Shown: positions 1 through 64,000 of the stretch, piece by piece | Position numbering within the stretch: position 1 is the first letter of the stretch | How the letters are laid out: the number at the start of each line of letters is the position of its first letter | NCBI RefSeq assembly: GCF_001613545.1 | Contig: NZ_BDCO01000002.1 | Span: 2,418,001-2,482,000 of the forward strand | DNA from: Terrimicrobium sacchariphilum | GTDB taxonomy: Bacteria; Verrucomicrobiota; Verrucomicrobiia; Chthoniobacterales; Terrimicrobiaceae | Direction: 5' to 3' | Length of the DNA: 64,000 bases | Program-made: the position numbers and the translations under genes | Notes under the pieces: model-generated | What the model was told of the DNA's origin: nothing | The model's database searches: none | The model's input: only the letters and a program-made list of their open reading frames with translations

Positions 1-1415
1 CCCTTCAGCGGCTTGATTGTGATCTTCGGATCGATGAGGCCGGTGGGGCGGATGATCTGCTCGACGATGAGCGGCGATCCCGGCGTGATCGGGTCGAAAG
101 TCTCTTCCCCGGCCTTGCCCGTGCGGGATTTTTTCCCACTCAGGCGGGCGGCGGATTTCTGCTCTTTGAACCCCTCGGTATTGGCCAGGTAGCTCGTGTT
201 GCCGACGATGCTGTTGCGGATTTCAAATTCCCCCGGCGTCGCGCTCACGTAAATGACCTGATTGGTCATTTCCATGAACTCGGCGAAATTCAGGGGCCGG
301 TTGTCGAGGGCGCTGGGGAGGCGGAATCCGTAGTTCACCAGTACCGACTTGCGCGAGCGATCTCCCGCAAACATGCCCCCGATCTGGGGCACGGTGGCGT
401 GCGACTCGTCGATCACGAGGAGGAAGTCCTCGGGCATGAAGTCCATCAGCGTATAGGGACGCGATCCCGGAGGCCGACCGGTGAGGTGCCGCGAGTAGTT
501 CTCAATGCCATTGCAGAATCCCATCTCCTGCATCATCTCCAGGTCGAACTCCGTCCGCTGCTTGATGCGTTGCGCCTCGATGAGCTTGTTGTCCCGCTCG
601 AATTCCATCACTCGCTGATCGAGTTCCTCGCGGATGGCCCGGGCGGCACGCTGGAGCTTGTCGTAAGGGGTGACGAATTGCTTGGCCGGGTAAATCGTGA
701 GGGTCGTCAGCGTGGCCGTGACATTGCCGGTGAGGGGATCGAACTGTGAAATCCGGTCGATTTCATCGCCGAAGAACTCCACCCGAATCGCCTCGTCGTC
801 CACCTGGGCCTGATGCACCTCGACGACGTCGCCACGCACGCGGAACTTGCCACGGCCAAAGGCGATGTCATTGCGCTCATAGAGCATGTCGACCAGCTTG
901 GCCAGGAAGGCTTCGCGGGTCATCGTCTGCCCGGTCTTGATCGTGACGAGCATCTGGAGAAAGTCCTCCGGCGAGGCGAGGCCATAGATGCAGGAGACAC
1001 TGGCCACGACGATGGTGTCGCGACGGGAGAGGAGGGAACTCACCGCCGAGAGGCGCAGGCGCTCGATCTCCTCGTTGATCGAACTGTCTTTTTCGATGTA
1101 GGTATCCGTGCGCGGGATGTACGCCTCGGGCTGGTAGTAATCAAAGTAGCTGACGAAATACTCGACCGCGTTGCGGGGGAAGAACTGCTTGAACTCGCTG
1201 TAAAGCTGCGCCGCCAGCGTCTTGTTATGCGACATGACGAGGGTGGGGCGATCCAGCTCCTTGATGACATTGGCGGCGGTAAAAGTTTTCCCCGAGCCGG
1301 TTACGCCGAGCAGCGTCTGGTGGCGGTTTCCCGCCTGGAGCGAGCGAAGCAGTTTATCGATCGCCTGTCCCTGATCTCCGCGAGGTTCATAGTTCGAGGC
1401 GAGCTCAAAAGCCAT
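1..1415 (-). CDS. uvrB: UvrABC excision nuclease subunit B (partial, C-terminus outside window)
   Basis: UvrB is the damage-verification helicase-like subunit of nucleotide excision repair, acting with UvrA and UvrC in the cytoplasm. Reading the minus strand from the ATG at 1415 gives [15 protein letters not shown], then the Walker A region [13 protein letters not shown], the [12 protein letters not shown] beta-hairpin motif, [13 protein letters not shown] and VSATPG, as in other UvrB proteins. 471 codons are present; the last motif domains and the UvrC-binding tail lie beyond position 1. Between VSATPG and the conserved [10 protein letters not shown] there is a longer than usual, lysine-rich linker (about residues 411-450). 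The gene diverges from rpsO with about 105 bp between start codons. Identity is sure; the start is well supported by the conserved N-terminus. Confidence 0.95.
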
Positions 1416-1520
1416 AGCCGATCAACATGCCCTCAACCCGGCCCGAGCGCAAATCCTGCTTTTTACGGTTGCCAAGCCGCTGATGACGTGGCAATATCGC
1501 CGATTCGAATTAACGAAGAA

Positions 1521-1781
1521 ATGGCAAAAGCAGAAGCAATCGAAGTCGGAACGCTGCGACTTCACGAAAAAGATACCGGCAGTGCGGATGTGCAAATCGC
1601 CCTGCTGACCAAGCGAATCAACGATCTTACCGAGCACCTCAAAGGTCACTCCAAGGATCATGCCTCCCGTCGTGGACTCCTGAAGCTGGTCGCCCAGCGT
1701 CGCAGTCTCCTCGACTATCTCAAGAATACAGCTTCTGACCGCTACAGTTCGGTCGTCGAGAAGCTCGGCTTGCGTAAATAG
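1521..1781 (+). CDS. rpsO: 30S ribosomal protein S15
   Basis: S15 binds 16S rRNA early in assembly of the small-subunit platform. The 86-residue product has the typical family length, and the core [16 protein letters not shown]...[16 protein letters not shown]...RRSLLDYL is plainly S15. The open frame continues upstream through the intergenic region, but the ATG at 1521 (MAKAEAIEV) fits the family start. An intrinsic terminator follows at once and pnp comes next, the rpsO-pnp order seen in many bacteria. Confidence 0.97.
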
Positions 1782-1794
1782 CAAGTCAAAGACC

Positions 1795-1826
1795 GCAAAG
1801 CCCCGTCATTTGGCGGGGTTTTTTGC
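1795..1826 (+). terminator. Intrinsic terminator after rpsO
   Basis: A short GC stem (CCCCG / CGGGG, loop TCATTTGG) is followed by six T residues, 14 bases after the rpsO stop codon. It would separate rpsO from pnp at least in part. Confidence 0.85.
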
Positions 1827-1887
1827 GTAATCCCGGCGTCGGCCCACAGGGGGTTCGACGCCTCATCCCTACACGTACGTACATAAT

Positions 1888-4014
1888 ATGCCTCATTCCG
1901 TAACGGCCAACGTTGGCCACTCCCCCCTCCTGATCGAAACCGGTAAACTCGCCCGTCTGGCTGACGGTGCAGTGACGGTTCGCTCCGGCGACACGATTGT
2001 CCTCGTGACCGCTGTTTCCGCCACCACTGTCAAGGAAGGCCAGGACTTCTTCCCGCTCACCGTCGACTACCGCGAAAAGGCGGCTGCTGTGGGCAAATTC
2101 CCCGGTGGATACTTCAAGCGCGAAGGCCGTCCTTCCGAGAAGGAAATCCTCACCGCCCGCATGACGGACCGTCCGCTCCGTCCGCTCTTCCCGAAGGGCT
2201 ACCTCTACGACACCCAGATCATCGGTGTGTTGATGAGCGCTGACGGCGAGATCGATCCCGACATCCTCTTCATCAACGGCGCCAGCGCCGCTCTTTGCGT
2301 TTCCGACATCCCGTTCGCCGGTCCCGTGGCCGCCGTCCGTATCGGTCGCATCAACGGTCAGTTCGTCGCCAACCCGACCCACGCTCAGCGTGCGGATAGC
2401 GATCTCGATCTCGTCTACGTCGGCACTGAGAACGACGTGATCATGATCGAAGGCGAGGCCAAGGAACTCCCGGAAGTCGAGTTCGTTGCCGCCCTCAAGT
2501 TCGCCCACGAGTCGGCCGCCCCGATCATCCAGGCCCAGAAAGAACTCGCCGCCGCGGCTGGCAAGGAGAAGCGTGTTGCTCCTCTCTTCGTCGTTCCCGA
2601 GGAACTCCTCGAGATCGCCTACCAAGTCGCCGGTGACCGCATCGAGGCCGCCCTTTACACCCCGAGCAAGGTCGCTCGCGGCAAGGCTGTCGGCGCTCTC
2701 CGCGACGAAGTGGCCGCCGCCATCGTGGCCAAGTTCCCGGAAGCCTCGAAGTTCGAGATCAGCCAGGCGTTTGATTATCTCCAGAAGAAGGCCTTCCGCA
2801 TCAGCATCCTCGACAAGCAGGTGCGTTGCGACGGTCGCGGTTACGACCAGATCCGTCCGCTCGCCGCTGAGACCGGTCTCCTCCCGCGCAGCCACGGCAG
2901 CGCGCTCTTCCAGCGTGGTGAGACCCAGGCCGTGTGTCTGGCGACGCTCGCCCCGGCTGATGAAGCCCAGGAGCTCGACGGTTACACCGGTGGTGAGACG
3001 ACCAAGCGTTTCATCCTGCACTACAACTTCCCGCCGTTCAGCGTGGGTGAGACCGGCCGCACAGGCAGCCCGGGCCGCCGCGAAATCGGCCACGGCGCTC
3101 TCGCCGAGCGCAGCATCGCCCCGGTCATTCCCGACGTGAGCGACTTCCCGTATGCCATCCGCGTAAGCAGCGAGATCATGGAGTCCAACGGCTCCACCTC
3201 GATGGCCAGCGTGTGCGCCGGTGTGCTCTCCCTCATGGATGCGGGCGTGCCGATCAAGAAGCCGGTTGCCGGCATCTCCTGCGGTCTCGTGACCGAGTAC
3301 AATGGCAGCCAGCTCAGCCGCTACACCATGCTCACCGACATCATCGGCAGCGAGGATCACTTCGGCGACATGGACTTCAAGCTTTGCGGCACCGACAGCG
3401 GTGTGACGGGCTTCCAGCTCGACCTGAAGCTCCCGGGCATCAGCCTCCAGCTCATGGAAGAGGCCGTCTATCGCACCCGCGACGCTCGCTACCGCGTGCT
3501 CGAGGTAATGAATGCCGCTCTCTCCGCCCCGCGCACCGAGCTCAGCGCCTACGCGCCGCGCATCGAGACCATCCGCATCAATCCGGACAAGATCGGTCTC
3601 CTCATCGGACCTGGCGGCAAGACCATCAAGGGCATCGTCGCCGAGACCGGCGCCGAGATTAACATCGAGGACGACGGCTCCGTGCACATCTACTCGAACA
3701 ATGGCGAGAGCCTGAAGCGTGCCAAGGAGATCATCAATGGCATGACCAAGGAGATCACCATCGGCGAGCTCTACCAGGGCACCGTCGTCTCCATCAAGGA
3801 GTTCGGCGCCTTCGTCGAAGTGCTCCCGGGCAAGGATGGCCTCGTGCACATCTCCGAGCTGGCCGACTTCCGCGTCAACAAGGTGCAGGACGTGGTCCAG
3901 GTGGGTGATTCCGTCTGGGTCAAATGCATCGGCGTCGACGACAAGGGCCGCGTGAAGCTCAGCCGCAAAGCGGCAATGAAAGATCGCGACGAGGCTGCCA
4001 GCCAGCCCGCTTAA
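1888..4014 (+). CDS. pnp: Polyribonucleotide nucleotidyltransferase (PNPase)
   Basis: PNPase degrades RNA 3' to 5' phosphorolytically and is a core degradosome enzyme. The 708-residue protein has two RNase PH domains (about 10-230 and 310-530), the second carrying [20 protein letters not shown] and the [15 protein letters not shown] active-site region, followed by a KH domain ([15 protein letters not shown], about 565-620) and an S1 domain (about 630-695). Length and order match the family. The start [22 protein letters not shown] fits; no clear Shine-Dalgarno lies upstream, where a short TACGTA-type palindrome sits just before the ATG. Confidence 0.98.
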
Positions 4015-4035
4015 GTCCTTCATTATCAACATACG

Positions 4036-4070
4036 AAAAAGCCCGACCTTGACAGAGGTCGGGCTTTTTT
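4036..4070 (+). terminator. Intrinsic terminator after pnp
   Basis: A 9-bp perfect stem (GCCCGACCT / AGGTCGGGC) with a 6-base loop is followed by TTTTTT, about 20 bases after the pnp stop. Confidence 0.93.
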
Positions 4071-4089
4071 CGTTGATACGCGAATCCTG

Positions 4090-4109
4090 ATGTTACGGAA
4101 TTGTAACAT
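4090..4109. promoter_or_regulatory. Palindromic operator candidate upstream of the porin gene
   Basis: ATGTTAC-GGAATT-GTAACAT is a perfect 7-bp inverted repeat with a 6-base spacer, lying between the pnp terminator and the porin start codon 61 bp downstream. It has no T-run and does not look like a terminator; its symmetry and place fit a binding site for a dimeric repressor or activator. The regulator is unknown. Confidence 0.5.
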
Positions 4110-4169
4110 TAGACGCCTTTGCCCAAGGCCCCACGACTTGCAGGCTCGGCACCGCCTTAAATCTCTCCT

Positions 4170-5621
4170 ATGAAATTACCGACAAGCCTGCCGTGGCGCT
4201 CATTTTTTAGTGCCGCAGTCTGTTCAACCCTTATCGCAACATCCGTTCACGCTGGAACGCCCACGACGACTGTCGCCGAGGAATCTTCCTCCTCCGACTC
4301 GTTGCTCAAGACCTGGTGGGATGGCAAATACATGACCGGCAACTGGTTCGGTCTGCGCGACACCCTCGAAGAAAACGGCCTCACCCTTGGCGGAAAATAC
4401 GAAGGCGCCTACTTCGGCGTCGTCGATAGCGCCGGTGGCTCCCGTGGTTTCTACGATCAGCAGCTGACCTTCACGGGTGACCTCAATTTCGGCAAGCTCC
4501 TCAAAACGGAAGCCCTCGAAGGCGTCAAGGCCTTCGGAGTGGTGCGTTGGCGCGATCCCCGTCAGGCCTCGAATCCGAATCAGTTCGTCGACGCCTCCAG
4601 CATGTTCAACCCGTCGAACTGGCAGTCGGGCACCCAGTGGCGCATGATGTCCTTCGGCATGGAAATCGGCACGGCCAATCTCCTGCCGGTCAAGGACATG
4701 ATCGTTCTGCGTGGCGGCTGGCTTCAGCCGAACCGCGAGTTCATCGATCAGCCGCTTTCCAAGCTCTTTTCGAACAACGCGATCAACAGTGCCAAGGGCG
4801 TAGGTGGCAACATCCCGTTCTCGTCCAGCTTCTCGACCTGGGGCGGTACGCTGAAGGTTAAGCCGGTCGAGTGGTACTATGCCAAGGCAGGTCTCTTCAT
4901 GTCCTACCCGCAGGCCACCGCCAGCGGCAACCATGGTCTTGCTTACCAGGGTTTTGCTCAGGACCCCAACCAGAATGGCCTCTTCTTCATGGGTGAGACC
5001 GGCTTCACTCCGAAGATCGGCTCGTCCAAGCTCCCGGGTAAATATGCCTTCGGTGGCTACTACTACGAGCAGCAGAATACCTCGTATTTCGGCCAGAACT
5101 ACGATGGGCGCTATGGCTTCTACTTCCAGGCTGACCAGATGGTTTACCGCGAACCTTCGGCCGAGGCTCCCGCTCCTCTGGGCAAGGGACCTTCTGATGG
5201 CAAGTCGGTTGCCGACGGCAAGAGCTTCAAGGCTCCTGTCGCGGAGTCCAAGCCTGAGCTCTCGAAGCAGGGTCTGTCGCTCTTCAACCTGATCAGCTTC
5301 GCTCCGAAGTATAACAACCTCTATCCCTTCTACTTCCAGTCGGGTGCGGTTTATACCGGTCTCATCCCGTCCCGCGACGAGGATCAGCTCGCCTTCGCGA
5401 TCGGCTACGGCTCGTACAGCTTCTACAATATCCAGGCCCTTCAGGACCGTGGTGTGGTGAACCAGCCGAACTACTCGATCGTCCTGGAATGGGATTACCG
5501 CATCCAGCTCAACAAGTGGGCGTACTTCCAGCCGATGGCTCAGTACATCATCCAGCCGAATGGTACCGGCGCGGTCCAGAATGCGACCGTCCTTGGTTTC
5601 ACCTACGGTCTGACCTTCTAA
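4170..5621 (+). CDS. OprB-family carbohydrate-selective porin
   Basis: A predicted outer-membrane beta-barrel porin of 483 residues. It starts with a Sec signal peptide (MKLPTSLPWRSFF...SVHA, cleavage near residue 28), followed by the OprB-type mature start (DSLLKTWWDGKYMTGNWFGLRDTLEENGLTL), many alternating aromatic strands, and a C-terminal phenylalanine (TYGLTF) typical of BAM-assembled barrels. A low-complexity Ser/Pro/Ala/Lys segment (about residues 330-370) interrupts the barrel and is probably a loop. By family it should pass sugars or other small solutes across the outer membrane; the substrate cannot be told. The gene stands alone between an operator-like palindrome and a strong terminator. 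Confidence 0.85.
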   Translation: MKLPTSLPWRSFFSAAVCSTLIATSVHAGTPTTTVAEESSSSDSLLKTWWDGKYMTGNWFGLRDTLEENGLTLGGKYEGAYFGVVDSAGGSRGFYDQQLTFTGDLNFGKLLKTEALEGVKAFGVVRWRDPRQASNPNQFVDASSMFNPSNWQSGTQWRMMSFGMEIGTANLLPVKDMIVLRGGWLQPNREFIDQPLSKLFSNNAINSAKGVGGNIPFSSSFSTWGGTLKVKPVEWYYAKAGLFMSYPQATASGNHGLAYQGFAQDPNQNGLFFMGETGFTPKIGSSKLPGKYAFGGYYYEQQNTSYFGQNYDGRYGFYFQADQMVYREPSAEAPAPLGKGPSDGKSVADGKSFKAPVAESKPELSKQGLSLFNLISFAPKYNNLYPFYFQSGAVYTGLIPSRDEDQLAFAIGYGSYSFYNIQALQDRGVVNQPNYSIVLEWDYRIQLNKWAYFQPMAQYIIQPNGTGAVQNATVLGFTYGLTF

Positions 5622-5648
5622 GTTCTCGTTCTCTAGGTAGCTAGTGTG

Positions 5649-5690
5649 AACCGCCGCCGGGCCTCTCCTCCCGGCGGCGGTTTCTTTTTT
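5649..5690 (+). terminator. Strong intrinsic terminator after the porin gene
   Basis: An 11-bp perfect GC stem (CCGCCGCCGGG / CCCGGCGGCGG), loop CCTCTCCT, followed by a T-rich run. Confidence 0.95.
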
Positions 5691-5971
5691 CCACAAGGGG
5701 ACAGATAAACTTCAGGCGAGGGATTTCGCTGAATTGGGCACATCGAATCTGGGAAATTCCAGTGTGGCCGAGGGAGTTCCAAGGGAAAAAAAGCTGTAGT
5801 CGATTCAGTGCGACAGACCGAACTGTCGGGATGAACTTAGCTCTGGCAGCGGCGAGCGGTCTCCGATCTACAAACAGGCTGAGGCGTGCAGACGCCGCAG
5901 ATTACCTGTCCGATTGGGCCTGACCTTCAGGGCGTTTGGCTGGGCGGAAAACGCCTCCCACCGAAAGTGCG
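5691..5971. other. Intergenic stretch between porin terminator and ptsI 3' end
   Basis: No gene is supported here. The stretch contains small inverted repeats: GACAG/CTGTC near 5811, GGCGT/ACGCC near 5886, and GGCGTTT/AAACGCC near 5932-5955. The last lies just beyond the ptsI stop on the minus strand and could help end that transcript, although no T-run follows it. Confidence 0.4.
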
Positions 5972-7744
5972 CTAGTCGAGCAATTCGCCGTAGTGAGCGC
6001 GGGCGATCTCGATGCATCTTTTCAGAATAACCTCGGCCGTATCAGCCTCGAAAACCTCATTGGCGAATGTCTGGCATGTAGCCAGGGAAAGGGATTGCAC
6101 GGCCTTTTTCACTCGCGGGACGACAGAAGAACTGGCGCTGAGCTCATCCACTCCCAGACCGATTAAAAGGGGAGTGTACTGAATGTCGCCAGCCATTTCG
6201 CCGCAGACTCCCACCCAGATGTTATTCCGATGGGCGGCTTCGATTACAGACTTGATCAACCGGAGCACGGAAGGGTGCGTTGGCTCGTAGAGATGAGCGA
6301 TCTTGTCGTTTCCGCGATCGACAGCGATGGAATATTGGATGAGGTCGTTGGTGCCGATGCTGAAAAACTTTGCCTCACGGGCCAGCAGGTCGGCGCACAA
6401 GGCCGCACTGGGGACTTCGATCATGATGCCGACTTCGATGTCGGGATTGAACTCCACTCCGCGTTCACGCAACTCGACTTTGCATTCCTCCAGCAGAGCA
6501 TTGGCCTGACGGAGTTCGCTCACGCCCGAAATCATGGGGTACATGACTCGGACATTACCCAGGGCAGCGGCTCGGAGGATGGCTCGGAGCTGGGTCTTGA
6601 AAATATCCGGATTTTGCAGGCAAAACCGAATGGCTCTGCAGCCCAGGAAGGGGTTTTCCTCTTCCTCGAGTTCCAGGCTCTCGGAGAGTTTGTCACCTCC
6701 GATATCCAGAGTGCGGATGATGACGGAGTGGGGCTTGGCTCGCTCGGCAACCAAGCGGTAGTTTTCGAACTGCTCTTCTTCGTCCGGCGGCTCCTCCCGG
6801 TTCAGATAGAGGAATTCCGTGCGGTAAAGCCCAACGCCTTCCGCCCCGCTTGAGATGACGTCGTCGACTTCCTCGGGAAGCTCAATATTTGCGGACAGGA
6901 TGATGTGCCGACCTTCCTGCGTCGCGGAGACAGTATCGCGGATGAGCTCAAGACGCTCTTCGACTTCTTCTTTCCGGCTCTCGATCTTGCCGTACTCATG
7001 AAGGGTCTCCGGGGTCGGATTGATGATCAACAGGCCCGTGTAACCGTCGATCAGGATGTCATCACCGTTGGAGAGCTTGGAGCAGATCCCATGCAGGCCC
7101 ACGATGGCCGGAATGTCCAGCGAGCGGGCCATGATGGCCGAGTGAGACGTCTTGCTGCCCACCTCCGTGGCGAATCCCAGCACGAGGGAGCGATTTAGCG
7201 ACGCCGTATCGGAGGGCGTCAGATTGTGCGAGACGATGACGTGGGGCTTGTCATTGGACGTATACCCCTGCGGACCCTTGCCTAGCAGATGGCGGATGAC
7301 GCGTCGGGCGACGTCTTCGATATCCACGACTCGCTCGCGCAGATAAGGGTCATCGATCTGGCTCAGTGTCTGGCAGTACTTTTCCGCGACCTGGTGAAAG
7401 ATGTACTCGATGTTGTTGCGCTGCTTTTCGAGATTACGCAGTACCTCATCGATCAGGGTGCGATCCTCGACCACGAGCAGGTGAGCGTCAAAGATACTGG
7501 CATCCTTGGCCCCGATGGCATCCGCGATACGCTGCTGGATCTCGAGGAGTTCGGCTCGCGTGGCGATGAGGGCGGCTTCAAAGCGCGCGATCTCCTCGGG
7601 CAATTCCTCGTTCGTGATTTTACGGAGAGGAATCTCCTCTTCATCGACCCAATGAATGACGGCCTGGGCATGGGCGATGCCCGGGGCGACTCCTACTCCT
7701 TGAAAGCGCTGTTCTGGCTTTGGAGTGGTCGCTGTTTCGCTCAC
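5972..7744 (-). CDS. ptsI: Phosphoenolpyruvate-protein phosphotransferase (PTS enzyme I)
   Basis: Enzyme I takes phosphate from phosphoenolpyruvate and passes it to HPr in the cytoplasm. The 590-residue protein has the usual domain order: N-terminal HPr-binding helices, the swivelling phosphohistidine domain with GSKTSHSAIMAR (His201 as phospho-acceptor), then the PEP-binding barrel with LDIGGDK and GVCGEMAGD (catalytic Cys). No GAF domain precedes it, so it is EI rather than EI-Ntr by architecture. Translation appears to begin at a GTG. HPr and HPr kinase lie just upstream on the same strand, but a 327-bp gap without a gene separates ptsI from HPr. No EII permease genes occur in the window, so a regulatory role is possible. 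Confidence 0.95.
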   Translation of the reverse strand: MSETATTPKPEQRFQGVGVAPGIAHAQAVIHWVDEEEIPLRKITNEELPEEIARFEAALIATRAELLEIQQRIADAIGAKDASIFDAHLLVVEDRTLIDEVLRNLEKQRNNIEYIFHQVAEKYCQTLSQIDDPYLRERVVDIEDVARRVIRHLLGKGPQGYTSNDKPHVIVSHNLTPSDTASLNRSLVLGFATEVGSKTSHSAIMARSLDIPAIVGLHGICSKLSNGDDILIDGYTGLLIINPTPETLHEYGKIESRKEEVEERLELIRDTVSATQEGRHIILSANIELPEEVDDVISSGAEGVGLYRTEFLYLNREEPPDEEEQFENYRLVAERAKPHSVIIRTLDIGGDKLSESLELEEEENPFLGCRAIRFCLQNPDIFKTQLRAILRAAALGNVRVMYPMISGVSELRQANALLEECKVELRERGVEFNPDIEVGIMIEVPSAALCADLLAREAKFFSIGTNDLIQYSIAVDRGNDKIAHLYEPTHPSVLRLIKSVIEAAHRNNIWVGVCGEMAGDIQYTPLLIGLGVDELSASSSVVPRVKKAVQSLSLATCQTFANEVFEADTAEVILKRCIEIARAHYGELLD

Positions 7745-8071
7745 TCAATCAGCGGTAGCAGCAAACCGCTTTCACGTCAAAACGTCTTCAACCATCGGTG
7801 TTTGAAGATTTGCTTGCCGGTCGCCACCAAAGGGCATGTTCCGCTGTGGTTTTTGCTCTGGGAGCCGAAACTTTTGCAAACTCTGGTGGCGGCTTTTTGC
7901 CGGGAAAATCAGGCAAATACGTATCGCCCGCCGCCCGGTGGTGGACCGGGATGCGTTGCAAGACTGAGATCGAGGATGGAAAGCGGAGGAGAGACAGTTC
8001 CGCTGGTCGCAGTATCGCTTGGGAGAAGATACTCCGGATGTACGGGATATGCCCATACGCCCGGGAGCAGG
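7745..8071. other. Non-coding gap between the HPr gene and ptsI
   Basis: 327 bp with no convincing gene; the reading frames across it lack any recognisable protein pattern. It may hold a promoter for ptsI or processing signals. I see no clean terminator hairpin and no riboswitch I recognise. Confidence 0.5.
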
Positions 8072-8380
8072 TTATTCCTCTCCGAAACGGGTCTGAACCA
8101 GGTTGTCGAGTTCGGCGACGACCTTGTCGGCGTCGGCTCCCTCGGCAACGATGTGGAGCTTCGATCCTTTGCCAGCTGCCAGCATCATGAGTCCCATGAT
8201 ACTTTTGCCGTTGACTCGCTCGCCATCCTTCTCGACCCAGACTTCCGCCCGGTAACGACTGGATATCTTCACGAACATGGCCGCCGGCCGGGCGTGCAAG
8301 CCGTTCCGATTTTGGATCACGATCTCCTTGGTGCAGCGGAGAACGTCGTCGTTTGATTTCTTGCGAGAAAGGAGGCCCAT
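8072..8380 (-). CDS. HPr family phosphocarrier protein
   Basis: HPr accepts phosphate from enzyme I on a histidine and can be phosphorylated on a serine by HPr kinase. The 102-residue protein carries NGLHARPAAMFV (His29 as the EI site) and NGKSIMGLMMLAAGKG (Ser60, equivalent to Ser46 of Gram-positive HPr). An N-terminal extension of about 15 residues (MGLLSRKKSNDDVLR) precedes the usual start. Its ATG overlaps the hprK stop codon (TAATG), so the two are translationally coupled. Presence of both sites means it can work in both phosphotransfer and HprK-type signalling. Confidence 0.95.
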   Translation of the reverse strand: MGLLSRKKSNDDVLRCTKEIVIQNRNGLHARPAAMFVKISSRYRAEVWVEKDGERVNGKSIMGLMMLAAGKGSKLHIVAEGADADKVVAELDNLVQTRFGEE

Positions 8381-9357
8381 TATCTGATACGTCTTTCGCT
8401 CATCATTTGCAGTAGTCGCTGGTTAAATTCAACTGCACTGTTTTGACCCATGCTTTTTAGTTTTTGATCAAGCGCGGCAACCTCAACCAGCCTCCCCACG
8501 TCGCGCCCGGTGCGGACCGGGATGATAACGTGCGGGATCTTGATGCCAAGGATTTCATAATACTCACGATCCAGACCGATGCGATCAACATTTTCCAGTT
8601 CCGCCCAGTCTTTCAGTGTCACTACGAAATCGAGTCGCTTTTCACTTCGGACGCTTCCCACACCAAAAATCGAGCTGAGGTTGATCACCCCGATGCCTCG
8701 AACCTCCATGTGGAAGCGGGTAAGATCCGCTGCCATGCCGATGAGCTCCCGACCTTCCACGGAGCGGACCTTGGTAATGTCGTCGCTCACGAGGCTGTAG
8801 CCGCGCTCGATCAGCGACAGCACGCATTCGCTTTTGCCAATGCCGCTGTCGCCGCGGATCAAAGTGCCTATGCCCTGGATGTCCACCATGCTGCCGTACT
8901 CACTGGCTGAAGGCGCGAAGTCGAATTCCAGCGCGATCGTGGCGGCGTTGATGAACTTCATGGTGATCATGTGCGTGCGAAACACCGGGGTCTCAAACTC
9001 GGCTGCCGTGTCCAGCAGGGCATTGGGGATCGGTGCGTTTCGCGCGATGACCAGACAGGGAATATTGCGGGAAAAGAGTTGCTTGAGACGATCCTGCATG
9101 GTCGTCGAGTTCAAACTGCGCAAATAGCTGAGCTCGGCTGCACCGAGCACCTGAATGCGCTTGCCCGCGAAATAGTTATAGAAGCCGCTGATGGCCAGCC
9201 CGGGGCGGTTGATGGTGGGCTCGCGAATCTTGCGGTTCAAGCCGCGCGAGGCGCCTTCCAGTCTCAATCCAAGGGTTTCCGCATGGTTGGCATAAAAATG
9301 TCCGACCGTGATATGCGGGACCTGATGGGAGGTGGAGGCGACCGATTTGCGCGGCAT
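8380..9357 (-). CDS. hprK: HPr kinase/phosphorylase
   Basis: HprK phosphorylates and dephosphorylates the regulatory serine of HPr. The 325-residue protein has the N-terminal domain (1-130) and a C-terminal P-loop domain with GDSGIGKSE (169-177), the HprK signature MEVRGIGVINLSSIFG (217-232) and the PVRTGRDV loop (280-287) that serves phosphorolysis. It lies 5 bp after lptB and overlaps the HPr gene, inside what looks like one operon running from the LPS genes into the phosphotransfer genes. Confidence 0.97.
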   Translation of the reverse strand: MPRKSVASTSHQVPHITVGHFYANHAETLGLRLEGASRGLNRKIREPTINRPGLAISGFYNYFAGKRIQVLGAAELSYLRSLNSTTMQDRLKQLFSRNIPCLVIARNAPIPNALLDTAAEFETPVFRTHMITMKFINAATIALEFDFAPSASEYGSMVDIQGIGTLIRGDSGIGKSECVLSLIERGYSLVSDDITKVRSVEGRELIGMAADLTRFHMEVRGIGVINLSSIFGVGSVRSEKRLDFVVTLKDWAELENVDRIGLDREYYEILGIKIPHVIIPVRTGRDVGRLVEVAALDQKLKSMGQNSAVEFNQRLLQMMSERRIR

Positions 9358-9362
9358 GGGGG

Positions 9363-10142
9363 TTACATGGTGAAGTTTTCGCCGAGGTACAGCTTGCGGC
9401 TGATCGGGTCGTTCAAAAGGAAGTCCTTTGTACCCTGACTCTCGACCCGCCCTTCGAAGATCAGGTAGGCGCGATCAACGATGTTCAGGGTCTCGCGTAC
9501 GTTGTGGTCGGTGATGAGAATGGCCAGGCCCTGCGTGCGGAGATCCTGAATGATCTGCTGCACGTCATAGACGGCGATCGGGTCGACACCGCTGAAGGGT
9601 TCGTCCAGCATCAGCAGGGAAGGGTTCGTCACCAACGAGCGGGCGATGGTCAGGCGGCGTTTTTCACCGCCGGAGAGGGTAAGGGCGACATTCTTGGCCA
9701 GATGCTCGATACCAAACTTGGTCAGCAGTTCTTCGCAACGCTCCTTGCGCTCCTTGCGGGTGGATTTGGTGGTCTCGAGGATGGCCATGATGTTCTCTTC
9801 GACCGTGAGCTTGCGAAAAATGGATTCTTCCTGCGGCAGATACCCCATTCCTTGGCGCGCCCGGCGAAACATCGCCATGCTCGTGACATCCTTGTCCTCA
9901 AACAGGACCCGCCCGCCATTGGGCCGGACGAGGCCGACAATCATATAAAACGTCGTCGTCTTGCCTGCACCATTGGGTCCGAGGAGGCCGACGATTTCGC
10001 CCCGGCGGACATTGATGTCCACGCCATTGACGACGGAACGGCCATTATAGATTTTTACCAGTTTGTCGGTCTGCAGCAGCGGCTTGGCGGTATTTCCGAC
10101 CGGGGCTGTTTTGGGCTCGGGAGAGCTGGCGGCTGCGCTCAT
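9363..10142 (-). CDS. lptB: LPS export ABC transporter ATP-binding protein LptB
   Basis: LptB powers extraction of lipopolysaccharide from the inner membrane with LptFG. The 259 residues contain Walker A GPNGAGKT (55-62), YLPQEESIFRKLTVEENI (Q-loop region typical of LptB), signature LSGGE (156-160) and Walker B LLMLDEP (176-182), and end in KLYLGENFTM, close to the family C-terminus. There is an N-terminal extension of about 20 residues. The start codon overlaps the lptA stop (TGATG). The family assignment is supported by the lptC-lptA genes just upstream. Confidence 0.96.
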   Translation of the reverse strand: MSAAASSPEPKTAPVGNTAKPLLQTDKLVKIYNGRSVVNGVDINVRRGEIVGLLGPNGAGKTTTFYMIVGLVRPNGGRVLFEDKDVTSMAMFRRARQGMGYLPQEESIFRKLTVEENIMAILETTKSTRKERKERCEELLTKFGIEHLAKNVALTLSGGEKRRLTIARSLVTNPSLLMLDEPFSGVDPIAVYDVQQIIQDLRTQGLAILITDHNVRETLNIVDRAYLIFEGRVESQGTKDFLLNDPISRKLYLGENFTM

Positions 10143-10732
10143 CAGTACTTCTGCTCTGAGGTTTCGACGATGACTGTGGTGCTGCCTCCGATGGTCTTGG
10201 AAGTACCTGATCGGTTTAGGATCATGATGGTGCCTTCTTCGGTGGCCTTCTGCATGTTGACGTCGTGTTGGATGGATGGCCAGATGGAAAGTGTCACGTC
10301 GCCGGATTTCGGCTCGTAGACCGCTTTGCCTGCACGTCCTGTCGCCTTCGAGGTCTTGCCGTTTTCGTCGGTGCTATTTTGAACGATGATGACATTGCCC
10401 ATTGCCTCGGCCAGTTGAAGCCCTTTGCGGTCCTTGCTCAACGTGACTCGGAGCTTGTCGCAGAAGAGGGTAAACTGGGGGTCCTGCACGACCACGTTGC
10501 CCTCAAATTCCGCCAGATTGGCGTTGTTATCGAAGGTGGCCTGCTTTTTTGCGGTGATCTCGGTCTTTGCGTTCTTTGGCCGATCCTTCATGAGCGGATT
10601 CATGCCGAAGGGATCTTTTTTGTCGTTTTTCGACGACTCGGGGTCCATCGAAGCTCCGGAATTGGTCTGCGCCCAAGCGGTAGCCGATAGGAGAATGAGA
10701 CAGAGGGTACAGAGGAAACGCTTGATTATCAT
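10142..10732 (-). CDS. lptA: LptA/OstA-like periplasmic LPS transport protein
   Basis: A 196-residue exported protein with a Sec signal peptide (MIIKRFLCTLCLILLSATAWA) and an OstA-type beta-jellyroll repeat region (about 65-190: ATFDNNANLAEFEGNVVVQD, then VTLSKDRKGLQLAEAMGNVII and RAGKAVYEPKSGDVTLS). LptA bridges LptC and LptD across the periplasm. It lies between lptC-like and lptB genes, 3 bp from the former and overlapping the latter, as in other Gram-negative bacteria. A charged 40-residue linker follows the signal peptide. Confidence 0.85.
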   Translation of the reverse strand: MIIKRFLCTLCLILLSATAWAQTNSGASMDPESSKNDKKDPFGMNPLMKDRPKNAKTEITAKKQATFDNNANLAEFEGNVVVQDPQFTLFCDKLRVTLSKDRKGLQLAEAMGNVIIVQNSTDENGKTSKATGRAGKAVYEPKSGDVTLSIWPSIQHDVNMQKATEEGTIMILNRSGTSKTIGGSTTVIVETSEQKY

Positions 10733-10735
10733 GAA

Positions 10736-11257
10736 TTATTGAAGATTTTCGGCGCTGTTGATGATCATCTGAACGTTGCCGATTACTTTGGCAAAACGGG
10801 TTTTGGTCTCGAATTCTCCCTGATCGCCTCGAATTTCAAAATCTTCACGCCGAATGAGCACGCGATCATTACCAGTCAGCACACGGTTTTCGAGATTAAA
10901 AACCGACTTGGGCAGCTCGATATAGAACTTCTTCCCATCATCGGAATAGGCATCAATTTTGAGATTCTCCATTTCGATGTGATTGTCGTCGATTTTGCGA
11001 GCGACATCGGCATTCATGAGCATGATCAACTGACCGTTCTCGCCGTAATGTGGGATCTGAATGCCCTTTACCGGGACGTTGATGGGCATCGGAATATCAA
11101 AGTCCTTTGATGTTCCGCTGTCGTCTCCATCTTTCTTTTTGGCTTTGTCGTCCTTCTTGGCCTCGGGTTTCGGCGAGGCGGATGGCTGCTGCTCCTGAGC
11201 GGGGAGCGATGATGTTACGACAAGCGAAGCGAGGAGGAGGCTAGCGAAGAATCTCAT
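10736..11257 (-). CDS. lptC: LptC-like LPS export protein
   Basis: A 173-residue protein with an N-terminal export signal (MRFFASLLLASLVVTSSLPAQ), a lysine/serine-rich linker (about 25-50) and a domain with the LptC/OstA pattern (YGENGQLIMLMNADVARKI, KFYIELPKSVFNLENRVLTGNDRVLIRREDFEIRGDQGEFE). The signal looks cleavable, unlike the membrane anchor of E. coli LptC. Position between kdsA and lptA supports LptC; sequence alone supports only the OstA/LptC fold. It starts inside the end of kdsA (17-bp overlap). Confidence 0.75.
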   Translation of the reverse strand: MRFFASLLLASLVVTSSLPAQEQQPSASPKPEAKKDDKAKKKDGDDSGTSKDFDIPMPINVPVKGIQIPHYGENGQLIMLMNADVARKIDDNHIEMENLKIDAYSDDGKKFYIELPKSVFNLENRVLTGNDRVLIRREDFEIRGDQGEFETKTRFAKVIGNVQMIINSAENLQ

Positions 11258-12062
11258 TGCGGATGCCTTTGAGTTGCCGGATCAGCTTGGGAAGCTGGCG
11301 GAGGGGAATTTGGTTGGGACCATCGGAGAGCGCCTTGGCGGGATTCTCATGGGTCTCGATGAATATGCCATCGCAGCCTGCGGCGACAGCAGCGCGGGCG
11401 AGGACCGGAGCCAGCTCGCCATCGCCGCCCGTACGGTCTCCCGCGCCTCCAGGGCGCTGGACCGAGTGGGTGGCGTCAAAGACCACCTGGTAGTTGAGCT
11501 GTTGCATCCAGTAAATCGCGCGCATGTCGGCCACCAGGTTGTTGTATCCGAAGGTCGCTCCGCGTTCCGTGAAGAAAAATCCCGCAGATTTCGCGTTTTT
11601 CAATTTTTCGCCGATGTTTTTTACGTCCCAAGGGGCAAGAAACTGGCCTTTTTTGACGTTTACGATGCGTCCGGAGTGCGCCGCAGCGACGATAAGGTCT
11701 GTCTGGCGACAGAGAAAGGCGGGGATTTGCAGGATGTCGATGTACCGGGCGGCGATCTCGATATCCTCGGGGGAGTGGACATCAGTTGTCACCGGCACTC
11801 CGAGATCTGCGCCGATTTCCGCAAGCAAGGCACAGCCGTCCTCGACGGTCGTACCCCGGAACGAATTTATCGAGGTGCGGTTGGCTTTGTCGTAGGAGGC
11901 TTTGAAGATGAACTGGACGCCTTCGTCCTGGCAGATTTTGTGGAGCTTGCGAGCCATGCGCCGGGTGAATGCCGGCGTCTCAATCACGCACGGGCCCAGA
12001 ATGAAAAGGAGCGATTTGCCGCCAATCGACTGGCGACCGATCTTCACTGCAGGTCGGGACAT
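11241..12062 (-). CDS. kdsA: 3-deoxy-8-phosphooctulonate synthase
   Basis: KdsA condenses arabinose 5-phosphate with PEP to make Kdo 8-phosphate, the first committed step to the Kdo of lipid A. The 273 residues contain FILGPCVIE, FKASYDKANRTS, GVPVTTDVHSPED, IPAFLCRQTDL and VFDATHSVQRPGG, all typical of KdsA. I prefer the ATG at 12062 (MSRPAVKIGRQ) to an in-frame TTG two codons upstream. It heads the lpt genes and shows that this organism makes Kdo-containing LPS. Confidence 0.96.
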   Translation of the reverse strand: MSRPAVKIGRQSIGGKSLLFILGPCVIETPAFTRRMARKLHKICQDEGVQFIFKASYDKANRTSINSFRGTTVEDGCALLAEIGADLGVPVTTDVHSPEDIEIAARYIDILQIPAFLCRQTDLIVAAAHSGRIVNVKKGQFLAPWDVKNIGEKLKNAKSAGFFFTERGATFGYNNLVADMRAIYWMQQLNYQVVFDATHSVQRPGGAGDRTGGDGELAPVLARAAVAAGCDGIFIETHENPAKALSDGPNQIPLRQLPKLIRQLKGIRNEILR

Positions 12063-12102
12063 CCGCAAAACCTAGCGAGGTTAACGATTTTCGCCAAGTC
12101 TC

Positions 12103-13929
12103 TTACGCAGGTTGCGCAAGTTTTGGGTAGACCGACAGGTGTTCCGAGATGGCATCGCAGAAAATTTCGCCATATTCGGCCAGTTTTTTCTCTCCAACGC
12201 CTGGGATAAGCGACATTTCTCGCTCAGTGGTGGGGTATTTTCGCGCCATCTCTCGCAGGGTGGCGTCGCCAAAGATAATGTAGGCGGGCACCTGATGTTC
12301 GTCGGCGAGCTTTTTGCGCACGGACCGCAGGCGGGTAAAGAGGAGTTCGTCGCAGGAAATCTCGCCCGAGCGGCTGCGGGCACGCTTCCTGGGTGAAGCC
12401 AGAGGCTTCGTGAGCGAGATCATGCGGCGCGATTTCAACACTTCCAGTCCCGCTTCGGTGATTTCCCATTGAGGATACTCTCCGGCAGTTTGCTGGACGA
12501 ATCCAAGGCGAAGAAGTTCACGTCCGATGGCCGCCCATTCTGGGCGGGGCAGATCCTTCCCGATGCCATAGGTGCTGAGGGTATCGTGGCCCCATTTGCG
12601 GACCTTCTCGGTTTCCGCGCCGGTGAGGACTTCGATGATATGGTTCATGCCCACGCCGAACGGAGTGGCCTTGCGGATACGAAGGATGCAGGAGAGAAAT
12701 TTCTGGGCTGGGATGGTGCCATCGTATGTTTCGCGAGGTTCGAGGCAGTTGTCGCATCCCTCGCAGTTTGTCTCATCGACGTCTTCGCCAAAGTATCGCA
12801 GGAGCGATTGGCGGCGGCAGTGCGAGGTCTCGGCATACTCAAGCATCTGGCGAAGCTGGTCGCGGGCGATCTGCTTCTCCTTGGGATTAGTCATTTCATC
12901 AATGAAATGCATCTGCTTAGCCGCGTCGCCGGGACTGAAAAGGAGCAGACAATCTGAGGGCAGACTGTCGCGCCCGGCACGCCCGGTTTCCTGGTAGTAG
13001 CCCTCGACGTTCTTGGGCAGATCGTAGTGCAGGACCCAGCGGACGTTGGGTTTGTTGATGCCCATCCCGAAGGCAATGGTGGCGCAGATGATGCGCACTT
13101 CGTCGCGGAGGAAGAGCTCCTGGTTAAGCGCGCGCTCCTCGGCGGAGAGGCCAGCGTGGTAGGGGCGTGCGGTCAGGCCGCGATTGGACAGTGCGTCCGC
13201 CACGCGCTCGGTGGTGGCCCGGGTGGCGCAGTAGACGATGCCGCTTTCCTCGCGGCGGCTGGAAACGAAATCTGCGATCTGCTTGGCGGGCTGGTCTTTG
13301 GCGATGACGCGATAAAGAAGGTTGGGGCGGTTGAAGCTGGCGACGAAGATCTCGGGATCGCGGAGCTTCAGGTGCTTGACGATGTCGTCTCGCACACGTT
13401 CCGTCGCTGTGGCAGTGAGCGCCGTGACCGGGATGTCGGGCAGGAGATCGCGGAGCTTCGCAATCTGGCGGTACTCGGGACGGAAATCGTGACCCCATTC
13501 CGAAATACAATGCGCCTCGTCGATGGCGAGGGCGGAGACATTCCAGGAGAGGAGGTTGTCGCGCCAGTTGTCGAGCATCAGGCGCTCGGGGGCGACATAG
13601 AGCAGGCGATACTCTCCATTATGCAGTCCACGCAGACGGCTCTTGGACTCGGCGGCACCGAGGGTGGAATTCAGAAAAGTCGCGGAAACGCCAGCGGCCT
13701 GGAGCTGGTCGACCTGGTCCTTCATCAGCGCGATGAGCGGTGAGACCACGACCGTCAAGCCGGGACGAATGAGGGCGGGCAGTTGGAAGCAAAGCGATTT
13801 GCCGCCGCCCGTCGGGAGCAGGGCAAAGACATCGCGGCCCGCCAGTGAGGCTTCCATGATCTCACGTTGGAGCGGCCGAAATGAGGAATAGCCGAACGTG
13901 CGATGGAGCGTGTCTTCGAGGCTGGGCAT
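12103..13929 (-). CDS. recQ: ATP-dependent DNA helicase RecQ
   Basis: RecQ unwinds recombination intermediates. From the ATG at 13929 the protein has 608 residues: Walker A LLPTGGGKS (37-45), DEAH (137-140) within IDEAHCISEWGHDFRPEY, ATIAFGMGINKPNVRWVLHYD and QETGRAGRD of helicase motifs V-VI, the zinc-binding RQC cysteines (CRRQSLLRYFG...CEGCDNC), a winged-helix region, and an HRDC domain near the C-terminus (AYIIFGDATLREMA...IPGVGEKKLAEYG). The frame is open 27 codons further up, but that part contains the glutaredoxin terminator, so the internal MPSLEDTL start is much more likely. kdsA follows after 40 bp. Confidence 0.95.
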   Translation of the reverse strand: MPSLEDTLHRTFGYSSFRPLQREIMEASLAGRDVFALLPTGGGKSLCFQLPALIRPGLTVVVSPLIALMKDQVDQLQAAGVSATFLNSTLGAAESKSRLRGLHNGEYRLLYVAPERLMLDNWRDNLLSWNVSALAIDEAHCISEWGHDFRPEYRQIAKLRDLLPDIPVTALTATATERVRDDIVKHLKLRDPEIFVASFNRPNLLYRVIAKDQPAKQIADFVSSRREESGIVYCATRATTERVADALSNRGLTARPYHAGLSAEERALNQELFLRDEVRIICATIAFGMGINKPNVRWVLHYDLPKNVEGYYQETGRAGRDSLPSDCLLLFSPGDAAKQMHFIDEMTNPKEKQIARDQLRQMLEYAETSHCRRQSLLRYFGEDVDETNCEGCDNCLEPRETYDGTIPAQKFLSCILRIRKATPFGVGMNHIIEVLTGAETEKVRKWGHDTLSTYGIGKDLPRPEWAAIGRELLRLGFVQQTAGEYPQWEITEAGLEVLKSRRMISLTKPLASPRKRARSRSGEISCDELLFTRLRSVRKKLADEHQVPAYIIFGDATLREMARKYPTTEREMSLIPGVGEKKLAEYGEIFCDAISEHLSVYPKLAQPA

Positions 13930-14024
13930 GGGCAGAACGGGGAGCTTACTCCCGGTGGGAAAAAGGTCAAAACCCGTGCAGATCTTTCGAGAGGGAAATT
14001 TTGATCGCAACGGGTTGGAAAACG

Positions 14025-14055
14025 AAAAAGCCCCGGGCCTTGCGGCACCGGGGCT
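14025..14055 (-). terminator. Intrinsic terminator after the glutaredoxin gene
   Basis: AGCCCCGG / CCGGGGCT is a perfect 8-bp stem; read on the minus strand it is followed by TTTTT, 28 bases after the glutaredoxin stop and upstream of recQ. Confidence 0.9.
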
Positions 14056-14082
14056 CTTAGCGGGAGGGAAATCCTCGCGTAC

Positions 14083-14418
14083 TTAAAACTTGAGTTTGAC
14101 CATAGCCTCATGCTGCTCGTCTGTGCAAGCAGCATTTAGCGGAACGTCGGTGGTTTTATCCGACGCTCCGACGAGGCCCTTCTCGAGCATATACTGCTCG
14201 AGCTCCTCGCCGCTGATGTCCGCGAGCATCGTGTCGTTCACGATGACGCAGGGCGACAGCGGCTGCCCGCTCAGTTGCTCCATCTCGAAGCGCAGTTCCG
14301 GATTTTTGATGATGTCCTTCTCCGTGTAGGGGAGGTCATACTTTGAGAGTACGGCGCGAACGCCGTTGCTCCATCCGCAGAAGGTCTTGAGATAAGCTGT
14401 GATAACGGGTTTTTCCAT
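14083..14418 (-). CDS. Glutaredoxin-like protein with CGWS motif
   Basis: A 111-residue thioredoxin-fold protein. ITAYLKTFCGWSNGVRAVLSKYDLPYTEKDI gives the N-terminal strand and a CGWS active site (Cys14), which is monothiol in form (compare CPYC of dithiol and CGFS of Fe-S glutaredoxins). SPCVIVNDTMLADISGEELEQYML fits the cis-Pro and C-terminal half of glutaredoxin. A C-terminal tail of about 25 residues contains one more cysteine. It may reduce mixed disulfides or use another thiol; the substrate is unknown. It lies 36 bp after rpsA and ends in a terminator, so it may be cotranscribed with rpsA. Confidence 0.85.
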   Translation of the reverse strand: MEKPVITAYLKTFCGWSNGVRAVLSKYDLPYTEKDIIKNPELRFEMEQLSGQPLSPCVIVNDTMLADISGEELEQYMLEKGLVGASDKTTDVPLNAACTDEQHEAMVKLKF

Positions 14419-14454
14419 GGCTTTAAGCTACGCAGGTTTTGGACCAGGCAAGGG

Positions 14455-16140
14455 TTATTTCTTCTTCTTGCCTTCGCCCGGACGATATTCTTCCTCGGCG
14501 AACTCGAAGGCCTGAGCCAGGCCGACCATGTCCTCGCCCGGACGCAGCGTGTCGAGAGTCTCGGCTTCGCGGCGGAGGGCATCCTGGTCGTAGTTCGCGG
14601 CCTTGATGGAAAGACCGATGCGGCGCTCGGCCTTGTCGACCTTGATGACGCGGGCTTCCACTTCCTGACCGATCTTGAGAGCGTCCTTGACCTTGTCGAC
14701 ACGGTCCTCGCTGATCTGCGAGATGTGCACGAGGCCGTCGATGTCGTCCTGGAGCTGAACGAAAGCGCCGAAGTTCGTGATCTTGGTGACGGTACCCTTG
14801 ACGAGGTCGCCGATCTTGAACTTGCCGTCGATTTCCTTCCAGGGATCGTTCTCGAGCTGCTTGATGCCGAGGCTGATGCGCTGGTTGACCTTGTCGATGT
14901 CGATGACCACCGCCTCGAGTTCGTCGCCCTTCTTGAGGACTTCGCTCGGGTGGTTGATCTTGCGGGTCCAGGAGAGGTCGGAGACGTGAATCATGCCGTC
15001 GATGCCTTCCTCGAGTTCGACGAATGCGCCGTAGGCGGTCATGTTGCGGACCTTGCCCTTGACCTGCTTGCCGATCATGTAGCGGACTTCGATTTCGTCC
15101 CACGGATTCGGCTCGAGCTGGCGGACGCCGAGCGAGATCTTCTGCTCTTCCTTGTTAACGCCGAGGACAAGAGCCTCGATCTCCTGGCCGAGCGTGAGCA
15201 CGTCGGAAGGACGGGCGATGCGCTTGGTCCACGAGAGTTCGGAAACGTGGATGAGACCTTCGACGCCTTCCTCGATCTGGACGAAAGCACCGTAAGGCAT
15301 GAGGCTCGTGACCTTGCCCTTGATCTTCTGGCCGACCGGGAAGCGCTCTTCGATGCGATCCCAGGGGTTGGACTGCATCTGCTTGATGCCGAGCGAGACG
15401 CGCTCCTTGTCCTTGTTGATGTCGAGGATCTGTACGTCGATCTGCTGGCCGACCTTGAGGAGCTCGCCGGGGTGGGTGAGGCGGGCCCAGGACATGTCGG
15501 TGACGTGGAGGAGACCGTCGATGCCGTCGAGGTCGATGAACGCACCGAAGTCGGTGATGTTCTTGACGACGCCCTGGACGCGATCGCCGACGTTCACGCT
15601 GCTGAGGAAGCGCTGGCGCTTCTCGGAGCGTTCCTGCTCGATGATTTCGCGGCGGCTGAGAACGACGTTCTTACGGTCTTCGTTGATCTTGACGATCTTG
15701 AAGTCGTAGGTGTTGGCGACGAACTGCTGGAGATCCTTCGGCGGGATGATGTCGATCTGGGAAGCGGGGAGGAAAGCCTCGACGCCGACATTGACGGTGA
15801 GACCGCCCTTGACCACGGCTTTGACCTTGCCCTTGATGAGGCCTTCGCCCTTGAACACGGAGACGATTTTCTCCCAGTTCTGGCGCGCGGCGGCCTTTTC
15901 CTTCGAGAGAACAACCATGCCCTCATCGTTTTCGAGACGCTCGAGAAGAACCTCGATTTCGTCGCCGACTTCGACCTCGGACGGGTCGTCAAATTCGCTG
16001 GCGGGGATTACGCCCTCGCTCTTGTATCCGATGTCGACGAGAAATTCGCGGGGACGGACTTCAAGAATGTGTCCTTTTACAATGCTACCCTCGCGGTAAT
16101 TCTTTACGGAGTTAGCGATGAGTTGCTGGAGTTCTGCCAT
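14455..16140 (-). CDS. rpsA: 30S ribosomal protein S1
   Basis: S1 helps mRNA bind the 30S subunit. The 561-residue protein has six S1 (OB-fold) repeats, the later ones strongly alike (repeats of VTDMSWARLTHP, VSELSWTKRIARP, VSDLSWTRKINHP), and a lysine-rich tail. Length and repeat count match the E. coli type. The ATG at 16140 (MAELQQLI) is preferred over one three codons upstream (MAIMAEL). The gene runs in the opposite direction to a long empty frame on the other strand, which is only a GC-bias shadow. Confidence 0.97.
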   Translation of the reverse strand: MAELQQLIANSVKNYREGSIVKGHILEVRPREFLVDIGYKSEGVIPASEFDDPSEVEVGDEIEVLLERLENDEGMVVLSKEKAAARQNWEKIVSVFKGEGLIKGKVKAVVKGGLTVNVGVEAFLPASQIDIIPPKDLQQFVANTYDFKIVKINEDRKNVVLSRREIIEQERSEKRQRFLSSVNVGDRVQGVVKNITDFGAFIDLDGIDGLLHVTDMSWARLTHPGELLKVGQQIDVQILDINKDKERVSLGIKQMQSNPWDRIEERFPVGQKIKGKVTSLMPYGAFVQIEEGVEGLIHVSELSWTKRIARPSDVLTLGQEIEALVLGVNKEEQKISLGVRQLEPNPWDEIEVRYMIGKQVKGKVRNMTAYGAFVELEEGIDGMIHVSDLSWTRKINHPSEVLKKGDELEAVVIDIDKVNQRISLGIKQLENDPWKEIDGKFKIGDLVKGTVTKITNFGAFVQLQDDIDGLVHISQISEDRVDKVKDALKIGQEVEARVIKVDKAERRIGLSIKAANYDQDALRREAETLDTLRPGEDMVGLAQAFEFAEEEYRPGEGKKKK

Positions 16141-16280
16141 GATGGCCATATTGTTGAGTTTGTTGATGTTATGCCGCTCGTGGTGGGCGGAGGCCCAATG
16201 ACTTCCGGATTCCTCATCCGGTAGAAGCGGGTCGTGAAGAATACCCCCGCATCCGGGAATGGCAATCTAAATCAACTGGC

Positions 16281-17828
16281 TTAGCTGGCCTGGGACGAGG
16301 CGACTCCGGCGCTGGCCGGGACTCGGATCTCGGGCAGGGGAGCGCGGAGGCCGAGGATTTCCGACGTCCAGCTCCGTACGCGGTCAAAGAGGGCGCGATT
16401 TTCCAACAGGTGCTCGCCGTAGGACGGGATGAGCGCCTGGAGGCTGGTGACCCATTTCTCACTGGAGATTTGCTGGGGGAAGCACCTGGCCAGCAGTTCG
16501 AGCATGATCGAGATGGAGGTGGAGGCTCCGGGCGAGGCCCCCAGCAGGGCGGCCAGCGAACCGTCCCCGGCGGCGACCACCTCGGTGCCAAACTCCAGCA
16601 CGCCGCCGAGCTTTGGGTGCTTCTTGATCACCTGGACGCGTTGTCCGGCGTCGACGAGCTTCCAGTCCTCAAATTTCGCCATGGGAATGAAGGCCTGCAG
16701 GGCCTGGAAGCGCTGCCTGGGCGACTGGAGGACCTGGCCGATGAGGTACTGGGTGAGTGGAATATTCTGAGCACCGGCGGCCAGCATGGGAACCATGTTG
16801 TCCGGACGGAACGATAGCGGCATGTCGAGGATCGAGCCGTGGCGGAGATACTTTGTCGAAAATGTCGCATAAGGGCCGAAAAGCAGCCCGCGTTTGCCAT
16901 CGATCACCCGCGTGTCGAGGTGCGGGACCGACATGGGCGGGGTGCCGACCTCGGCCTTGCCATAGACCTTGGCGAAATGGCGCTCGGCCAGGGCCGGGTC
17001 ATCGCAGCGCAGCCATTGCCCGCCGACGGGGAATCCGCCGTAGCCCTTGCCCTCCGGGATGCCGGATTTTTGCAGAAGGGGCAGGGCGCCACCACCTGCT
17101 CCGAGGAAAACGAAGGGGGCGCGGAATTCCCGTTTCCCGCCGCTTGCGAGATTCTTTGCCGTGATGCGCCAGCCAGAGGCTTCGCGGTCGACGCCGGTGA
17201 CCTTGTGGCGCAGCAGCACCTCGGCGCCTTGCTTGCGCAGGTAGTCGATGAACTGGCGACAGAGTTCGCCGAAGTTCACATCCGAGCCGATGGACATGCG
17301 CGTGGCGGCGAGCTTTTCTGTCTTTTCCCGACCATCCATCATGAGCGGGAGCCACTCGGCGATCTCCTCGGCAGTATTGGCGAATTGCATCCCGTCGAAG
17401 GCATGGTGACCCTTCAACGCCTCAAAGCGCCTGCGTAGATAGGATGTATTGGCCTCTCCTCGGACGAAGCTGTGATGCGGCACCCGATGGATGAATTTCT
17501 CGGGCGAGGCAATAACACCGCGCTGGGCGAGGGTGGACCAGCACTGTTTCGAGATTTCGAAAGCCTCGTTGATTTTCAAAGCCTTGGAAACATCGACTGA
17601 TCCATCGGCCCGTTCGGGCGTGTAGTTCAGTTCGCAGAGTGCGGCATGCCCTGTTCCCGCATTATTCCAGGCGAGACTGCTCTCCTGGGAAACGTCGTCG
17701 AGCGACTCCAGGATCAAAATTTTCCAATCTGGTTCCAGCGCATTGAGGATGACCCCCAGAGTGCTGCTCATGATACCCGCCCCGACGAGGATGACGTCGG
17801 CGGCCCCTTCTCCCTTCCCGCTTAGCAT
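16281..17828 (-). CDS. mqo: Malate:quinone oxidoreductase
   Basis: Mqo oxidises malate to oxaloacetate at the membrane and passes electrons to the quinone pool, using FAD. The 515 residues begin with the FAD-binding motif VILVGAGIMSSTLGVILNAL and contain ESSLAWNNAGTGHAALCELNYTP, the family block, followed by VFLGAGGGALPLLQKSGI and LLFGPYATFSTKYL. Length matches the family. With aconitase elsewhere in the window it points to a respiratory TCA cycle. It lies downstream of carB, separated by a strong terminator hairpin. Confidence 0.96.
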   Translation of the reverse strand: MLSGKGEGAADVILVGAGIMSSTLGVILNALEPDWKILILESLDDVSQESSLAWNNAGTGHAALCELNYTPERADGSVDVSKALKINEAFEISKQCWSTLAQRGVIASPEKFIHRVPHHSFVRGEANTSYLRRRFEALKGHHAFDGMQFANTAEEIAEWLPLMMDGREKTEKLAATRMSIGSDVNFGELCRQFIDYLRKQGAEVLLRHKVTGVDREASGWRITAKNLASGGKREFRAPFVFLGAGGGALPLLQKSGIPEGKGYGGFPVGGQWLRCDDPALAERHFAKVYGKAEVGTPPMSVPHLDTRVIDGKRGLLFGPYATFSTKYLRHGSILDMPLSFRPDNMVPMLAAGAQNIPLTQYLIGQVLQSPRQRFQALQAFIPMAKFEDWKLVDAGQRVQVIKKHPKLGGVLEFGTEVVAAGDGSLAALLGASPGASTSISIMLELLARCFPQQISSEKWVTSLQALIPSYGEHLLENRALFDRVRSWTSEILGLRAPLPEIRVPASAGVASSQAS

Positions 17829-17866
17829 AGCGGGATAGGGGAAGCAGGTTGTATTCCAGTTGGCAA

Positions 17867-17895
17867 GAAAGCCGTCGGAAAAATCGACGGCTTTC
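17867..17895 (-). terminator. Intrinsic terminator after carB
   Basis: An 11-bp perfect stem (GAAAGCCGTCG / CGACGGCTTTC) with a 7-base loop lies 12 bases after the carB stop. A short T-rich tract follows on the minus strand, less uniform than in other terminators here. Confidence 0.85.
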
Positions 17896-17906
17896 GGTGT
17901 CAGTCT

Positions 17907-20900
17907 TTACGCGTGGTATTCCTGGATGCTCTTGACGGCGTAGCCAGCCTGTTGCAAGGCGCGGATGGCGGCTGCGCTGGCGCGGGCACCTCGGAGAGTC
18001 GTCATCGTGGCGACGCGTCCGGCGACGGCTGCGCTGCGGATCACCACCTCGTCGCGGCGGGGTTGCTGGCCGCTCGGGGTGTTGATGATGAACTGGATCT
18101 CGCCGTTCTTGATCAGGTCGAGCACGTTGGGGCGGCCCTCCTGGAGCTTGAGGAGCGCCTTGGCGGGTACTCCGGCATCGGCCAGGATTTTGGCGGTTCC
18201 GCTCGTCGCATGGATGATGAAGCCCAGGTCATGGAATTCCTTCGCGATCGGGATGACGGCCTGTTTATCGGCGTCCTTCACGCTGATGAAGACATTGCCC
18301 TTGGTCGGGAGCGGCGGCTGGGCCGACATCTGGCTCTTGGCGTAGGCAATGCCGAGATCGGCGTCGATGCCCATGACCTCGCCGGTCGAGCGCATCTCGG
18401 GGCCGAGGATGATGTCGACGCCCGGGAACTTGATGAACGGGAAGACGGCTTCCTTGACCGAGAAATGAGTCGGGATGATCTCCTCCGTGAAGCCGAGTTC
18501 GCGCAGCGTCTTGCCCGCCATGATCTTGGCGGCGAGCTTGGCGAGCGGCTTGCCGATGGCCTTGCTGACAAAGGGGACCGTACGCGAGGCGCGCGGGTTG
18601 ACCTCCAGCACGTAGACCTGCTCGTCCTTGACGGCGAACTGCACGTTCATGAGGCCGCGCACCTGGAGTTCGCGAGCCATGGCTTTGGTGGCGCTCTTGA
18701 TGGTTTCCAGAACCGTGGCGGAGAGCGAGAAGCTCGGGATCACGCAGGCGCTGTCGCCGGAGTGAATGCCCGCCTGCTCGATGTGCTCCATCACGCCGCC
18801 GATCACACAGGTTTCCCCGTCGGCGATGCAATCGACGTCCACCTCGGTGGCGTCCTCAAGGAAGCGGTCGACCAGCACCGGGCGTTCCGGGCTTGCGGCC
18901 ACGGCGGTGCGGATATACTGGCGCAGTTCCTCCTCGTTGTGAACGATCTGCATGGCGCGGCCGCCGAGAACGAAGGACGGACGCACGAGCACGGGATACC
19001 CGATCTCGGAGGCGACGGAAACGGCCTCCTGCTCGTTGGTGGCCGTGGCGCCCTCGGTCTGCTTGAGGCCGAGCTTGCTGAGCATCGCGGCGAAGTGCTT
19101 GCGATCCTCGGCCATCTCGATGCTGCTCGGCTGGGTGCCGATGATCTTGCAGCCGTTGGCGGCGAGGCCGGCGGCGAGATTCAGCGGGGTCTGGCCGCCG
19201 AACTGCACGATGATCGCATCGGCGCGCTCGCGCTCGTAGATGTTGAGCACGTCCTCAAGGGTGAGGGGCTCGAAGTAGAGCTTGTCGCTGGTATCGTAAT
19301 CGGTCGAGACGGTCTCCGGGTTGGAGTTGACCATGATCGTCTCCCAGCCGAGCTCCTTCAGCGCGAAGGCGGCGTGGACGCAGCAGTAGTCAAACTCGAT
19401 ACCCTGGCCGATGCGGTTCGGTCCGCCGCCGAGAATCATGACCTTCTTCTTGTCGCTGGCGCGGGTCTCATCCTCGTCGCCATAGGTCGAGTAGAAGTAT
19501 GGCGTGTAAGCCTCGAACTCCGCCGCGCAGGTGTCGACGAGGCGGTAGGTGGGCACGACTCCGGCGGCTTTGCGGGCGGCGCGGATTTCCGGTTCGGTGG
19601 CCTTGGTCAGGATGGCGAGCTGGCGGTCCGAGAAGCCGAGCTTCTTGGCCTTGCGGAATCCCACCTCGGCAATGCCCTTGGTGCGGATGCGCTCCTCTTC
19701 CTCGACGATCTGGCGGATGTTCTCGAGGAACCATGGATCGATGGCGGAAATCTCGTGAATGCGCTCCGGCGTGATGCCGACCTGCAGAGCGTAGCGGAGG
19801 AAGAAAATGCGCTCGTGATTCGGGATGCGAATCTTCTGCTCGATCGCGGCGATGTCGGGCTTGCCGTCGGGGAGGGTGGGCAGGGCGTCCTTGCCATCCG
19901 CGCCGAGGCCGAAGCGACCGATTTCCAGCGAGCGAAGCGCCTTTTGCAGGGCTTCCTTGAACGTGCGGCCAATGGCCATGGCCTCGCCCACGCTCTTCAT
20001 CTGTGTGGTCAGGGTCGGATCGGCCTGCGGGAATTTCTCAAAGGTGAAGCGCGGGATTTTCACCACGCAATAGTCGATCGATGGCTCGAAGCAGGCGGTC
20101 GTCTCGCGGGTGATGTCGTTGCGCAGTTCGTCGAGGGTGTAACCCACGGCGAGCTTGGCGGCGATTTTCGCAATCGGGAAGCCCGTGGCTTTCGAGGCGA
20201 GGGCGGAACTGCGCGAGACGCGCGGGTTCATCTCGATGACGATCATGCGACCGTTCTGCGGATTGACGGCGAACTGGATGTTCGATCCGCCGGTCTCCAC
20301 GCCGATGGCGCGAATGACGGCAAAGCTCGCGTCGCGCATGACCTGGTACTCCTTGTCGGAGAGGGTCTGGACTGGGGCGACGGTGATCGAGTCGCCCGTA
20401 TGCACGCCCATGGGATCGAGGTTTTCGATCGAGCAGATGACCACGCAGTTGTCGGCACGGTCACGCACCACCTCCATCTCGTATTCCTTCCAGCCCAGGA
20501 GGGATTCTTCGACGAGAACTTCGGAAACGGGGGACATGTCCAGACCGCGGCGGACGATCTCCTCGAGTTCGTCGCGGTTGTAGGCGATGCCGCCGCCCGC
20601 TCCGCCGAGGGTGAAGGCAGGGCGGATGATCAGCGGGTAAGACCCGATGCGACCGGCGATCTCTCGAGCCTCATCGAGCGTATGGGCCACGCCGGAGGCG
20701 GCCACATCGAGGCCGATCTCGAGCATGATGTCTTTGAAAATCTGGCGATCTTCGCCTCGGCGGATTGCCTCTGCGTTCGCGCCGATAAGGCGGGCACCGT
20801 GACGCTCCAGGGCGCCATTCTCCACGAGAGCCATGGCGGCATTGAGCGCGGTCTGGCCACCAAGGGTCGGGAGCACGGCATCGGGCTTCTCCCGCTCGAG

Positions 20901-21131
20901 GATTTTCTCAATCGCCTCGGGCGTAATGGGTTCGATGTACGTGCGGTCGGCAAACTCCGGGTCCGTCATGATGGTGGCGGGGTTGGAGTTTACGAGGACG
21001 ACAGAGTATCCCTCCTCGGCCAGGGCCTTGCAGGCCTGGACACCAGAGTAGTCGAATTCACAACCCTGGCCGATGACGATGGGGCCGGAGCCGATGAGCA
21101 GGATTTTTTTGATCGAAGTATCTTTGGGCAT
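17907..21131 (-). CDS. carB: Carbamoyl-phosphate synthase large subunit
   Basis: CarB makes carbamoyl phosphate from ammonia, bicarbonate and two ATP, feeding arginine and pyrimidine synthesis. The 1074 residues match the family length, with the two homologous ATP-grasp halves (first: [23 protein letters not shown] near the N-terminus; second: [22 protein letters not shown] near residue 560) and a C-terminal MGS-like allosteric domain (about 940-1074). The small subunit gene carA is not next to it. It diverges from a small plus-strand gene and its transcript ends at a clear hairpin. Confidence 0.98.
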
Positions 21132-21228
21132 GGAGAGCGGCGCTGGTTTACCGGATATCTGACATCATCGCAAAGGCAAACGATGCGAATCGTCTTGATT
21201 TTCCTCCGAGACGGCAGACCATGGGGGC

Positions 21229-21501
21229 ATGGTTGATCTTGAGGTTTATGCCGCCGGAGTGCGGAACCCGGACAAGATGTTGGCTTTGGCCCTGGAACTC
21301 GATGTCGTTCCAGGCCTTCGTTATAAAGTCGATACCAACCACGATATTGTTTATATGGAGTTTAGCGGAGACGCGCCAACAGTCTCCAGCCTCCAGTCCA
21401 TCTTTCGTAAGATCGAGCTCGACGCGAAGTTCGTCGGCCAGATGCCCTCGGAAGTCAGTACGAAAAAGAAAACGCAGCGCCTGGACGTCCTTGAGGCGTA
21501 A
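21229..21501 (+). CDS. Hypothetical small protein
   Basis: A 90-residue protein that I do not recognise. It has no signal peptide or membrane segment; its composition (LEVYAAGVRNPDKMLALALEL, DIVYMEFSGDAPTVSSLQSIFRKIEL) suggests an alpha/beta fold of about 70 residues with alternating strands and helices, and the tail is basic. The gene stands 33 bp before mlaE on the same strand and so may be cotranscribed with the mla genes. A second ATG frame at 21221 is out of phase and not credible. Coding is likely; the function is unknown. Confidence 0.6.
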   Translation: MVDLEVYAAGVRNPDKMLALALELDVVPGLRYKVDTNHDIVYMEFSGDAPTVSSLQSIFRKIELDAKFVGQMPSEVSTKKKTQRLDVLEA

Positions 21502-21534
21502 CAAGCGCGCGATTCTCGACCTCGTATCGGCTTC

Positions 21535-22329
21535 ATGAAGTTCATTCCGGTTTTCTTTTCCCGCCTGATTTTGTCCTTCTTCCTCGCTCTCGGGGATGTT
21601 GCGCAACTGGCGTTTGAGACCTTTGGTTCGATTTTCCGCGGGCGGATTCGGGGGAAGCTGCTCCTTCAGCAGATCGCGGAGGTCGGCTACCGTTCGCAGC
21701 TGGTGGTCATTGTCACTGGCGCTTTTACCGGTGCGGTCTTCACGGCGCAGGCGTATTTTCAGTTTGCCAGCCTGAACATGCAGACCGCCGTCGGTCCGGT
21801 GGTGACTCTGGCCATGTTCCGCGAGTTGGGCCCGGTGCTCACCGGCCTGATGGTAGCGGGTCGTGTCGGGGCGGCGATGAGCGCCGAGATCGGCACGATG
21901 AAGGTCACCCAGCAAATCGACGCCCTGCGCGCTCTGGCAGTGCATCCGGTGGATTACCTCGTCGTTCCCCGGGCGCTGGCGATGTTCATATCCATGCCGC
22001 TGCTCGTGGTCGAGTGCGTAGGCTGCGGTGTGCTGGCGGCCTATTGGGTCGCGGTCAAGGTCCTCAACGTCGAGTCCGTCTATTTCGTCAACAACCTCAA
22101 GAAGTTCACCGACTCCAGCGATATCGCCATGTCGCTTATCAAAGGAGCTGTTTTCGGCGTGATCATCGTCTTCATCAGCTGTCGCGAAGGCCTGCGGGCC
22201 AAGGACGGCGCGGTGGGCGTGGGTCGGGCTACCACGGAAACCGTGGTGACGTGCTCGCTCGCGGTGCTGATCGTGAATTTCTTCATGACGATGTTCCTCA
22301 ACATCATCTTCCCGGCAGGCCAGCGCTGA
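21535..22329 (+). CDS. mlaE: MlaE-family ABC transporter permease
   Basis: MlaE is the inner-membrane permease of the Mla phospholipid transport system, which maintains outer-membrane asymmetry. The 264-residue protein contains the family blocks GAFTGAVFTAQAYFQF, LGPVLTGLMVAGRVGAAMSAEIGTM and QIDALRALAVHPVDYLVVPR, with five to six hydrophobic segments. The stop overlaps the mlaF start (TGATG). The order mlaE-mlaF-mlaD matches an Mla/Mce-type transporter; mlaB and mlaC do not follow. Confidence 0.94.
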   Translation: MKFIPVFFSRLILSFFLALGDVAQLAFETFGSIFRGRIRGKLLLQQIAEVGYRSQLVVIVTGAFTGAVFTAQAYFQFASLNMQTAVGPVVTLAMFRELGPVLTGLMVAGRVGAAMSAEIGTMKVTQQIDALRALAVHPVDYLVVPRALAMFISMPLLVVECVGCGVLAAYWVAVKVLNVESVYFVNNLKKFTDSSDIAMSLIKGAVFGVIIVFISCREGLRAKDGAVGVGRATTETVVTCSLAVLIVNFFMTMFLNIIFPAGQR

Positions 22330-23117
22330 TGAATCCCGAACCGCTCATTTCCGTTCGTGATCTTCACCAGAAGATCGGTCGCCAGGAGATCCTGCGCGGA
22401 TTTTCCCTCGATATCTTCAAGGGCGAAACGCTCGTCCTGCTCGGCAAGAGCGGCGGAGGCAAGAGCGTCTTCCTGCGCCATCTCATCGGGCTGATGAAGC
22501 CCATCTCGGGCCAGATCGTTTTCGAGGGGGATGACATCACGAAGTATAACGAGCGCGAGCTTGAGCCCGTCCGCCGCAAGATCGGCATGCTATTCCAGGA
22601 CGGAGCGTTGTTTGACTCGATGACAGTTTACGAAAACGTCGCCTTCCCGCTCCGGGAACGCGGCGAGCGCAACGAAAAGGTCATTCGCGACAAGGTGCAC
22701 GACGCCCTCGGGATGGTGAACCTCCACGGCCACGACCAGAAGATGCCGGTGAACCTGAGCGGCGGCATGCGCAAGCGCGTGGCTTTGGCCCGGGCGATCA
22801 TTTCGCCCCCGCATGTCATCCTGTACGACGAGCCGACGGCGGGTCTTGATCCCATCGTCTCGGATAGTATCAATCGACTTATCCGCCGCCTCCAGAAACA
22901 GCTCGCGGTTACCTCGATCGTCGTGACCCACGACATGATCAGCTGCGATCATATCGCGGACCGGGTGGCTTTACTTAACGAAGGTAAGCGGTACTTTCAC
23001 GGGACGCTGCAGGAATTGCACGGCACCCAGGACCCGGTGATACGCAACTTTGTGGACGGGAAGTCGACGGATGACGACGACTTCGCCCCGCTTGATTCGC
23101 CGAACGAAGACAACTGA
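22329..23117 (+). CDS. mlaF: MlaF-family ABC transporter ATP-binding protein
   Basis: The ATPase of the Mla system. The 262-residue protein has Walker A LLGKSGGGKS, the Q-loop IGMLFQDGALFDSMTVYENVAFPL characteristic of MlaF/Mkl ATPases, signature LSGGMRKRVALARAI and Walker B HVILYDEPTAGLDPI. The real start is the ATG at 22329, overlapping the mlaE stop; a longer frame further upstream is an artefact. The C-terminal tail is acidic (DDDDFAPLDSPNEDN). Confidence 0.95.
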   Translation: MNPEPLISVRDLHQKIGRQEILRGFSLDIFKGETLVLLGKSGGGKSVFLRHLIGLMKPISGQIVFEGDDITKYNERELEPVRRKIGMLFQDGALFDSMTVYENVAFPLRERGERNEKVIRDKVHDALGMVNLHGHDQKMPVNLSGGMRKRVALARAIISPPHVILYDEPTAGLDPIVSDSINRLIRRLQKQLAVTSIVVTHDMISCDHIADRVALLNEGKRYFHGTLQELHGTQDPVIRNFVDGKSTDDDDFAPLDSPNEDN

Positions 23118-23136
23118 AGATTATAAGGTCAGCACT

Positions 23137-24003
23137 ATGACAGAACGTGGATCCCAGCTGAAGGTAGGCATTTTCATGGCCATCGGATTGGCCGCCATCG
23201 CGGCCATGGTCGTTTATTTTGGCCGTTTCGGAGACAGCGTACGCGGCTACTACCAGATCCGGGTCGAGTACCCGAACGCCAGCGGCATCCTGCAAGGGGC
23301 GGGCGTCCTGCTCGCAGGGGCGAAGGTCGGCGTGGTGGCGACTCCGCCGGTGATCCTGCCCGACATGAATGGCGTCTATGTGATGCTGAAGATTTACGAA
23401 GAGGTGAAAATCCCGAGCAAATCGGAGTTCACCATCGGCAGCTCGGGCCTGCTCGGCGACCGCTTTATTCAGATCAATCTCCAGCCGGGAGCGAGCCAGT
23501 CCGAGCCGATCCAGCCGGGTGCGGTGATCCAAGGTAAGAACGAGACGGGAATGTCGGAGATCTTCGATCAGGTGGGCCCAGTCGTGGGCGAGGCGAGGGA
23601 AGCCATCACGAACATCAAGAACATCTCGAAGAAGCTGAACGAGCAGGTGCTGACCGAGACCATGCTGAAGGATCTCAACGCCTCCATGGCTAACCTCAAG
23701 ACGACCACTCAGTCCTTTGCCGATGCCTCAAAGCGCCTCGACTCCATCATGGACAAGGCCGAGAAGACCATCGGCACAGGTGAGGATGCGTTACTTTCCG
23801 CCAAGGGTGCGGCTGACGAACTCAAGAAAACCATCACCGACGTGCGCGGCATCGTGCAGCAGGTGAAGGCGGGCAACGGTGCGCTCGGGGTGCTCCTCAG
23901 CGACAAGCAGACCGCCGAGAATCTCCGCATTCTGGTTGAGAGCATGCGCAAGCGCGGCATCCTCTGGTACAAGGATACATCGAGGGGAAATCCCGACCGG
24001 TAA
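23137..24003 (+). CDS. mlaD: MlaD/MCE-family protein
   Basis: A 288-residue MCE protein, the periplasmic substrate-binding part of the Mla transporter, held by one N-terminal membrane segment (about 9-27). The MCE domain is about residues 38-130 (YYQIRVEYPNASGILQGAGVLLAGAKVG, FTIGSSGLLGDRFIQI). The C-terminal part is helical and rich in heptad-like repeats (NLKTTTQSFADASKRLDSIMDKAEKT), longer than in E. coli MlaD (183 residues), so it may form a tube-like extension. The start ATG at 23137 is 19 bp after mlaF. Confidence 0.93.
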   Translation: MTERGSQLKVGIFMAIGLAAIAAMVVYFGRFGDSVRGYYQIRVEYPNASGILQGAGVLLAGAKVGVVATPPVILPDMNGVYVMLKIYEEVKIPSKSEFTIGSSGLLGDRFIQINLQPGASQSEPIQPGAVIQGKNETGMSEIFDQVGPVVGEAREAITNIKNISKKLNEQVLTETMLKDLNASMANLKTTTQSFADASKRLDSIMDKAEKTIGTGEDALLSAKGAADELKKTITDVRGIVQQVKAGNGALGVLLSDKQTAENLRILVESMRKRGILWYKDTSRGNPDR

Positions 24004-24010
24004 GACTCCC

Positions 24011-24694
24011 ATGACCGCCGCCGCGCCGCAGACACGAGCCGGGTTTTCCGAGACGTGCCTGCTTGCCTCCGTGGGCGGTTCGGTCGACGCGATTGGCGTC
24101 ATCACGCTGGGCGGGTTGTTCGTTTCCCACATGAGTGGAAACACCGCCGCGCAGGGTGTCTTTTTCGGGCAGGGGCAGTGGTGGCTGGCGTGGCCGCATC
24201 TCGTGGCCGTACCGATTTTCCTGCTCGGGCTCTTCCTCGGCTATCTCCTGATGGAGCGCGCCCCGACCCCTCGGCAGTGCGCCGGGGTTCTGGTGCTGGA
24301 GGCCGGGCTGCTATTCGTCTTTTTCATCCTGCTCCTGATGGGGGCGGACTATCGAGTGGAGAATCCCTGGACGTTTCTCACGGCGGTTCCGCCGTTGATC
24401 GCCATGGGCATCCAGAACGCCACCCTGCGGGGGCTGAAACTCTCGGCCTTTCCCTCGACCTACGTGACCGGGGTGCTCGACACGGTGGGCCGGACTTTTG
24501 CCAAAGCCATCGCCGGGAAGGCAGAGGAGCGTGCGGAGAATGCCCTCATGGCCCGGCGTGCGGCGATGGTCTGGACCTCCTATGCGCTGGGTGCGATTGC
24601 AGGCAGCGCGATCTTTTTGGGCATCGGGAAGTGGGTTGTCCTCTTCCCGATCACCTCGCTCCTGGCGGTGGCGTGGTCGGTCGCCAGGAGGTGA
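24011..24694 (+). CDS. YoaK/DUF1275-family membrane protein
   Basis: A 227-residue integral membrane protein with about six hydrophobic segments. The block GFSETCLLASVGGSVDAIGVITLGGLFVSHMSGNTA and the later IQNATLRGL...STYVTGVLDTVGR are the conserved features of the DUF1275 (YoaK) family, whose function is not established. It starts 7 bp after mlaD and so may belong to the mla operon; whether it is functionally tied to lipid transport is unknown. It converges with gltX, 7 bp apart. Confidence 0.85.
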   Translation: MTAAAPQTRAGFSETCLLASVGGSVDAIGVITLGGLFVSHMSGNTAAQGVFFGQGQWWLAWPHLVAVPIFLLGLFLGYLLMERAPTPRQCAGVLVLEAGLLFVFFILLLMGADYRVENPWTFLTAVPPLIAMGIQNATLRGLKLSAFPSTYVTGVLDTVGRTFAKAIAGKAEERAENALMARRAAMVWTSYALGAIAGSAIFLGIGKWVVLFPITSLLAVAWSVARR

Positions 24695-24701
24695 AACGAA
24701 C

Positions 24702-26015
24702 CTAGATCGTCGCGGCGCGGGCGAAACGGGAGAGCACGCGGTCTTTGCCGAGAACCTCCATCATTTCGTACAGGCCGGGGCCGACGGAGCGTCCGCTCAC
24801 GGCCACGCGGGCCGGGTGGACGAGTTCGCCGACCTTCACGCCGAGCGAGGCGGCCAGTTCTTTGAGTTTGGCCTCGATGTTGGGATGGGTCCACTCCGTC
24901 ACGGTCGAGAACGCCTCGCCGAGCTGCTTGAGCCGCTCAAGCGCGCCTTCCTTGCGCAGGCTCTTCTCCACAGACGCGGGATCAAAGGCGAAGTCCTCGG
25001 TGAAGAGGAAGCCGATCCAGTCCGGCACGTCGCTAAGGTGCTTGACCTTGGGCTTCACGATGGCGAGTGCGGGCAGGAGGGCTTCCTTCGTGCCGTAGTT
25101 CACGCCGGCCTTTTCGATGAAGGGCAGGGAAAGCTCGGCGAACCGCTCGATCGGCATGTTCTGGATGTACTGGCCATTGAGCCAGAAGCACTTGTCGAGG
25201 TCGAAGATCGCGTTGCGGCGATTGATGTTCTCCAGCTCGAAAATCTGGCTAACTTCCTCGATGGAGATCACTTCGCGGTTGTCCTTGGGCGACCAGCCGA
25301 GGAGGCAGAGATAGTTGATGACCGCCTCGGGAGCGTAGCCGTTTTCGATGAAATACTGCACGCTGGAACCGCCATCGCGCTTGCTCAGTTTTTTGCCCTC
25401 GTGATTGAGGATGAGCGGGATGTGGGCGAACTTCGGCGGCTCGAAGCCGAGGGCCTTGTAGAGCTCGACGTGCTTCGGGGTATTCGAAAGGTGATCCTCA
25501 CCGCGAATGACGTGGGAGATTTTCATCTCGATGTCGTCGACCACGTTGACGAAGTGGAAAATCCACGAGCCATCCGGGCGGCGGATCGTCATGTCGGGGT
25601 GGGTCGCCGGGTTGGACATGTCAAACTCGATGCGACCGCAGACGAGGTCCTCGACGAGCACGCTCTTGCGGGGTGAGCGGAAGCGGATCGCGCCCTCGTC
25701 CTCGTAGAGGTAGCCGCCCTGCTCGAGGATGGCGAGGTACTTCTCGTAAATGGCGTTGCGCTCGCTCTGGCGGTACGGGCCGTAGTTGCCTCCCTTGTCC
25801 GGACCTTCATCCCAATCGAGCCCGAGCCAGGTCATGCCATCATAGATGGCCTGGACGGCCTCGGCGGTGTTGCGCTTGTCGTCGGTATCCTCCACGCGGA
25901 GGACGAGTGTGCCGCCGAAGCGACGGGCGTAGAGCCAGTTAAAAAGGGCCGTGCGGGCGCCTCCGACGTGGAGGTAGCCGGTGGGCGAGGGAGCAAAACG
26001 GGTGCGAACAGACAT
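24702..26015 (-). CDS. gltX: Glutamate-tRNA ligase
   Basis: Charges tRNA-Glu. The protein has 437 residues, a little shorter than most GltX (about 465-490). It contains the HIGH-type motif in RFAPSPTGYLHVGGARTALFNWL, the KLSKR motif (HEGKKLSKRDGG), and the catalytic-core blocks YRQSERNAIY and SHVIRGEDHLSNTPKH. The C-terminal anticodon-binding part is present but compact. Whether it is discriminating or also charges tRNA-Gln cannot be told from this window. It diverges from yqeY. Confidence 0.95.
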   Translation of the reverse strand: MSVRTRFAPSPTGYLHVGGARTALFNWLYARRFGGTLVLRVEDTDDKRNTAEAVQAIYDGMTWLGLDWDEGPDKGGNYGPYRQSERNAIYEKYLAILEQGGYLYEDEGAIRFRSPRKSVLVEDLVCGRIEFDMSNPATHPDMTIRRPDGSWIFHFVNVVDDIEMKISHVIRGEDHLSNTPKHVELYKALGFEPPKFAHIPLILNHEGKKLSKRDGGSSVQYFIENGYAPEAVINYLCLLGWSPKDNREVISIEEVSQIFELENINRRNAIFDLDKCFWLNGQYIQNMPIERFAELSLPFIEKAGVNYGTKEALLPALAIVKPKVKHLSDVPDWIGFLFTEDFAFDPASVEKSLRKEGALERLKQLGEAFSTVTEWTHPNIEAKLKELAASLGVKVGELVHPARVAVSGRSVGPGLYEMMEVLGKDRVLSRFARAATI

Positions 26016-26150
26016 GAGAGCGGGAAATGTAGCCGATCAGAATGCGCAGGGTTTGCCGGGAAAGGAAAGTCTCCATCGCGGGGGAATGTCTGCGAGCGAG
26101 CGGCGTGGATTTTCCTAGGCACCGATTTTCGCCCGCTTCATGATGCGGGG

Positions 26151-26603
26151 ATGAGTCTCCAAGCCCAAGTCGACAACGACATCAAGGACGCAATGCGCGC
26201 CAAGGACATGCCGCGCCTGAACACCCTGCGTCTCCTCAAAGCCGCCCTCAAAAACACTGCCATCGAAAAGGGCGGGGCGGACGCCGTGCTCGACGACGTG
26301 GAGGCCTCCGCGGTCATTCGCAAGCAGGTGAAGCAGCGCCAGGATTCCATCGAGGGATTCGAAAAGGGCGGTCGCCCGGAACTCGCTGCCAACGAAAAGG
26401 CTGAGATCGAGATCCTGAGCGCGTACCTGCCGAAGGCGCTTTCCGCCGAGGAACTCGCCGTCATCGTGCGTGACGCCATCGCCGAGGCCGGAGCGACCAC
26501 CCGCCAGCAGATGGGCGCGGTGATGAAGATCGCCTCCGCCAAGGCAGCGGGCCGCGCGGATGGCAAAGCTCTCAGCTCGGAGGTCCAAAAGCAGCTTTCG
26601 TGA
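26151..26603 (+). CDS. GatB/YqeY domain protein
   Basis: A 150-residue YqeY-type protein, homologous to the tRNA-binding tail of GatB but usually a separate protein of unclear role. MSLQAQVDNDIKDAMRAKDMPRLNTLRLL and EILSAYLPKALS fit the family, as does the C-terminal GAVMKIASAKAAGRADGKALS motif. Its stop codon overlaps the GTG start of ispD (GTGA), so the two are coupled. Confidence 0.9.
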   Translation: MSLQAQVDNDIKDAMRAKDMPRLNTLRLLKAALKNTAIEKGGADAVLDDVEASAVIRKQVKQRQDSIEGFEKGGRPELAANEKAEIEILSAYLPKALSAEELAVIVRDAIAEAGATTRQQMGAVMKIASAKAAGRADGKALSSEVQKQLS

Positions 26604-27289
26604 GCGTGCCGACGCTCGCCGCCATCATCGTCGCCGCGGGATCGAGCCGCAGGATGGGTTTTGACAAGCTCACCGCTCCGCTCGGCGGCAAGCCGCTGGT
26701 CCGGCATAGCCTGGAGGCGTTTTGCCGGACGGCTGAGGTTTCCCGCGTCGTGCTCGTATGCTCGGCGGAGCGAATCGGAGAGTTTTCTGAAATCGCCGCC
26801 GGTTTGCCCAAGGTTTCCCGCATCGTGGCGGGAGGCGTCGAGCGTGCTCACAGCGTGCTGGAGGGCGTCCGGGCGCTGGTTGAGGATCGCCCGGAGTTTG
26901 TCGCGGTGCATGATGGGGCGCGACCTCTCATCACGCCGGAGGCGATCAGCCAGTGCTTCCGCGAGGCTATCGAGCATGGTGCCTCCGTGAGCGCGGAGCC
27001 GGTGACGGACACGCTCCATCGCACGGATGCCGGGCGTTTTGCCCGTGAAACCGTTTCCCGGGATAACCTCTGGCGGATGCAGACCCCGCAGGTGATGCGG
27101 ACGGATTTACTGGAGCGCCTTTTAAAGGAATCCATCTCCCTTGGCGGCGCGATAACGGATGAAATCTCGCTCCTTATCCGCTCCGGCGGTTCCGCCCGCA
27201 TCGTCGAAAATCCCGACTGGAATTTCAAAGTGACCTACCCGCGAGACCTGGAGCTCGCCGAATTGATTTTATCGAAACGCAACGCATGA
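26600..27289 (+). CDS. ispD: 2-C-methyl-D-erythritol 4-phosphate cytidylyltransferase
   Basis: IspD adds CMP to methylerythritol phosphate in the non-mevalonate isoprenoid pathway. The 229 residues show the CTP-binding AAGSSRRMGFDK, then GGVERAHSVLEGVRAL, VHDGARPLITPEAI and PQVMRTDLL, all family landmarks. It starts with GTG, overlapping the yqeY stop, and its stop region overlaps the next ATG. No ispF follows; an M16 peptidase does. Confidence 0.95.
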   Translation: MSVPTLAAIIVAAGSSRRMGFDKLTAPLGGKPLVRHSLEAFCRTAEVSRVVLVCSAERIGEFSEIAAGLPKVSRIVAGGVERAHSVLEGVRALVEDRPEFVAVHDGARPLITPEAISQCFREAIEHGASVSAEPVTDTLHRTDAGRFARETVSRDNLWRMQTPQVMRTDLLERLLKESISLGGAITDEISLLIRSGGSARIVENPDWNFKVTYPRDLELAELILSKRNA

Positions 27290-28551
27290 AAACCGAGCTG
27301 ACCACACTGCCCTCCGGCCTGAGAGTGGCGACCTGTGAGATTCCGCACGCGGAAACCGCCTCCCTGGGTATCTGGGCCGACGTCGGCGGACGCCACGAGC
27401 CCGCAAAGCTGAACGGCATTTCGCATTTCATCGAGCACATGCTCTTCAAGGGCACCAAACGCCGCTCGGCCCGCCGCATCATGGAAGAGGTGGAGGGCGT
27501 CGGCGGCGACCTGAATGCCTACACCGCCGAGGAACGCACCTGCTATTATGCCGCAGCGGCGGCGGAGTTCTTCCCGCGCCTTTGCGACGTGCTAAGCGAC
27601 CTGTATCTGGACGCAAAGTTTTCGCTCACGGACATCGAGCGGGAAAGGGGAGTCATCGGGGAGGAAATCCTCATGTACCGGGATGAACCCGCCTCCTGCG
27701 TACAGGAGATGCTCAATGAGCACTACTGGCCGAATCACCCGCTGGGCCGTCCGCTCACCGGCACGCTGGAAACCATCGCAAGTTTCAAGCGCGACGACTT
27801 CCTCGACTATCGCACCTCACATTATCACGCAGGCAGCACGGTGGTTTCCGCCGCCGGCAAGCTGAAGCATGAAGAGGTCGTCGACCGGATCGCGAAACTC
27901 TTCGAGTCCATTCCCAAAAAACGCGCTACGCGCTTCTCCAAAGCACCCGAGCCGAAGGCGAAGACGCGCATCATTTCCGAAAAACGCGACACGCAGCAGA
28001 CCCAGATCGCCATCGGGTTGCCGGGGCCAAGTCACTTCGATCCCCGCCGTTATGCGGTGCAGATTTTGCATGTGATTCTGGGCGGCAACGGCAGCTCGCG
28101 ACTCTTTCAGGAGGTGCGCGAAAAGCGCGGCTTGTGCTACTCAGTCAGCACACATCCCTCGGCCTTTCACGACACGGGCATGCTCAATGTCTCGCTCGGG
28201 CTTGAGCAAAAGAACGTCGAGAAATCGCTCCGCCTCATCCTGGCGGCTTTTGAGACGATCAAGAGCAAGCCGGTCGGCGCGGCGGAACTGCGACGCGCCA
28301 AGGAGTACGCCGTCGGCACCAGCCGCATGTCGCTGGAGCGCACGTCGAACCAGAACATGCGTATTGGCGGCTCCGTGCTGGTCTATGGAAAAATCACCGA
28401 TCCCGAGGACGTGCATGCCAAGCTGCGAGCGGTGACGGCGGATGACGTGATGGCCGCGGCCCGGGATTTCCTCGATACGAGCCGGGCGACGATCGCGGTG
28501 ATCGGGCCCTCGCCGGACGACAGGAAGATTCTCAGCCTTTTCGAATCATGA
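27286..28551 (+). CDS. M16-family metallopeptidase (single domain pair, processing-peptidase type)
   Basis: A 421-residue zinc peptidase of the MPP/PepR type. The inverted zinc motif HFIEH is at residues 47-51 (HFIEHMLFKGTKRRSAR), with the distal glutamate region YTAEERTCYYAAAA downstream, and a C-terminal half with LGGNGSSRLFQEVREKRGLCYSV, typical of the family. No signal peptide, so it is likely cytoplasmic. It overlaps ispD by 4 bp and the HAD gene by 4 bp, giving one tight operon. A second, larger M16 protein is encoded at 44.8 kb. Confidence 0.93.
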   Translation: MKTELTTLPSGLRVATCEIPHAETASLGIWADVGGRHEPAKLNGISHFIEHMLFKGTKRRSARRIMEEVEGVGGDLNAYTAEERTCYYAAAAAEFFPRLCDVLSDLYLDAKFSLTDIERERGVIGEEILMYRDEPASCVQEMLNEHYWPNHPLGRPLTGTLETIASFKRDDFLDYRTSHYHAGSTVVSAAGKLKHEEVVDRIAKLFESIPKKRATRFSKAPEPKAKTRIISEKRDTQQTQIAIGLPGPSHFDPRRYAVQILHVILGGNGSSRLFQEVREKRGLCYSVSTHPSAFHDTGMLNVSLGLEQKNVEKSLRLILAAFETIKSKPVGAAELRRAKEYAVGTSRMSLERTSNQNMRIGGSVLVYGKITDPEDVHAKLRAVTADDVMAAARDFLDTSRATIAVIGPSPDDRKILSLFES

Positions 28552-29207
28552 GTGACTTTTACGCGATCTTTGACTGGGACGGCGTGGTTATTGACTCGTC
28601 CAGCGCCCACGAGCGTTCGTGGGAAATGCTGGCGGCGGAAATCAACAAGCCGCTGCCTCCGGACCACTTCAAGCGGGGTTTCGGCAAAAAGAACCAGATC
28701 ATCATCCCGACGATTCTGGACTGGAGCCACGACGAGGCGGAGATCATCGCGCTGGGTGATCGCAAGGAGGAGCTGTATCGCGATATCGTTCGCGACGAGG
28801 GCGTGGAGATCCTGCCGGGTGCGGTGGAGATGTTTCAGGCGCTCAAGGCTGCGGGAATTCCTCGCGCCATCGGATCATCGACGCCGCGCGGCAACCTCGA
28901 CGCCATCTTTGCCTCGACGGGGCTGGATCAGTATTTCGACGCCGTGGTTTGCGGCGATGATGTGGTCCATGGCAAACCCGCGCCCGATGTGTTCCTGAAA
29001 GGAGCCGAGTTTCTGCGCGCCGACCCCGCGAAATGCGTCGTCTTTGAAGACGCGCTTTTCGGCATCGAGGCGGCGCAGCGCGCGGGCATGAAAGTCGTGG
29101 GAATCGCGACGACAAATCCGCCGGAACTCCTGTCGCACGCCGATCTGGTCGCGCCTAATCTGGCCGGTGTGACGGTTGACGATCTGCGGAAGCTCTTCGT
29201 CGCCTGA
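28548..29207 (+). CDS. HAD-family phosphatase/phosphomutase
   Basis: A 219-residue haloacid-dehalogenase protein with the catalytic DWDGVVIDS (Asp9 nucleophile, Asp11), the conserved STPRGN of motif II, GKPAPDVFL (Lys of motif III) and VVFEDALFGIEAAQRAGMKVVGI (motif IV). The helical cap of the beta-phosphoglucomutase type lies at about 15-85. The substrate cannot be told. Coupled to the M16 peptidase by an ATGA overlap. Confidence 0.9.
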   Translation: MSDFYAIFDWDGVVIDSSSAHERSWEMLAAEINKPLPPDHFKRGFGKKNQIIIPTILDWSHDEAEIIALGDRKEELYRDIVRDEGVEILPGAVEMFQALKAAGIPRAIGSSTPRGNLDAIFASTGLDQYFDAVVCGDDVVHGKPAPDVFLKGAEFLRADPAKCVVFEDALFGIEAAQRAGMKVVGIATTNPPELLSHADLVAPNLAGVTVDDLRKLFVA

Positions 29208-29255
29208 GCGGAAAGCCTCGCTTGAGTTGCGCCGGATTCCGTCCGAGGGTCCGGC

Positions 29256-29663
29256 ATGAACAGGAATATTTTATTCCGGGCTTTATGTGCGCTGATGCTG
29301 GCCGGGGCGTTTCCGGGAACGTCCTTGCGGGCGGCGGAGAAGGAAAAAGCAGGTGACACGATCCTGCTGACCATTTTCCTGAAGCACGACCAATCGAAGA
29401 GCCTCGCGGAGATTCAGAAAATCCAGGAGGAGCAGGGCTTTTATAAAGCCTTCCCTCCCGAGGGAACTCGCATCGTATCCTGGAATGTCGCGATGGGAAT
29501 CGGCCAGATCGTTACGTTGGAGGTGCCTGCCTCCAAGCTGCGGGACGTAAATGTCGCGCTGGAAAAAACGGCATGGAAGGCTTTCCGCACGGAATACTAT
29601 CCGACCTACGACCTCTATCCCATCATCAAGGACAAGCTCGCGAACCCGGCCCTCGCGAAGTAG
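29256..29663 (+). CDS. Hypothetical exported protein
   Basis: A 135-residue protein with a Sec signal peptide (MNRNILFRALCALMLAGAF...LRA, cleavage near residue 26) and a mature part of about 108 residues without cysteines. The segment ILLTIFLKHDQSKSLAEIQKIQEEQGFYKAFPPEGTR, then VSWNVAMGIGQIVTLEVPASKLRDVNVALE, suggests a small alpha/beta fold (ferredoxin-like order). I do not recognise the family. It lies 48 bp after the HAD gene and converges with a lipoprotein gene. Confidence 0.75.
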   Translation: MNRNILFRALCALMLAGAFPGTSLRAAEKEKAGDTILLTIFLKHDQSKSLAEIQKIQEEQGFYKAFPPEGTRIVSWNVAMGIGQIVTLEVPASKLRDVNVALEKTAWKAFRTEYYPTYDLYPIIKDKLANPALAK

Positions 29664-29694
29664 CCGTCCCACGAGCGCGCAAAGGCTGCCCGGA

Positions 29695-30066
29695 CTACTT
29701 GTTGGTCTGGTTCCCCTGGAACGTCTGCTGAATGTCCTTGGCGGTATCCTTGACGGCTTGACCGAAGCCCTGGAGGGCGTTCTTGGCATCGTTGAGCGCC
29801 TTGGCCAGCTTGGCGGTCTGGTACTGCTCCTTCAGCGAAGTGAGCTGATCGGAGATGGCGTCCGCCTTGGCGTCGCCGCGCTTCTGGAGCGCGGCGAGCT
29901 GGGTTTCCAATTTGGCGAAATGCTCCTCGATCAACGCCTGCTTCTTTTCGTCAGGAGTGTTTTTGAACTCCGCGATTTCGACGCGGAGCTTGTCCGCCGT
30001 GCTCTGGGCGGAATCGCATCCGGCCAGAACGAGGGCGCAGGTGAGAGCGAGGAGCGCGCGTTTCAT
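29695..30066 (-). CDS. Small helical lipoprotein
   Basis: A 123-residue protein with a type II signal peptide: [17 protein letters not shown], lipobox LAGC with the lipidated cysteine at residue 17. The rest is highly charged and helical (KLETQLAALQKRGDAKADAISDQLTSLKEQYQTAKLAKALNDAK), probably a coiled coil, ending in a Gln/Asn-rich tail. Asp follows the lipidation cysteine; in E. coli this would favour retention in the inner membrane, but that rule may not hold here. Its ATG overlaps the pgi stop codon. Function unknown. Confidence 0.8.
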   Translation of the reverse strand: MKRALLALTCALVLAGCDSAQSTADKLRVEIAEFKNTPDEKKQALIEEHFAKLETQLAALQKRGDAKADAISDQLTSLKEQYQTAKLAKALNDAKNALQGFGQAVKDTAKDIQQTFQGNQTNK

Positions 30067-31646
30067 CAGGCGAGAGAAACGGTGTCGGCACCCGGATTGG
30101 CTCCGGTTGTGTAAACGACGCCGGGCTTGTTTGCCGCGATGTGGCGGGCGACGTGGAAGACATTCTCCGCGTCGGCTCCGATCGCTGCGGCGATCTGGTC
30201 GGCGGTGAAGGCCTTGCCCTTGTTATCGGCGAGATAGGCGAGGGTCTTCGCCTGCAGCTCCAGCACGCGGGCGGCGGCTTTCTTGCCAGCCTCCACGCCG
30301 GGCTGATGGTAGGCGTTGATATTCACCAGCGTGCCGTAGAAGCCCACAGCGCGCTCGTACAGGCCGATGAGTACGCCGAGGTAAAAGGCGTTGAACTCCG
30401 GGATGCTGACGGTGATGGACTCGCGGCCCTTTTCATGGAGGGCCGTGCGGGTGCCGCGCAGGAAGCCCTGCAGGTAGTCGCCGCTTTCGACGCCGGGTTC
30501 CACCTCGAGCTGTGCGACGGGCGAGGCCTTGCGCACCTCCACAAAGGTGATGAAGAAATTGTTCACGCCGTCGCGGAGCTGCTGGACGTAGGCGTGCTGG
30601 TCGGTCGAGCCCTTGTTGCCGTAGACGGCGATGCCCTGGTTGACCACGTTGCCATTCAGGTCGAGCTCCTTGCCGAGGGACTCCATGACGAGCTGCTGGA
30701 GGTAGCGGCTGAAGAGGAGGAGGCGATCCTTGTACGGGAGGACGACCATGTCCTTCGCGCCGCGGCCGCCGCCCGCGTGCCACCACATGAGGGCGAGCAG
30801 GAGCGAGGCGTTCTTCGAAAGATCATCCGTGCGGGTCTTGGCGTCGATCGCCTTGGCTCCGGCGAGGAAGGCCTCGACATCGAGACCCTGGAGGGCCATC
30901 GGGAGCAGACCGACCGCGCTCATGACGGAGGTGCGTCCGCCGACCCAATCCCACATCGGGAAGCGCTTCAGCCAGCCTTCCGCCGTGGCGACCTTGTCGA
31001 GTTCGCTGCCTTCACCGGTGACGGCGACAAAATGCTTCGGGAAATCGAGCCCGGCCTTCTTGATCGCATCCTGCGCGACGAGCATGCCGTTGCGGGATTC
31101 CTTGGTGCCGCCGCTCTTCGAGACGACAGCGACGAGGGTGGTCTCGAGCTTTTTGCCGAGCTGCTCGACGACCTTTTCCATGCCGTCGGGGTCGGTGTTG
31201 TCAAAGAAATGAACCGCGATCGGGTCCTTGGACGACCAGAGGCTGTCCGCCACGAGCTGCGGGCCGAGGGCGGAACCGCCGATGCCGACGAGGAGGAGGT
31301 CGGTGAACTTCTTGCCCGTCGAGGAAAGGATCTTGCCGGAGTGAACGTCGGCGGCGAAGCCGAGGATGGCGGCCTTGGTGTTCTCAATCTCATCGGCCAA
31401 CTCCTTCGTCGGGGCGAGGCTGGAGTCCCGGAGCCAGTAGTGGCCGACCATGCGGTGCTCGTCCGGGTTGGCGATGGCTCCCTTTTCCAGGGCGAGCATC
31501 TGGGTTACGGCGTTCTTCGCCGCCTCGGCCTTGCTGCTGAGGAAATCATCCGCAAAATCCATCCGGCTGATGTCGAGCGACACGCCGAGGTCGTCGTAAC
31601 GGAGGAAATGAGACTGAAACCGATTCCAAAGGGAGATTGAGCTCAT
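30066..31646 (-). CDS. pgi: Glucose-6-phosphate isomerase
   Basis: Interconverts glucose 6-phosphate and fructose 6-phosphate. From the ATG at 31646 ([17 protein letters not shown]) the protein has 526 residues. It contains [26 protein letters not shown] (phosphate loop), [16 protein letters not shown] and [12 protein letters not shown], all in the PGI fold. An upstream in-frame ATG would add 18 residues with no family match. It diverges from tsaE, leaving only 29 bp between starts. Confidence 0.94.
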
Positions 31647-31675
31647 GGGTCGGAGCGAACTAGATTCGCCGCGGC

Positions 31676-32128
31676 ATGGCAAACCGAAAACTGTTACCAA
31701 CCCGTCTTCTCTCGGAGGAAGGCGCGATCTGTCGCACCGAGGCGGAAATGATTTCTCTCGGCGAGGAAGTCGGCCGTTTGCTGGGCCTTGGCGACGTCGT
31801 GAGCCTGGAAGGCCCCCTTGGAGCGGGAAAGACGCAGTTTTCCAAGGGCCTCGCAGCGGGTTTGGAAAGCCGGGCCGAGGTATCGAGTCCGACCTTTGCC
31901 CTGGTGCATGAATACGATGGCGGCAGGGTGCCGGTGGCGCACTTTGACTTTTACCGGCTGGAGTCTGCCGACGAACTCCTCACGACCGGTTATGACGATA
32001 ATGTCGCGGAAGGCGTGACGATCGTGGAGTGGGGGAATAAGTTCCCCGAGGTGCTCCCTGCGTCTGCGCTTCGTTTTGTTTTTGAGGTTGTCGATCCGTC
32101 CACCCGTGTCGTGAGGCTGGTGTCATGA
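31676..32128 (+). CDS. tsaE: tRNA threonylcarbamoyladenosine biosynthesis ATPase TsaE
   Basis: TsaE works with TsaB and TsaD in making t6A37 on tRNAs that read ANN codons. The 150-residue protein has Walker [17 protein letters not shown], then [23 protein letters not shown] and [14 protein letters not shown], typical of TsaE. The first 25 residues are not conserved in the family, so a later start is possible. It overlaps tsaB by 4 bp, a pairing that supports both assignments. Confidence 0.93.
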
Positions 32129-32712
32129 TTCTGGCCATCGAAAGCTCGGGTCCGGTCGGCGGGGCGGCTCTCGTGGAGGGTGATGCCGTTATTGCGGAGC
32201 GATTGGTCGACGCGCCACGCGGTCGAGGCACGGCCCTCGTCGGGCTGGTTTCTGAATTACTAGCCATGGCTCCGGGACTTGAGCGTGTCGTCGTCGGGAT
32301 CGGACCGGGCAGCTATAATGGCATTCGTGGAGCACTCGCCCTGGGGTGGGGAATCGCCGCCGCTCGCCAGGTTCCGCTCATCGGTCTTTCCTCGCTTCTC
32401 GGTTTTTCCGACGAGCGATATGCCGCCGCAGGCGATGCCCGCCGGGGCCAATATTACTGGGCGCGGGTGGAGAATGGGCGGTTCATTGAGGAACCGGCGA
32501 TTTTTGAAAAGGACGACTTTGAACGCAAAGTCTCGGAAGCGGCACGATTGCCGATCTTCCTGCCATCTCCGATCGAAGGAGTAGAGGGAACCGTCCAAGC
32601 AGCCTCCGCTGCGATTCTCGCCCGGCGCGGGGTATTCGCCGACCCGGTGCCGGGGGTGCCGGAACCACTCTATCTGAAGCCCGCCTTTATCAATCTGCCG
32701 GGTAAAAAATAG
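32125..32712 (+). CDS. tsaB: tRNA threonylcarbamoyladenosine biosynthesis protein TsaB
   Basis: A 195-residue protein of the ASKHA fold, scaffold of the t6A complex. [19 protein letters not shown] and VVVGIGPGSYNGIRGALALGWGIA are the TsaB landmarks, and LYLKPAFIN near the C-terminus fits the family. Slightly shorter than E. coli TsaB (231 residues). tsaD is not in the window. tRNA-Leu follows 46 bp downstream. Confidence 0.9.
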   Translation: MILAIESSGPVGGAALVEGDAVIAERLVDAPRGRGTALVGLVSELLAMAPGLERVVVGIGPGSYNGIRGALALGWGIAAARQVPLIGLSSLLGFSDERYAAAGDARRGQYYWARVENGRFIEEPAIFEKDDFERKVSEAARLPIFLPSPIEGVEGTVQAASAAILARRGVFADPVPGVPEPLYLKPAFINLPGKK

Positions 32713-32758
32713 CGCTTCCCGTTTTCGCAGAGTCGGCTACATTCCTCAGTCCACCCAA

Positions 32759-32841
32759 GCCGGCGTGGCGGAACTGGCAGACGCGCACGACTCAAAATCG
32801 TGTTCCTTTCAGGAGTGTGGGTTCGATCCCCTCCGCCGGCA
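32759..32841 (+). tRNA. tRNA-Leu (anticodon CAA)
   Basis: The cloverleaf is readable: acceptor GCCGGCG / CGCCGGC with discriminator A, D arm GCG...CGC containing the GG of the loop, anticodon stem CACGA / TCGTG with loop CTCAAAA (anticodon CAA at 34-36), a class II long variable arm (TCCT-TTC-AGGA), and the T loop TTCGATC. The T stem GTGGG / CCCTC has one T-T mismatch. CCA is not encoded. Confidence 0.93.
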
Positions 32842-33039
32842 GTGGCTTATCTGCAATTTCCAAGACGATCTGGAAGATAGCCGGGGTGCGAGACTCTTCG
32901 ACCCAGCCATTGATGGGAATTTTCAGATGGGGATAAGTCGATAACTGGGGAGGAGATGCTGGGGACCTGTGCGGCGTTTGCAGAGGGTTCAAGCAGTTGA
33001 AAATACTCCGTTGGATCTGCGATCTGGGTGAATCGCGGG

Positions 33040-34317
33040 CTAGAGTGCTTTTTTTCGTCTGTATCCCGACCAGGAGCGGCGGATGACATACCATCCTCCA
33101 ATGAGCAAACTTATGCCAAAGAGCGCGGAGCTATTTGGCTCCGGCACGGTATTGAAGCCGACATAGCCATCCTGAAGATTGAAGGCGACATCCTTTCCGA
33201 AGAATGCGGTGATCCCGGTGTTTACATAGAGGGCGGGCGAGTCGATGACGTTTTGGGTCGAGAGTCCGATGGAGTTTAGGCCAGAGACGTTTCCGACCGG
33301 AGTATCCAGAATGGTCGAGTCATTCGATGCCTCGTAGGGTTGGCCGATCAGGGAAAAGGAACCGCCGTTGGCCAGTGCATCGGCCAAGGCTTGAGAGACA
33401 TCGGAGTAGTCACCTGCGTCGGCTCCGACCGGATGGATCTCGGTATTGGGTGCTCCGGTGTCGTACACGATGCCGATGTTGGTAAAGGTCAGCGGAGTAC
33501 CATCGGTGGGACTGGTCGAGATAGAGGTCGTTCCGTTCGAAAGGATTTCTTCATATACCTTCTGGCCTGAGTTGAGGAATGTTTCGCCAGACGGGGTTAC
33601 CATCTTTGCGGTGGCATCCCAATGAGATGCCTCCAATTGATTCGTTGTGAGTCCGACCTGAACCCAACCCGTTCCGATCAGGCCTTTGCCGACACCCGAC
33701 GCAGGGACATCTCCCAGGTGAATAACAAAACCAGCATTCGCGGAATTGCCGAATTGCGGAATCAAGGCAAAGAGAGAGACCGGGTTCGGGGTGTTTGCGG
33801 TGGAGGGGAGTGATCCGAGTCCCATGCCAAAGTCCCCGTAGAAATACTTTTCCAAGGGTGCTTCGTTGGGAAGTCGTTCTGTCCACTGGTTGATGGACTT
33901 GTCGGGGTGGGTCGGATTCGAAGCGCTTGAGATCAAGCCGATATTGGACTGGAGGGAGGCAGGGGCACCTCCGTCCGTGACCTCGAAGGTGACCGAGGTA
34001 TTGCTCAGATGAGCGCTCAGTTCGTTCCCGCTCGCATAGCTGAGAGAGTATTCACCCTGGGTATTTTCCGTGGCGCTGTAAGGAAAGGCAAAAAAGCCGG
34101 TTCCCCCTGTATCAAACTCGTACATCCGCCAGGGGGTGTTGGAGCCATCGGTCACCGATCCCACCTGAAGGTTTATGCCCACCTTGTATTGAGGTGCGTC
34201 CTCAGAGCCGACATTGAAAATATAGAGAGGAATGCGGAACGGCGTGAATTCCTGGGCCTGCGCCCTGAGTCCGAACAACCCAACTGCCATAATGAAAAGG
34301 CAAACCCTGAGAATCAT
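33040..34317 (-). CDS. PEP-CTERM protein resembling a pepsin-type aspartic protease
   Basis: A 425-residue exported protein. It has a signal peptide (MILRVCLFIMAVGLFGLRAQA) and a C-terminal PEP-CTERM sorting tail: VPEP at 391-394, a hydrophobic helix about 398-412, then basic residues (RRSW...YRRKKAL). Between them are two DTG triads, FDTGGTGF (Asp69) and YDTGAPNTEI (Asp286), each after hydrophobic strands. Other parts also follow the pepsin order: SLSYASGNELSAHL (flap-like, Tyr94), GMGLGSLP near 164-171, and FFGKDVAFNLQDGYVGF near 372-388, like the C-terminal strand of family A1. I infer a two-lobed aspartic protease or a relative, anchored or sorted by an exosortase. Activity is not proven. 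It is a single gene. Confidence 0.75.
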   Translation of the reverse strand: MILRVCLFIMAVGLFGLRAQAQEFTPFRIPLYIFNVGSEDAPQYKVGINLQVGSVTDGSNTPWRMYEFDTGGTGFFAFPYSATENTQGEYSLSYASGNELSAHLSNTSVTFEVTDGGAPASLQSNIGLISSASNPTHPDKSINQWTERLPNEAPLEKYFYGDFGMGLGSLPSTANTPNPVSLFALIPQFGNSANAGFVIHLGDVPASGVGKGLIGTGWVQVGLTTNQLEASHWDATAKMVTPSGETFLNSGQKVYEEILSNGTTSISTSPTDGTPLTFTNIGIVYDTGAPNTEIHPVGADAGDYSDVSQALADALANGGSFSLIGQPYEASNDSTILDTPVGNVSGLNSIGLSTQNVIDSPALYVNTGITAFFGKDVAFNLQDGYVGFNTVPEPNSSALFGISLLIGGWYVIRRSWSGYRRKKAL

Positions 34318-34625
34318 TTGATTCCCGTATCAAAGTCCTTCCAGGTGTCAAGATGGCGCGAGGGGGAGCGGAAATGGTGAAACGTGTCCCATTTATCGGC
34401 GATGCAAGGTCTGCGACGGGATGGGAGGGACAGCATTTACTCGTATTATCATGTTGATCATATGGGGCTTGAACGCAGCGTGCATCCGGTTTATTCATCC
34501 ACGGCCTCCAGTCTTGGGAGGCCTGTTGTCAGGGCAGAGGATTATTTTCATAAGGACCTTAAGCCGCTTGACAATTGGCAAGATGCTGCCAAGCTCACCG
34601 ATTCCACTTTTTGACTTTTTAAGAT
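34318..34625. other. Divergent intergenic region between the PEP-CTERM gene and rpmH
   Basis: 308 bp without a supported gene. It holds a perfect 7-bp inverted repeat GGCCTCC-AGTCTTG-GGAGGCC (34503-34523) with no T-run, and a TTGACA hexamer at 34568-34573 that could be the -35 element of the rpmH promoter, though no good -10 is placed 16-18 bp from it. Promoters for both flanking genes must lie here. Confidence 0.45.
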
Positions 34626-34799
34626 ATGAAGCGCACCTATCAACCCAGCAAACGTACGCGCAAGCGCCAGTTCGGCTTCCGCGCGCGGATGAAGACCAAA
34701 AGCGGCCGCGCAATCCTGAGCCGTCGTCGTCAGCGTGGACGTAAGCGCCTGCTGCCGAAGGGTGTTGAAGTCCATTACGCCCGTCACACCGAAGCCTAA
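34626..34799 (+). CDS. rpmH: 50S ribosomal protein L34
   Basis: A 57-residue, very basic protein: [20 protein letters not shown], then [22 protein letters not shown], the invariant L34 pattern, followed by a C-terminal extension of about 12 residues ([15 protein letters not shown]) beyond the usual 44-46. That extension lies in the part shared with the possible start of rnpA. First gene of the rpmH-rnpA-yidD-yidC-khpB cluster. Confidence 0.97.
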
Positions 34800-35181
34800 C
34801 CGGCTTCGGTTTCCTCGAGCGGCCCGACTGCGAACCAGTCGGGAATTTGCGCTCGTCCGCAAACAGGGCCGAACCGCCCAAGGCCGTCTCCTCCGCATCA
34901 GCGTGGTGCGCATGGAGGAGGACAGTCAGCCTGCGCGGTTCGGCATTATTACGTCCCGCAAAGTTGGCGGGGCGGTAGATCGCAATCATACGCGGCGGAG
35001 GCTGCGCGAGTTGTGCCGTTTGTCGCGTCCGGAAGTCATTGCCGGATGGCTGGTTGTGGTCGTCGCAAAGTCCCATGCTGCAAGCGCTTCGTTTTCCGAG
35101 TTGCGCGAGGAATGGTTGCAACTGGCACGACGTCTCTCTATCGTGCCCCGCTTCGATGATCGCACGGAGAAATCCAACTAA
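34735..35181 (+). CDS. rnpA: Ribonuclease P protein component
   Basis: The protein part of RNase P, which matures tRNA 5' ends. [23 protein letters not shown] and the RNR motif [14 protein letters not shown] are diagnostic. The only ATG in frame is at 34735, which gives 148 residues and a 65-bp overlap with rpmH in another frame; GTG at 34762 or TTG at 34765 would give about 138 residues and still overlap rpmH. No start codon of any usual kind lies between the rpmH stop and the conserved domain, so some overlap is forced. Such nesting is known in Thermus. Confidence 0.9.
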
Positions 35182-35228
35182 ACGGCAGACCGAAAGTCAG
35201 TGGCTTCCGGGCATGCCGTATTAACCGG

Positions 35229-35477
35229 ATGAAGGCGGTCGTCGTATTCCTGATCTATACCTATCGCTGGACACTCAAGCCGGCTCTGCACGTGATTTGC
35301 GGACCCGGTTGCGGCTGCCGGTACGAGCCGACCTGCTCCCAGTACGCCCTCGACGCTGTGCGCGAGCATGGCGCATGGAAAGGCTCCTGGCTGGCCATGA
35401 AACGTCTCACGCGATGCCATCCCTGGGGTGGCGCCGGGTATGATCCCGTTCCCAAAATGTTTAAACCGCACTGTTAA
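35229..35477 (+). CDS. yidD: Membrane protein insertion efficiency factor YidD
   Basis: An 82-residue protein with the YidD signature: [10 protein letters not shown], then [48 protein letters not shown]. Its cysteines and the N-terminal amphipathic helix fit the family, which supports insertion of membrane proteins with YidC. It ends directly before the yidC start codon. Confidence 0.95.
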
Positions 35478-37226
35478 ATGGATCGCAAAGCCTGGATCGC
35501 TGTTACAATTTCCGTCCTCGGCCTGGTTGGCTGGTATTACTACTTCGGGATTCTCAACCCGCCCAAGCCTCCGGTCACGCCGCCAACGGCGGAGGCTTCT
35601 CCTACGGCGTCGCCAGCTGCGGCGACTCCGGCACAGGAAGCAACTCCCTCGGTAGCTGCGGCTACGCCGGCTCCGGCGATCGTGGCCAGGACGGAAACGC
35701 TGTCCGCCTCGGATTCCGCGTATGTATTCACCAACGATGTCGGCGGCATCCGGCATGCCATCCTGAATCGCCATCTCGGGGAAAACGACCAGCCGGTTGC
35801 TCTTAATGCCGACCCGGCTCTTCCCATTGGAGCGATCGGTGACGCTCCGGGCAAGGCTTGGGGCGGTTTCGACATGGCGCTAGACGAAGCCAATGGCGTG
35901 GCGACCTTTACCCGCAAGGATGGAGACGGGGTTCAGATTACCAAGCGCTTCTTCGTTTCCCGCGACCCGGATAAGAAGGCCAATCATTACGTGGTGCGCC
36001 TTGAGGTGGAATTTAGCAATACCGGGACCAGTCAGGTCTACCGACCTCCTTACTTTGTGAGTACTGGGGGAGCGGCTCCGATTCACTCGGCGGATCTCCC
36101 GACCTATACCCGGTTCGACTGGATGCACGATTGGAAATTCGTTGGCATCGATGTGAATTGGTTCAATGCCGGATCGATTCCGTTGATTGGCATCCAGACC
36201 CATCCTGCCCGGGAGGTCTATCTGGAAAGTCGCAACAAGGTTCAATGGGCTGCGGTAGCCAGCCAGTACTTTTGCACGATTGTTTCCGTGCCGGAATTTG
36301 AGGCGGTATCCGTGGGTGCTCTGCGGTACTCCACGCAGAAGGCGAACCATACGCCTGTATTTGGCATCGAGGGCGCGCTCGGAATGCCGGGAATCAACCT
36401 CCAGCCGGGGCAGAAAGTCACGAAGACCTTCACCATTTATGCCGGCCCGAAGGAACTCGCGAGCCTGCGCAAGCTGGGTGAGAAGCAGGACGCCGTGCTA
36501 AATTTCGGCTGGTTCGGCTTTATCAGCGAAATTCTGCTGGCAGCGATGAACTGGTTACACGGCATTCTGTTCAACAGCTTCGCCGCGGCGATCATCGTCC
36601 TGACCCTCATCATCAAATCGCTCCTCTGGCCGATCCAGAACAAGGCGACCAACGAGATGCGCAAGATGTCGCTGCTCGCGCCGAAGATGAACGAGCTCAA
36701 GGCGAAGTATCCGGATGACCCGCAGAAGATGAACGAAGAGGTCATGAAGCTCTACCGCGACTACGGGGTGAATCCCTTCAGCGGGTGCTTCCCGATGCTC
36801 ATCCAGATCCCGATCTTCTTCGGCTTCTACGCCATGCTGGGCAGCGCCATCGAGCTGCGCAACAGCTCGTTCCTCTGGGTGCACGACCTTTCCCAGCCCG
36901 ATACGGTTTTCCATGTGCTCGGGTTCCCGATCAACGTCCTGCCCATCATCATGGCGGGTACGATGGTCTGGCAGATGGCGATCACGCCGAAGACGGGAGA
37001 TGCCATGCAGCAGCGCATCTTCTACTTCATGCCGATCATCTTCCTGGTGTTCTGCTATAATTATGCGAGCGGCCTTGCGCTCTATTGGACAACACAGAAC
37101 ATTTTCTCTATCGTTCAGCTATACCTGACCCGAAACAGGCCGCTCCCGACGCTGGAAAAGAAAAGCGTCATTGCGAAACGGGAAGCGGCTGCGACGGGCA
37201 AGAAAAAGAAACGCCCCGGCCAATGA
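35478..37226 (+). CDS. yidC: Membrane protein insertase YidC
   Basis: YidC inserts and folds inner-membrane proteins, alone or with SecYEG. The 582-residue protein has an N-terminal membrane segment (about 6-24), a Pro/Ala/Thr-rich linker (30-75), a large periplasmic beta domain (about 75-330) of the Gram-negative type, and the conserved core with LHGILFNSFAAAIIVLTLIIKSLLWP, then GVNPFSGCFPMLIQIPIFFGFYAML and the last helices near 500-555, ending in a lysine-rich tail. The stop overlaps the khpB start (ATGA). Confidence 0.96.
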   Translation: MDRKAWIAVTISVLGLVGWYYYFGILNPPKPPVTPPTAEASPTASPAAATPAQEATPSVAAATPAPAIVARTETLSASDSAYVFTNDVGGIRHAILNRHLGENDQPVALNADPALPIGAIGDAPGKAWGGFDMALDEANGVATFTRKDGDGVQITKRFFVSRDPDKKANHYVVRLEVEFSNTGTSQVYRPPYFVSTGGAAPIHSADLPTYTRFDWMHDWKFVGIDVNWFNAGSIPLIGIQTHPAREVYLESRNKVQWAAVASQYFCTIVSVPEFEAVSVGALRYSTQKANHTPVFGIEGALGMPGINLQPGQKVTKTFTIYAGPKELASLRKLGEKQDAVLNFGWFGFISEILLAAMNWLHGILFNSFAAAIIVLTLIIKSLLWPIQNKATNEMRKMSLLAPKMNELKAKYPDDPQKMNEEVMKLYRDYGVNPFSGCFPMLIQIPIFFGFYAMLGSAIELRNSSFLWVHDLSQPDTVFHVLGFPINVLPIIMAGTMVWQMAITPKTGDAMQQRIFYFMPIIFLVFCYNYASGLALYWTTQNIFSIVQLYLTRNRPLPTLEKKSVIAKREAAATGKKKKRPGQ

Positions 37227-37684
37227 GTACACCCCTGAATGCACGAGATCTCCTCGACACCATGCTGGGCTACCTCGGTTTCGTCTTTGAAATCGAGGAG
37301 CAGGAGCGGGACGGTCATCTGGTGCTTCAGATCTATACCCACGAGGCCGATCGCCTGATCGGCAAGCGCGATCAGGTGATGGACGACCTGCAGTATCTCC
37401 TCAACCGAATGCTGCAAACAGCCGATCCTCAGGCCCGTCGCGTGATCGTGGATGTGGAGCATCACCGCGCGATGCGGGATGATGCTCTGGTCGAAAAGAT
37501 GAAACATCTCGCCGAGGCGGTAAAGACCACCGGTCGTCCGATCCAGACCGAGCCGCTGAATTCCTACGACCGCTACGTGGTGCACAATGTTTTCAAGGAT
37601 GATCCGGAGGTTGCGACCTGGAGTCCGCCGGATGATGCGAAGGTCAAACGCATCACGTTGCGACTGCGCAAGAAAACCGCTTAA
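37223..37684 (+). CDS. KH-R3H RNA-binding protein (Jag/KhpB-like)
   Basis: A 153-residue cytoplasmic protein with a KH domain (about 8-75; DRLIGKRDQVMDDLQYLLNRML is the GxxG-type segment, here IGKRD) and an R3H domain (about 80-152; HHRAMRDDALVEKMKHLAEAVKTTGRP and NSYDRYVVHNVFKDD, with the R-x3-H motif). The N-terminal Jag domain is absent. Such proteins sit beside yidC in many bacteria and bind RNA; KhpB affects cell elongation in Gram-positives. Translationally coupled to yidC. Confidence 0.88.
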   Translation: MSTPLNARDLLDTMLGYLGFVFEIEEQERDGHLVLQIYTHEADRLIGKRDQVMDDLQYLLNRMLQTADPQARRVIVDVEHHRAMRDDALVEKMKHLAEAVKTTGRPIQTEPLNSYDRYVVHNVFKDDPEVATWSPPDDAKVKRITLRLRKKTA

Positions 37685-37715
37685 CCGCCGGTCGGTGCCT
37701 GGAGCTCATTACGTG

Positions 37716-38591
37716 ATGAGAACGCTGCTCTGCGCCTGTTTGCTGGTCAGCACTGGTGGTTTCACCCTTGCCCAGCAGACTGTATCTTCAACATCCGCCG
37801 GTCTACCGACCGTCCGCGCTGCGGCTGCCATCCTTTTCAATGCCCAGACGGGCGAGGTTCTTTACAAGAAGAACGAGACTGATCATCGAGCGGTCGCCAG
37901 CACGCAAAAACTGCTTACTGCCCTTATCGTCGCAGAAAGCGGCAATCTGTCGGACCTCGTGACGGTTACGCGCTCGGATACTTTTGCGGATCCGACGAAG
38001 CTCTACCTCAAGCCGGGCGAGGTTTACCCCCGCAGCCAACTCCTCACAGCGTTGCTGGTGAAAAGTGCCAATGACGTCGCCCGTATCCTGGCGCGCGATA
38101 ATGCCGGTTCCGTCGAGCAGTTTGCACACAAGATGAATGAACGCATGGAGCGCCTGGGCGGCAAATCCTCGCATTTCATCAATCCCAATGGCCTGCCGGT
38201 CGAGGGACAGTACTCCACGGCTCGGGACATGGCCTGCGTGGCCCGTGCGGCGTACTACAACCCCGTCCTTCGCGAGATCATGAAACAGCGGCATTTTCCG
38301 TTTTGTTTCTCCAACGGGAGAGTCAGCTCCCTTCGAAATACCAACCGGGTGTTGCGGACCTATTCCTTTTGCAATGGGATGAAGACTGGCTATACCGATG
38401 CGGCTGGCCATTGCCTCATTTCGAGCGGCAGCTACAACGGCAAGGACATGATCGCTGTGGTGCTCGGAAGTAACAAGGCGCGTGTTTGGGATGAAAGCGC
38501 CCAGTTGCTGGCTTACGGGCTGGGACTCAGCCAGAGCCAGATGGCCTCATTGCGAGTCGACGAAACGAAGGTGCAGGACGACGAGGACTGA
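37716..38591 (+). CDS. D-alanyl-D-alanine carboxypeptidase (low-molecular-weight PBP)
   Basis: Trims the terminal D-Ala of peptidoglycan pentapeptides in the periplasm. From the ATG at 37716 it has 291 residues with a signal peptide (cleavage near AQQ, residue 20). The catalytic motifs are all present: STQK (Ser62, Lys65), SAN (117-119), KTG (223-225). Peptidase S11 domain only; the C-terminal beta domain and amphipathic anchor of DacA are missing, so it may be soluble. It lies 2 bp before the helicase gene. Confidence 0.92.
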   Translation: MRTLLCACLLVSTGGFTLAQQTVSSTSAGLPTVRAAAAILFNAQTGEVLYKKNETDHRAVASTQKLLTALIVAESGNLSDLVTVTRSDTFADPTKLYLKPGEVYPRSQLLTALLVKSANDVARILARDNAGSVEQFAHKMNERMERLGGKSSHFINPNGLPVEGQYSTARDMACVARAAYYNPVLREIMKQRHFPFCFSNGRVSSLRNTNRVLRTYSFCNGMKTGYTDAAGHCLISSGSYNGKDMIAVVLGSNKARVWDESAQLLAYGLGLSQSQMASLRVDETKVQDDED

Positions 38592-38593
38592 TC

Positions 38594-40612
38594 GTGGCTC
38601 GTCATTATCAACTCGATCCGACCTCGGCAGGGCCAGCCACGGACTTTGCCGCCGAGCTCAATGAGCAGCAACTCGCCGCTGTCACAGCGGCTCCTGGGCC
38701 ATCTCTGGTGATCGCCGGGGCAGGCAGCGGAAAGACCCGCACTCTGACCTACCGGGTGGCGTGGTTGCTGGAACAGGGAACCGCTCCGCGGAATATTCTC
38801 CTGCTTACCTTCACCAACAAGGCTGCGCGCGAAATGCTCGAGCGGGTTGGTGCCCTTTCTCAAAGCGCCGCCGAGGGCATCTGGGGCGGGACGTTTCACT
38901 CCATCGGCAACCGCATCCTTCGGCGCAATGCGGAGCGCATCGGGTTCCGCCAGGGATTCACGATCATGGATCGGGAAGATCAGGAGGAGATGATCGAGAG
39001 CATCGTGGCCCGCGAGGGATTGCGCACGAACGACCGGCGCTTTCCGAAGGGCGAGGTGCTGGCGGATATCTTCAGCTACTCCATTAATACCGGGGCACCC
39101 ATCTCGCAGGTCGTCGCGACCAAGTATCGGTACTTCATGCCTCTCATCGCGCAGATTGAGCGCGTGCAGGTGGCCTACGAAGGCCGCAAACGGGAGGCAA
39201 ACTCCCTCGACTTCGACGATCTGCTCTCCAAGACCCTGGAACTGCTCCAGATGTGCGAGGATGTCGCCGCACAGTACCAGCAGCAGTTTCAGCACATCCT
39301 TGTCGACGAATACCAGGACACCAACCGCATCCAGGCGGAGCTCGTCGACTGGCTGGGGCGCAAACATGGCAACATCATGGTCGTGGGCGACGACGCGCAG
39401 AGCATTTACTCGTGGCGCGGCGCCAATTTTGCCAACATCCTCGACTTCCCCAAGCGCTATCCGACCGCACAGGTCTTCAAGATTGAGACCAACTATCGCA
39501 GCGTGCCCGAGGTATTGAATGTTGCGAACGCCTCGATCCTGGGCAATGAACGGCAGTTTCCCAAGAATCTCGCACCGGTTCGTACGTCGTATCCGATGCG
39601 CCCGGCTCTGGTTCCGCTGTCGACCAACAACCAGCAGGCAACCTTCCTGGCCCAGCGCATCCTGGAACTGCACGAGGAGGGCGTGAGGTTGAATGAAATC
39701 GCCGTGCTGTATCGGGCGCACTTCCATTCCATGGAGGTGCAGCTTGAATTTACGCGCAGGGGTATTCCCTTCTCCATCACCAGCGGACTGCGTTTCTTCG
39801 AACAGGCTCACGTCAAGGATGTGTCGGCCTTCCTGAAGTTTGCCACCAATCCGCGCGATGAGGTGGCCTTTAAGCGCATGGTCAAGCTCCTGCCGGGAGT
39901 AGGGGCCAAGTCTGCGGAATCCATCTGGAGCCAGACGTCGGATGTCCTCGATGGCGGCACGGAGTTTGGCCGCCTGCACGGGCTCAAGGTGCCGTCGAAG
40001 TCCGCGAAAAACTGGGAACAGCTCGTTCACACGCTGGCGGAGCTGGCCCCGGATGGCAGCATTCTTGCGCCTTCCACCATGATCGATAGCGTGCTCTTCG
40101 CCGTCTATGACGACTACATGAAGAGCAAATTCGCCAATTATGAGGCGAGGCGCGAGGATCTCAACACACTGGCGGGTTTTGCCCGGCAGTTCGAGAGCAC
40201 GGAGGAGTTTCTTTCTCAACTCGCGCTCCTCGGCGCAGTCGAGACGACGGACGCGCTCGCGGTGGAGAGCGAAAGTGAAAAGGTGACGCTCTCGACCATC
40301 CACCAGGCCAAGGGGCTGGAGTGGAAGGTGGTCTTTCTCATCTGGTTGACAGAGGGGATGTTTCCGAGTTCTCGCAGCGCGGAAACCGACGAGGGAATCG
40401 AGGAGGAGCGACGTTTGTTTTACGTAGGTGTCACCCGATGCTGCGATGAACTCTATCTGACCTATCCTGACCTGCGTCTTAACGCGGGCTACGGCGAGGC
40501 ATTGCAAAGGCCCTCGCGATTTTTAACCGAGATCCCCGAGGAGTTGGTGGAGGGGTGGGAAGTTTCCGCTAGCCGCCAGAAGGAACCGACTTCCGACGAC
40601 GAGCCGTTCTAG
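38594..40612 (+). CDS. UvrD/Rep-family (PcrA-like) ATP-dependent DNA helicase
   Basis: A superfamily 1A 3'-5' helicase of 672 residues, used in repair and removal of protein blocks. Motifs in order: Q-motif LNEQQLAAV (22-30), Walker A AGAGSGKTRT (41-50), TFTNKAAREM (Ia), GTFHSIGNRIL, VDEYQDTNRIQ (II), VVGDDAQSIYSWRGA (III), ETNYRS (IV), LSTIHQAKGLEWKVVFLIWL (V) and ERRLFYVGVTR (VI). Translation starts at GTG. The C-terminus lacks the long tail of PcrA. The stop overlaps the end of the convergent membrane-protein gene. Confidence 0.94.
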   Translation: MARHYQLDPTSAGPATDFAAELNEQQLAAVTAAPGPSLVIAGAGSGKTRTLTYRVAWLLEQGTAPRNILLLTFTNKAAREMLERVGALSQSAAEGIWGGTFHSIGNRILRRNAERIGFRQGFTIMDREDQEEMIESIVAREGLRTNDRRFPKGEVLADIFSYSINTGAPISQVVATKYRYFMPLIAQIERVQVAYEGRKREANSLDFDDLLSKTLELLQMCEDVAAQYQQQFQHILVDEYQDTNRIQAELVDWLGRKHGNIMVVGDDAQSIYSWRGANFANILDFPKRYPTAQVFKIETNYRSVPEVLNVANASILGNERQFPKNLAPVRTSYPMRPALVPLSTNNQQATFLAQRILELHEEGVRLNEIAVLYRAHFHSMEVQLEFTRRGIPFSITSGLRFFEQAHVKDVSAFLKFATNPRDEVAFKRMVKLLPGVGAKSAESIWSQTSDVLDGGTEFGRLHGLKVPSKSAKNWEQLVHTLAELAPDGSILAPSTMIDSVLFAVYDDYMKSKFANYEARREDLNTLAGFARQFESTEEFLSQLALLGAVETTDALAVESESEKVTLSTIHQAKGLEWKVVFLIWLTEGMFPSSRSAETDEGIEEERRLFYVGVTRCCDELYLTYPDLRLNAGYGEALQRPSRFLTEIPEELVEGWEVSASRQKEPTSDDEPF

Positions 40613-41019
40613 ATTGGCGCTGGGGATTCGCCGTATTCCTGAATGATCGAATCTTTCGACAGCAGGATCAGGGTAAAGATTCCCAAGGTCGTACCGAATG
40701 GAAGGAGTGCGCAATTGATCGCACCCACGATGATACTGAACTTCCGCGACCGGCGCCGGGCTATTCTGCGACCAGACAGGATGGTGACAATCCCGAGCGT
40801 CCATCCCGCAGCGACGACGATGCTGCCGATGATGGCGAATATGGCCGCCATTGCCATTTCAGGCCCCGCTGCAGTCCGTGATTCATTCGGAAATAGGCCG
40901 AGAAGTATTGCGACTCCGAAGGAGACATGGATCAGGCCAAATGATCCGAACAGCGCGTGCAGTCCTCCGACCACGTAGTGCGAGATCGCCAGGACATTCA
41001 ACTGCTCCTTGGGAGACAT
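40609..41019 (-). CDS. Hypothetical integral membrane protein
   Basis: A 136-residue protein with three or four hydrophobic segments (about 10-45, 56-82, 93-120). The start QLNVLAISHYVVGGLHALFGSFGLIHVSFGVAI has a pattern I have seen in uncharacterised Planctomycete/Verrucomicrobial membrane proteins, but no function is known to me. It begins 4 bp after the L,D-transpeptidase stop and so is probably cotranscribed with it. Confidence 0.7.
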   Translation of the reverse strand: MSPKEQLNVLAISHYVVGGLHALFGSFGLIHVSFGVAILLGLFPNESRTAAGPEMAMAAIFAIIGSIVVAAGWTLGIVTILSGRRIARRRSRKFSIIVGAINCALLPFGTTLGIFTLILLSKDSIIQEYGESPAPI

Positions 41020-41023
41020 GAGG

Positions 41024-41635
41024 TTATTTGATGATCGTAACCGGGGTGCCCATCGGGGCGTTGTCCCAGAAGATCTTTACCATTTTTTCAGGCATGCGGA
41101 TGCAGCCGTGGCTGTCGGGCACGCCGGGGAGGAAGCCCTGGTGCATGCCGACGCCTGCGTTGGAGACGCGCATGAAGTAAGGCATGGGGGACCCCTGGAA
41201 CTTGGCTCCCGGAGGGCAGGGGTCCTTGGAACTTACGTTCTTCTGCACGACATTGCCCGAGGCATCCACAAAGTCGCCATAGAGATTGGAGACATGATTC
41301 TGGTTTTTCTGGAGGATCTTGTAGTTTCCCGTAGGCGTGTCGTAGCCCTCGCGACCGCTCGAGATCGCGGAAACTCCTACGAGCTTGTCACCCTTGTAGA
41401 AGGAGGCGGTCTGCTTCGTCAGGTCAATGACGATGGATGGTGCGCCATCGATGCCTTCGCCATCCCAGTACGATTTCCGCATGGCGAGATCCTCCTTGGC
41501 CTCGGGACTGACAACGGTTTCGCCGACGCCGAGGTACTTGACGGACGAGTTCGTGAGACGGGTATCGTAATTGGCGCAGCCGCCGATCAGCAGAGTTGCG
41601 GTGGCGGTGAGTGCGAGGACGGCACGGATATTCAT
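41024..41635 (-). CDS. L,D-transpeptidase family lipoprotein
   Basis: A YkuD-domain protein of 203 residues, from the ATG at 41635 (MNIRAVLALTATATLLIGGC); an upstream in-frame ATG would put unrelated residues before the signal. The lipobox IGGC places the lipidated cysteine at residue 20. The catalytic motif is SHGCIRM (His176, Cys178), preceded by IVIDLTKQTASFYKGDKLV and SSGREGYDTPTGNY. It should form 3-3 peptidoglycan cross-links or attach proteins to the wall in the periplasm. Followed by a small membrane-protein gene. Confidence 0.92.
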   Translation of the reverse strand: MNIRAVLALTATATLLIGGCANYDTRLTNSSVKYLGVGETVVSPEAKEDLAMRKSYWDGEGIDGAPSIVIDLTKQTASFYKGDKLVGVSAISSGREGYDTPTGNYKILQKNQNHVSNLYGDFVDASGNVVQKNVSSKDPCPPGAKFQGSPMPYFMRVSNAGVGMHQGFLPGVPDSHGCIRMPEKMVKIFWDNAPMGTPVTIIK

Positions 41636-41746
41636 GTGCGAAGGCGCTACAAGAGCACGCCCGCGGAAAACGTCAAGCACGCCATAGTTCCGCGACGCTT
41701 CGGTTGCGCGAAGTGCCATCTCTTGCTACCTTTCTAGGCTTTTGCC

Positions 41747-42022
41747 ATGCCAACGTACGAATACGAATGCAAGAAGTGCGGAAAGACATTCGATGTCTTT
41801 CAGTCAATGAAGGACGAGCCTCTCACTGTTTGTCCTGACAAAAAGTGCAAGGGCAAGGTGAAGCGTCTGCTTGGCACCGGAGCCGGACTCATTTTCAAAG
41901 GAAGTGGGTTTTATATAACGGATTATCGCAGCGAGGGTTATAAGCAGGCGGCCAAAAAAGACTCCAGCAGCTCTTCGAGTTCGTCCTCGAGTAGTTCGAA
42001 GTCCAAACCATCGAAGGAATGA
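41747..42022 (+). CDS. FmdB-family zinc ribbon protein with poly-serine tail
   Basis: A 91-residue protein. MPTYEYECKKCGKTFDVFQS, with Cys8/Cys11 and Cys29/Cys34, is the FmdB-type regulatory zinc ribbon, and GAGLIFKGSGFYITDYRS is the usual second block. Residues 73-84 are a run of 12 serines encoded by mixed TCC/AGC/TCT/TCG/AGT codons, then a Lys/Pro tail. The role of this family is unclear. It overlaps the next gene by 4 bp. Confidence 0.88.
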   Translation: MPTYEYECKKCGKTFDVFQSMKDEPLTVCPDKKCKGKVKRLLGTGAGLIFKGSGFYITDYRSEGYKQAAKKDSSSSSSSSSSSSKSKPSKE

Positions 42023-42843
42023 GTGCTGCGCTGGTTTGCGATCAGTGTGGATTTCATAACGACCTCACCCGGGTTTTTTGCCACAACTGCGGCGCTCGGC
42101 TGACCTCGCCACCCAAGGAAGTGGCTGAAGCGGAGGCTCCCGCGCCCGCTGCAGGAGCCTCGGTGCCGGGTCGTATGCAGATCCCTCCCGCTCTTGGGAC
42201 CACTCGCGTCGCTGGATCATCGGCTCCTCCACCGGGATCGGCCTCGACTGGAAGCGCTTTGGCGAAATTTGTCCGGGCGATCGTCGCTACGGCGATATTT
42301 GCCGCCATGCTGGCTGCGATGATTCAGATGGCTCGGACTCCCGATGGCCTTCCGCCGGCGCAGATCGTTAATACGGCCATGGCCGATGGTGTTTCGTCTG
42401 CCGTGGAGTCGGCTGCCAAGTCAGGTACGGGACTGGTTTTCAAACAGGCTCAGATCAACAACTTTCTCGCGGCCAGGATCCAGGCGTTGAATGACGGAAC
42501 GCAGGCGGTTTATCAGCCACAGTTTGTCAGGGCCTTCGTTCGGCTTGGAAGTGGGGAGTATCGCCTGTATGTCGAGGAGACAGTCATGGGATGGCCTGTT
42601 TTCCTCTGCCTCGCCCAAGTGCCGGTCGCTTCTCCGCAAGGCCTTTCGAAGACAGACGTTGGAGGGTGGATTGGCCGTTTGCCCATTCATCCGAAGCTAT
42701 TACCAGTCGTGCAGCGATTGGTGAATCCCGTCGGAGCATCGGCATTACAGGCGGCTCCGGATTTTTCCAAGGCGACGTCGATTTCCGTGACCCCGGAGCA
42801 GATCACCGTGGGTTACATCGGAGCATCTCAGAAACCTCATTAG
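42019..42843 (+). CDS. Zinc-ribbon membrane protein, hypothetical
   Basis: A 274-residue protein. The N-terminus is a double-CxxC zinc ribbon (Cys7, Cys10, Cys21, Cys24: LVCDQCGFHND...VFCHNCGARL). A Pro/Ala-rich linker follows (33-80), then one membrane segment (about 84-103) and a C-terminal domain of about 160 residues outside the membrane (VFKQAQINNFLAARIQALNDG, EYRLYVEETVMGWPVFLCLAQVPV). The last part may be a lipid- or protein-binding fold but I cannot name the family. It sits between the FmdB-like gene and a secreted hypothetical. Confidence 0.75.
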   Translation: MSAALVCDQCGFHNDLTRVFCHNCGARLTSPPKEVAEAEAPAPAAGASVPGRMQIPPALGTTRVAGSSAPPPGSASTGSALAKFVRAIVATAIFAAMLAAMIQMARTPDGLPPAQIVNTAMADGVSSAVESAAKSGTGLVFKQAQINNFLAARIQALNDGTQAVYQPQFVRAFVRLGSGEYRLYVEETVMGWPVFLCLAQVPVASPQGLSKTDVGGWIGRLPIHPKLLPVVQRLVNPVGASALQAAPDFSKATSISVTPEQITVGYIGASQKPH

Positions 42844-42847
42844 GCCG

Positions 42848-44161
42848 TTGAGACATCGGTTATGGATGGTCATCCTTTTTGCCGGGATGACTCTGGGGCT
42901 GGCGCAATCACCGGCGCCTGCTCCGAAGGTATTGCCCTTACAGCGATCCTTCAGCAGTTCCCAGCAGTTCATCATTTATAACAACGACAAGATCCTGCGT
43001 GCGCGACTGGCGCGGCAGGTCGAGGATATCAAGGCTAATTTCCTTCGCCGCCTGGGGCTTTCCGATGAATGGAAATCGCCGATTATCATCAGGGTGCTGA
43101 CTCTGCGCCCGTCAAACCAGCCAAAGATCATCACCAATGCCTTCGAGAGCGACGGCGACCAGCTCAAGCTGCAGATCGATGTCTTTGAACCTGCCGTGAT
43201 CGGGACGGCAGACTTTGACATCGAGATCTATCGGGCGCTCTGTCTCGAGTATCAATATCGGAACTATGTTCTCAAGGCGGGCAAACAAATCAGCCAGCCT
43301 CCGGCCTGGCTGATCGAGGCCCTTTATGAGGAAAGTCGTGCCAAGGAGGATGGGCCAGCCGCGGGACTCTACGAGATGCTCCTCCAGCGCGGAAGCTCTC
43401 CGAAGCTTGAGGCCTTTCTCAAAGAGAAGCCGACAATGTACGACGGCACATCGCGTGCGATTTACCGCGCACAGGCGGTGGGACTCCTTCGAGCGATCAT
43501 GGCGTTTCAGGGCGCACAGGCCAATCTCTGCACCTACCTTTCGAAGCTGCCGGAGAAAAATGCGACGGATGCGAAGGAACTGATCAAGGCTTTTCCTGCT
43601 CTCGATCAAGATCCCTCCCTCCTCGCCAAGGCTTGGGTGCTCAGTATCGCAGATGTCTCGGCTGCAAATCGGCTCGACCCGATGACGATTGAAGACACAC
43701 GCAAGCAGCTCGCCCTTGTCCTGGATCTGAGCGCTCCTCCAAATCCGAAGAAGCCTGACGAAAAGCCCTTGCGAGGACCTATGGCGTTTCAGGAAATCGC
43801 GCGTACGCCGGAGGGGCGGTACGTACTGGATCAAAAAAAGGATGACCTGTTGAGGCTTGAATCCCGGTCGCATCCGCTCCTGCGTCCCATGATCGCAGAG
43901 TATCGGTTGATCGTGACTCAGCTCGTGGCCAAGCCGAAGCGCAACGTGCGTGATCGCCTGGAAAAGAACCAGGAGCTTCTCGATGCTGTCTCTCAGCGAG
44001 CCAACGCAGTGGAGGACTATTTGAACTGGTACGAGGCGGCCAAACTCGAGACGCCGAGCGGCCATTTTACAAACGTCACCGATGAGCCAGCCATTCAGAA
44101 GACGCAGCGATCCGATGCGGTCAGCCGCCGTCTGGACGATCTGGAGGCTCAGGGCTGGTAA
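42848..44161 (+). CDS. Hypothetical exported protein
   Basis: A 437-residue protein of unknown family. It probably begins at TTG (42848), giving a better charged signal peptide (MRHRLWMVILFAGMTLGLAQ) than the ATG at 42866. The mature protein is helical, with KILRARLARQVEDIKANFLRRLGL, IEIYRALCLEYQYRNYVLKAGKQISQPPAWLIEALYEE; the PPAWLIEAL segment recalls gluzincin-like proteins without the HExxH. It lies 4 bp after the zinc-ribbon gene, so they are likely one operon. Confidence 0.72.
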   Translation: MRHRLWMVILFAGMTLGLAQSPAPAPKVLPLQRSFSSSQQFIIYNNDKILRARLARQVEDIKANFLRRLGLSDEWKSPIIIRVLTLRPSNQPKIITNAFESDGDQLKLQIDVFEPAVIGTADFDIEIYRALCLEYQYRNYVLKAGKQISQPPAWLIEALYEESRAKEDGPAAGLYEMLLQRGSSPKLEAFLKEKPTMYDGTSRAIYRAQAVGLLRAIMAFQGAQANLCTYLSKLPEKNATDAKELIKAFPALDQDPSLLAKAWVLSIADVSAANRLDPMTIEDTRKQLALVLDLSAPPNPKKPDEKPLRGPMAFQEIARTPEGRYVLDQKKDDLLRLESRSHPLLRPMIAEYRLIVTQLVAKPKRNVRDRLEKNQELLDAVSQRANAVEDYLNWYEAAKLETPSGHFTNVTDEPAIQKTQRSDAVSRRLDDLEAQGW

Positions 44162-44214
44162 CGTGTGTTGGCGCTTGCAGGGTGAGGGGAGCAGGCTATT
44201 TTTGCGGTGATTTG

Positions 44215-44343
44215 TTGACCCGACGCGAACAGATACTCGTTGCTTCCATCGTGGCCGCCTTCGCGGTGGGGCTGGCGGTGAAGTGGTGGCGTGACTCGGC
44301 CTCGCTTCGCAGCCTGCCACCCGTGACGGTCACCACTCATTGA
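44215..44343 (+). CDS. Possible small single-pass membrane protein (42 aa)
   Basis: A TTG-initiated frame encodes MTRREQILVASIVAAFAVGL, then AVKWWRDSASLRSLPPVTVTTH: basic N-terminus, one hydrophobic helix (about 7-21), short polar tail. It fills most of the gap between two genes on the same strand and ends 7 bp before the next ATG. A longer GTG start at 44182 is possible. GAGGGGAGCAGG lies about 20 bases upstream, too far for an ideal Shine-Dalgarno for the TTG. No family recognised. Confidence 0.45.
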   Translation: MTRREQILVASIVAAFAVGLAVKWWRDSASLRSLPPVTVTTH

Positions 44344-44350
44344 TTTTTTT

Positions 44351-44785
44351 ATGCAGTCGATTGGATTTCAAGAAGCCCTGGAGCAGATCCTGGCCTCAGA
44401 CACTCGCTACCATGCCGAGGCCTACGCCTTTCTGCGCGACGCGCTGGAGGGGACGCTGAAGCGCCGCAAAAAGGCGCGCAAGGACGCTCCACCCTCGCAT
44501 GTGAATGCCGCCGAACTACTCGACGGCTTCCGCATTCATGCCTTGCAGGAGTGTGGCCCGATGGCGGTTACGGTGCTGGACTACTGGGGCGTGCGATCCT
44601 GCGAGGATGTGGGCAACATGGTGTTCAATCTCGTGAACGCCGGAGCCTTTGGCAAAACGGACGAGGACACGATCGAGAGCTTCCGCCTGGGATATGATTT
44701 CCGGGAGGCGTTCGTGATTCCTTTCCTCCCCGAGCCAACAAATTTGAGCGCCGGAGCCCCTGGCGTTGTCGGAAAGAAAAAATGA
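44351..44785 (+). CDS. Minf_1886-like conserved protein
   Basis: A 144-residue soluble protein that resembles the family annotated as Minf_1886 or Verruc_Plancto-restricted protein (from memory of TIGR04138). Family-like features are FQEALEQILASDTRYHAEAYAFLRDAL, LDGFRIHALQECGPMAVTVLDYWGVRSCEDVGNMVFNLVNAGAFGKTDEDTIE and FREAFVIPFLP. The function is unknown. It is one of the better phylum markers in the window. It overlaps the M16 protease gene by 4 bp. Confidence 0.8.
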   Translation: MQSIGFQEALEQILASDTRYHAEAYAFLRDALEGTLKRRKKARKDAPPSHVNAAELLDGFRIHALQECGPMAVTVLDYWGVRSCEDVGNMVFNLVNAGAFGKTDEDTIESFRLGYDFREAFVIPFLPEPTNLSAGAPGVVGKKK

Positions 44786-47418
44786 AGTCGTTGATCCCCT
44801 GTGCCCTTCTCTCTATGTCCATTGCCCTAGCGCCAGCCAAGGAGACCCGTGTAGTCAAGGAAACCCCGGTATTACCCGATAACAAGGCCCAGTCCTTCAC
44901 TCTGCCTAACGGTCTCACCCTCATCGTCGAGGAGGACCACAGCGCTCCAGTCGCAAGCGTGCAGGCGTGGTGCGGCACGGGGAGTATCGATGAGGGAAAC
45001 TGGATGGGGGCAGGCCTCTCTCACATCCTGGAGCATATGCTCTTTAAGGGCACGGAGAAGCGCAAGTCAGGCGACATCGCCCGTCAGATCCAGGACCAGG
45101 GTGGCTACATCAATGCCTATACCAGCTTTGACCGCACGGTGTACTGGATCGATATCCCGTCGAGCGGAGTGGATCAGGCCATCGACATCCTCGCGGATGC
45201 CATGCTGCACTCGACGCTTCCCGAGGATGAATACGTCAAAGAGCAGGAAGTCATCCGGCGCGAATTCGCCATGGGTTTTGACGACCCGGGTCGTCAGAGC
45301 TCGCAGCTCATGCTGCGAACCGTTTTCACGGAAAGCCCGTTCCGGCATCCGGTCATCGGATATCTCGATGTTTACAACAAGCTGAAGCGCGAGGATGTCT
45401 TTGCCTATTACAAGAAGCGTTACGTGCCGAACAACCTCACCTTTGTAGTGGCAGGTGATGTTGATGCGCAGAAGGTGCGCGAGCAGGTGGAGGCCCTCTT
45501 CAAGGACGAACCCCGCCAGCCCCTCGAGCCGGTCTATGTGGCGGGCGAGCCGGAGCAGGTTGGCCGCCGCGATGTGCATGAGGAGTTTCCCACGGAGCTT
45601 ACCCGCTTGTCCCTGGCTTGGAGGATTCCCGGCCTGACCAACCCCGATACACCGGCTTTGGAGCTCCTGGGCGATATCATGGGTTCCGGACGCAGTTCAC
45701 TCCTCAATCAGGACCTCCGCGAGAAACAGCAGATCGTTCATTCGGTCAGCGCAGGCATGTATTCGCTTCAGACCGACGGCGTCTTTGTCATTCAGGCGCT
45801 TTGCGATCCTGACAAGCGTGAACAGGCCGAGAAGGCCGCCTTTGCCATTGTTGAGAGGATCAAGAAGGATGGCGTTACCGCGGCCGAACTCGACAAGGCA
45901 CGGCGTTCCATGCTTTCGAGCCAGCTCTCGAATCTCGGCACCTCGAACGGCAAGGCTTCCGATCTCGGATCGAACTGGCTGCTGACCAAGAATCTGAATT
46001 TCAGCAAAGACTATCTCGATGCCATCGCCAGAGTGACGCCTGCGGACATCCAGCGGGTGGCCCGCCAGTACCTTCGCGACGATCGCGTCAACGTCACTTC
46101 GCTCAACCCAATAGGTTCTCTCAACCTCAAGTCCGACAAGGAAAAGGAAGCGGCCAACTCGGAGGTGAAGAGATTCGTCCTGCCCAATGGCCTGCGCCTG
46201 CTCGTCCGTGAAGACGCTCGCCTGCCGCTCGTGTCGATTTATTCGACCTTCCGCGGCGGCCTGCTGGCCGAAACGCCCAAGGACAACGGCGTGACCAAGC
46301 TCATGGCACGTACGATGCTCAAGGGTACCAAGTCTCGTACGGCGGCACAGATCGCCGAGCAAATTGAGGATGTGGGTGGCAGCATCGGCGCCGATGCCGG
46401 AAACAACAGCTTTAGCATTTCCGCCGATGTGATGAAGCCCGACCTCGCGCTCGGCCTGGACCTCGTCGCCGACGTCATCAAAAACCCGACCTTTCCGGCG
46501 GGCGAGGTGGACCTCGAGAAGCGCGGCCTCCTTGCCGCCATCAAGGCCGAGGACGAGCAGCCGACCGCCGTGGCCCGCAACGCCATGCGCAGCAGCCTCT
46601 TTGGCACGCACCCGTATGCGCTGCGCGGCAATGGCTCTGCCGAGAGCGTGGCCAGTCTGACCCCCGAGCAGCTCAAGGCCTTCCACGATGAATACGCCGT
46701 CGCGTCCAATGGTGTGATCGCCGTCTTTGGCGACGTGAAGGCCGAGGATGTGCTCAAGCTGGTCGAGAAGGACTTTGGCTCGCTGCCCGCGGGCAAGCTG
46801 GCATTGACGAATCCGCCGCAGCCGGTCTTCCCGGACAAGGCAATAGACACGCAGGAGAACCGCCCGAAGCAGCAGGCCGTGCTGATGTTTGGCTTCCCCG
46901 GCACGGATGTCCTCAGCGACGACCGCTCCGCCCTGGAGCTGATCAACGAGGCCTCGAATGATCTCGGGTCGCGGTTCTTCAACCGCATCCGCGAGCAGAT
47001 GGGCCTCGCGTACTACGTGGGCGCGGGCAACTTCATGGGCCTCGCTCCGGGGTGCTTCCTCTTCTATCTCGGCACGGACCCGAAGAAGGTCGACCGCGTG
47101 AGGGTGGAGTTTCAGGATGAGATCGGGAAACTCGCCAAGGACGGTCTGACGGAAGAGGAACTCGTCCGCGCAAAGAAGAAGCTCCTCGGCTCTGAGGCGA
47201 TCCGCAACCAGAGCAACTCCGCCTTCGCCGCCGCCGTGGCCATCGACGAACTCGTCGGCCTCGGGTACGACAATTATCTGAAGCGCAAGGACCAGATCGA
47301 GAGCGTGACTCTCGACGACACGAAGCGCATCGCGGCGAAGTATCTTGGCGTACCGGGCCGGGTTGAAGTAATCGTTCAACCTCCGGCGCAAGCCGCCGCG
47401 AACAACCCTCAACAGTAG
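44782..47418 (+). CDS. M16-family zinc protease, two tandem units, exported
   Basis: An 878-residue protein with a probable signal peptide (MKSLIPCALLSMSIALA). The N-terminal unit (about 35-445) is catalytic: inverted motif HILEH at 81-85 (SHILEHMLFKGTEKR) and NAYTSFDRTVYWIDIP. The C-terminal unit (about 460-860) is a homologous half lacking the HxxEH motif (TKLMARTMLKGTKSR), as usual for fused M16 proteases such as pitrilysin-like YhjJ/PqqL. The mature enzyme should degrade peptides in the periplasm. It is coupled to the Minf_1886-like gene and followed by DUF1844. Confidence 0.92.
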   Translation: MKSLIPCALLSMSIALAPAKETRVVKETPVLPDNKAQSFTLPNGLTLIVEEDHSAPVASVQAWCGTGSIDEGNWMGAGLSHILEHMLFKGTEKRKSGDIARQIQDQGGYINAYTSFDRTVYWIDIPSSGVDQAIDILADAMLHSTLPEDEYVKEQEVIRREFAMGFDDPGRQSSQLMLRTVFTESPFRHPVIGYLDVYNKLKREDVFAYYKKRYVPNNLTFVVAGDVDAQKVREQVEALFKDEPRQPLEPVYVAGEPEQVGRRDVHEEFPTELTRLSLAWRIPGLTNPDTPALELLGDIMGSGRSSLLNQDLREKQQIVHSVSAGMYSLQTDGVFVIQALCDPDKREQAEKAAFAIVERIKKDGVTAAELDKARRSMLSSQLSNLGTSNGKASDLGSNWLLTKNLNFSKDYLDAIARVTPADIQRVARQYLRDDRVNVTSLNPIGSLNLKSDKEKEAANSEVKRFVLPNGLRLLVREDARLPLVSIYSTFRGGLLAETPKDNGVTKLMARTMLKGTKSRTAAQIAEQIEDVGGSIGADAGNNSFSISADVMKPDLALGLDLVADVIKNPTFPAGEVDLEKRGLLAAIKAEDEQPTAVARNAMRSSLFGTHPYALRGNGSAESVASLTPEQLKAFHDEYAVASNGVIAVFGDVKAEDVLKLVEKDFGSLPAGKLALTNPPQPVFPDKAIDTQENRPKQQAVLMFGFPGTDVLSDDRSALELINEASNDLGSRFFNRIREQMGLAYYVGAGNFMGLAPGCFLFYLGTDPKKVDRVRVEFQDEIGKLAKDGLTEEELVRAKKKLLGSEAIRNQSNSAFAAAVAIDELVGLGYDNYLKRKDQIESVTLDDTKRIAAKYLGVPGRVEVIVQPPAQAAANNPQQ

Positions 47419-47425
47419 CACCGAT

Positions 47426-47830
47426 ATGGCAGAAGTTCAGACATCCACCCAGGCCGGGGCCTTGACCCAGCGATTCATCGAGTTCGTCGTCATGCAGGCG
47501 CAGCAGGCGTCCCTTTTCCTCGGGCGCTTCCCGCACCCGCAGACCGGCAAGACCGAGGTGCACCTCGAGGCCGCGCGCCTCTTCATCGACCAGCTCGAGA
47601 TGATCCGGGAGAAAACCCGGGGCAATCTCAGCCCTGAGGAAGTCGAGATCCTGAAAAACGTGCTCTCCGATCTTCAGATGGCCTTTGTGCAGGCGACCAA
47701 CGAGGCCGCCGCCGGAGGAGCCGCGCCGGCTCCCGAGACGGCCAGCGCCGCACCCGCACCGGAGGTCGCCGCCTCCAATGCAGGCGACGAGGAGAGCAAA
47801 AAGCGCTTCTCGAAGAGCTACGGCTCCTAA
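47426..47830 (+). CDS. DUF1844 domain protein
   Basis: A 134-residue protein. TQRFIEFVVMQAQQASLFLGRFPHPQTGKTEVHLEAARLFIDQLEMIREKTRGNLSPEEVEIL matches the DUF1844 pattern (helical domain with Gly-x-Pro-x-P and a NLSPEE motif). An Ala/Pro-rich linker and a short basic tail follow (about 90-134). Function unknown. It lies 7 bp after the protease gene. Confidence 0.88.
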   Translation: MAEVQTSTQAGALTQRFIEFVVMQAQQASLFLGRFPHPQTGKTEVHLEAARLFIDQLEMIREKTRGNLSPEEVEILKNVLSDLQMAFVQATNEAAAGGAAPAPETASAAPAPEVAASNAGDEESKKRFSKSYGS

Positions 47831-47845
47831 GCGCGGACCGCGCTT
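47829..47845. terminator. Bidirectional terminator-like hairpin between convergent genes
   Basis: AAGCGCG-GAC-CGCGCTT is a perfect 7-bp stem that overlaps both the end of the DUF1844 gene and the end of the convergent lipocalin gene. T-runs are short on both strands, so terminator strength is uncertain. Confidence 0.5.
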
Positions 47846-48360
47846 TAGTTGGAGACCTTGATCAGCCGGGAGGTGTCGTAGCCTGCCCGGCGGATTTCCT
47901 CCAGGATGTGCTGGTAGGTTTTCGCAGGCAGTTGCGGCTCGCGGGCCAGCACCCAGAGGTACTTGCGGGACGGGTGTCCCACCACGGCCCACTGGTATTT
48001 CGGGTCGAGCGCAATGACCCAGTAGTCGCCGGTGAAGGGGCCGAAGAAGCTCACCTTCAGCTTCGCGTTGCCGCTGTCCGGCACCACGCGGGCCCTGCCG
48101 ATGGCCTGGATCGTCTTGCCTTTCTTATCGAGGCAGGTGTTGGTGACCTTGATCGAACCATCCGCCTGGGGCGTGTACTCCGCCGTGCTCTGGCAGGCGC
48201 ATTTCCGCTGGAACCAGTTCGGGTAGCGGGCGATTTCGTACCATTTGCCCGAGTAGCGCTGCAGGTCGACCGAGGGAACAGTCTTGAGCGTCGGCGACGC
48301 GCAGCCCGGGAGGAAAAGGCCGAGGAGCAGCATTGCAGGGAGGGTCAGCTTCGTTTTCAT
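47845..48360 (-). CDS. Lipocalin family lipoprotein (Blc-like)
   Basis: A 171-residue outer-membrane-type lipocalin. The lipobox LPGC places the lipidated cysteine at residue 20. YSGKWYEIARYPNWFQRKC is the lipocalin GxW motif (Gly38-Trp40) in the form seen in E. coli Blc, followed by IGRARVVPDSGNAKLKVSFFGPF, GDYWVIALDPKYQWAVVG and WVLAREPQLP. By family it would bind fatty acids or lysophospholipids. Its start codon is just 11 bp from the divergent oppA-like start. Confidence 0.93.
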   Translation of the reverse strand: MKTKLTLPAMLLLGLFLPGCASPTLKTVPSVDLQRYSGKWYEIARYPNWFQRKCACQSTAEYTPQADGSIKVTNTCLDKKGKTIQAIGRARVVPDSGNAKLKVSFFGPFTGDYWVIALDPKYQWAVVGHPSRKYLWVLAREPQLPAKTYQHILEEIRRAGYDTSRLIKVSN

Positions 48361-48371
48361 TGGGTGCTTCC

Positions 48372-49967
48372 ATGAGGATACGTATTTGGATGCTGGCAGG
48401 GATGCTTGCGATTGCGGGTTGCGATCGCCTGACGAAGCGCGCCGACCTCGTTTTCCTCAACGGCGCGGAGCCGGAAACGCTCGATCCCTCCCTGCTCGTC
48501 GGCCAGCCCGAGGGGCGCGTCGTGCAAGCCCTCTTTGAGGGGCTGACCACCTTTGACGCCAAGGGCCGCGCCCAGCCCGGCATGGCCGAGTCGTGGACCA
48601 TCTCGGAGGACAAACGCGTTTACACCTTCCGCATCCGCGATAACGCGAAGTGGAGCGATGGCACGCCGATCACCGCGCAGGATTTCGTGGATTCCTGGAA
48701 ACGCACGCTCACCCCGGAGACCGCGTCGTCGTACAACTACCAGCTCTTTTACGTGAAGAACGCCCAGGCTTTCGCCGAGGGCAAGATCATGGATTTCTCC
48801 CAGGTCGGCGTGAAGGCGCTCGACCCGCGCACGCTCCAGGTCACGCTGGAAAACCCGACGCATTTCTTCCTCGAGCTCTGCGCCACGCCGCCGCTCTTTC
48901 CCGCGCCCGTGCGCACGATCGAGAAGTATGGCGACGAGTGGATCAAACCGCAGCACATCGTGAGCAACGGCGCGTACATCCTGAAGGAATGGCGCATCAA
49001 CGACCGCATCCGCCTGGAGAAAAATCCGTACTACTGGAACGCCGCCAACGTCGCGCTCCAGACCGTCGACATCCTCCCGGTGAGCAAGGCCAATGTCGCC
49101 TTCAACTTCTTCTCCAGCGGCGTGGCCGATGTGCTGCTTGACAAGGGGCTCGCGCCGCCGGCCTTGCTCGACGACCTGCGCAAGCAGCCGTACTTCCACT
49201 CCGCGCCCTTCCTCGGTGTGTATTTCCTGCGCTTCAACTGCGCGAAGCCGCCCTTTGACGACGTGCGCGTGCGCGAGGCGTTTTCCCTCGCCATCGACAA
49301 GCGCGTCATCACCGGCAAAATCACGCGGGCAGGGGAGTTGCCCGCCACGAGCTTCGTTCCGCCCGGCATCGAGGGATACACGTCGCCGACCGGCCCAGGC
49401 TTTGACCCCGAGCGCGCTCGCAAACTCCTGGCCGAGGCGGGGTATCCCGGCGGCAAGGGCTTCCCGCTCGTGACGTATCTCTACAGCGAGGGCGAGGTAA
49501 ATGGCTTCATCGCCGACGAACTGCAAAACATGTGGTCGCGCGAACTCGGCATCCGCGTCGAGCTCGCCCGGCAGGAGTGGAAGGTCTACCTGAACTCGCT
49601 TAACTCCTTGGAGTACAACATCGCCCGCTCCAGCTGGCTCGGCGACTACGCCGACCCGAATACCTTCCTCGACATGTTCGTCACCGGCAACGGCAACAAC
49701 CGCACCGGCTGGAGCGACCCCGCCTACGACAAGCTCATCGCCGAGGCCGCGAGCGAGGGCGAACCCGCTCGCCGCGCCGCCATCCTCCAGCAGGCCGAGA
49801 CCATGCTCGTCACCCGCGCCATGCCCATCTGCCCGCTTTATTACTACGTCGGCATCCAGTTTTACGACACCGACAAGATCGGCGGCATCGAGCCCAACGT
49901 ACTGGACGAACACCCGATCAAGAGTATGTTTCGCAAGGATCGCCCCCCGGCGGCTCCGCAAAAATAG
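48372..49967 (+). CDS. Peptide ABC transporter substrate-binding lipoprotein (OppA-like, SBP family 5)
   Basis: A 531-residue periplasmic solute-binding protein. MRIRIWMLAGMLAIAGC gives a lipobox with Cys17. FLNGAEPETLDPSLLVG, VVQALFEGLTTFDAKGRAQPG, YTFRIRDNAKWSDGTPITAQDFV and AFSLAIDKRVI are family 5 signatures. Permease and ATPase genes are not nearby, so it may work with a transporter elsewhere. A frame 13 codons longer exists but would run through the divergent lipocalin start; the lipobox start is better. Confidence 0.9.
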   Translation: MRIRIWMLAGMLAIAGCDRLTKRADLVFLNGAEPETLDPSLLVGQPEGRVVQALFEGLTTFDAKGRAQPGMAESWTISEDKRVYTFRIRDNAKWSDGTPITAQDFVDSWKRTLTPETASSYNYQLFYVKNAQAFAEGKIMDFSQVGVKALDPRTLQVTLENPTHFFLELCATPPLFPAPVRTIEKYGDEWIKPQHIVSNGAYILKEWRINDRIRLEKNPYYWNAANVALQTVDILPVSKANVAFNFFSSGVADVLLDKGLAPPALLDDLRKQPYFHSAPFLGVYFLRFNCAKPPFDDVRVREAFSLAIDKRVITGKITRAGELPATSFVPPGIEGYTSPTGPGFDPERARKLLAEAGYPGGKGFPLVTYLYSEGEVNGFIADELQNMWSRELGIRVELARQEWKVYLNSLNSLEYNIARSSWLGDYADPNTFLDMFVTGNGNNRTGWSDPAYDKLIAEAASEGEPARRAAILQQAETMLVTRAMPICPLYYYVGIQFYDTDKIGGIEPNVLDEHPIKSMFRKDRPPAAPQK

Positions 49968-50081
49968 ACACGCGCAGCTTCCCCCCGGCAGACGAAAAGA
50001 CGTTTCGACGATAGACCATCGGGCTTTTTTTAGCGGTGGAGATCGCTCCGCCAACCCGATAACCTACACAAGTATTTCCCC

Positions 50082-51158
50082 ATGAAGATTTTCCACTGCG
50101 ATAACTGCGATCAGCTCGTTTATTTCGAAAACTCCAAGTGCCTGAACTGCGGCAGCGTGCTGGCCTATCTGCCGGACCGCCAGGATCTCTGCTCCCTGGA
50201 AATGGGCGCCGATGGCGCGTGGAAGGTTCCCGGCAAGGAGCCCGACTCCTACCTGCTCTGCACGAACTACGTGAGCGAGCACGTCTGCAACTGGGCCGTC
50301 AACGTGGAGGACAACATCCCGTACTGCGCCTCCTGCCGCCTTACCACCAGGATTCCCGACCTCACCATACCGGGCAACAAGGAGGCCTGGGGCAGGATCG
50401 AGCGGGCGAAACACCGCCTCGTCTACAGCCTGCTGAACCTCGGGCTGCCCGTCATCTCCAAGCAGGAGGAACCCGAGACCGGGCTCAGCTTTGAATTCCT
50501 CGCCGATGATCCCGCCGACGGCCCCGTGCTCACCGGCCACGACAACGGACTCATCACGCTGAACATCGCCGAGGCCGACGACGCCGAGCGCGAAAAGCGC
50601 CGCATGCAGCTCGGCGAACCCTACCGCACTCTGCTCGGGCACTTCCGCCACGAGGTCGGGCATTACTACTGGGACCGCCTCATCCGCGACGGGGGATTGA
50701 TTGATTCCTTCCGGGAAATCTTTGGCGATGAATCGCGCGACTACGGCGAGGCGCTGAAGGCGCACTACGCGCAGGGCGCTCCGGCCGACTGGCGCGAGAG
50801 CTTCATTTCCTCCTATGCCACGGCGCATCCGTGGGAGGACTGGGCCGAAACCTGGGCCCACTATCTGCACATGAGCGACACGCTGGAGACAGCGGCGACA
50901 TGCGGGCTGGCGCTATTTCCGCCGAGGGAGAATGAGCCGGAACTCTGGCCCCTCCAGAGCGGGACGAAGCAGTCCTTTGACCACATGATCAAGAGCTGGT
51001 TCCCGCTGACACACATCCTGAACAACCTGAACCGCGGGCTGGGGCTGGCCGATGGGTATCCCTTCGTCATATCCCCGCCCGTGGTTGAAAAGCTGCGTTA
51101 CGTCCACCAGGTCGTACACGGCGAGATCCTGGCCCCGACCGCCATGGCGGCGGCCTGA
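50082..51158 (+). CDS. Zinc-ribbon putative metallopeptidase
   Basis: A 358-residue protein without a signal peptide. The N-terminus is a zinc ribbon (Cys6, Cys9, Cys20, Cys23: IFHCDNCDQLVYFENSKCLNCG), followed by a region with several more cysteines (CNWAV...YCASCRLT). HFRHEVGHYYWDRL holds an HExxH motif (His190-His194), and downstream YATAHPWEDWAETWAHYLHM may supply the third ligand (WAETWAH). This fits the family of putative zinc-binding metallopeptidases (DUF2248 type). Substrate unknown. Confidence 0.85.
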   Translation: MKIFHCDNCDQLVYFENSKCLNCGSVLAYLPDRQDLCSLEMGADGAWKVPGKEPDSYLLCTNYVSEHVCNWAVNVEDNIPYCASCRLTTRIPDLTIPGNKEAWGRIERAKHRLVYSLLNLGLPVISKQEEPETGLSFEFLADDPADGPVLTGHDNGLITLNIAEADDAEREKRRMQLGEPYRTLLGHFRHEVGHYYWDRLIRDGGLIDSFREIFGDESRDYGEALKAHYAQGAPADWRESFISSYATAHPWEDWAETWAHYLHMSDTLETAATCGLALFPPRENEPELWPLQSGTKQSFDHMIKSWFPLTHILNNLNRGLGLADGYPFVISPPVVEKLRYVHQVVHGEILAPTAMAAA

Positions 51159-51173
51159 GGCCGGGCGATCCCG

Positions 51174-51965
51174 CTACTCCAGCACGAGGTTGCGGCGCGT
51201 GTTGCCATCGGCGCGGATGCCGGTGGCGTAGCGCCAGCAGAGGCGGATGCCAGCCTCCGGACTCGCCGCCCAGTTGCGTAGCGCCGTCGCGTGATGGAAC
51301 TGCCCCGCGAGATCCAGCGGCACGGCCAGATACTCGGCCAGCGTGGCCGGGTCCTCGTACTCCTCGTACCACAGATCGTGCATCAGCGGGGTAAAGCCCG
51401 CTTGGTCCAGCCAGTCGGCGAGGTGCTTCCCGGCGCGGGTGTTGCCGCCGTTGCAATCCTGCAGCGTGCGATAGGCCTGGATGGCGCGATCCACGCGCAC
51501 CGGGTGCGAGGTCAGGTCGATGGCGTCCCAATCCGGGCTGCACACGCCGATGAATCCGCCGGGCTTCGTCACGCGATGAAACTCATTCAGCGCGGGCATC
51601 GGGTCGCGCAGATGCTCGAGCAACGCATGGGCAAAAACCACATGAAACGCCTCATCGGCAAAGGGGAGCTGGTCCACGTTGCCGGCCACGAAGTCGAGAT
51701 TCACGATCTCGCGCCCCTGGGCATTGCGGCGAGCCTGGTCGAGCTGCTTTTGCGAAAGATCAAAGGCCGTCACATGGCCGGGGAAAACCGTCTGCGCGAT
51801 CCCGGTCGAGATCGTGCCAGGGCCGCATCCGGCGTCGAGCACGTCAAAGCCCGGTTGCAGCAGAGGTGTCAGGAAAAAGCCGTGGGTCTCGAGCTCGCGC
51901 GCCGCTTGGAAAGCAGTCGCGCTGGCCGTGTGTCCCGGCGTGTACTTTTGGCGAGTTGGATTCAT
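51174..51965 (-). CDS. Class I SAM-dependent methyltransferase
   Basis: A 263-residue Rossmann-fold methyltransferase. From the ATG at 51965 (MNPTRQKYTPGHTASATAF) it has motif I VLDAGCGPGTIS (near 43-54), motif II region VTAFDLSQ and FVAGNVDQLPFADEAFHVVFAHALLEHL, and the VTKPGGFIGV motif typical of ubiE/Methyltransf_11 proteins. The acceptor is unknown. A leader element with a small ORF and an intrinsic terminator lies upstream on the same strand, so the gene may be controlled by attenuation. Confidence 0.85.
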   Translation of the reverse strand: MNPTRQKYTPGHTASATAFQAARELETHGFFLTPLLQPGFDVLDAGCGPGTISTGIAQTVFPGHVTAFDLSQKQLDQARRNAQGREIVNLDFVAGNVDQLPFADEAFHVVFAHALLEHLRDPMPALNEFHRVTKPGGFIGVCSPDWDAIDLTSHPVRVDRAIQAYRTLQDCNGGNTRAGKHLADWLDQAGFTPLMHDLWYEEYEDPATLAEYLAVPLDLAGQFHHATALRNWAASPEAGIRLCWRYATGIRADGNTRRNLVLE

Positions 51966-52011
51966 TGGAGTTGGTATTCTTGGTGGACCAACCCACTTTC
52001 CTTTCAGCCGT

Positions 52012-52050
52012 GAAATAAAAAATCCCACAGCCTTCAGAGGGCCGTGGGTT
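52012..52050 (-). terminator. Intrinsic terminator ahead of the methyltransferase gene
   Basis: Read on the minus strand: CCCACGGCC, loop CTCTGAA, GGCTGTGGG (9-bp stem with one G-U), then ATTTTTTATTT. It stands 47 bp upstream of the methyltransferase start and downstream of the 18-codon ORF, in the same direction. It could close a small RNA/peptide gene or act as an attenuator. Confidence 0.85.
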
Positions 52051-52074
52051 TCGTCGATTCAGTGAGTTCTCAGT

Positions 52075-52131
52075 TCACCACGACGCCACGGCTCCCCGGC
52101 CGACGACGGCCTTGGAGACGACGGAAATCAT
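52075..52131 (-). CDS. Possible 18-residue leader peptide ORF
   Basis: ATG to TGA encodes MISVVSKAVVGRGAVASW. It starts about 22 bases after the predicted transcript start and ends 25 bases before the terminator stem. The frame is too short to be statistically convincing, and no strong Shine-Dalgarno precedes it; its setting between a promoter-like sequence and a terminator is what draws attention. I know no family for it. Confidence 0.35.
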   Translation of the reverse strand: MISVVSKAVVGRGAVASW

Positions 52132-52160
52132 GATGGAAACGAGATGCTTCACTGCCGCCT

Positions 52161-52188
52161 AGTATAAGGACGGCTTATCCATCCGCAA
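52161..52188 (-). promoter_or_regulatory. Sigma-70-like promoter for the leader element
   Basis: On the minus strand TTGCGG (52188-52183), a 16-bp spacer and TATACT (52166-52161). The -10 matches the consensus at five of six positions; the -35 matches only TTG. Expected transcription start is near 52153, giving a transcript of roughly 140 bases if it ends at the terminator. Confidence 0.5.
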
Positions 52189-52250
52189 GCGGAATTTTCA
52201 CAAGGCCGGAAAATCTTGAGGCGACCCCGGTTTCGGGCTACCAAATCCGG

Positions 52251-52679
52251 ATGGCCCTACGTGCTTTTTTCGCTCTCTTTGTATTGGCACTCGGTACGGC
52301 GGTGGCAGCGCCCCAGCGGTTTGAAGCCTCCACGCTGAAGTTTCTCTATCACGTCTCCCTCGAGGAGAAAAAAGGCGCGGTGATCGGCACCCTCGAGCGC
52401 AGCGAATACGGCGTGAACCGCGCCAAATACCGCTTCACCGGCCAATGGACCCCGCTGCCCGCTGGCGACAAGGGCAGGGGACTCCTCGTCACCTATCTCC
52501 CCAAGGATCTCAAGAAATACGGCGACCCGTACTCCTTTCCCACCGCCGGCAAGGACCTCATCTGGCGGCTCGTCCCCACCAAGGACGGCACTCGCCTCTA
52601 CGTCCGCACCACCAGCCGCATCTACTCCTCCCCGACGAAGTGGAAAGTCACCGAGCTCGTCTTCGAGCCTCAGGATTAG
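52251..52679 (+). CDS. Hypothetical exported protein
   Basis: A 142-residue protein with a Sec signal peptide (MALRAFFALFVLALGTAVAA). The mature part is beta-rich and basic (FLYHVSLEEKKGAVIGTLERSEYGVNRAKYRFTGQW, LIWRLVPTKDGTRLYVRTTSRIY). No family recognised and no motif of catalysis. It stands alone, facing the M56 gene with 12 bp between the stops. Confidence 0.7.
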   Translation: MALRAFFALFVLALGTAVAAPQRFEASTLKFLYHVSLEEKKGAVIGTLERSEYGVNRAKYRFTGQWTPLPAGDKGRGLLVTYLPKDLKKYGDPYSFPTAGKDLIWRLVPTKDGTRLYVRTTSRIYSSPTKWKVTELVFEPQD

Positions 52680-52691
52680 GGAATACGGCTG

Positions 52692-54545
52692 CTAGGGAAC
52701 GAGAAATAGCTTTCCCGTGTAGGGGCACCTCACCTCCGAACCGGAGGGAAGACCTCGGACATCGACGTAGCCCATATCGGGTGCGTGGGGGCTGGTAACG
52801 AATCCCAGTTTGTCGGGAACCGGCACGCCGGACGGCAGGTCCTTCGCGGCGCGAGCCGGGGGAGGATTGGCAGGCACCTCCGTGGTGTCGGCAGGGGTAA
52901 TCCGAGCGGTAATCAATGTGTAGAGAACGTGCTCGCCCTCCCGGCCTTCGGTCGCCTTGCCGCCGGGGAAGGCCGTCATGGATGGAGAGTCGGCATGCGA
53001 AAGGCCGCCCAAGACGATCGTTTCACCAGACCGGAGAACGGCCGTAGTCTGCATTTCCCGAGTGCGAAATACCGGCATGTTGATCGCCCCCGAGGTGTTG
53101 GCGGCAGGCCGCATAGCAGCTTGAATGGTATCTTCCTTGGGATCGGAGATTTTGGGCTTTGCACCTGCGTAGTCGACAAGGCCAAGCAGTTCCACCATGC
53201 GAGGCTTGAGGTTCAGGATGATCCGTTCGTCGTCCGCAACGAAAGGCTCGACCTCAAGAGTCAGGCCGACCGGCTCGCTCACAAATGCATTCGGGCTGGG
53301 CGGAGTCTGGTTGTCTGCTGGTGGGGAAAATTCCGACGGATAACGAAATTCGCGCACCACCTGAATGACGGCGCGCTGGCCGCTGCGAGTCGTGACTTTT
53401 GGCGAGGATGCAAGGTCTACGCCTTGGGCCTGGCTGAGGCTTTCGATGAGTTTCTCAAATGCTTCTTTCTTCAGAATGCTCTGAAATTGTCCAGGTGTGT
53501 TGCCGAAAAACTTCTCAGCGAGAGCCGGGGTCATTTCGATAAATTTCGCCCCGATTTCCACCCGGGACCCGGCATGGGAGGCGGCGGCCGGAGTTCCTTG
53601 TGGCGACTGGGATTTGGCGCTTGGTGAAAGCAGGGCCATCGCGCAGGTTCCCAAGGCTACAGCGATCACCACAGACCACCATCCGCGGGGATTAGCCAAC
53701 GCGAGATGCCGGATTCTCCGCGTCAGCCCGCGACGCGACTCCGCCATGCCGGTGCGCATATACCAGTGATCCGATGGCAGGGACGCGATGCGCAGGATGG
53801 CCTCACCGTAGTCCTCAGCGCGGGATCTCTCGTGAGAGAGCACCCATTCGTCGCAGGCCATCTCCATGTCAACCCGGCTCGTGCGCTCGGCCAGCCACAT
53901 GAGCGGATTGAACCAGTGCAGCGCCCGGACGACTTGAAAGCACCAGGACCAAAGCATGTCTCCACGGCAGATATGGCCCTTTTCGTGCAAAAGGATCCAA
54001 CGGAGGCTGGCCGGATCCAACCGGTCGGCCCAGCCGAGGGGTAGCAGGATCACCGGAGAAAAAAGACCGCACATCGCGGGACTGTGTATGAGATCCGATT
54101 CCCGGATCGATGTCCGGCGAGGCAGCGTAATGTCGGGAAGCGCACCGGTGACCGGAGTGCTTCGGTGAACGATCTGGAGCGTGCGCAGCCAGCGGACAGA
54201 CGCAGCCGTGAACAGGCAAAACGCTCCGGTCGCCCAGATGATGAATACCCATGGAACCACCGGGGCAGGCGTCGACGCAGGAGCGGACGTCGGAAGCGCG
54301 TCGTGGGAGGAGGGCAGAAAAACCGTGGCCACCACGGGCGGCAAATCATCGACCCTCGGCAGGACACCGGCAGGCGAGGGGAAGAGGGAAGGAATCACGA
54401 ACGCTACCAGCGGAAATATCCACAGGACAAATGCCGCTCGTGCTCCGAGAAGCTTTCTTGCCCAGGGAATAAAGGCCAATGCAAGCACAAGGGATGCCGT
54501 CCCTGCCACCGACGTCGTTCCGAGCCAATGCAGGAACATGCTCAC
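52692..54545 (-). CDS. M56 (BlaR1-like) metallopeptidase fused to a secretin-like domain
   Basis: A 617-residue membrane protein. The N-terminal half is a BlaR1/MecR1-type M56 peptidase: membrane segments near 10-28, 37-55, 97-118 and 291-308, zinc motif HEKGH (187-191) in WILLHEKGHICRGD, and RVDMEMACDEWVL, the usual third-ligand region. After the last membrane segment, instead of a penicillin-binding sensor, comes a domain (about 328-552) with the marks of a secretin family (PF00263-like) fold: VREFRYPSEF, LTLEVEPFVADDERIILNLKPRMVEL, VFRTREMQTTAVLRSGETIVLGGL. A 60-residue tail ends in VRCPYTGKLFLVP. It starts at GTG, overlapping the stop of the preceding gene, in an operon with a BlaI-type repressor. 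I infer a signalling protease sensing something in the periplasm. Confidence 0.85.
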   Translation of the reverse strand: MSMFLHWLGTTSVAGTASLVLALAFIPWARKLLGARAAFVLWIFPLVAFVIPSLFPSPAGVLPRVDDLPPVVATVFLPSSHDALPTSAPASTPAPVVPWVFIIWATGAFCLFTAASVRWLRTLQIVHRSTPVTGALPDITLPRRTSIRESDLIHSPAMCGLFSPVILLPLGWADRLDPASLRWILLHEKGHICRGDMLWSWCFQVVRALHWFNPLMWLAERTSRVDMEMACDEWVLSHERSRAEDYGEAILRIASLPSDHWYMRTGMAESRRGLTRRIRHLALANPRGWWSVVIAVALGTCAMALLSPSAKSQSPQGTPAAASHAGSRVEIGAKFIEMTPALAEKFFGNTPGQFQSILKKEAFEKLIESLSQAQGVDLASSPKVTTRSGQRAVIQVVREFRYPSEFSPPADNQTPPSPNAFVSEPVGLTLEVEPFVADDERIILNLKPRMVELLGLVDYAGAKPKISDPKEDTIQAAMRPAANTSGAINMPVFRTREMQTTAVLRSGETIVLGGLSHADSPSMTAFPGGKATEGREGEHVLYTLITARITPADTTEVPANPPPARAAKDLPSGVPVPDKLGFVTSPHAPDMGYVDVRGLPSGSEVRCPYTGKLFLVP

Positions 54546-55204
54546 GGTTCGTCCACCTCCCGCATGGTGATGAAAATAAACTGCGCGTTCGTTTTCTCCG
54601 TGGCCGGTGCGCTGTAAAACACGATCTGCCCGCGCGTCACCGTCAGATCGCTCTTGAACTCATTGCTCTGAAACGCGGGCTGCCAGACAGATCTGCCCGG
54701 AGCTTCCGGGTCGGGACAGTCAATAAACCCCTCGAGGCTCTTGAGCTTGATGGTGAGGGAGAGATTGATAACGCCGTCACCGAGCTCCGGCACAAATTCC
54801 ATGATCGTTCCCACCGGGGCGCTTTCAAACGCCGTGGGAACCGAGTTGGCGTTTTTCGAAGCGGAATATTCCGTCGGATATTGAAAATCCCGTACGTTCT
54901 GCACCGACGCCATCTTTCCGCTTAAAGCAATAACGCGCGTCGTGCTCGCCACTGTCGCGCCAACTCGTTTGAGGAGATCGAGGGCTTTTGCCGCCTGTTC
55001 CGGCGACAGGACTGCGGTGACACCAGAGGGTTTATCAGAGGTAATAGGAAATTCGATCGGTTCGAGACCTTCAGCCTGGCTCTTGGTCGCGCTCAAGGTG
55101 CGTACCTCGATTTCCACCATCTTGAGCGGATCGACCGCACCCGGGTAAGCAACACCCAACCCGGCAAGGAGGCACACCGTGCAGATTAAGAGCCTACTTT
55201 GCAT
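54542..55204 (-). CDS. Stand-alone secretin-like periplasmic protein
   Basis: A 220-residue exported protein (signal MQSRLLICTVCLLAGLGVAY). Its body is visibly related to the C-terminal sensor domain of the M56 protein that follows: VEIEVRTLSATKSQAEGL / VEIGAKFIEMTPALAEKF, VRDFQYPTEYS / VREFRYPSEFS, PVGTIMEFVPELGDGVINLSLTIKL / PVGLTLEVEPFVADDERIILNLKPR, and FQSNEFKSDLTVTRGQIVFYSA / FRTREMQTTAVLRSGETIVLGG. No membrane segment apart from the signal. The frame runs on upstream, but the ATG at 55204 is the one before the signal peptide. It overlaps blaI by 11 bp and the M56 gene by 4 bp. Confidence 0.8.
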   Translation of the reverse strand: MQSRLLICTVCLLAGLGVAYPGAVDPLKMVEIEVRTLSATKSQAEGLEPIEFPITSDKPSGVTAVLSPEQAAKALDLLKRVGATVASTTRVIALSGKMASVQNVRDFQYPTEYSASKNANSVPTAFESAPVGTIMEFVPELGDGVINLSLTIKLKSLEGFIDCPDPEAPGRSVWQPAFQSNEFKSDLTVTRGQIVFYSAPATEKTNAQFIFITMREVDEP

Positions 55205-55586
55205 CGCTTCGTCTCCCCTTCCGCTTAAGGATGTCCCGCAGCGTATCGATTTCCTCGGGCGAGAGATCCTGGGTTTCGCAGAAGTGGGCGAGCATGGGCG
55301 CGACGGCTCCGCCGAAGACGCGCTTGAGGAAGGATTCGCTTTCCTGCCGCACGCATTGCTCCTTGGGAATCCCGGCGTGATAGCGGAAGGCCCGGCCATC
55401 GGGGCGGGCGGCGAGGACGCCTTTGGCCACGAGCCTCGCGAGGAAGGTGTTGATCGTCTTTTGCTTCCAGTGCGTCCGGCTGGCGAGGCGATCCGCGATG
55501 TCCGCAGCGGTGAGCCCTTCCTCGGCCCAAACCTCGGAGGCGACCAGCCACTCGCTGTCGGAAATGGAGGGAATTTCAGAACTCAT
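55194..55586 (-). CDS. BlaI/MecI/CopY-family transcriptional repressor
   Basis: A 130-residue winged-helix repressor. ISDSEWLVASEVWAEEGLTAADIADRLASRTHWKQKTINTFLARLVAKGVLAARPDGRAFRYHAG matches the BlaI DNA-binding domain; the C-terminal helices (VRQESESFLKRVFGGAVAPMLAHF) make the dimer. In known systems the linked M56 protease leads to cleavage of this repressor when the sensor is triggered. A perfect CTACA-AA-TGTAG palindrome lies 23-34 bp upstream of its start. Confidence 0.93.
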   Translation of the reverse strand: MSSEIPSISDSEWLVASEVWAEEGLTAADIADRLASRTHWKQKTINTFLARLVAKGVLAARPDGRAFRYHAGIPKEQCVRQESESFLKRVFGGAVAPMLAHFCETQDLSPEEIDTLRDILKRKGRRSDAK

Positions 55587-55608
55587 CGAGTTGCGGGGAG
55601 TTCTAGTC

Positions 55609-55620
55609 CTACAAATGTAG
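55609..55620. promoter_or_regulatory. BlaI-type operator upstream of the repressor operon
   Basis: CTACA-AA-TGTAG is a perfect 12-bp palindrome containing TACA-N2-TGTA, the core of known BlaI/MecI operators. It is placed between a TTGACC hexamer (55629-55624) and a TAGAAC hexamer (55605-55600) on the minus strand, where a repressor would block RNA polymerase; TATTAT further upstream is another possible -10. Confidence 0.8.
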
Positions 55621-55682
55621 TCCGGTCAAGGCATAATATGTCTCATAAGACAAAAAGCTTAGGAAACGCTCAGTGGAGGAGA

Positions 55683-56588
55683 CTAAGCTTTCACCGAGCG
55701 CAGGCCGAGGTTGTCAAAGATGCGGCGGGTGGCGTCGGAGCGGTTGAGCGTGTAGAAATGGATGCCGCGTACGTTGTTTTCCAGCAGGTCGGCGCATTGC
55801 TCGGTGGCGTAGTGGACGCCTATGCGTTCGACCGCGGCGGGATCGTTCTGGCCGCGCTGGAGGGCGCGGAGGAGCTTGGCGGGAAATCGTGCTCCGGCGG
55901 CGAGCTCTGCCATGCGGCGCATGCCACCGAGCGAGGTGATCGGCATGATGCCCGCGATGATGGGGATGTTGATCCCGGCCAGCGAGCAGCGGTCGCGGAA
56001 GTCGAGGAAGTCGCGGTTGTCGAAGAAAAGCTGGGTGACGATGTAGTTGGCCCCGGCGTCGACCTTGGCCTTCAGGTAGTCCATCTCCAGGAGGCGGTTG
56101 GGCGTGGCGGGATGGCCCTCGGGGAATCCGGCGACGCCGATGCCGAAGCCGCGCGGGTCGGCGTGTTTGCCGCTGGCGTTGAACCGCGAGATGAAGCCGA
56201 CGAGATCGGCGGCGTGCTGAAAGGCGTCCCTGGAGCGATCGTAGCCTTCGCGCACCGGGGGATCCCCGGCGAGGGCGAGGATGTTGCCCACGCCCTCCTC
56301 GGCGTAGCGGGCGAGGATGCTCTCGATCTCGGCCTCCGTGTGGCACACGCAGGTGAGGTGCGGCACAGGGTTGAGCGAGGTCGTGCGCTTGATGCGCAGC
56401 ACGAGGTCATGCGTGAGGTCGCGGGTGGAGCCGCCTGCGCCGTAGGTGACGCTGACAAAGTCCGGGCGGTACGCCTCCAGCTCGCGAATGGTTTGGTACA
56501 GATTCTCCGAGGCCTCGGGAGTTTTCGGGGGGAAAAACTCAAAGGAGAACGTGGTCTCGGATTCGCGCAGGGTGTCCTCGATATGCAT
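55683..56588 (-). CDS. metF: Methylenetetrahydrofolate reductase
   Basis: MetF reduces 5,10-methylene-THF to 5-methyl-THF for methionine synthesis, using FAD. The 301-residue protein (from ATG 56588, MHIEDTLRESETTFSFEFFPPKT) has VSVTYGAGGSTRDLTHDLVLRIK, HLTCVCHTEAEIE, NILALAGDPP, GVAGFPEGHP and IVTQLFFDN, all typical. A frame with a longer N-terminus runs across the divergent methyltransferase promoter. No riboswitch-like leader is visible in the 85 bp upstream. Confidence 0.95.
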   Translation of the reverse strand: MHIEDTLRESETTFSFEFFPPKTPEASENLYQTIRELEAYRPDFVSVTYGAGGSTRDLTHDLVLRIKRTTSLNPVPHLTCVCHTEAEIESILARYAEEGVGNILALAGDPPVREGYDRSRDAFQHAADLVGFISRFNASGKHADPRGFGIGVAGFPEGHPATPNRLLEMDYLKAKVDAGANYIVTQLFFDNRDFLDFRDRCSLAGINIPIIAGIMPITSLGGMRRMAELAAGARFPAKLLRALQRGQNDPAAVERIGVHYATEQCADLLENNVRGIHFYTLNRSDATRRIFDNLGLRSVKA

Positions 56589-56673
56589 GACGGGCCGGAA
56601 AGAATCACCTGTCGGCGGCAAATTGGCAACAATCCGTGTTTCCGGAGGGGTGGTTTTGGCACAAATTTCCCCC

Positions 56674-57456
56674 ATGGCCGCCCTCAACGACGCGCAAAAA
56701 GCCTCCCGGGACCAGTTTCAGAAGCAGAGCGCCCGGTATGGGAAATCCCACATCCTGGCCAATGTCGAGGACGTGGCGGCGCTGCTCGATGGGGTGAGCT
56801 TTCCCGCTGGCGCGCGAGCCCTGGATGTGGCGACGGGCGGTGGGCATACGGCGCTGTACCTGGCTGGGCGGGGGCTTTCGGTCACCGCCAGCGACATCAC
56901 GCCCGCCATGCTGGAAAATACGGCAAAGCTCGCGGCGGAGCGCGGCCTTTCCATCGAGACGGTGCTGCACGAGGCGGAGAGGTTTCCCTATCAGGATGCC
57001 GCTTTTGACGTGGTGACGTGTCGCGTGGCGGCGCATCATTTCAGCGATCCGAGGCAGTTCGTGGCCGAGGCCGTGCGGGTGCTCAAGCCGGGCGGCTACC
57101 TCATGGTGATCGACGGCAGCGTGCCGGATGGCGAACCCGAGGCTGAGGAGTGGCTGCATCAGGTGGAAAAGCTGCGCGATCCGAGCCACGGGCGATTCAT
57201 TGCTCCGGCGGTGTGGGCGCGATGGGTGCGCGAAAGCGGGTTGGAGCTTGTGGAGTGCGCCACGACGCCGTTCAAGCAGCCCGACCTGGAGTGGTATTTC
57301 CAGACCGCCGCGACCTCGGAGGAGAACCGGGCCAGGGTGATGGCCTTGGTCGAGTCCGCGCCGGAATCCGTCCGCCGCGCCTTTCGCCTCGCGGTGGAGG
57401 ACGGCAAGGTCGTCTGGTGGTGGCCGCGCCTCGGGCTGCTGGCAAGAAAGCCGTAG
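56674..57456 (+). CDS. Class I SAM-dependent methyltransferase (UbiE/Methyltransf_11 type)
   Basis: A 260-residue protein. KQSARYGKSHILANVEDVAALL, motif I ALDVATGGGHTALYLAGRG, SDITPAMLENTAKLAAERG, RFPYQDAAFDVVTCRVAAHHFSD and VLKPGGYLMVID are methyltransferase landmarks. The C-terminal part (WWWPRLGLLARKP) resembles small-molecule methyltransferases; the substrate is unknown. Diverges from metF with 85 bp between starts; the pair may share regulation but nothing shows it. Confidence 0.88.
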   Translation: MAALNDAQKASRDQFQKQSARYGKSHILANVEDVAALLDGVSFPAGARALDVATGGGHTALYLAGRGLSVTASDITPAMLENTAKLAAERGLSIETVLHEAERFPYQDAAFDVVTCRVAAHHFSDPRQFVAEAVRVLKPGGYLMVIDGSVPDGEPEAEEWLHQVEKLRDPSHGRFIAPAVWARWVRESGLELVECATTPFKQPDLEWYFQTAATSEENRARVMALVESAPESVRRAFRLAVEDGKVVWWWPRLGLLARKP

Positions 57457-57480
57457 GGGTGGCGTCCCGCCGCCCCTACG
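57452..57480. terminator. Palindromic terminator between convergent genes
   Basis: CGTAGGGGTGGCG / CGCCGCCCCTACG form a 13-bp stem with one wobble pair and a TCC loop, overlapping the methyltransferase stop codon and ending just before the stop of the convergent oxidoreductase gene. It lacks long T-runs. Confidence 0.65.
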
Positions 57481-57485
57481 AGTTA

Positions 57486-58511
57486 TCAACTTTCGCCGAT
57501 CTCGTCGTTGACGGTTTCCTCGAGGATGTCGGCCACGCGCTGCACAACGCGCATGTAGCGGACGCCGTCGGTGAAGTCCGGGCGCGGGCGCGCTCCGGCG
57601 GAATCACGCACGGCATCGATGAAATCCGCCTCGACCGTCCAGCCGCCCAGGAGTTCCTGCGGGATTGGCAATATCTCGGGCTCCTTGCCCGGTCGCTGAA
57701 GCGAGATGCGGTCGGCGAGGTAGTCGTAAAACAGCGTCCCAGTCGTGCCCGCAATCTCCAGGCGCTCGACCGGCTCCTGCGTATAGACGCCGCTGAATTC
57801 CAGCGTGCCGGTGAAACCCGCCGCGCCTTCGATTTTGACCCGGAGCGCATCAGGAATCGAGATGCGGTAGCCGTGGCGTTCGCGCACATCGAAGCGGCCA
57901 ATGGCGCGGATCGGTGTGAAATCTCCCAGCCAGCGCTGGATCACTTCGGTGTGAATGCCGAGCGTGAGGATGTTGAGCCCGCTGATCTCGCGGCGCTGGC
58001 GCCAGTGGGCGGGTTTCTCGCGATCCGAGAAGGCCCCGTTCAGGCTCAGCAGGTGAATGTTGCGGACATCGCCGATGACCTTTTCCCCGAGCAGTTCCCG
58101 GATGAAGCGGTCGCCCGTCAGCCCATGCGGCGGCGGGCAGAGCATGGTGACGCGATCCGGTCGCTCGGAGGCGGCGGCGTGCATGCGTTCGGCCTCGGCC
58201 AGATCGCGAGCCATGCGCGCCTGGCAAAACACGTGCTTGCCGTGGTGCAGGGCGGCGATGGTGGCGGGTTCGTGCAGATAAGGTGTCGCGCCGATCCAGA
58301 CGATGTCGACATCGGGGTGGGCGACCACCTCCTGCCAGCTCCCGAGCGGCTTCGCTCCGGGCGCGTGTTCCTGGCAAAAACGTTCTGAACTCTCCAGCGT
58401 CGAGTTCGCGACGACCGCGAACTCGACACCCGGAATGTTTTTCAGCCCCGGCAGGTGTCGTTGGAGAACGATACCGCCTGCCCCAACGAACCCTACTCGA
58501 AGCGTATTCAT
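57486..58511 (-). CDS. Gfo/Idh/MocA family oxidoreductase
   Basis: A 341-residue NAD(P)-dependent enzyme of the glucose-fructose oxidoreductase family. MNTLRVGFVGAGGIVLQRHLPGL is the dinucleotide-binding motif. The usual EKP catalytic segment (here VFCQARMARDLAEAE at about 94-108) lacks EKP, with the lysine replaced, so catalysis of the normal type is doubtful or changed. VQRWLGDF and other C-terminal blocks fit the family. It lies 5 bp after acnA. Confidence 0.85.
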   Translation of the reverse strand: MNTLRVGFVGAGGIVLQRHLPGLKNIPGVEFAVVANSTLESSERFCQEHAPGAKPLGSWQEVVAHPDVDIVWIGATPYLHEPATIAALHHGKHVFCQARMARDLAEAERMHAAASERPDRVTMLCPPPHGLTGDRFIRELLGEKVIGDVRNIHLLSLNGAFSDREKPAHWRQRREISGLNILTLGIHTEVIQRWLGDFTPIRAIGRFDVRERHGYRISIPDALRVKIEGAAGFTGTLEFSGVYTQEPVERLEIAGTTGTLFYDYLADRISLQRPGKEPEILPIPQELLGGWTVEADFIDAVRDSAGARPRPDFTDGVRYMRVVQRVADILEETVNDEIGES

Positions 58512-58516
58512 GATTT

Positions 58517-61405
<2,889 letters not shown>

Positions 61406-61565
61406 AGTTTGGTGGTTATAGAAGATAAAATAAAGCGTCGCGCCAGCAATTTATGCAGGCAAATGGACGGCGGAGGAAACCCATGCCAGCAAACGACATG
61501 CCAACCGGCGGATATTCCCGTGATTGACGGGCGATACGCAAGCGGGCAAAACGTCCCTTCACCGC

Positions 61566-62036
61566 ATGGTTTTATTTTTTCTCCGCCACGCAGAGGCCGA
61601 ACGAGACGCCGAGACGGACTTTGCCCGCAAGCTGACCTCCAAGGGGGTCGATCAGGCAGAAAAAGCGGGTAAATTCCTGCTGCGGCTCGGTATCGTGCCG
61701 GATGTGATCCTGACCAGCCCTCTCGTCCGCGCCCGCCAGACGGCGAAGATCGTGGCCGACCGTCTCGGCGACATCGAGGCGACCGAGGTGCCGTGGCTGG
61801 CGGCCGGCATGGCTCCCGAGACCTACCTGCGCGAGATCCAGGAGTATTCCAAAAACGAGTCCGTGATGGTCGTGGGCCACGAGCCGGATTTCAGCGAAAC
61901 CATCGCCTACCTGCTCGGGCTGCCCGATCCCGACGCCTTGAAAATCCGCAAGACCACGCTGACCGCCGTTCAGATCGGCCAGATCAACCCCGGCAAGGGA
62001 CAGCTCCAGTTTCTCGTTCCCGCCCGCCTGATGTAA
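61566..62036 (+). CDS. sixA: SixA-like phosphohistidine phosphatase
   Basis: A 156-residue histidine-phosphatase. FFLRHAEAERDAETDFARKLTSKG is the SixA signature with RHA (Arg7, His8), then VILTSPLVRARQTAKIVA and VMVVGHEPDFSETIAYLLG with the second catalytic His. Homologues act on phosphohistidine of PTS or hybrid kinases; in E. coli SixA acts on NPr of the nitrogen PTS. An HPr with enzyme I is encoded in this same window. The start ATG at 61566 fits the family; pgl follows 10 bp later. Confidence 0.92.
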   Translation: MVLFFLRHAEAERDAETDFARKLTSKGVDQAEKAGKFLLRLGIVPDVILTSPLVRARQTAKIVADRLGDIEATEVPWLAAGMAPETYLREIQEYSKNESVMVVGHEPDFSETIAYLLGLPDPDALKIRKTTLTAVQIGQINPGKGQLQFLVPARLM

Positions 62037-62046
62037 CCCTTTCCCC

Positions 62047-62727
62047 ATGAAACCCGAGATCATCCACTCCACCAACTTCGTCGCAGACGCCGTCAACCTG
62101 ATCCGCGCGGAGGCCGCCGCCGCCATCGCCGCACGCGGCGTTTTCCGCATCGCCCTGAGCGGCGGCAACACCCCGCGCCCGGTTTACGAGGCGCTCCTGA
62201 AGGAACAGACCGACTGGTCGAAATGGGTCTTCACCTTCGGCGACGAACGCTGCGTCCCGCCGACCGACGAGCAGAGCAACTACCGCATGGCCCGACTGGC
62301 GTTGTTTGACCACATCGCGATCCCGGCAGAGAACATCCTGCGCATCCGCGCCGAGGCCGAGCCCGATGTGGCTGCCTCGGAATATGAGGCAACCCTCCGC
62401 CAGCACGCCGCCGGGGAGGACTACTACCGCCACGACCTGCTCCTGCTCGGCATGGGCGACGACGGACACACCGCCTCGCTGTTCCCGGGCACCGAGGCGC
62501 TCAAGATCACGGATCGCTGGGTGGTTGCGAATTTCGTGCCGAAGTTCGACACGCATCGCATCACTTTCACCTATCCGCTTCTCGACGCCTCGCGCCACGT
62601 CTGCTTCCTCGTGAACAGCAAGGGCAAGGACGCCGTGCTCGACGAGGTCTTCAGCGGCACATCGCACTATCCGAGCGCCGCGGTGAATCCGACCGACGGC
62701 AAGCTCACCTGGCTGCTGGGGGCGTAG
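62047..62727 (+). CDS. pgl: 6-phosphogluconolactonase
   Basis: Hydrolyses 6-phosphogluconolactone in the oxidative pentose phosphate pathway. The 226-residue SOL/DevB-type protein contains FRIALSGGNTPRPVYEAL, VFTFGDERCVPPTDEQSNY and HDLLLLGMGDDGHTASLFPGTEAL, all diagnostic. Its end overlaps the end of the convergent membrane-protein gene by 23 bp. Confidence 0.95.
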   Translation: MKPEIIHSTNFVADAVNLIRAEAAAAIAARGVFRIALSGGNTPRPVYEALLKEQTDWSKWVFTFGDERCVPPTDEQSNYRMARLALFDHIAIPAENILRIRAEAEPDVAASEYEATLRQHAAGEDYYRHDLLLLGMGDDGHTASLFPGTEALKITDRWVVANFVPKFDTHRITFTYPLLDASRHVCFLVNSKGKDAVLDEVFSGTSHYPSAAVNPTDGKLTWLLGA

Positions 62728-64000
62728 CCTCCTCGGTCAACCCCTCCCAGATCTCGGTTCCATCCTGCTTCGGCGCGGGCCACCCCGCGCCGCAATGCTC
62801 GCAGGTTTCCCGCTCCACCGAGCGCTTCCGGCTGCACGATGGACAGGCGAGGCGTCGCGGCCAGTCGTTGGCGATCCAGAAAGCGAGCAGTCCGAAGACT
62901 CCGAAAAAGAAGGCAAACACGGTCCACGCGAGGCGCTGCCCGGCGAACTGGTCGCGCTTCAGCGGGATTTGAATTAAGGCCGCGCAAAGAAGGCCAACCG
63001 CAGCTGCGGCCAGCCAGCGAAGCATTTCCAAGGGTTTTTCCGCTGCATTCCATTCGGTTACCATGCGGTAATATCCGTTCTCGACGAATTGCAGGGCCTG
63101 GGTGATCCCGGCGCCCAGAAGTCTCGCGCCCAAAGGCGTGAGCGCTTCGCCAAGCCATTTTGAGATGGATTGAGGCGGACTGTTATACAGCAAGGGAAGA
63201 GTTTGCTGGCGGGTGATTTTTCCGTCCGGCGAAGCGACGGCAAGCTCGATGCCCTGTGGGAAGCGTCCCCTGATAAATAGGGTGTAGTTTCCGCTCTCTG
63301 GCCGATAAAACTCAACACCTGTGATTTTATTCGGAGCAACGGGCAAGGCAATACGAGCCCTGGGGCCCGATTTTGTGACGACTTGAATGGCCTGATTCGA
63401 GCCAATGGCATATTCTTCCTGCGCTCCCTCTTTTTTCGGTTTCGGGAGACGAGCGGCGGAGATGATCTGCTCCCCAGGTGCCGCCGCGTAGATTTTCTTT
63501 ACGGAACGAGCATCAAGATCCGGAATATACACTCCGTCCCGGTCACCAATGACTGTTGATTTGTAAGCGCTGAAGCCCGGATGGAATCGTCCCGCCTGTC
63601 CGGTGTTGTCGATCGGCGCGTATCCATTGGGACCAAGGACTCCCAGCGGCATTTTTGTTTCCGTGGAATAGACCCGGAAGATTCCCAAATCGTTAATATA
63701 ATACCAGGCGAACGGAGCAGTCCGGTTGCTTGACTCGTAAGTAAAATAAGCGCGTGGGCTGCGAAAGTCGCGGAATCCATCCGGTGTGGCGTAATAGAGC
63801 ATCGTCGGAAAGAGGAAGTCGGCCCATTCGAAAGCCCTTTTCTCCGGCTTGATTTGCTTGCCGTCGAGTGTTTCGACTTTTTCGTACCAGTTCGACCGCG
63901 TGGTGATCCGGACTACCTCGCCATTCTGGTCTACCCCATATCGTTGATAACTGAGAGGTTGAGGCGGAAACAGCATCATCCATCCCAAGGACAAGACCAT
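62705..64000 (-). CDS. Hypothetical membrane protein with zinc ribbon (partial)
   Basis: The open frame reaches the window edge, so the first methionine seen (at 64000) need not be the true start. At least 431 residues: an N-terminal hydrophobic segment (LSLGWMMLF), a large beta-rich outside region (about 20-310) of unknown type, then two membrane helices (about 335-355 and 372-395) and a C-terminal double-CxxC zinc ribbon, CPSC...CEHCG (about 399-412). The layout recalls an envelope protein with a cytoplasmic zinc finger. Function unknown. Confidence 0.75.
   Translation of the reverse strand: MVLSLGWMMLFPPQPLSYQRYGVDQNGEVVRITTRSNWYEKVETLDGKQIKPEKRAFEWADFLFPTMLYYATPDGFRDFRSPRAYFTYESSNRTAPFAWYYINDLGIFRVYSTETKMPLGVLGPNGYAPIDNTGQAGRFHPGFSAYKSTVIGDRDGVYIPDLDARSVKKIYAAAPGEQIISAARLPKPKKEGAQEEYAIGSNQAIQVVTKSGPRARIALPVAPNKITGVEFYRPESGNYTLFIRGRFPQGIELAVASPDGKITRQQTLPLLYNSPPQSISKWLGEALTPLGARLLGAGITQALQFVENGYYRMVTEWNAAEKPLEMLRWLAAAAVGLLCAALIQIPLKRDQFAGQRLAWTVFAFFFGVFGLLAFWIANDWPRRLACPSCSRKRSVERETCEHCGAGWPAPKQDGTEIWEGLTEEATPPAAR

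Follow-up and report, generated by a model that had tools for sequence, protein, structure and literature searches.

The gene at positions 33040 to 34317 of the window (i.e., the whole 64,000-nucleotide stretch of Terrimicrobium sacchariphilum DNA analyzed here) raises the question of whether a bacterial protein with a PEP-CTERM sorting tail may also be a pepsin-like protease, as a sequence-only reading had proposed, and, if so, where it would act. We favor the hypothesis that its product is an aspartic endoprotease of pepsin architecture that is exported and tethered to the surface, to which we assign a probability of roughly 0.7. The parts of the 425-residue product that the earlier reading had pointed out are in place: two DTG motifs (residues 69-71 and 286-288) with a spacing of 217 residues; a Tyr at residue 94, in a flap-like segment; the strings GMGLGSLP and FFGKDVAFNLQDGYVGF; and VPEP with a hydrophobic stretch and RRSWSGYRRKKAL. 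The features of the gene are the following.

33040 to 34317, minus strand: whole gene of the pepsin-like PEP-CTERM protein (425 aa), with an ATG start and without internal stop
34255 to 34317, minus strand: residues 1-21 (MILRVCLFIMAVGLFGLRAQA), a probable Sec signal peptide as read by eye
34105 to 34113, minus strand: putative first catalytic motif D69-T70-G71 (context YEFDTGG), invariant, aligned with pepsin Asp32 and the DTG of A1 proteases
34006 to 34047, minus strand: flap-like segment SLSYASGNELSAHL with Tyr94, in register with the trichodermapepsin flap SISYGDGSSSSG
33811 to 33843, minus strand: N-lobe psi-loop segment FYGDFGMGLGS, with G164 invariant, aligned with FDGVVGMGF of renin
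33454 to 33462, minus strand: putative second catalytic motif D286-T287-G288, within IVYDTGA, in register with pepsin Asp215 and VDTGA of renin
33154 to 33222, minus strand: C-lobe psi-loop and last strand NTGITAFFGKDVAFNLQDGYVGF, with N366 and G368 invariant, aligned with a 23-residue segment of renin
33043 to 33147, minus strand: sorting tail of the PEP-CTERM type, made up of VPEP, a hydrophobic helix and a basic end, above the cut-off of TIGR02595 and below that of PF07589

The gene is real and under purifying selection, given a dN/dS of 0.16 over 424 codons against its orthologue in Spartobacteria bacterium LR76 (70% identity); a same-genus relative carries a copy identical in sequence to that of LR76. 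It is one of three full-length family members in the 4.75 Mb genome (the others being L002 and L043), and lies alone between a tRNA-Leu and a yidC-containing gene block. The neighbors of the LR76 orthologue are different ones, and a search around the gene for an operon partner, a conserved neighbor, or a promoter or terminator above chance found none. The tRNA-Leu (CAA; 32759-32841) is located about 200 bases off the end of the gene and is transcribed towards it.

Two DTG motifs alone are no proof of a protease since at least two are found in 1.4% of composition-preserving shuffles; it is conservation that carries the case. Profile searches of Verrucomicrobiota genomes provided about 20 full-length relatives with a patchy distribution (24 of 384 class-level genomes had a match, part of these to the PEP-CTERM tail only), and protein searches of plasmid records added relatives from Azospirillum, Xanthomonas sacchari and Methylobacterium bullatum. 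Identity to the 425-residue protein is mostly 15-30%. The M. bullatum relative is a clear member (L084:2704-3879; E=2e-26 with the family profile) in an unannotated part of the plasmid 1 record. Four scans of viral contigs for further relatives and a phage search found none. Phyla beyond Verrucomicrobiota were sampled through plasmid and phage records only, and the taxonomic breadth of the family reported here is, therefore, a lower bound. An alignment of 24 relatives has D69, T70, G71, G164, D286, G288 and N366 as its invariant columns, and among 21 diverse members from two phyla, the only invariant positions are D69-T-G, G164, D286-x-G and N366-x-G368. That is, the invariant set consists of both putative catalytic Asp motifs and, by alignment, the counterparts of the two psi-loop glycines of pepsin. 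In the LR76 orthologue, for instance, the second motif reads DSG, with D286 and G288 kept. Loss of the Asp motifs in homologues was the observation that the sequence-only reading had named as counting against itself; in the relatives checked here, both motifs are retained.

Searched alone against Pfam, NCBIfam and the PDB, the 425-residue protein returned its PEP-CTERM tail and noise, with no protease match and, specifically, none to PF20729 or NF038019; it is because such single-sequence searches are silent that proteins of this family are annotated as hypothetical. Three alignments of relatives, none including a pepsin sequence, were also used as profiles against PDB sequences. For the 21-member profile (two phyla; 177,635 PDB sequences), the best 60 of 75 matches were aspartic proteases or PE_PGRS16. 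The top match, renin (E=9.5e-8), covered profile positions 27-342 of 343 in a colinear alignment that paired the first DTG with the first DTG, FyGdfG with FDGVVG, the second DTG with the second DTG, and last strand with last strand, while the PE_PGRS16 structure (4EHC) matched at E=4.5e-5. The 24-member profile had procardosin B as its best match (E=1.1e-5), with all 60 matches listed being A1 enzymes, and the ectodomain-only profile had trichodermapepsin (E=9e-5), with 28 of 28 matches to A1. Individual members gave matches under the Pfam cut-offs, i.e., the paralogue L002 to Asp (PF00026; E=0.0014, 18.6 bits, cut-off 19.9) and the relative L016 to PE-PGRS_C (PF20729; E=5e-6, 26.5 bits, cut-off 33).

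Comparison by hhalign with six A1 sequences (three checked against the PDB and three taken from PDB alignments) scored the last strand at 29.6 and the first DTG at 22.6, both in register, while the highest score among 60 shuffles was 20.0; the best match was that of the C-lobe last strand to the pepsin C-terminus. The reverse test, with the six-sequence A1 profile against the family, gave weak scores, close to those of shuffled sequences. A C-lobe-only profile had no significant match (TolB chance matches at E=0.04; plasmepsin V at E=0.25) and, thus, support for this lobe comes from the full-length alignment and from invariance. The PF00026 scan of 145 genomes of the phylum returned no match, and its controls were equally silent, so it has no bearing on absence. 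AlphaFold2 models were of low confidence (pLDDT 30.2 for the full ectodomain, from an alignment of only two usable sequences that included the LR76 orthologue, and 38.6 for the N-lobe alone, from a two-sequence alignment), and Foldseek found no meaningful match with either.

Alternatively, the product might be an unrelated beta-rich PEP-CTERM surface protein that has acquired two DTG motifs by chance. The shuffling frequency and the lack of a database match for the protein alone leave some space for this explanation; however, the fact that both motifs are invariant throughout 24 relatives is difficult to reconcile with it, and the restriction of the best 60 matches of the 21-member profile to aspartic proteases and PE_PGRS16, with a colinear, full-length alignment, contradicts it, so that we consider it hardly credible. 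Rather, the profile matches to solved structures and the invariance of both Asp motifs bear out the earlier two-lobed, pepsin-like reading and support a real, if distant, two-lobed pepsin-like protein homologous to family A1, which is very probably a surface-tethered aspartic protease.

Family A1 is defined by D-[ST]-G-[ST] occurring twice, a flap Tyr, and hydrophobic-hydrophobic-Gly in each psi-loop (Rawlings and Bateman, PMC2761423). The family studied here shares with it two D-[ST]-G motifs after hydrophobic residues (D69-T-G and D286-[TS]-G are invariant in 24 relatives), a Tyr (Tyr94) aligned with the flap (Tyr75), and homology across both lobes (renin, E=9.5e-8). It departs from it in the residue after each D-x-G, which is not Ser/Thr in the 425-residue protein (DTGG and DTGA; DTGS is found in lobe 1 of some relatives), and in the psi-loops, which read DFG (G164) in lobe 1 and NTG (G368) in lobe 2, in register with the A1 motifs. 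That is, both psi-loops keep the Gly and have lost the first hydrophobic residue or both; the lobe-2 Asn is invariant, and one relative (L019) has IIG in lobe 1. Because of these altered psi-loop motifs we do not file the protein as a strict A1 member. The pepsin-like homology is supported, strict A1 membership is not, and the protein probably represents an A1-homologous separate subfamily.

These departures also bear on the main rival explanation, namely a pepsin-like fold without protease activity, serving as a surface- or matrix-binding or structural protein. DTGG in place of the DTGS/T of A1 enzymes and the altered psi-loops are in its favor, as are the second motif of a neighboring relative (L015:89-1483), which reads DIG, and the Phe that some relatives have at the flap position (Tyr or Phe in every aligned group I member). 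Non-catalytic A1 homologues do exist, e.g., plant xylanase inhibitors, and these, possibly together with PE_PGRS16, represent precedents for an inactive scaffold. However, across two phyla whose sequences differ at almost all other positions, both Asp residues and the Gly that follows each of them are invariant, and there is no clear reason for a binding protein to keep both Asp motifs. We therefore regard the inactive scaffold as unlikely, if worth keeping in view, and favor an active protease.

With respect to location, the earlier exosortase-sorting reading gains support from several sides. The protein ends in the C-terminal motif, helix and basic tail typical of PEP-CTERM proteins, scoring 17.5 bits with NCBIfam TIGR02595 (PEP_CTERM; cut-off 16) and 14.9 bits with Pfam PF07589 (cut-off 20.7), and the same genome has one exosortase gene (E=1.5e-44) and 91 PEP-CTERM matches. 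The tail is found on 16 of the 24 close relatives; the family also includes relatives without PEP-CTERM, with an Ig-like domain in its place, or without an export signal. The low Pfam score and these latter relatives would be consistent with an active pepsin-like protease that is not processed by exosortase, being periplasmic or tethered to the inner membrane by its C-terminal helix, but the TIGR02595 score above cut-off, the presence of the tail on most close relatives, and the exosortase and numerous PEP-CTERM matches of the genome argue against such a location, which we deem rather improbable. Literature searches for a link between PEP-CTERM and aspartic (or aspartyl) proteases gave no result. 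Among the relatives, L016:759-2186 is without PEP-CTERM, carries an Ig-like domain of bacterial type at its C-terminus (Big_7, E=8e-6), and is the member with the best PE-PGRS_C match, and L017:1477-4064 encodes two divergently oriented members, 116 bases apart, both with a PEP-CTERM tail.

If the protein is indeed an exosortase-sorted protease, it would be exported by the Sec system through its probable signal peptide and then cleaved or anchored by the exosortase/PEP-CTERM system at the envelope or the exopolysaccharide matrix, as the tail and the exosortase suggest. Two beta lobes, providing one Asp each (69 and 286), would activate a water molecule between them, and the Tyr94 flap would cover the cleft, by homology to pepsins. 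The likely mature N-terminus is about 47 residues from Asp69 (31 in pepsin), too few to accommodate a typical 45-residue propeptide, and the sole Cys of the protein (C6) is within the putative signal peptide; hence, folding is probably direct and involves neither zymogen activation nor disulfides. Its job would likely be the processing of other proteins of the surface or matrix, among which we infer the substrate to be by analogy with the action of PecA on PE_PGRS proteins, and perhaps of fellow PEP-CTERM proteins.

The wider family includes tandem pairs in Verrucomicrobiota (L003:1429-3510 and L004:1423-3493) and on Azospirillum plasmids (L080:1297-3586 and L083:2839-5147, with products annotated as hypothetical), each composed of one gene of the group of the 425-residue protein and one of a second group that is more divergent, with the gene order reversed between the two taxa. 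The tandem-pair proteins that were read had no export signal by eye. The phylogenetic tree splits the two groups (98/97), and the Azospirillum and verrucomicrobial partners pair inside each group, while eukaryotic enzymes join the second group, a join that is unsafe because of long branches. This tandem pairing suggests that the two genes are linked in function or were transferred together. Elsewhere, in four genomes from two genera (L002, L011, L032, L015), pepsin-like genes belonging to two different subgroups immediately follow tgt (queuine tRNA-ribosyltransferase), and the DIG-bearing gene mentioned above is a divergent member that overlaps a pepsin-like neighbor and may be a partner that has degenerated or works differently.

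Bacterial pepsin homologues have so far been described as rare and mostly cytoplasmic. At about even odds, in our view, the genes described here belong to a large, unannotated bacterial radiation of two-lobed pepsin-like proteases, spanning at least two phyla and two often-tandem groups, with some members cytoplasmic (by eye) and some exported and exosortase-sorted, in which case pepsin-type enzymes would be an old bacterial family rather than a few recent eukaryotic imports. The family provides bacterial sequences for dating the duplication of the pepsin lobes, and its exported, exosortase-sorted branch would be a plausible surface protease for the PEP-CTERM system, most cargo proteins of which are without known functions, with a cheap inhibitor test (pepstatin) at hand.

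The protein can be compared with several known systems. The enzymes of family A1 (pepsin, renin, cathepsin D, plasmepsins) have the two lobes predicted here, a DTG/DSG in each, a flap Tyr/Phe and the terminal strand, but the 425-residue protein has no Cys in its mature part, little or no propeptide, a PEP-CTERM tail, and no match above the Pfam cut-off. Shewasins and other bacterial pepsin homologues (PMC2761423; PMC4814920) are likewise two-lobed, with Ala after the second DTG (A289 here, Thr218 in pepsin; renin also has Ala); however, they are without signal peptide and keep hydrophobic-hydrophobic-Gly, and shewasin D is cytoplasmic. A neutral pH optimum might be read from this Ala, but that reading was rejected since the Ala-bearing shewasin D has its optimum at pH 3.5-4 (PMC4814920). 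The RloA retropepsin-like enzymes (PMC12239564) are exported bacterial aspartic proteases as well, but are single-lobed and work as dimers. PepA, the flocculation PEP-CTERM protein (NF033554), resembles ours as a PEP-CTERM surface protein, but its match (residues 248-414, a region that includes the sorting tail; E=4e-4) is far under cut-off, with 20 of the 80 bits required, and a protease role of PepA is not established. The nearest functional parallel is PecA, with the PE-PGRS C-terminal domain of mycobacteria (NF038019, PF20729, 4EHC), which is bacterial, surface-located and two-lobed, with DTG plus DSG/DTG. PecA is an aspartic protease of the mycobacterial surface and carries out the processing of other PE_PGRS proteins, whereas no activity was found for PE_PGRS16, of the same fold (PMC6819658). 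PecA reaches the surface by type VII secretion through its PE domain, in contrast to the Sec and PEP-CTERM route predicted for the 425-residue protein. While secreted bacterial aspartic proteases are already known from PecA, what the present analysis adds is the probable exosortase route, a candidate bacterial radiation that had gone unrecognized, and the conservation of the tandem pairs between two phyla.

Follow-up and report, generated by a model that had tools for sequence, protein, structure and literature searches.

The soil-type Verrucomicrobium Terrimicrobium sacchariphilum has a compact, self-contained switch of the BlaI/BlaR1 type in which the putative input domain of the protease-receptor is a secretin C-domain minus its membrane-insertion loop, and this version of the switch recurs among Verrucomicrobia. 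To our knowledge, few inputs are known for BlaI/BlaR1-type switches, namely beta-lactams and copper, and no paper pairing 'secretin domain' with 'peptidase M56' was found in the open-access literature. Because the input domain corresponds to a secretin C-domain stripped of the membrane-insertion loop, the arrangement suggests that a channel fold has been reused as a receptor domain.

Operon structure and accessory status

Three minus-strand genes, overlapping by 11 nt (BlaI and the free protein) and 4 nt (the free protein and M56), make up one operon, and the coordinates agree with the overlapping repressor, secretin-like exported protein and 617-aa M56 protein described in the first-pass annotation. 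Positions are those of the 64-kb window, the whole stretch of DNA analysed.

55194..55586, minus strand: BlaI/MecI-type repressor, 130 aa (PF03965, 8.1e-31; MecI in the PDB, 1.7e-18)
54542..55204, minus strand: exported secretin-derived free protein, 220 aa (PF00263, 2.8e-9; AF2 pLDDT 86.4)
52692..54545, minus strand: M56 protease-receptor, 617 aa, GTG start (Pfam and AF2 model matches)
53706..54545, minus strand: M56/BlaR1-like membrane and zinc-protease part, residues 1-280 (PF05569, 1.6e-46; 8exs, Z 20.2)
53973..53987, minus strand: HEKGH zinc motif of the M56 protein (residues H187, E188, H191)
52887..53573, minus strand: predicted extracytoplasmic, secretin-derived domain at residues 325-553 of the M56 protein (PF00263, 1.7e-17; Z ~11.3)
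52695..52850, minus strand: conserved ~50-aa C-terminal module of the M56 protein, residues 566-617 (no Pfam family; pLDDT ~92-95)
55609..55620, minus strand: operator-like palindrome CTACA-AA-TGTAG (TACA-N2-TGTA, BlaI/MecI/CopY type)
52692..55662, no strand: accessory block that two congeneric genomes lack

The neighbour downstream of the operon is convergent and the operon holds nothing else, the free 220-aa protein being its sole non-regulatory gene; no beta-lactamase or penicillin-binding protein (PBP) gene was found within the three genes. In two congeners with flanks 92-99% identical, exactly this block is missing: the flanks match until 52686/52692 and resume at 55662/55681. The operon is an accessory cassette, present or absent between congeners as one unit of 2.97 kb. 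A PADLOC defence search gave no match.

Repressor and protease-receptor

The 130-aa protein matched Penicillinase_R (PF03965) at 8.1e-31, with 107.2 bits against a curated cut-off of 22.6, and MecI in the PDB across its full length. MecI/BlaI is cleaved by the receptor at Asn101-Phe102 (PMC9834060); the counterpart here is His101-Phe102, in which Phe102 is retained and Asn101 is replaced by His.

In the M56 protein, Peptidase_M56 (PF05569) matched residues 8-280 above the curated cut-off, the AlphaFold model aligned with BlaR1 (8exs) over residues 4-276 (242 residues, Z 20.2), and Foldseek of the same model returned 8exr with a TMt of 0.70. Both the HEKGH motif and the four hydrophobic, presumed membrane, segments originally read from the sequence were present, and, by comparison with the BlaR1 catalytic residues (PMC9834060), the set was complete: H187-E188-H191, D196, E228xxxD232, Y246 and R271/R272. 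The domain past the last helix had been said to lack penicillin-binding motifs. This held, as the Pfam matches were limited to M56, Secretin and, below threshold, M48, with no penicillin-binding domain, and the SxxK/SxN/KTG set was not found in the protein. Identity as BlaR1/MecR1 proper, that is, a beta-lactam sensor, was rejected on the missing penicillin-binding domain and on a score of 98.3 bits against the cut-off of 400 for NCBIfam blaR1_generic. The genome encodes four further M56 proteins, whose tails are unrelated, for example ankyrin-like and carboxypeptidase-regulatory-like by inspection.

Secretin-derived domain in the receptor tail and the free protein

Secretin (PF00263) matched residues 370-518 of the M56 protein at 1.7e-17 (63.9 bits; profile positions 2-125 of 169) and the free protein at 2.8e-9 (37.2 bits; positions 8-117 of 169), both over the gathering cut-off of 27.5 bits. 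The resemblance between tail and stand-alone protein noted in the first-pass annotation was borne out by direct comparison (E 3e-13, 34% identity over 110 aa). The free protein begins with a signal-like helix, and its AF2 model (pLDDT 86.4) matched secretins at Z 8.8-11.5, with phage pIV among the top matches (tied) and the next unrelated fold at 5.4; residues 325-553 of the M56 model matched GspD/pIV at Z ~11.3, although, true secretins being included in the AF2 alignments, fold evidence and sequence homology are partly linked here. In the PDB lists no non-secretin fold came near the secretin-like parts, the entries next in rank, such as Ail and a de novo beta protein, reaching Z 5-7; an unrelated fold, which the first-pass annotation had named as the outcome that would sink its sensor idea, was thus not returned for either protein. 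At the sequence level, the M56 tail also matched phrog_1012 (protein IV of M13; 4.2e-10) and NF042912 (E 1.7e-36), and its best relative was an Amuc_1098/PilQ-type secretin of the same genome, with 47% identity over tail-query residues 32-196. PilQ/Amuc_1098-like secretins of this genome are located at 500881-504117 on contig C3. Neither protein was accepted as an Amuc_1098 pilus secretin itself, since NF042912 gave 125.6 bits for the M56 tail and 37 for the free protein against a cut-off of 750.

Secretins require an amphipathic helical loop for membrane insertion (PMC8134430), which lies between their last two strands (VPxLGDIPxxGxLF region). Neither the M56 tail nor the free protein has this loop; it is also absent from all seven M56-secretin fusions and 14 stand-alone proteins but present in 110 of 111 long secretins. 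No STN or other Pfam N-domain was matched, the secretin part starting directly after TM4 or the signal peptide. Judged from these sequence features, both proteins' secretin parts fall into a reduced secretin-derived group and, since the group is devoid of the outer-membrane insertion loop, are probably soluble and not pore-forming. Such loop-less exported proteins are currently lumped with real secretins by Pfam, by which annotation of pilus and secretion systems would be misled.

Past the secretin domain, the M56 protein runs on into a separate conserved module (residues ~566-617) that is well folded in the AF2 model, matches no Pfam family, is common to small lipoprotein-like proteins and is strongly conserved elsewhere; this ~50-aa module is previously undescribed. 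Of the earlier domain picture of the M56 protein, the secretin-like tail stood, but the module after it and the absence of the insertion loop had been overlooked.

Distribution and phylogeny

Seven M56-secretin fusions were found in Verrucomicrobiota, and BlaI adjoins M56 in 7/7, a co-occurrence on which the sensor idea had been made to depend. Their C-terminal extras vary (50-aa module, LptA-like, STN-like), and true secretins are present in all six other fusion-bearing genomes. Five of the seven are without a sensor-like gene alongside, which makes the free copy an optional component of the circuit. In the tree, in which deep forks are weak and branches long, the M56 tail and the free copy were sisters (support 94/71), fusions and stand-alones fell outside the clade holding all true secretins (97/98), and about five label changes were required, a tree compatible with one origin of all fusions as well as with several. 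A search of genome contigs with the whole M56 protein gave no relative and the first domain alignment no usable conserved stretch; true secretins made up most of the matches in a later scan, along with two of the known fusions.

Candidate operator and regulated genes

The perfect palindromic operator proposed upstream of the operon was recovered as CTACAAATGTAG at 55609-55620, 22 bp ahead of the BlaI ATG, and CTACANNTGTAG is unique in the window (one occurrence vs 0.01 expected by chance). The palindrome lies just downstream of a -35-like hexamer, TTGACC, at 55624-55629; a sigma-70 promoter scan reported none at the operator, and from the hexamer we infer a candidate promoter at this site. TACA-N2-TGTA is also found before related BlaI genes and is the operator class of BlaI/MecI/CopY, the 10-mer by itself being insufficient for CopY (PMC7253601).

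Across the 4.75-Mb genome, only three sites lay within one mismatch of ACTACANNTGTAGT, all upstream of BlaI genes (two of the three preceding another BlaI gene), and no secretin gene was preceded by an operator at this stringency. Sites at two mismatches, sought as further regulated genes, were mostly within ORFs and without pattern; additional BlaI targets with weaker operators may exist in the genome. As all three close matches precede BlaI genes, the free copy is the likeliest output of the switch, by analogy with the beta-lactamase in bla systems, and its position in the operon together with the operator census favours this.

Proposed mechanism and alternatives

A BlaI/BlaR1-type switch with a secretin-fold extracytoplasmic domain, as first proposed, is supported by the fold search and by BlaI adjacency in all fusions; the inputs suggested with it (secretin assembly, outer-membrane or peptidoglycan state) are conjectural, and with the insertion loop lost the free copy may be a decoy, co-sensor or ligand. 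On balance, if narrowly, we think it probable that the operon is a self-contained autoregulated cassette of BlaR1/BlaI design, combining an envelope-ligand sensor/antirepressor with a sensor-related free effector. BlaI would repress its own operon through the TACA-N2-TGTA operator. By analogy with BlaR1, the M56 protein would be an inner-membrane protein with a cytoplasm-facing zinc site; beyond TM4 it would carry a soluble domain that apparently descends from a pilus-type secretin C-domain of Verrucomicrobial origin, and then the 50-aa module. Binding of an envelope ligand to the secretin-derived domain would switch on the protease, which would cut BlaI at His101-Phe102 and release the operon, its main regulated product presumably being the exported free copy of the sensor domain. 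In bla and mec systems, induction yields a beta-lactamase or PBP whose fold is akin to that of the receptor's sensor domain; from this kinship the free protein would most likely act on or sequester the receptor's own ligand and thereby also shut off the signal. The system is compact (2.97 kb), with one obvious operator and output and natural presence/absence among close relatives, which opens its ligand, proteolysis and regulon to direct testing.

The similarity of the M56 tail to the Amuc_1098/PilQ-type secretin of its own genome (47%; NF042912 1.7e-36), the true secretins in all six other fusion genomes and the apparent retention of the strands that form secretin inter-subunit sheets would fit a receptor that, as first suggested, monitors secretin assembly, its tail pairing with unassembled pilus/T2SS-type subunits of its own genome and the free copy serving as co-sensor or chaperone-like competitor. 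This is rather unlikely: secretins are common throughout these relatives, so their co-occurrence with fusions does not discriminate; the pairing surfaces may have drifted, given the position of fusions and stand-alones outside the true-secretin clade (97/98); and no operator at ≤1 mismatch precedes any secretin gene. We likewise give little credence to a receptor that uses an insertion-deficient mimic to recognise subunits of secretin/pilus pores, whether its own or foreign, and secretes the free mimic to block or correct pore assembly; if true, the circuit would be devoted to the surveillance and control of outer-membrane secretins. Least probable is inducible interference, with the free protein poisoning or plugging secretin/pilus pores (own, filamentous-phage or rivals') and the receptor detecting the same pores. 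The accessory cassette does sit in a variable slot, the free copy keeps the inter-strand core without the insertion loop, like a dominant-negative subunit, phage pIV is tied among the best structural matches, and phrog_1012 matches the M56 tail (4.2e-10); however, the pIV match reflects only general secretin homology, PADLOC found nothing, and no phage or defence genes were noticed adjoining the cassette.

The signal could instead enter through the M56/membrane part or the 50-aa C-terminal module, leaving the secretin-derived domain as a periplasmic spacer or dimerisation piece. PetP is reported as a BlaR1-like protease for which copper-dependent activity has been proposed (PMC7896320), the tails of the genome's four further M56 proteins are unrelated, and the terminal module folds well in the AF2 model, with strong conservation elsewhere. 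We hold this improbable, as the secretin-derived domain recurs in seven fusions while the C-terminal extras change, and the operon keeps a free copy of the domain that would be needless for a mere spacer.

Comparison with known systems

The cassette resembles BlaR1-BlaI/MecR1-MecI of Staphylococcus and Bacillus in its BlaI repressor, in an M56 zinc protease that keeps every named catalytic residue and has four membrane segments and a predicted extracytoplasmic domain at the C-terminus, in the TACA-N2-TGTA operator-like sequence and in a presumed output gene fold-related to the sensor domain. It differs in that its putative sensor is secretin-derived with a 50-aa module instead of a penicillin-binding domain, in the absence of a beta-lactamase/PBP from the operon and in the blaR1_generic score (~98 vs 400). 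In PetR-PetP of Synechocystis (PMC7896320), a BlaI-type regulator is degraded by a BlaR1-like protease, with copper as input and petE/petJ as targets. This is a known BlaI/BlaR1-type pair whose input is not a beta-lactam; no secretin domain is described for it in the text consulted. With the PF00263 secretins PilQ/Amuc_1098, GspD and pIV, the proteins share C-domain sequence and predicted fold, whereas they have neither N-domains nor the amphipathic helical loop, are fused to an M56 membrane protease or free, and lie outside the secretin clade.

Chthoniobacter flavus shows the same order BlaI-M56-secretin, and after its M56-secretin gene comes a gene for an exported protein paralogous to the distal portion of that receptor's outer tail (E 4e-43). 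Unlike ours, that tail bears additional STN-like repeats and an LptA/OstA-like domain, the operator-like repeat differs (GCTAAAnnTTTAGC), and the free gene copies the distal domains, whereas ours copies the secretin part.

Operon architecture and domain content

The M56-secretin system is real and recurrent, and is a variant of the BlaI/M56 antirepressor kind that, as far as the open literature searched shows, has apparently not been described before. In the window it consists of three open frames, neighbouring ones overlapping by 11 nt and 4 nt, and a palindrome.

55609-55620: palindrome CTACAAATGTAG, sole copy in the window
55194-55586, minus strand: BlaI/MecI repressor gene (Pfam Penicillinase_R, 8.1e-31)
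54542-55204, minus strand: gene of the free secretin-like protein, 220 aa (Pfam Secretin, 2.8e-9)
52692-54545, minus strand: M56 gene (Pfam Peptidase_M56, 1.6e-46; Secretin, 1.7e-17, at residues 370-518)

All of these Pfam matches exceeded the curated cut-offs, and the Pfam search found no penicillin-binding domain in the operon proteins. Among NCBIfam secretins the Akkermansia pilus family Amuc_1098 came nearest, at 1.7e-36, although its 126 bits fell short of the 750-bit cut-off. The M56 tail, beyond the last membrane helix, matched the free protein directly at 3e-13, so their likeness is not due to chance. The first-pass annotation, which described three overlapping genes preceded by a perfect palindrome, and an M56 tail resembling the free protein block by block and devoid of penicillin-binding features, was borne out on each of these points; the palindrome was found once against 0.01 copies expected in the window. 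A TTGACC hexamer lies immediately upstream of the operator, and no promoter was scored there by the promoter scan.

Predicted folds and catalytic residues

Models were obtained with AlphaFold2 for the free protein (pLDDT 86) and the M56 protein (pLDDT 83). The top PDB matches of the former were all secretins (Z 8.8-11.5; following row 5.4), while residues 325-553 of the latter matched secretins at Z of about 11.3; true secretins were present in the input alignments, so that fold and homology evidence are not fully independent. Residues 4-276 matched Staphylococcus aureus BlaR1 with Z 20.2 over 242 residues, and all catalytic residues named for BlaR1 (PMC9834060) were present (H187-E188-xx-H191, D196, E228xxxD232, Y246 and R271/R272). 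The repressor aligned without gaps to MecI, whose known cleavage site Asn101-Phe102 corresponds to His101-Phe102 here.

Distribution of fusions

The 4.75 Mb genome holds five M56 and five BlaI genes, each M56 gene shortly downstream of a BlaI gene; only the M56 gene in the window has a secretin-like tail, the other four carrying unrelated ones. Sites with at most one mismatch to the 14-bp palindrome numbered three in the genome, all upstream of BlaI genes, and no pattern was seen among its two-mismatch sites.

Searching 213 genomes of the order Chthoniobacterales and 388 of its phylum gave at least six further fusions, a lower bound since the phylum-wide search scored only three candidates for each genome: L050 (a Chthoniobacteraceae MAG), L053 (Chthoniobacter flavus Ellin428), L114, L115, L116 and L117. 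The proposed co-occurrence of BlaI and M56 genes held in relatives, BlaI adjoining the fusion in 7/7 cases, with an intervening gene, that of the free protein, in the window only. C-terminal extras differed: the fusion in the window has a 50-aa module, L050 carries an LptA/LptD_N-like domain, and L053 combines STN-like with LptA-like domains.

In L117:3977-5762 (G395) a frameshift splits the secretin-like tail of the M56 protein; the gene is either truly a pseudogene or wrongly assembled. By inspection, the tail of an M56 variant at L118:3319-5117 (G425) resembles an STN (secretin/TonB N-terminal) domain, and at L124:3101-6916 (G386) a BlaI gene precedes a tandem pair of M56 genes whose tails are related. 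Upstream of BlaI in L050 and L053, TACA-N2-TGTA gives way to a pair of GCTAAAnnTTTAGC-like palindromes, near -57 and -14. They appear to define another class of BlaI operator, which is found in part before BlaI in L086 too.

Reduced secretin domain

The last two strands were separated by a VPxLGDIPxxGxLF stretch in every true secretin of the alignment, and in no M56 tail or stand-alone protein; by motif count it occurred in 110 of 111 long secretins versus 0/7 fusions and 0/14 stand-alones. In keeping with this, the match to PF00263 (profile length 169) ends at position 117-129 or earlier in the reduced proteins versus 166-169 in real secretins. From its position we infer that the stretch corresponds to the amphipathic helical loop serving membrane insertion of secretins (PMC8134430; also PMC6532946). 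In a tree of 31 domains, true secretins formed one group (97/98) without any fusion or stand-alone; the M56 tail and free protein were sisters (94/71), with long branches and hence moderate trust. Given the missing stretch and the placement outside the true-secretin group, the reduced domain is best understood as secretin-derived but soluble, rather than as a pore.

Loop-less secretin-like exported proteins, annotated at best as PF00263, were also encountered as tandem or adjacent pairs with no BlaI or M56 nearby (L216:3127-4739, L218:4702-6369, L219:4540-6587 and L047).

Accessory cassette and its probable product

In two congeneric genomes the genes flanking the operon slot are 92-99% identical, and DNA identity stops at 52686/52692 and restarts at 55662/55681; exactly the operon and operator are missing from both, with other sequence in their place. 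The slot (52679-55683) is bounded by a 142-aa gene and metF and, to judge from these comparisons, is a small variable site: the congeners' loci L222 and L223 have unrelated sequence there, which in L223 includes a probable TPR-like ORF. GC content of the operon equals that of the window and therefore gives no compositional sign of recent import.

Since the operon holds no other gene, the free secretin-like protein is likely what is regulated apart from the regulators. The bla/mec systems are arranged alike: the beta-lactamase or PBP that they put out is related in fold to the sensor domain of the receptor; the family of OXA (class D beta-lactamase) domains includes BlaR homologues (PMC9045261). 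C. flavus offers another instance of a receptor whose outer region is partly duplicated as a free protein next to it: at L053:4770-9472, BlaI is followed by a 1079-aa receptor of M56-secretin-STN-LptA-like make-up, and this by an exported protein of 405 aa that is paralogous to the distal part of the receptor's tail (E 4e-43). No sensor-like free gene was found beside the other five of the seven fusions, so the circuit does not always include a free copy.

Proposed mechanism

On the reading we favour, and hold to be somewhat probable, a ligand would bind the secretin-derived periplasmic domain of the M56 protein, the bound domain would switch on the cytoplasm-facing zinc site, BlaI would then be cut and the operon released, and the free copy would bind or handle the same ligand as the receptor; everything here beyond the anatomy is what we infer. 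A non-beta-lactam input to a BlaI/BlaR1-type pair has a precedent in PetRP, which answers copper (PMC7896320). Because the signal may act there on the protease itself (PMC7896320), the same could apply here, which we consider improbable. Sensing of secretin assembly, the earlier proposal, is a little less doubtful but still unlikely: secretins occur in all fusion genomes, but they are also common in relatives, so that no discriminating datum speaks in its favour.

C-terminal module

52695-52850, minus strand: conserved module of about 50 aa at the M56 protein C-terminus (residues 566-617)

AlphaFold2 modelled this stretch, to which the first-pass annotation does not refer, as a separate unit with high confidence, and no Pfam family matched it. 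It is 60-70% identical to the C-terminus of lipoprotein-like proteins of about 140-170 aa spread across the order, one copy of which lies elsewhere in this genome. The module protein was found in 28/388 genomes of the phylum sample, including 11/11 of the order; in each of these 11 the module terminates a small lipoprotein-like protein (an example being L083:1498-1947, minus strand). The module may target or anchor the outer part of the receptor to the site of these lipoproteins. Its consensus reads GTPVPGKPGFVTSPxxPxxGYVDVRGxPxGxEVxxPYxGKxFLVP, and some other families of the class have at least two copies.
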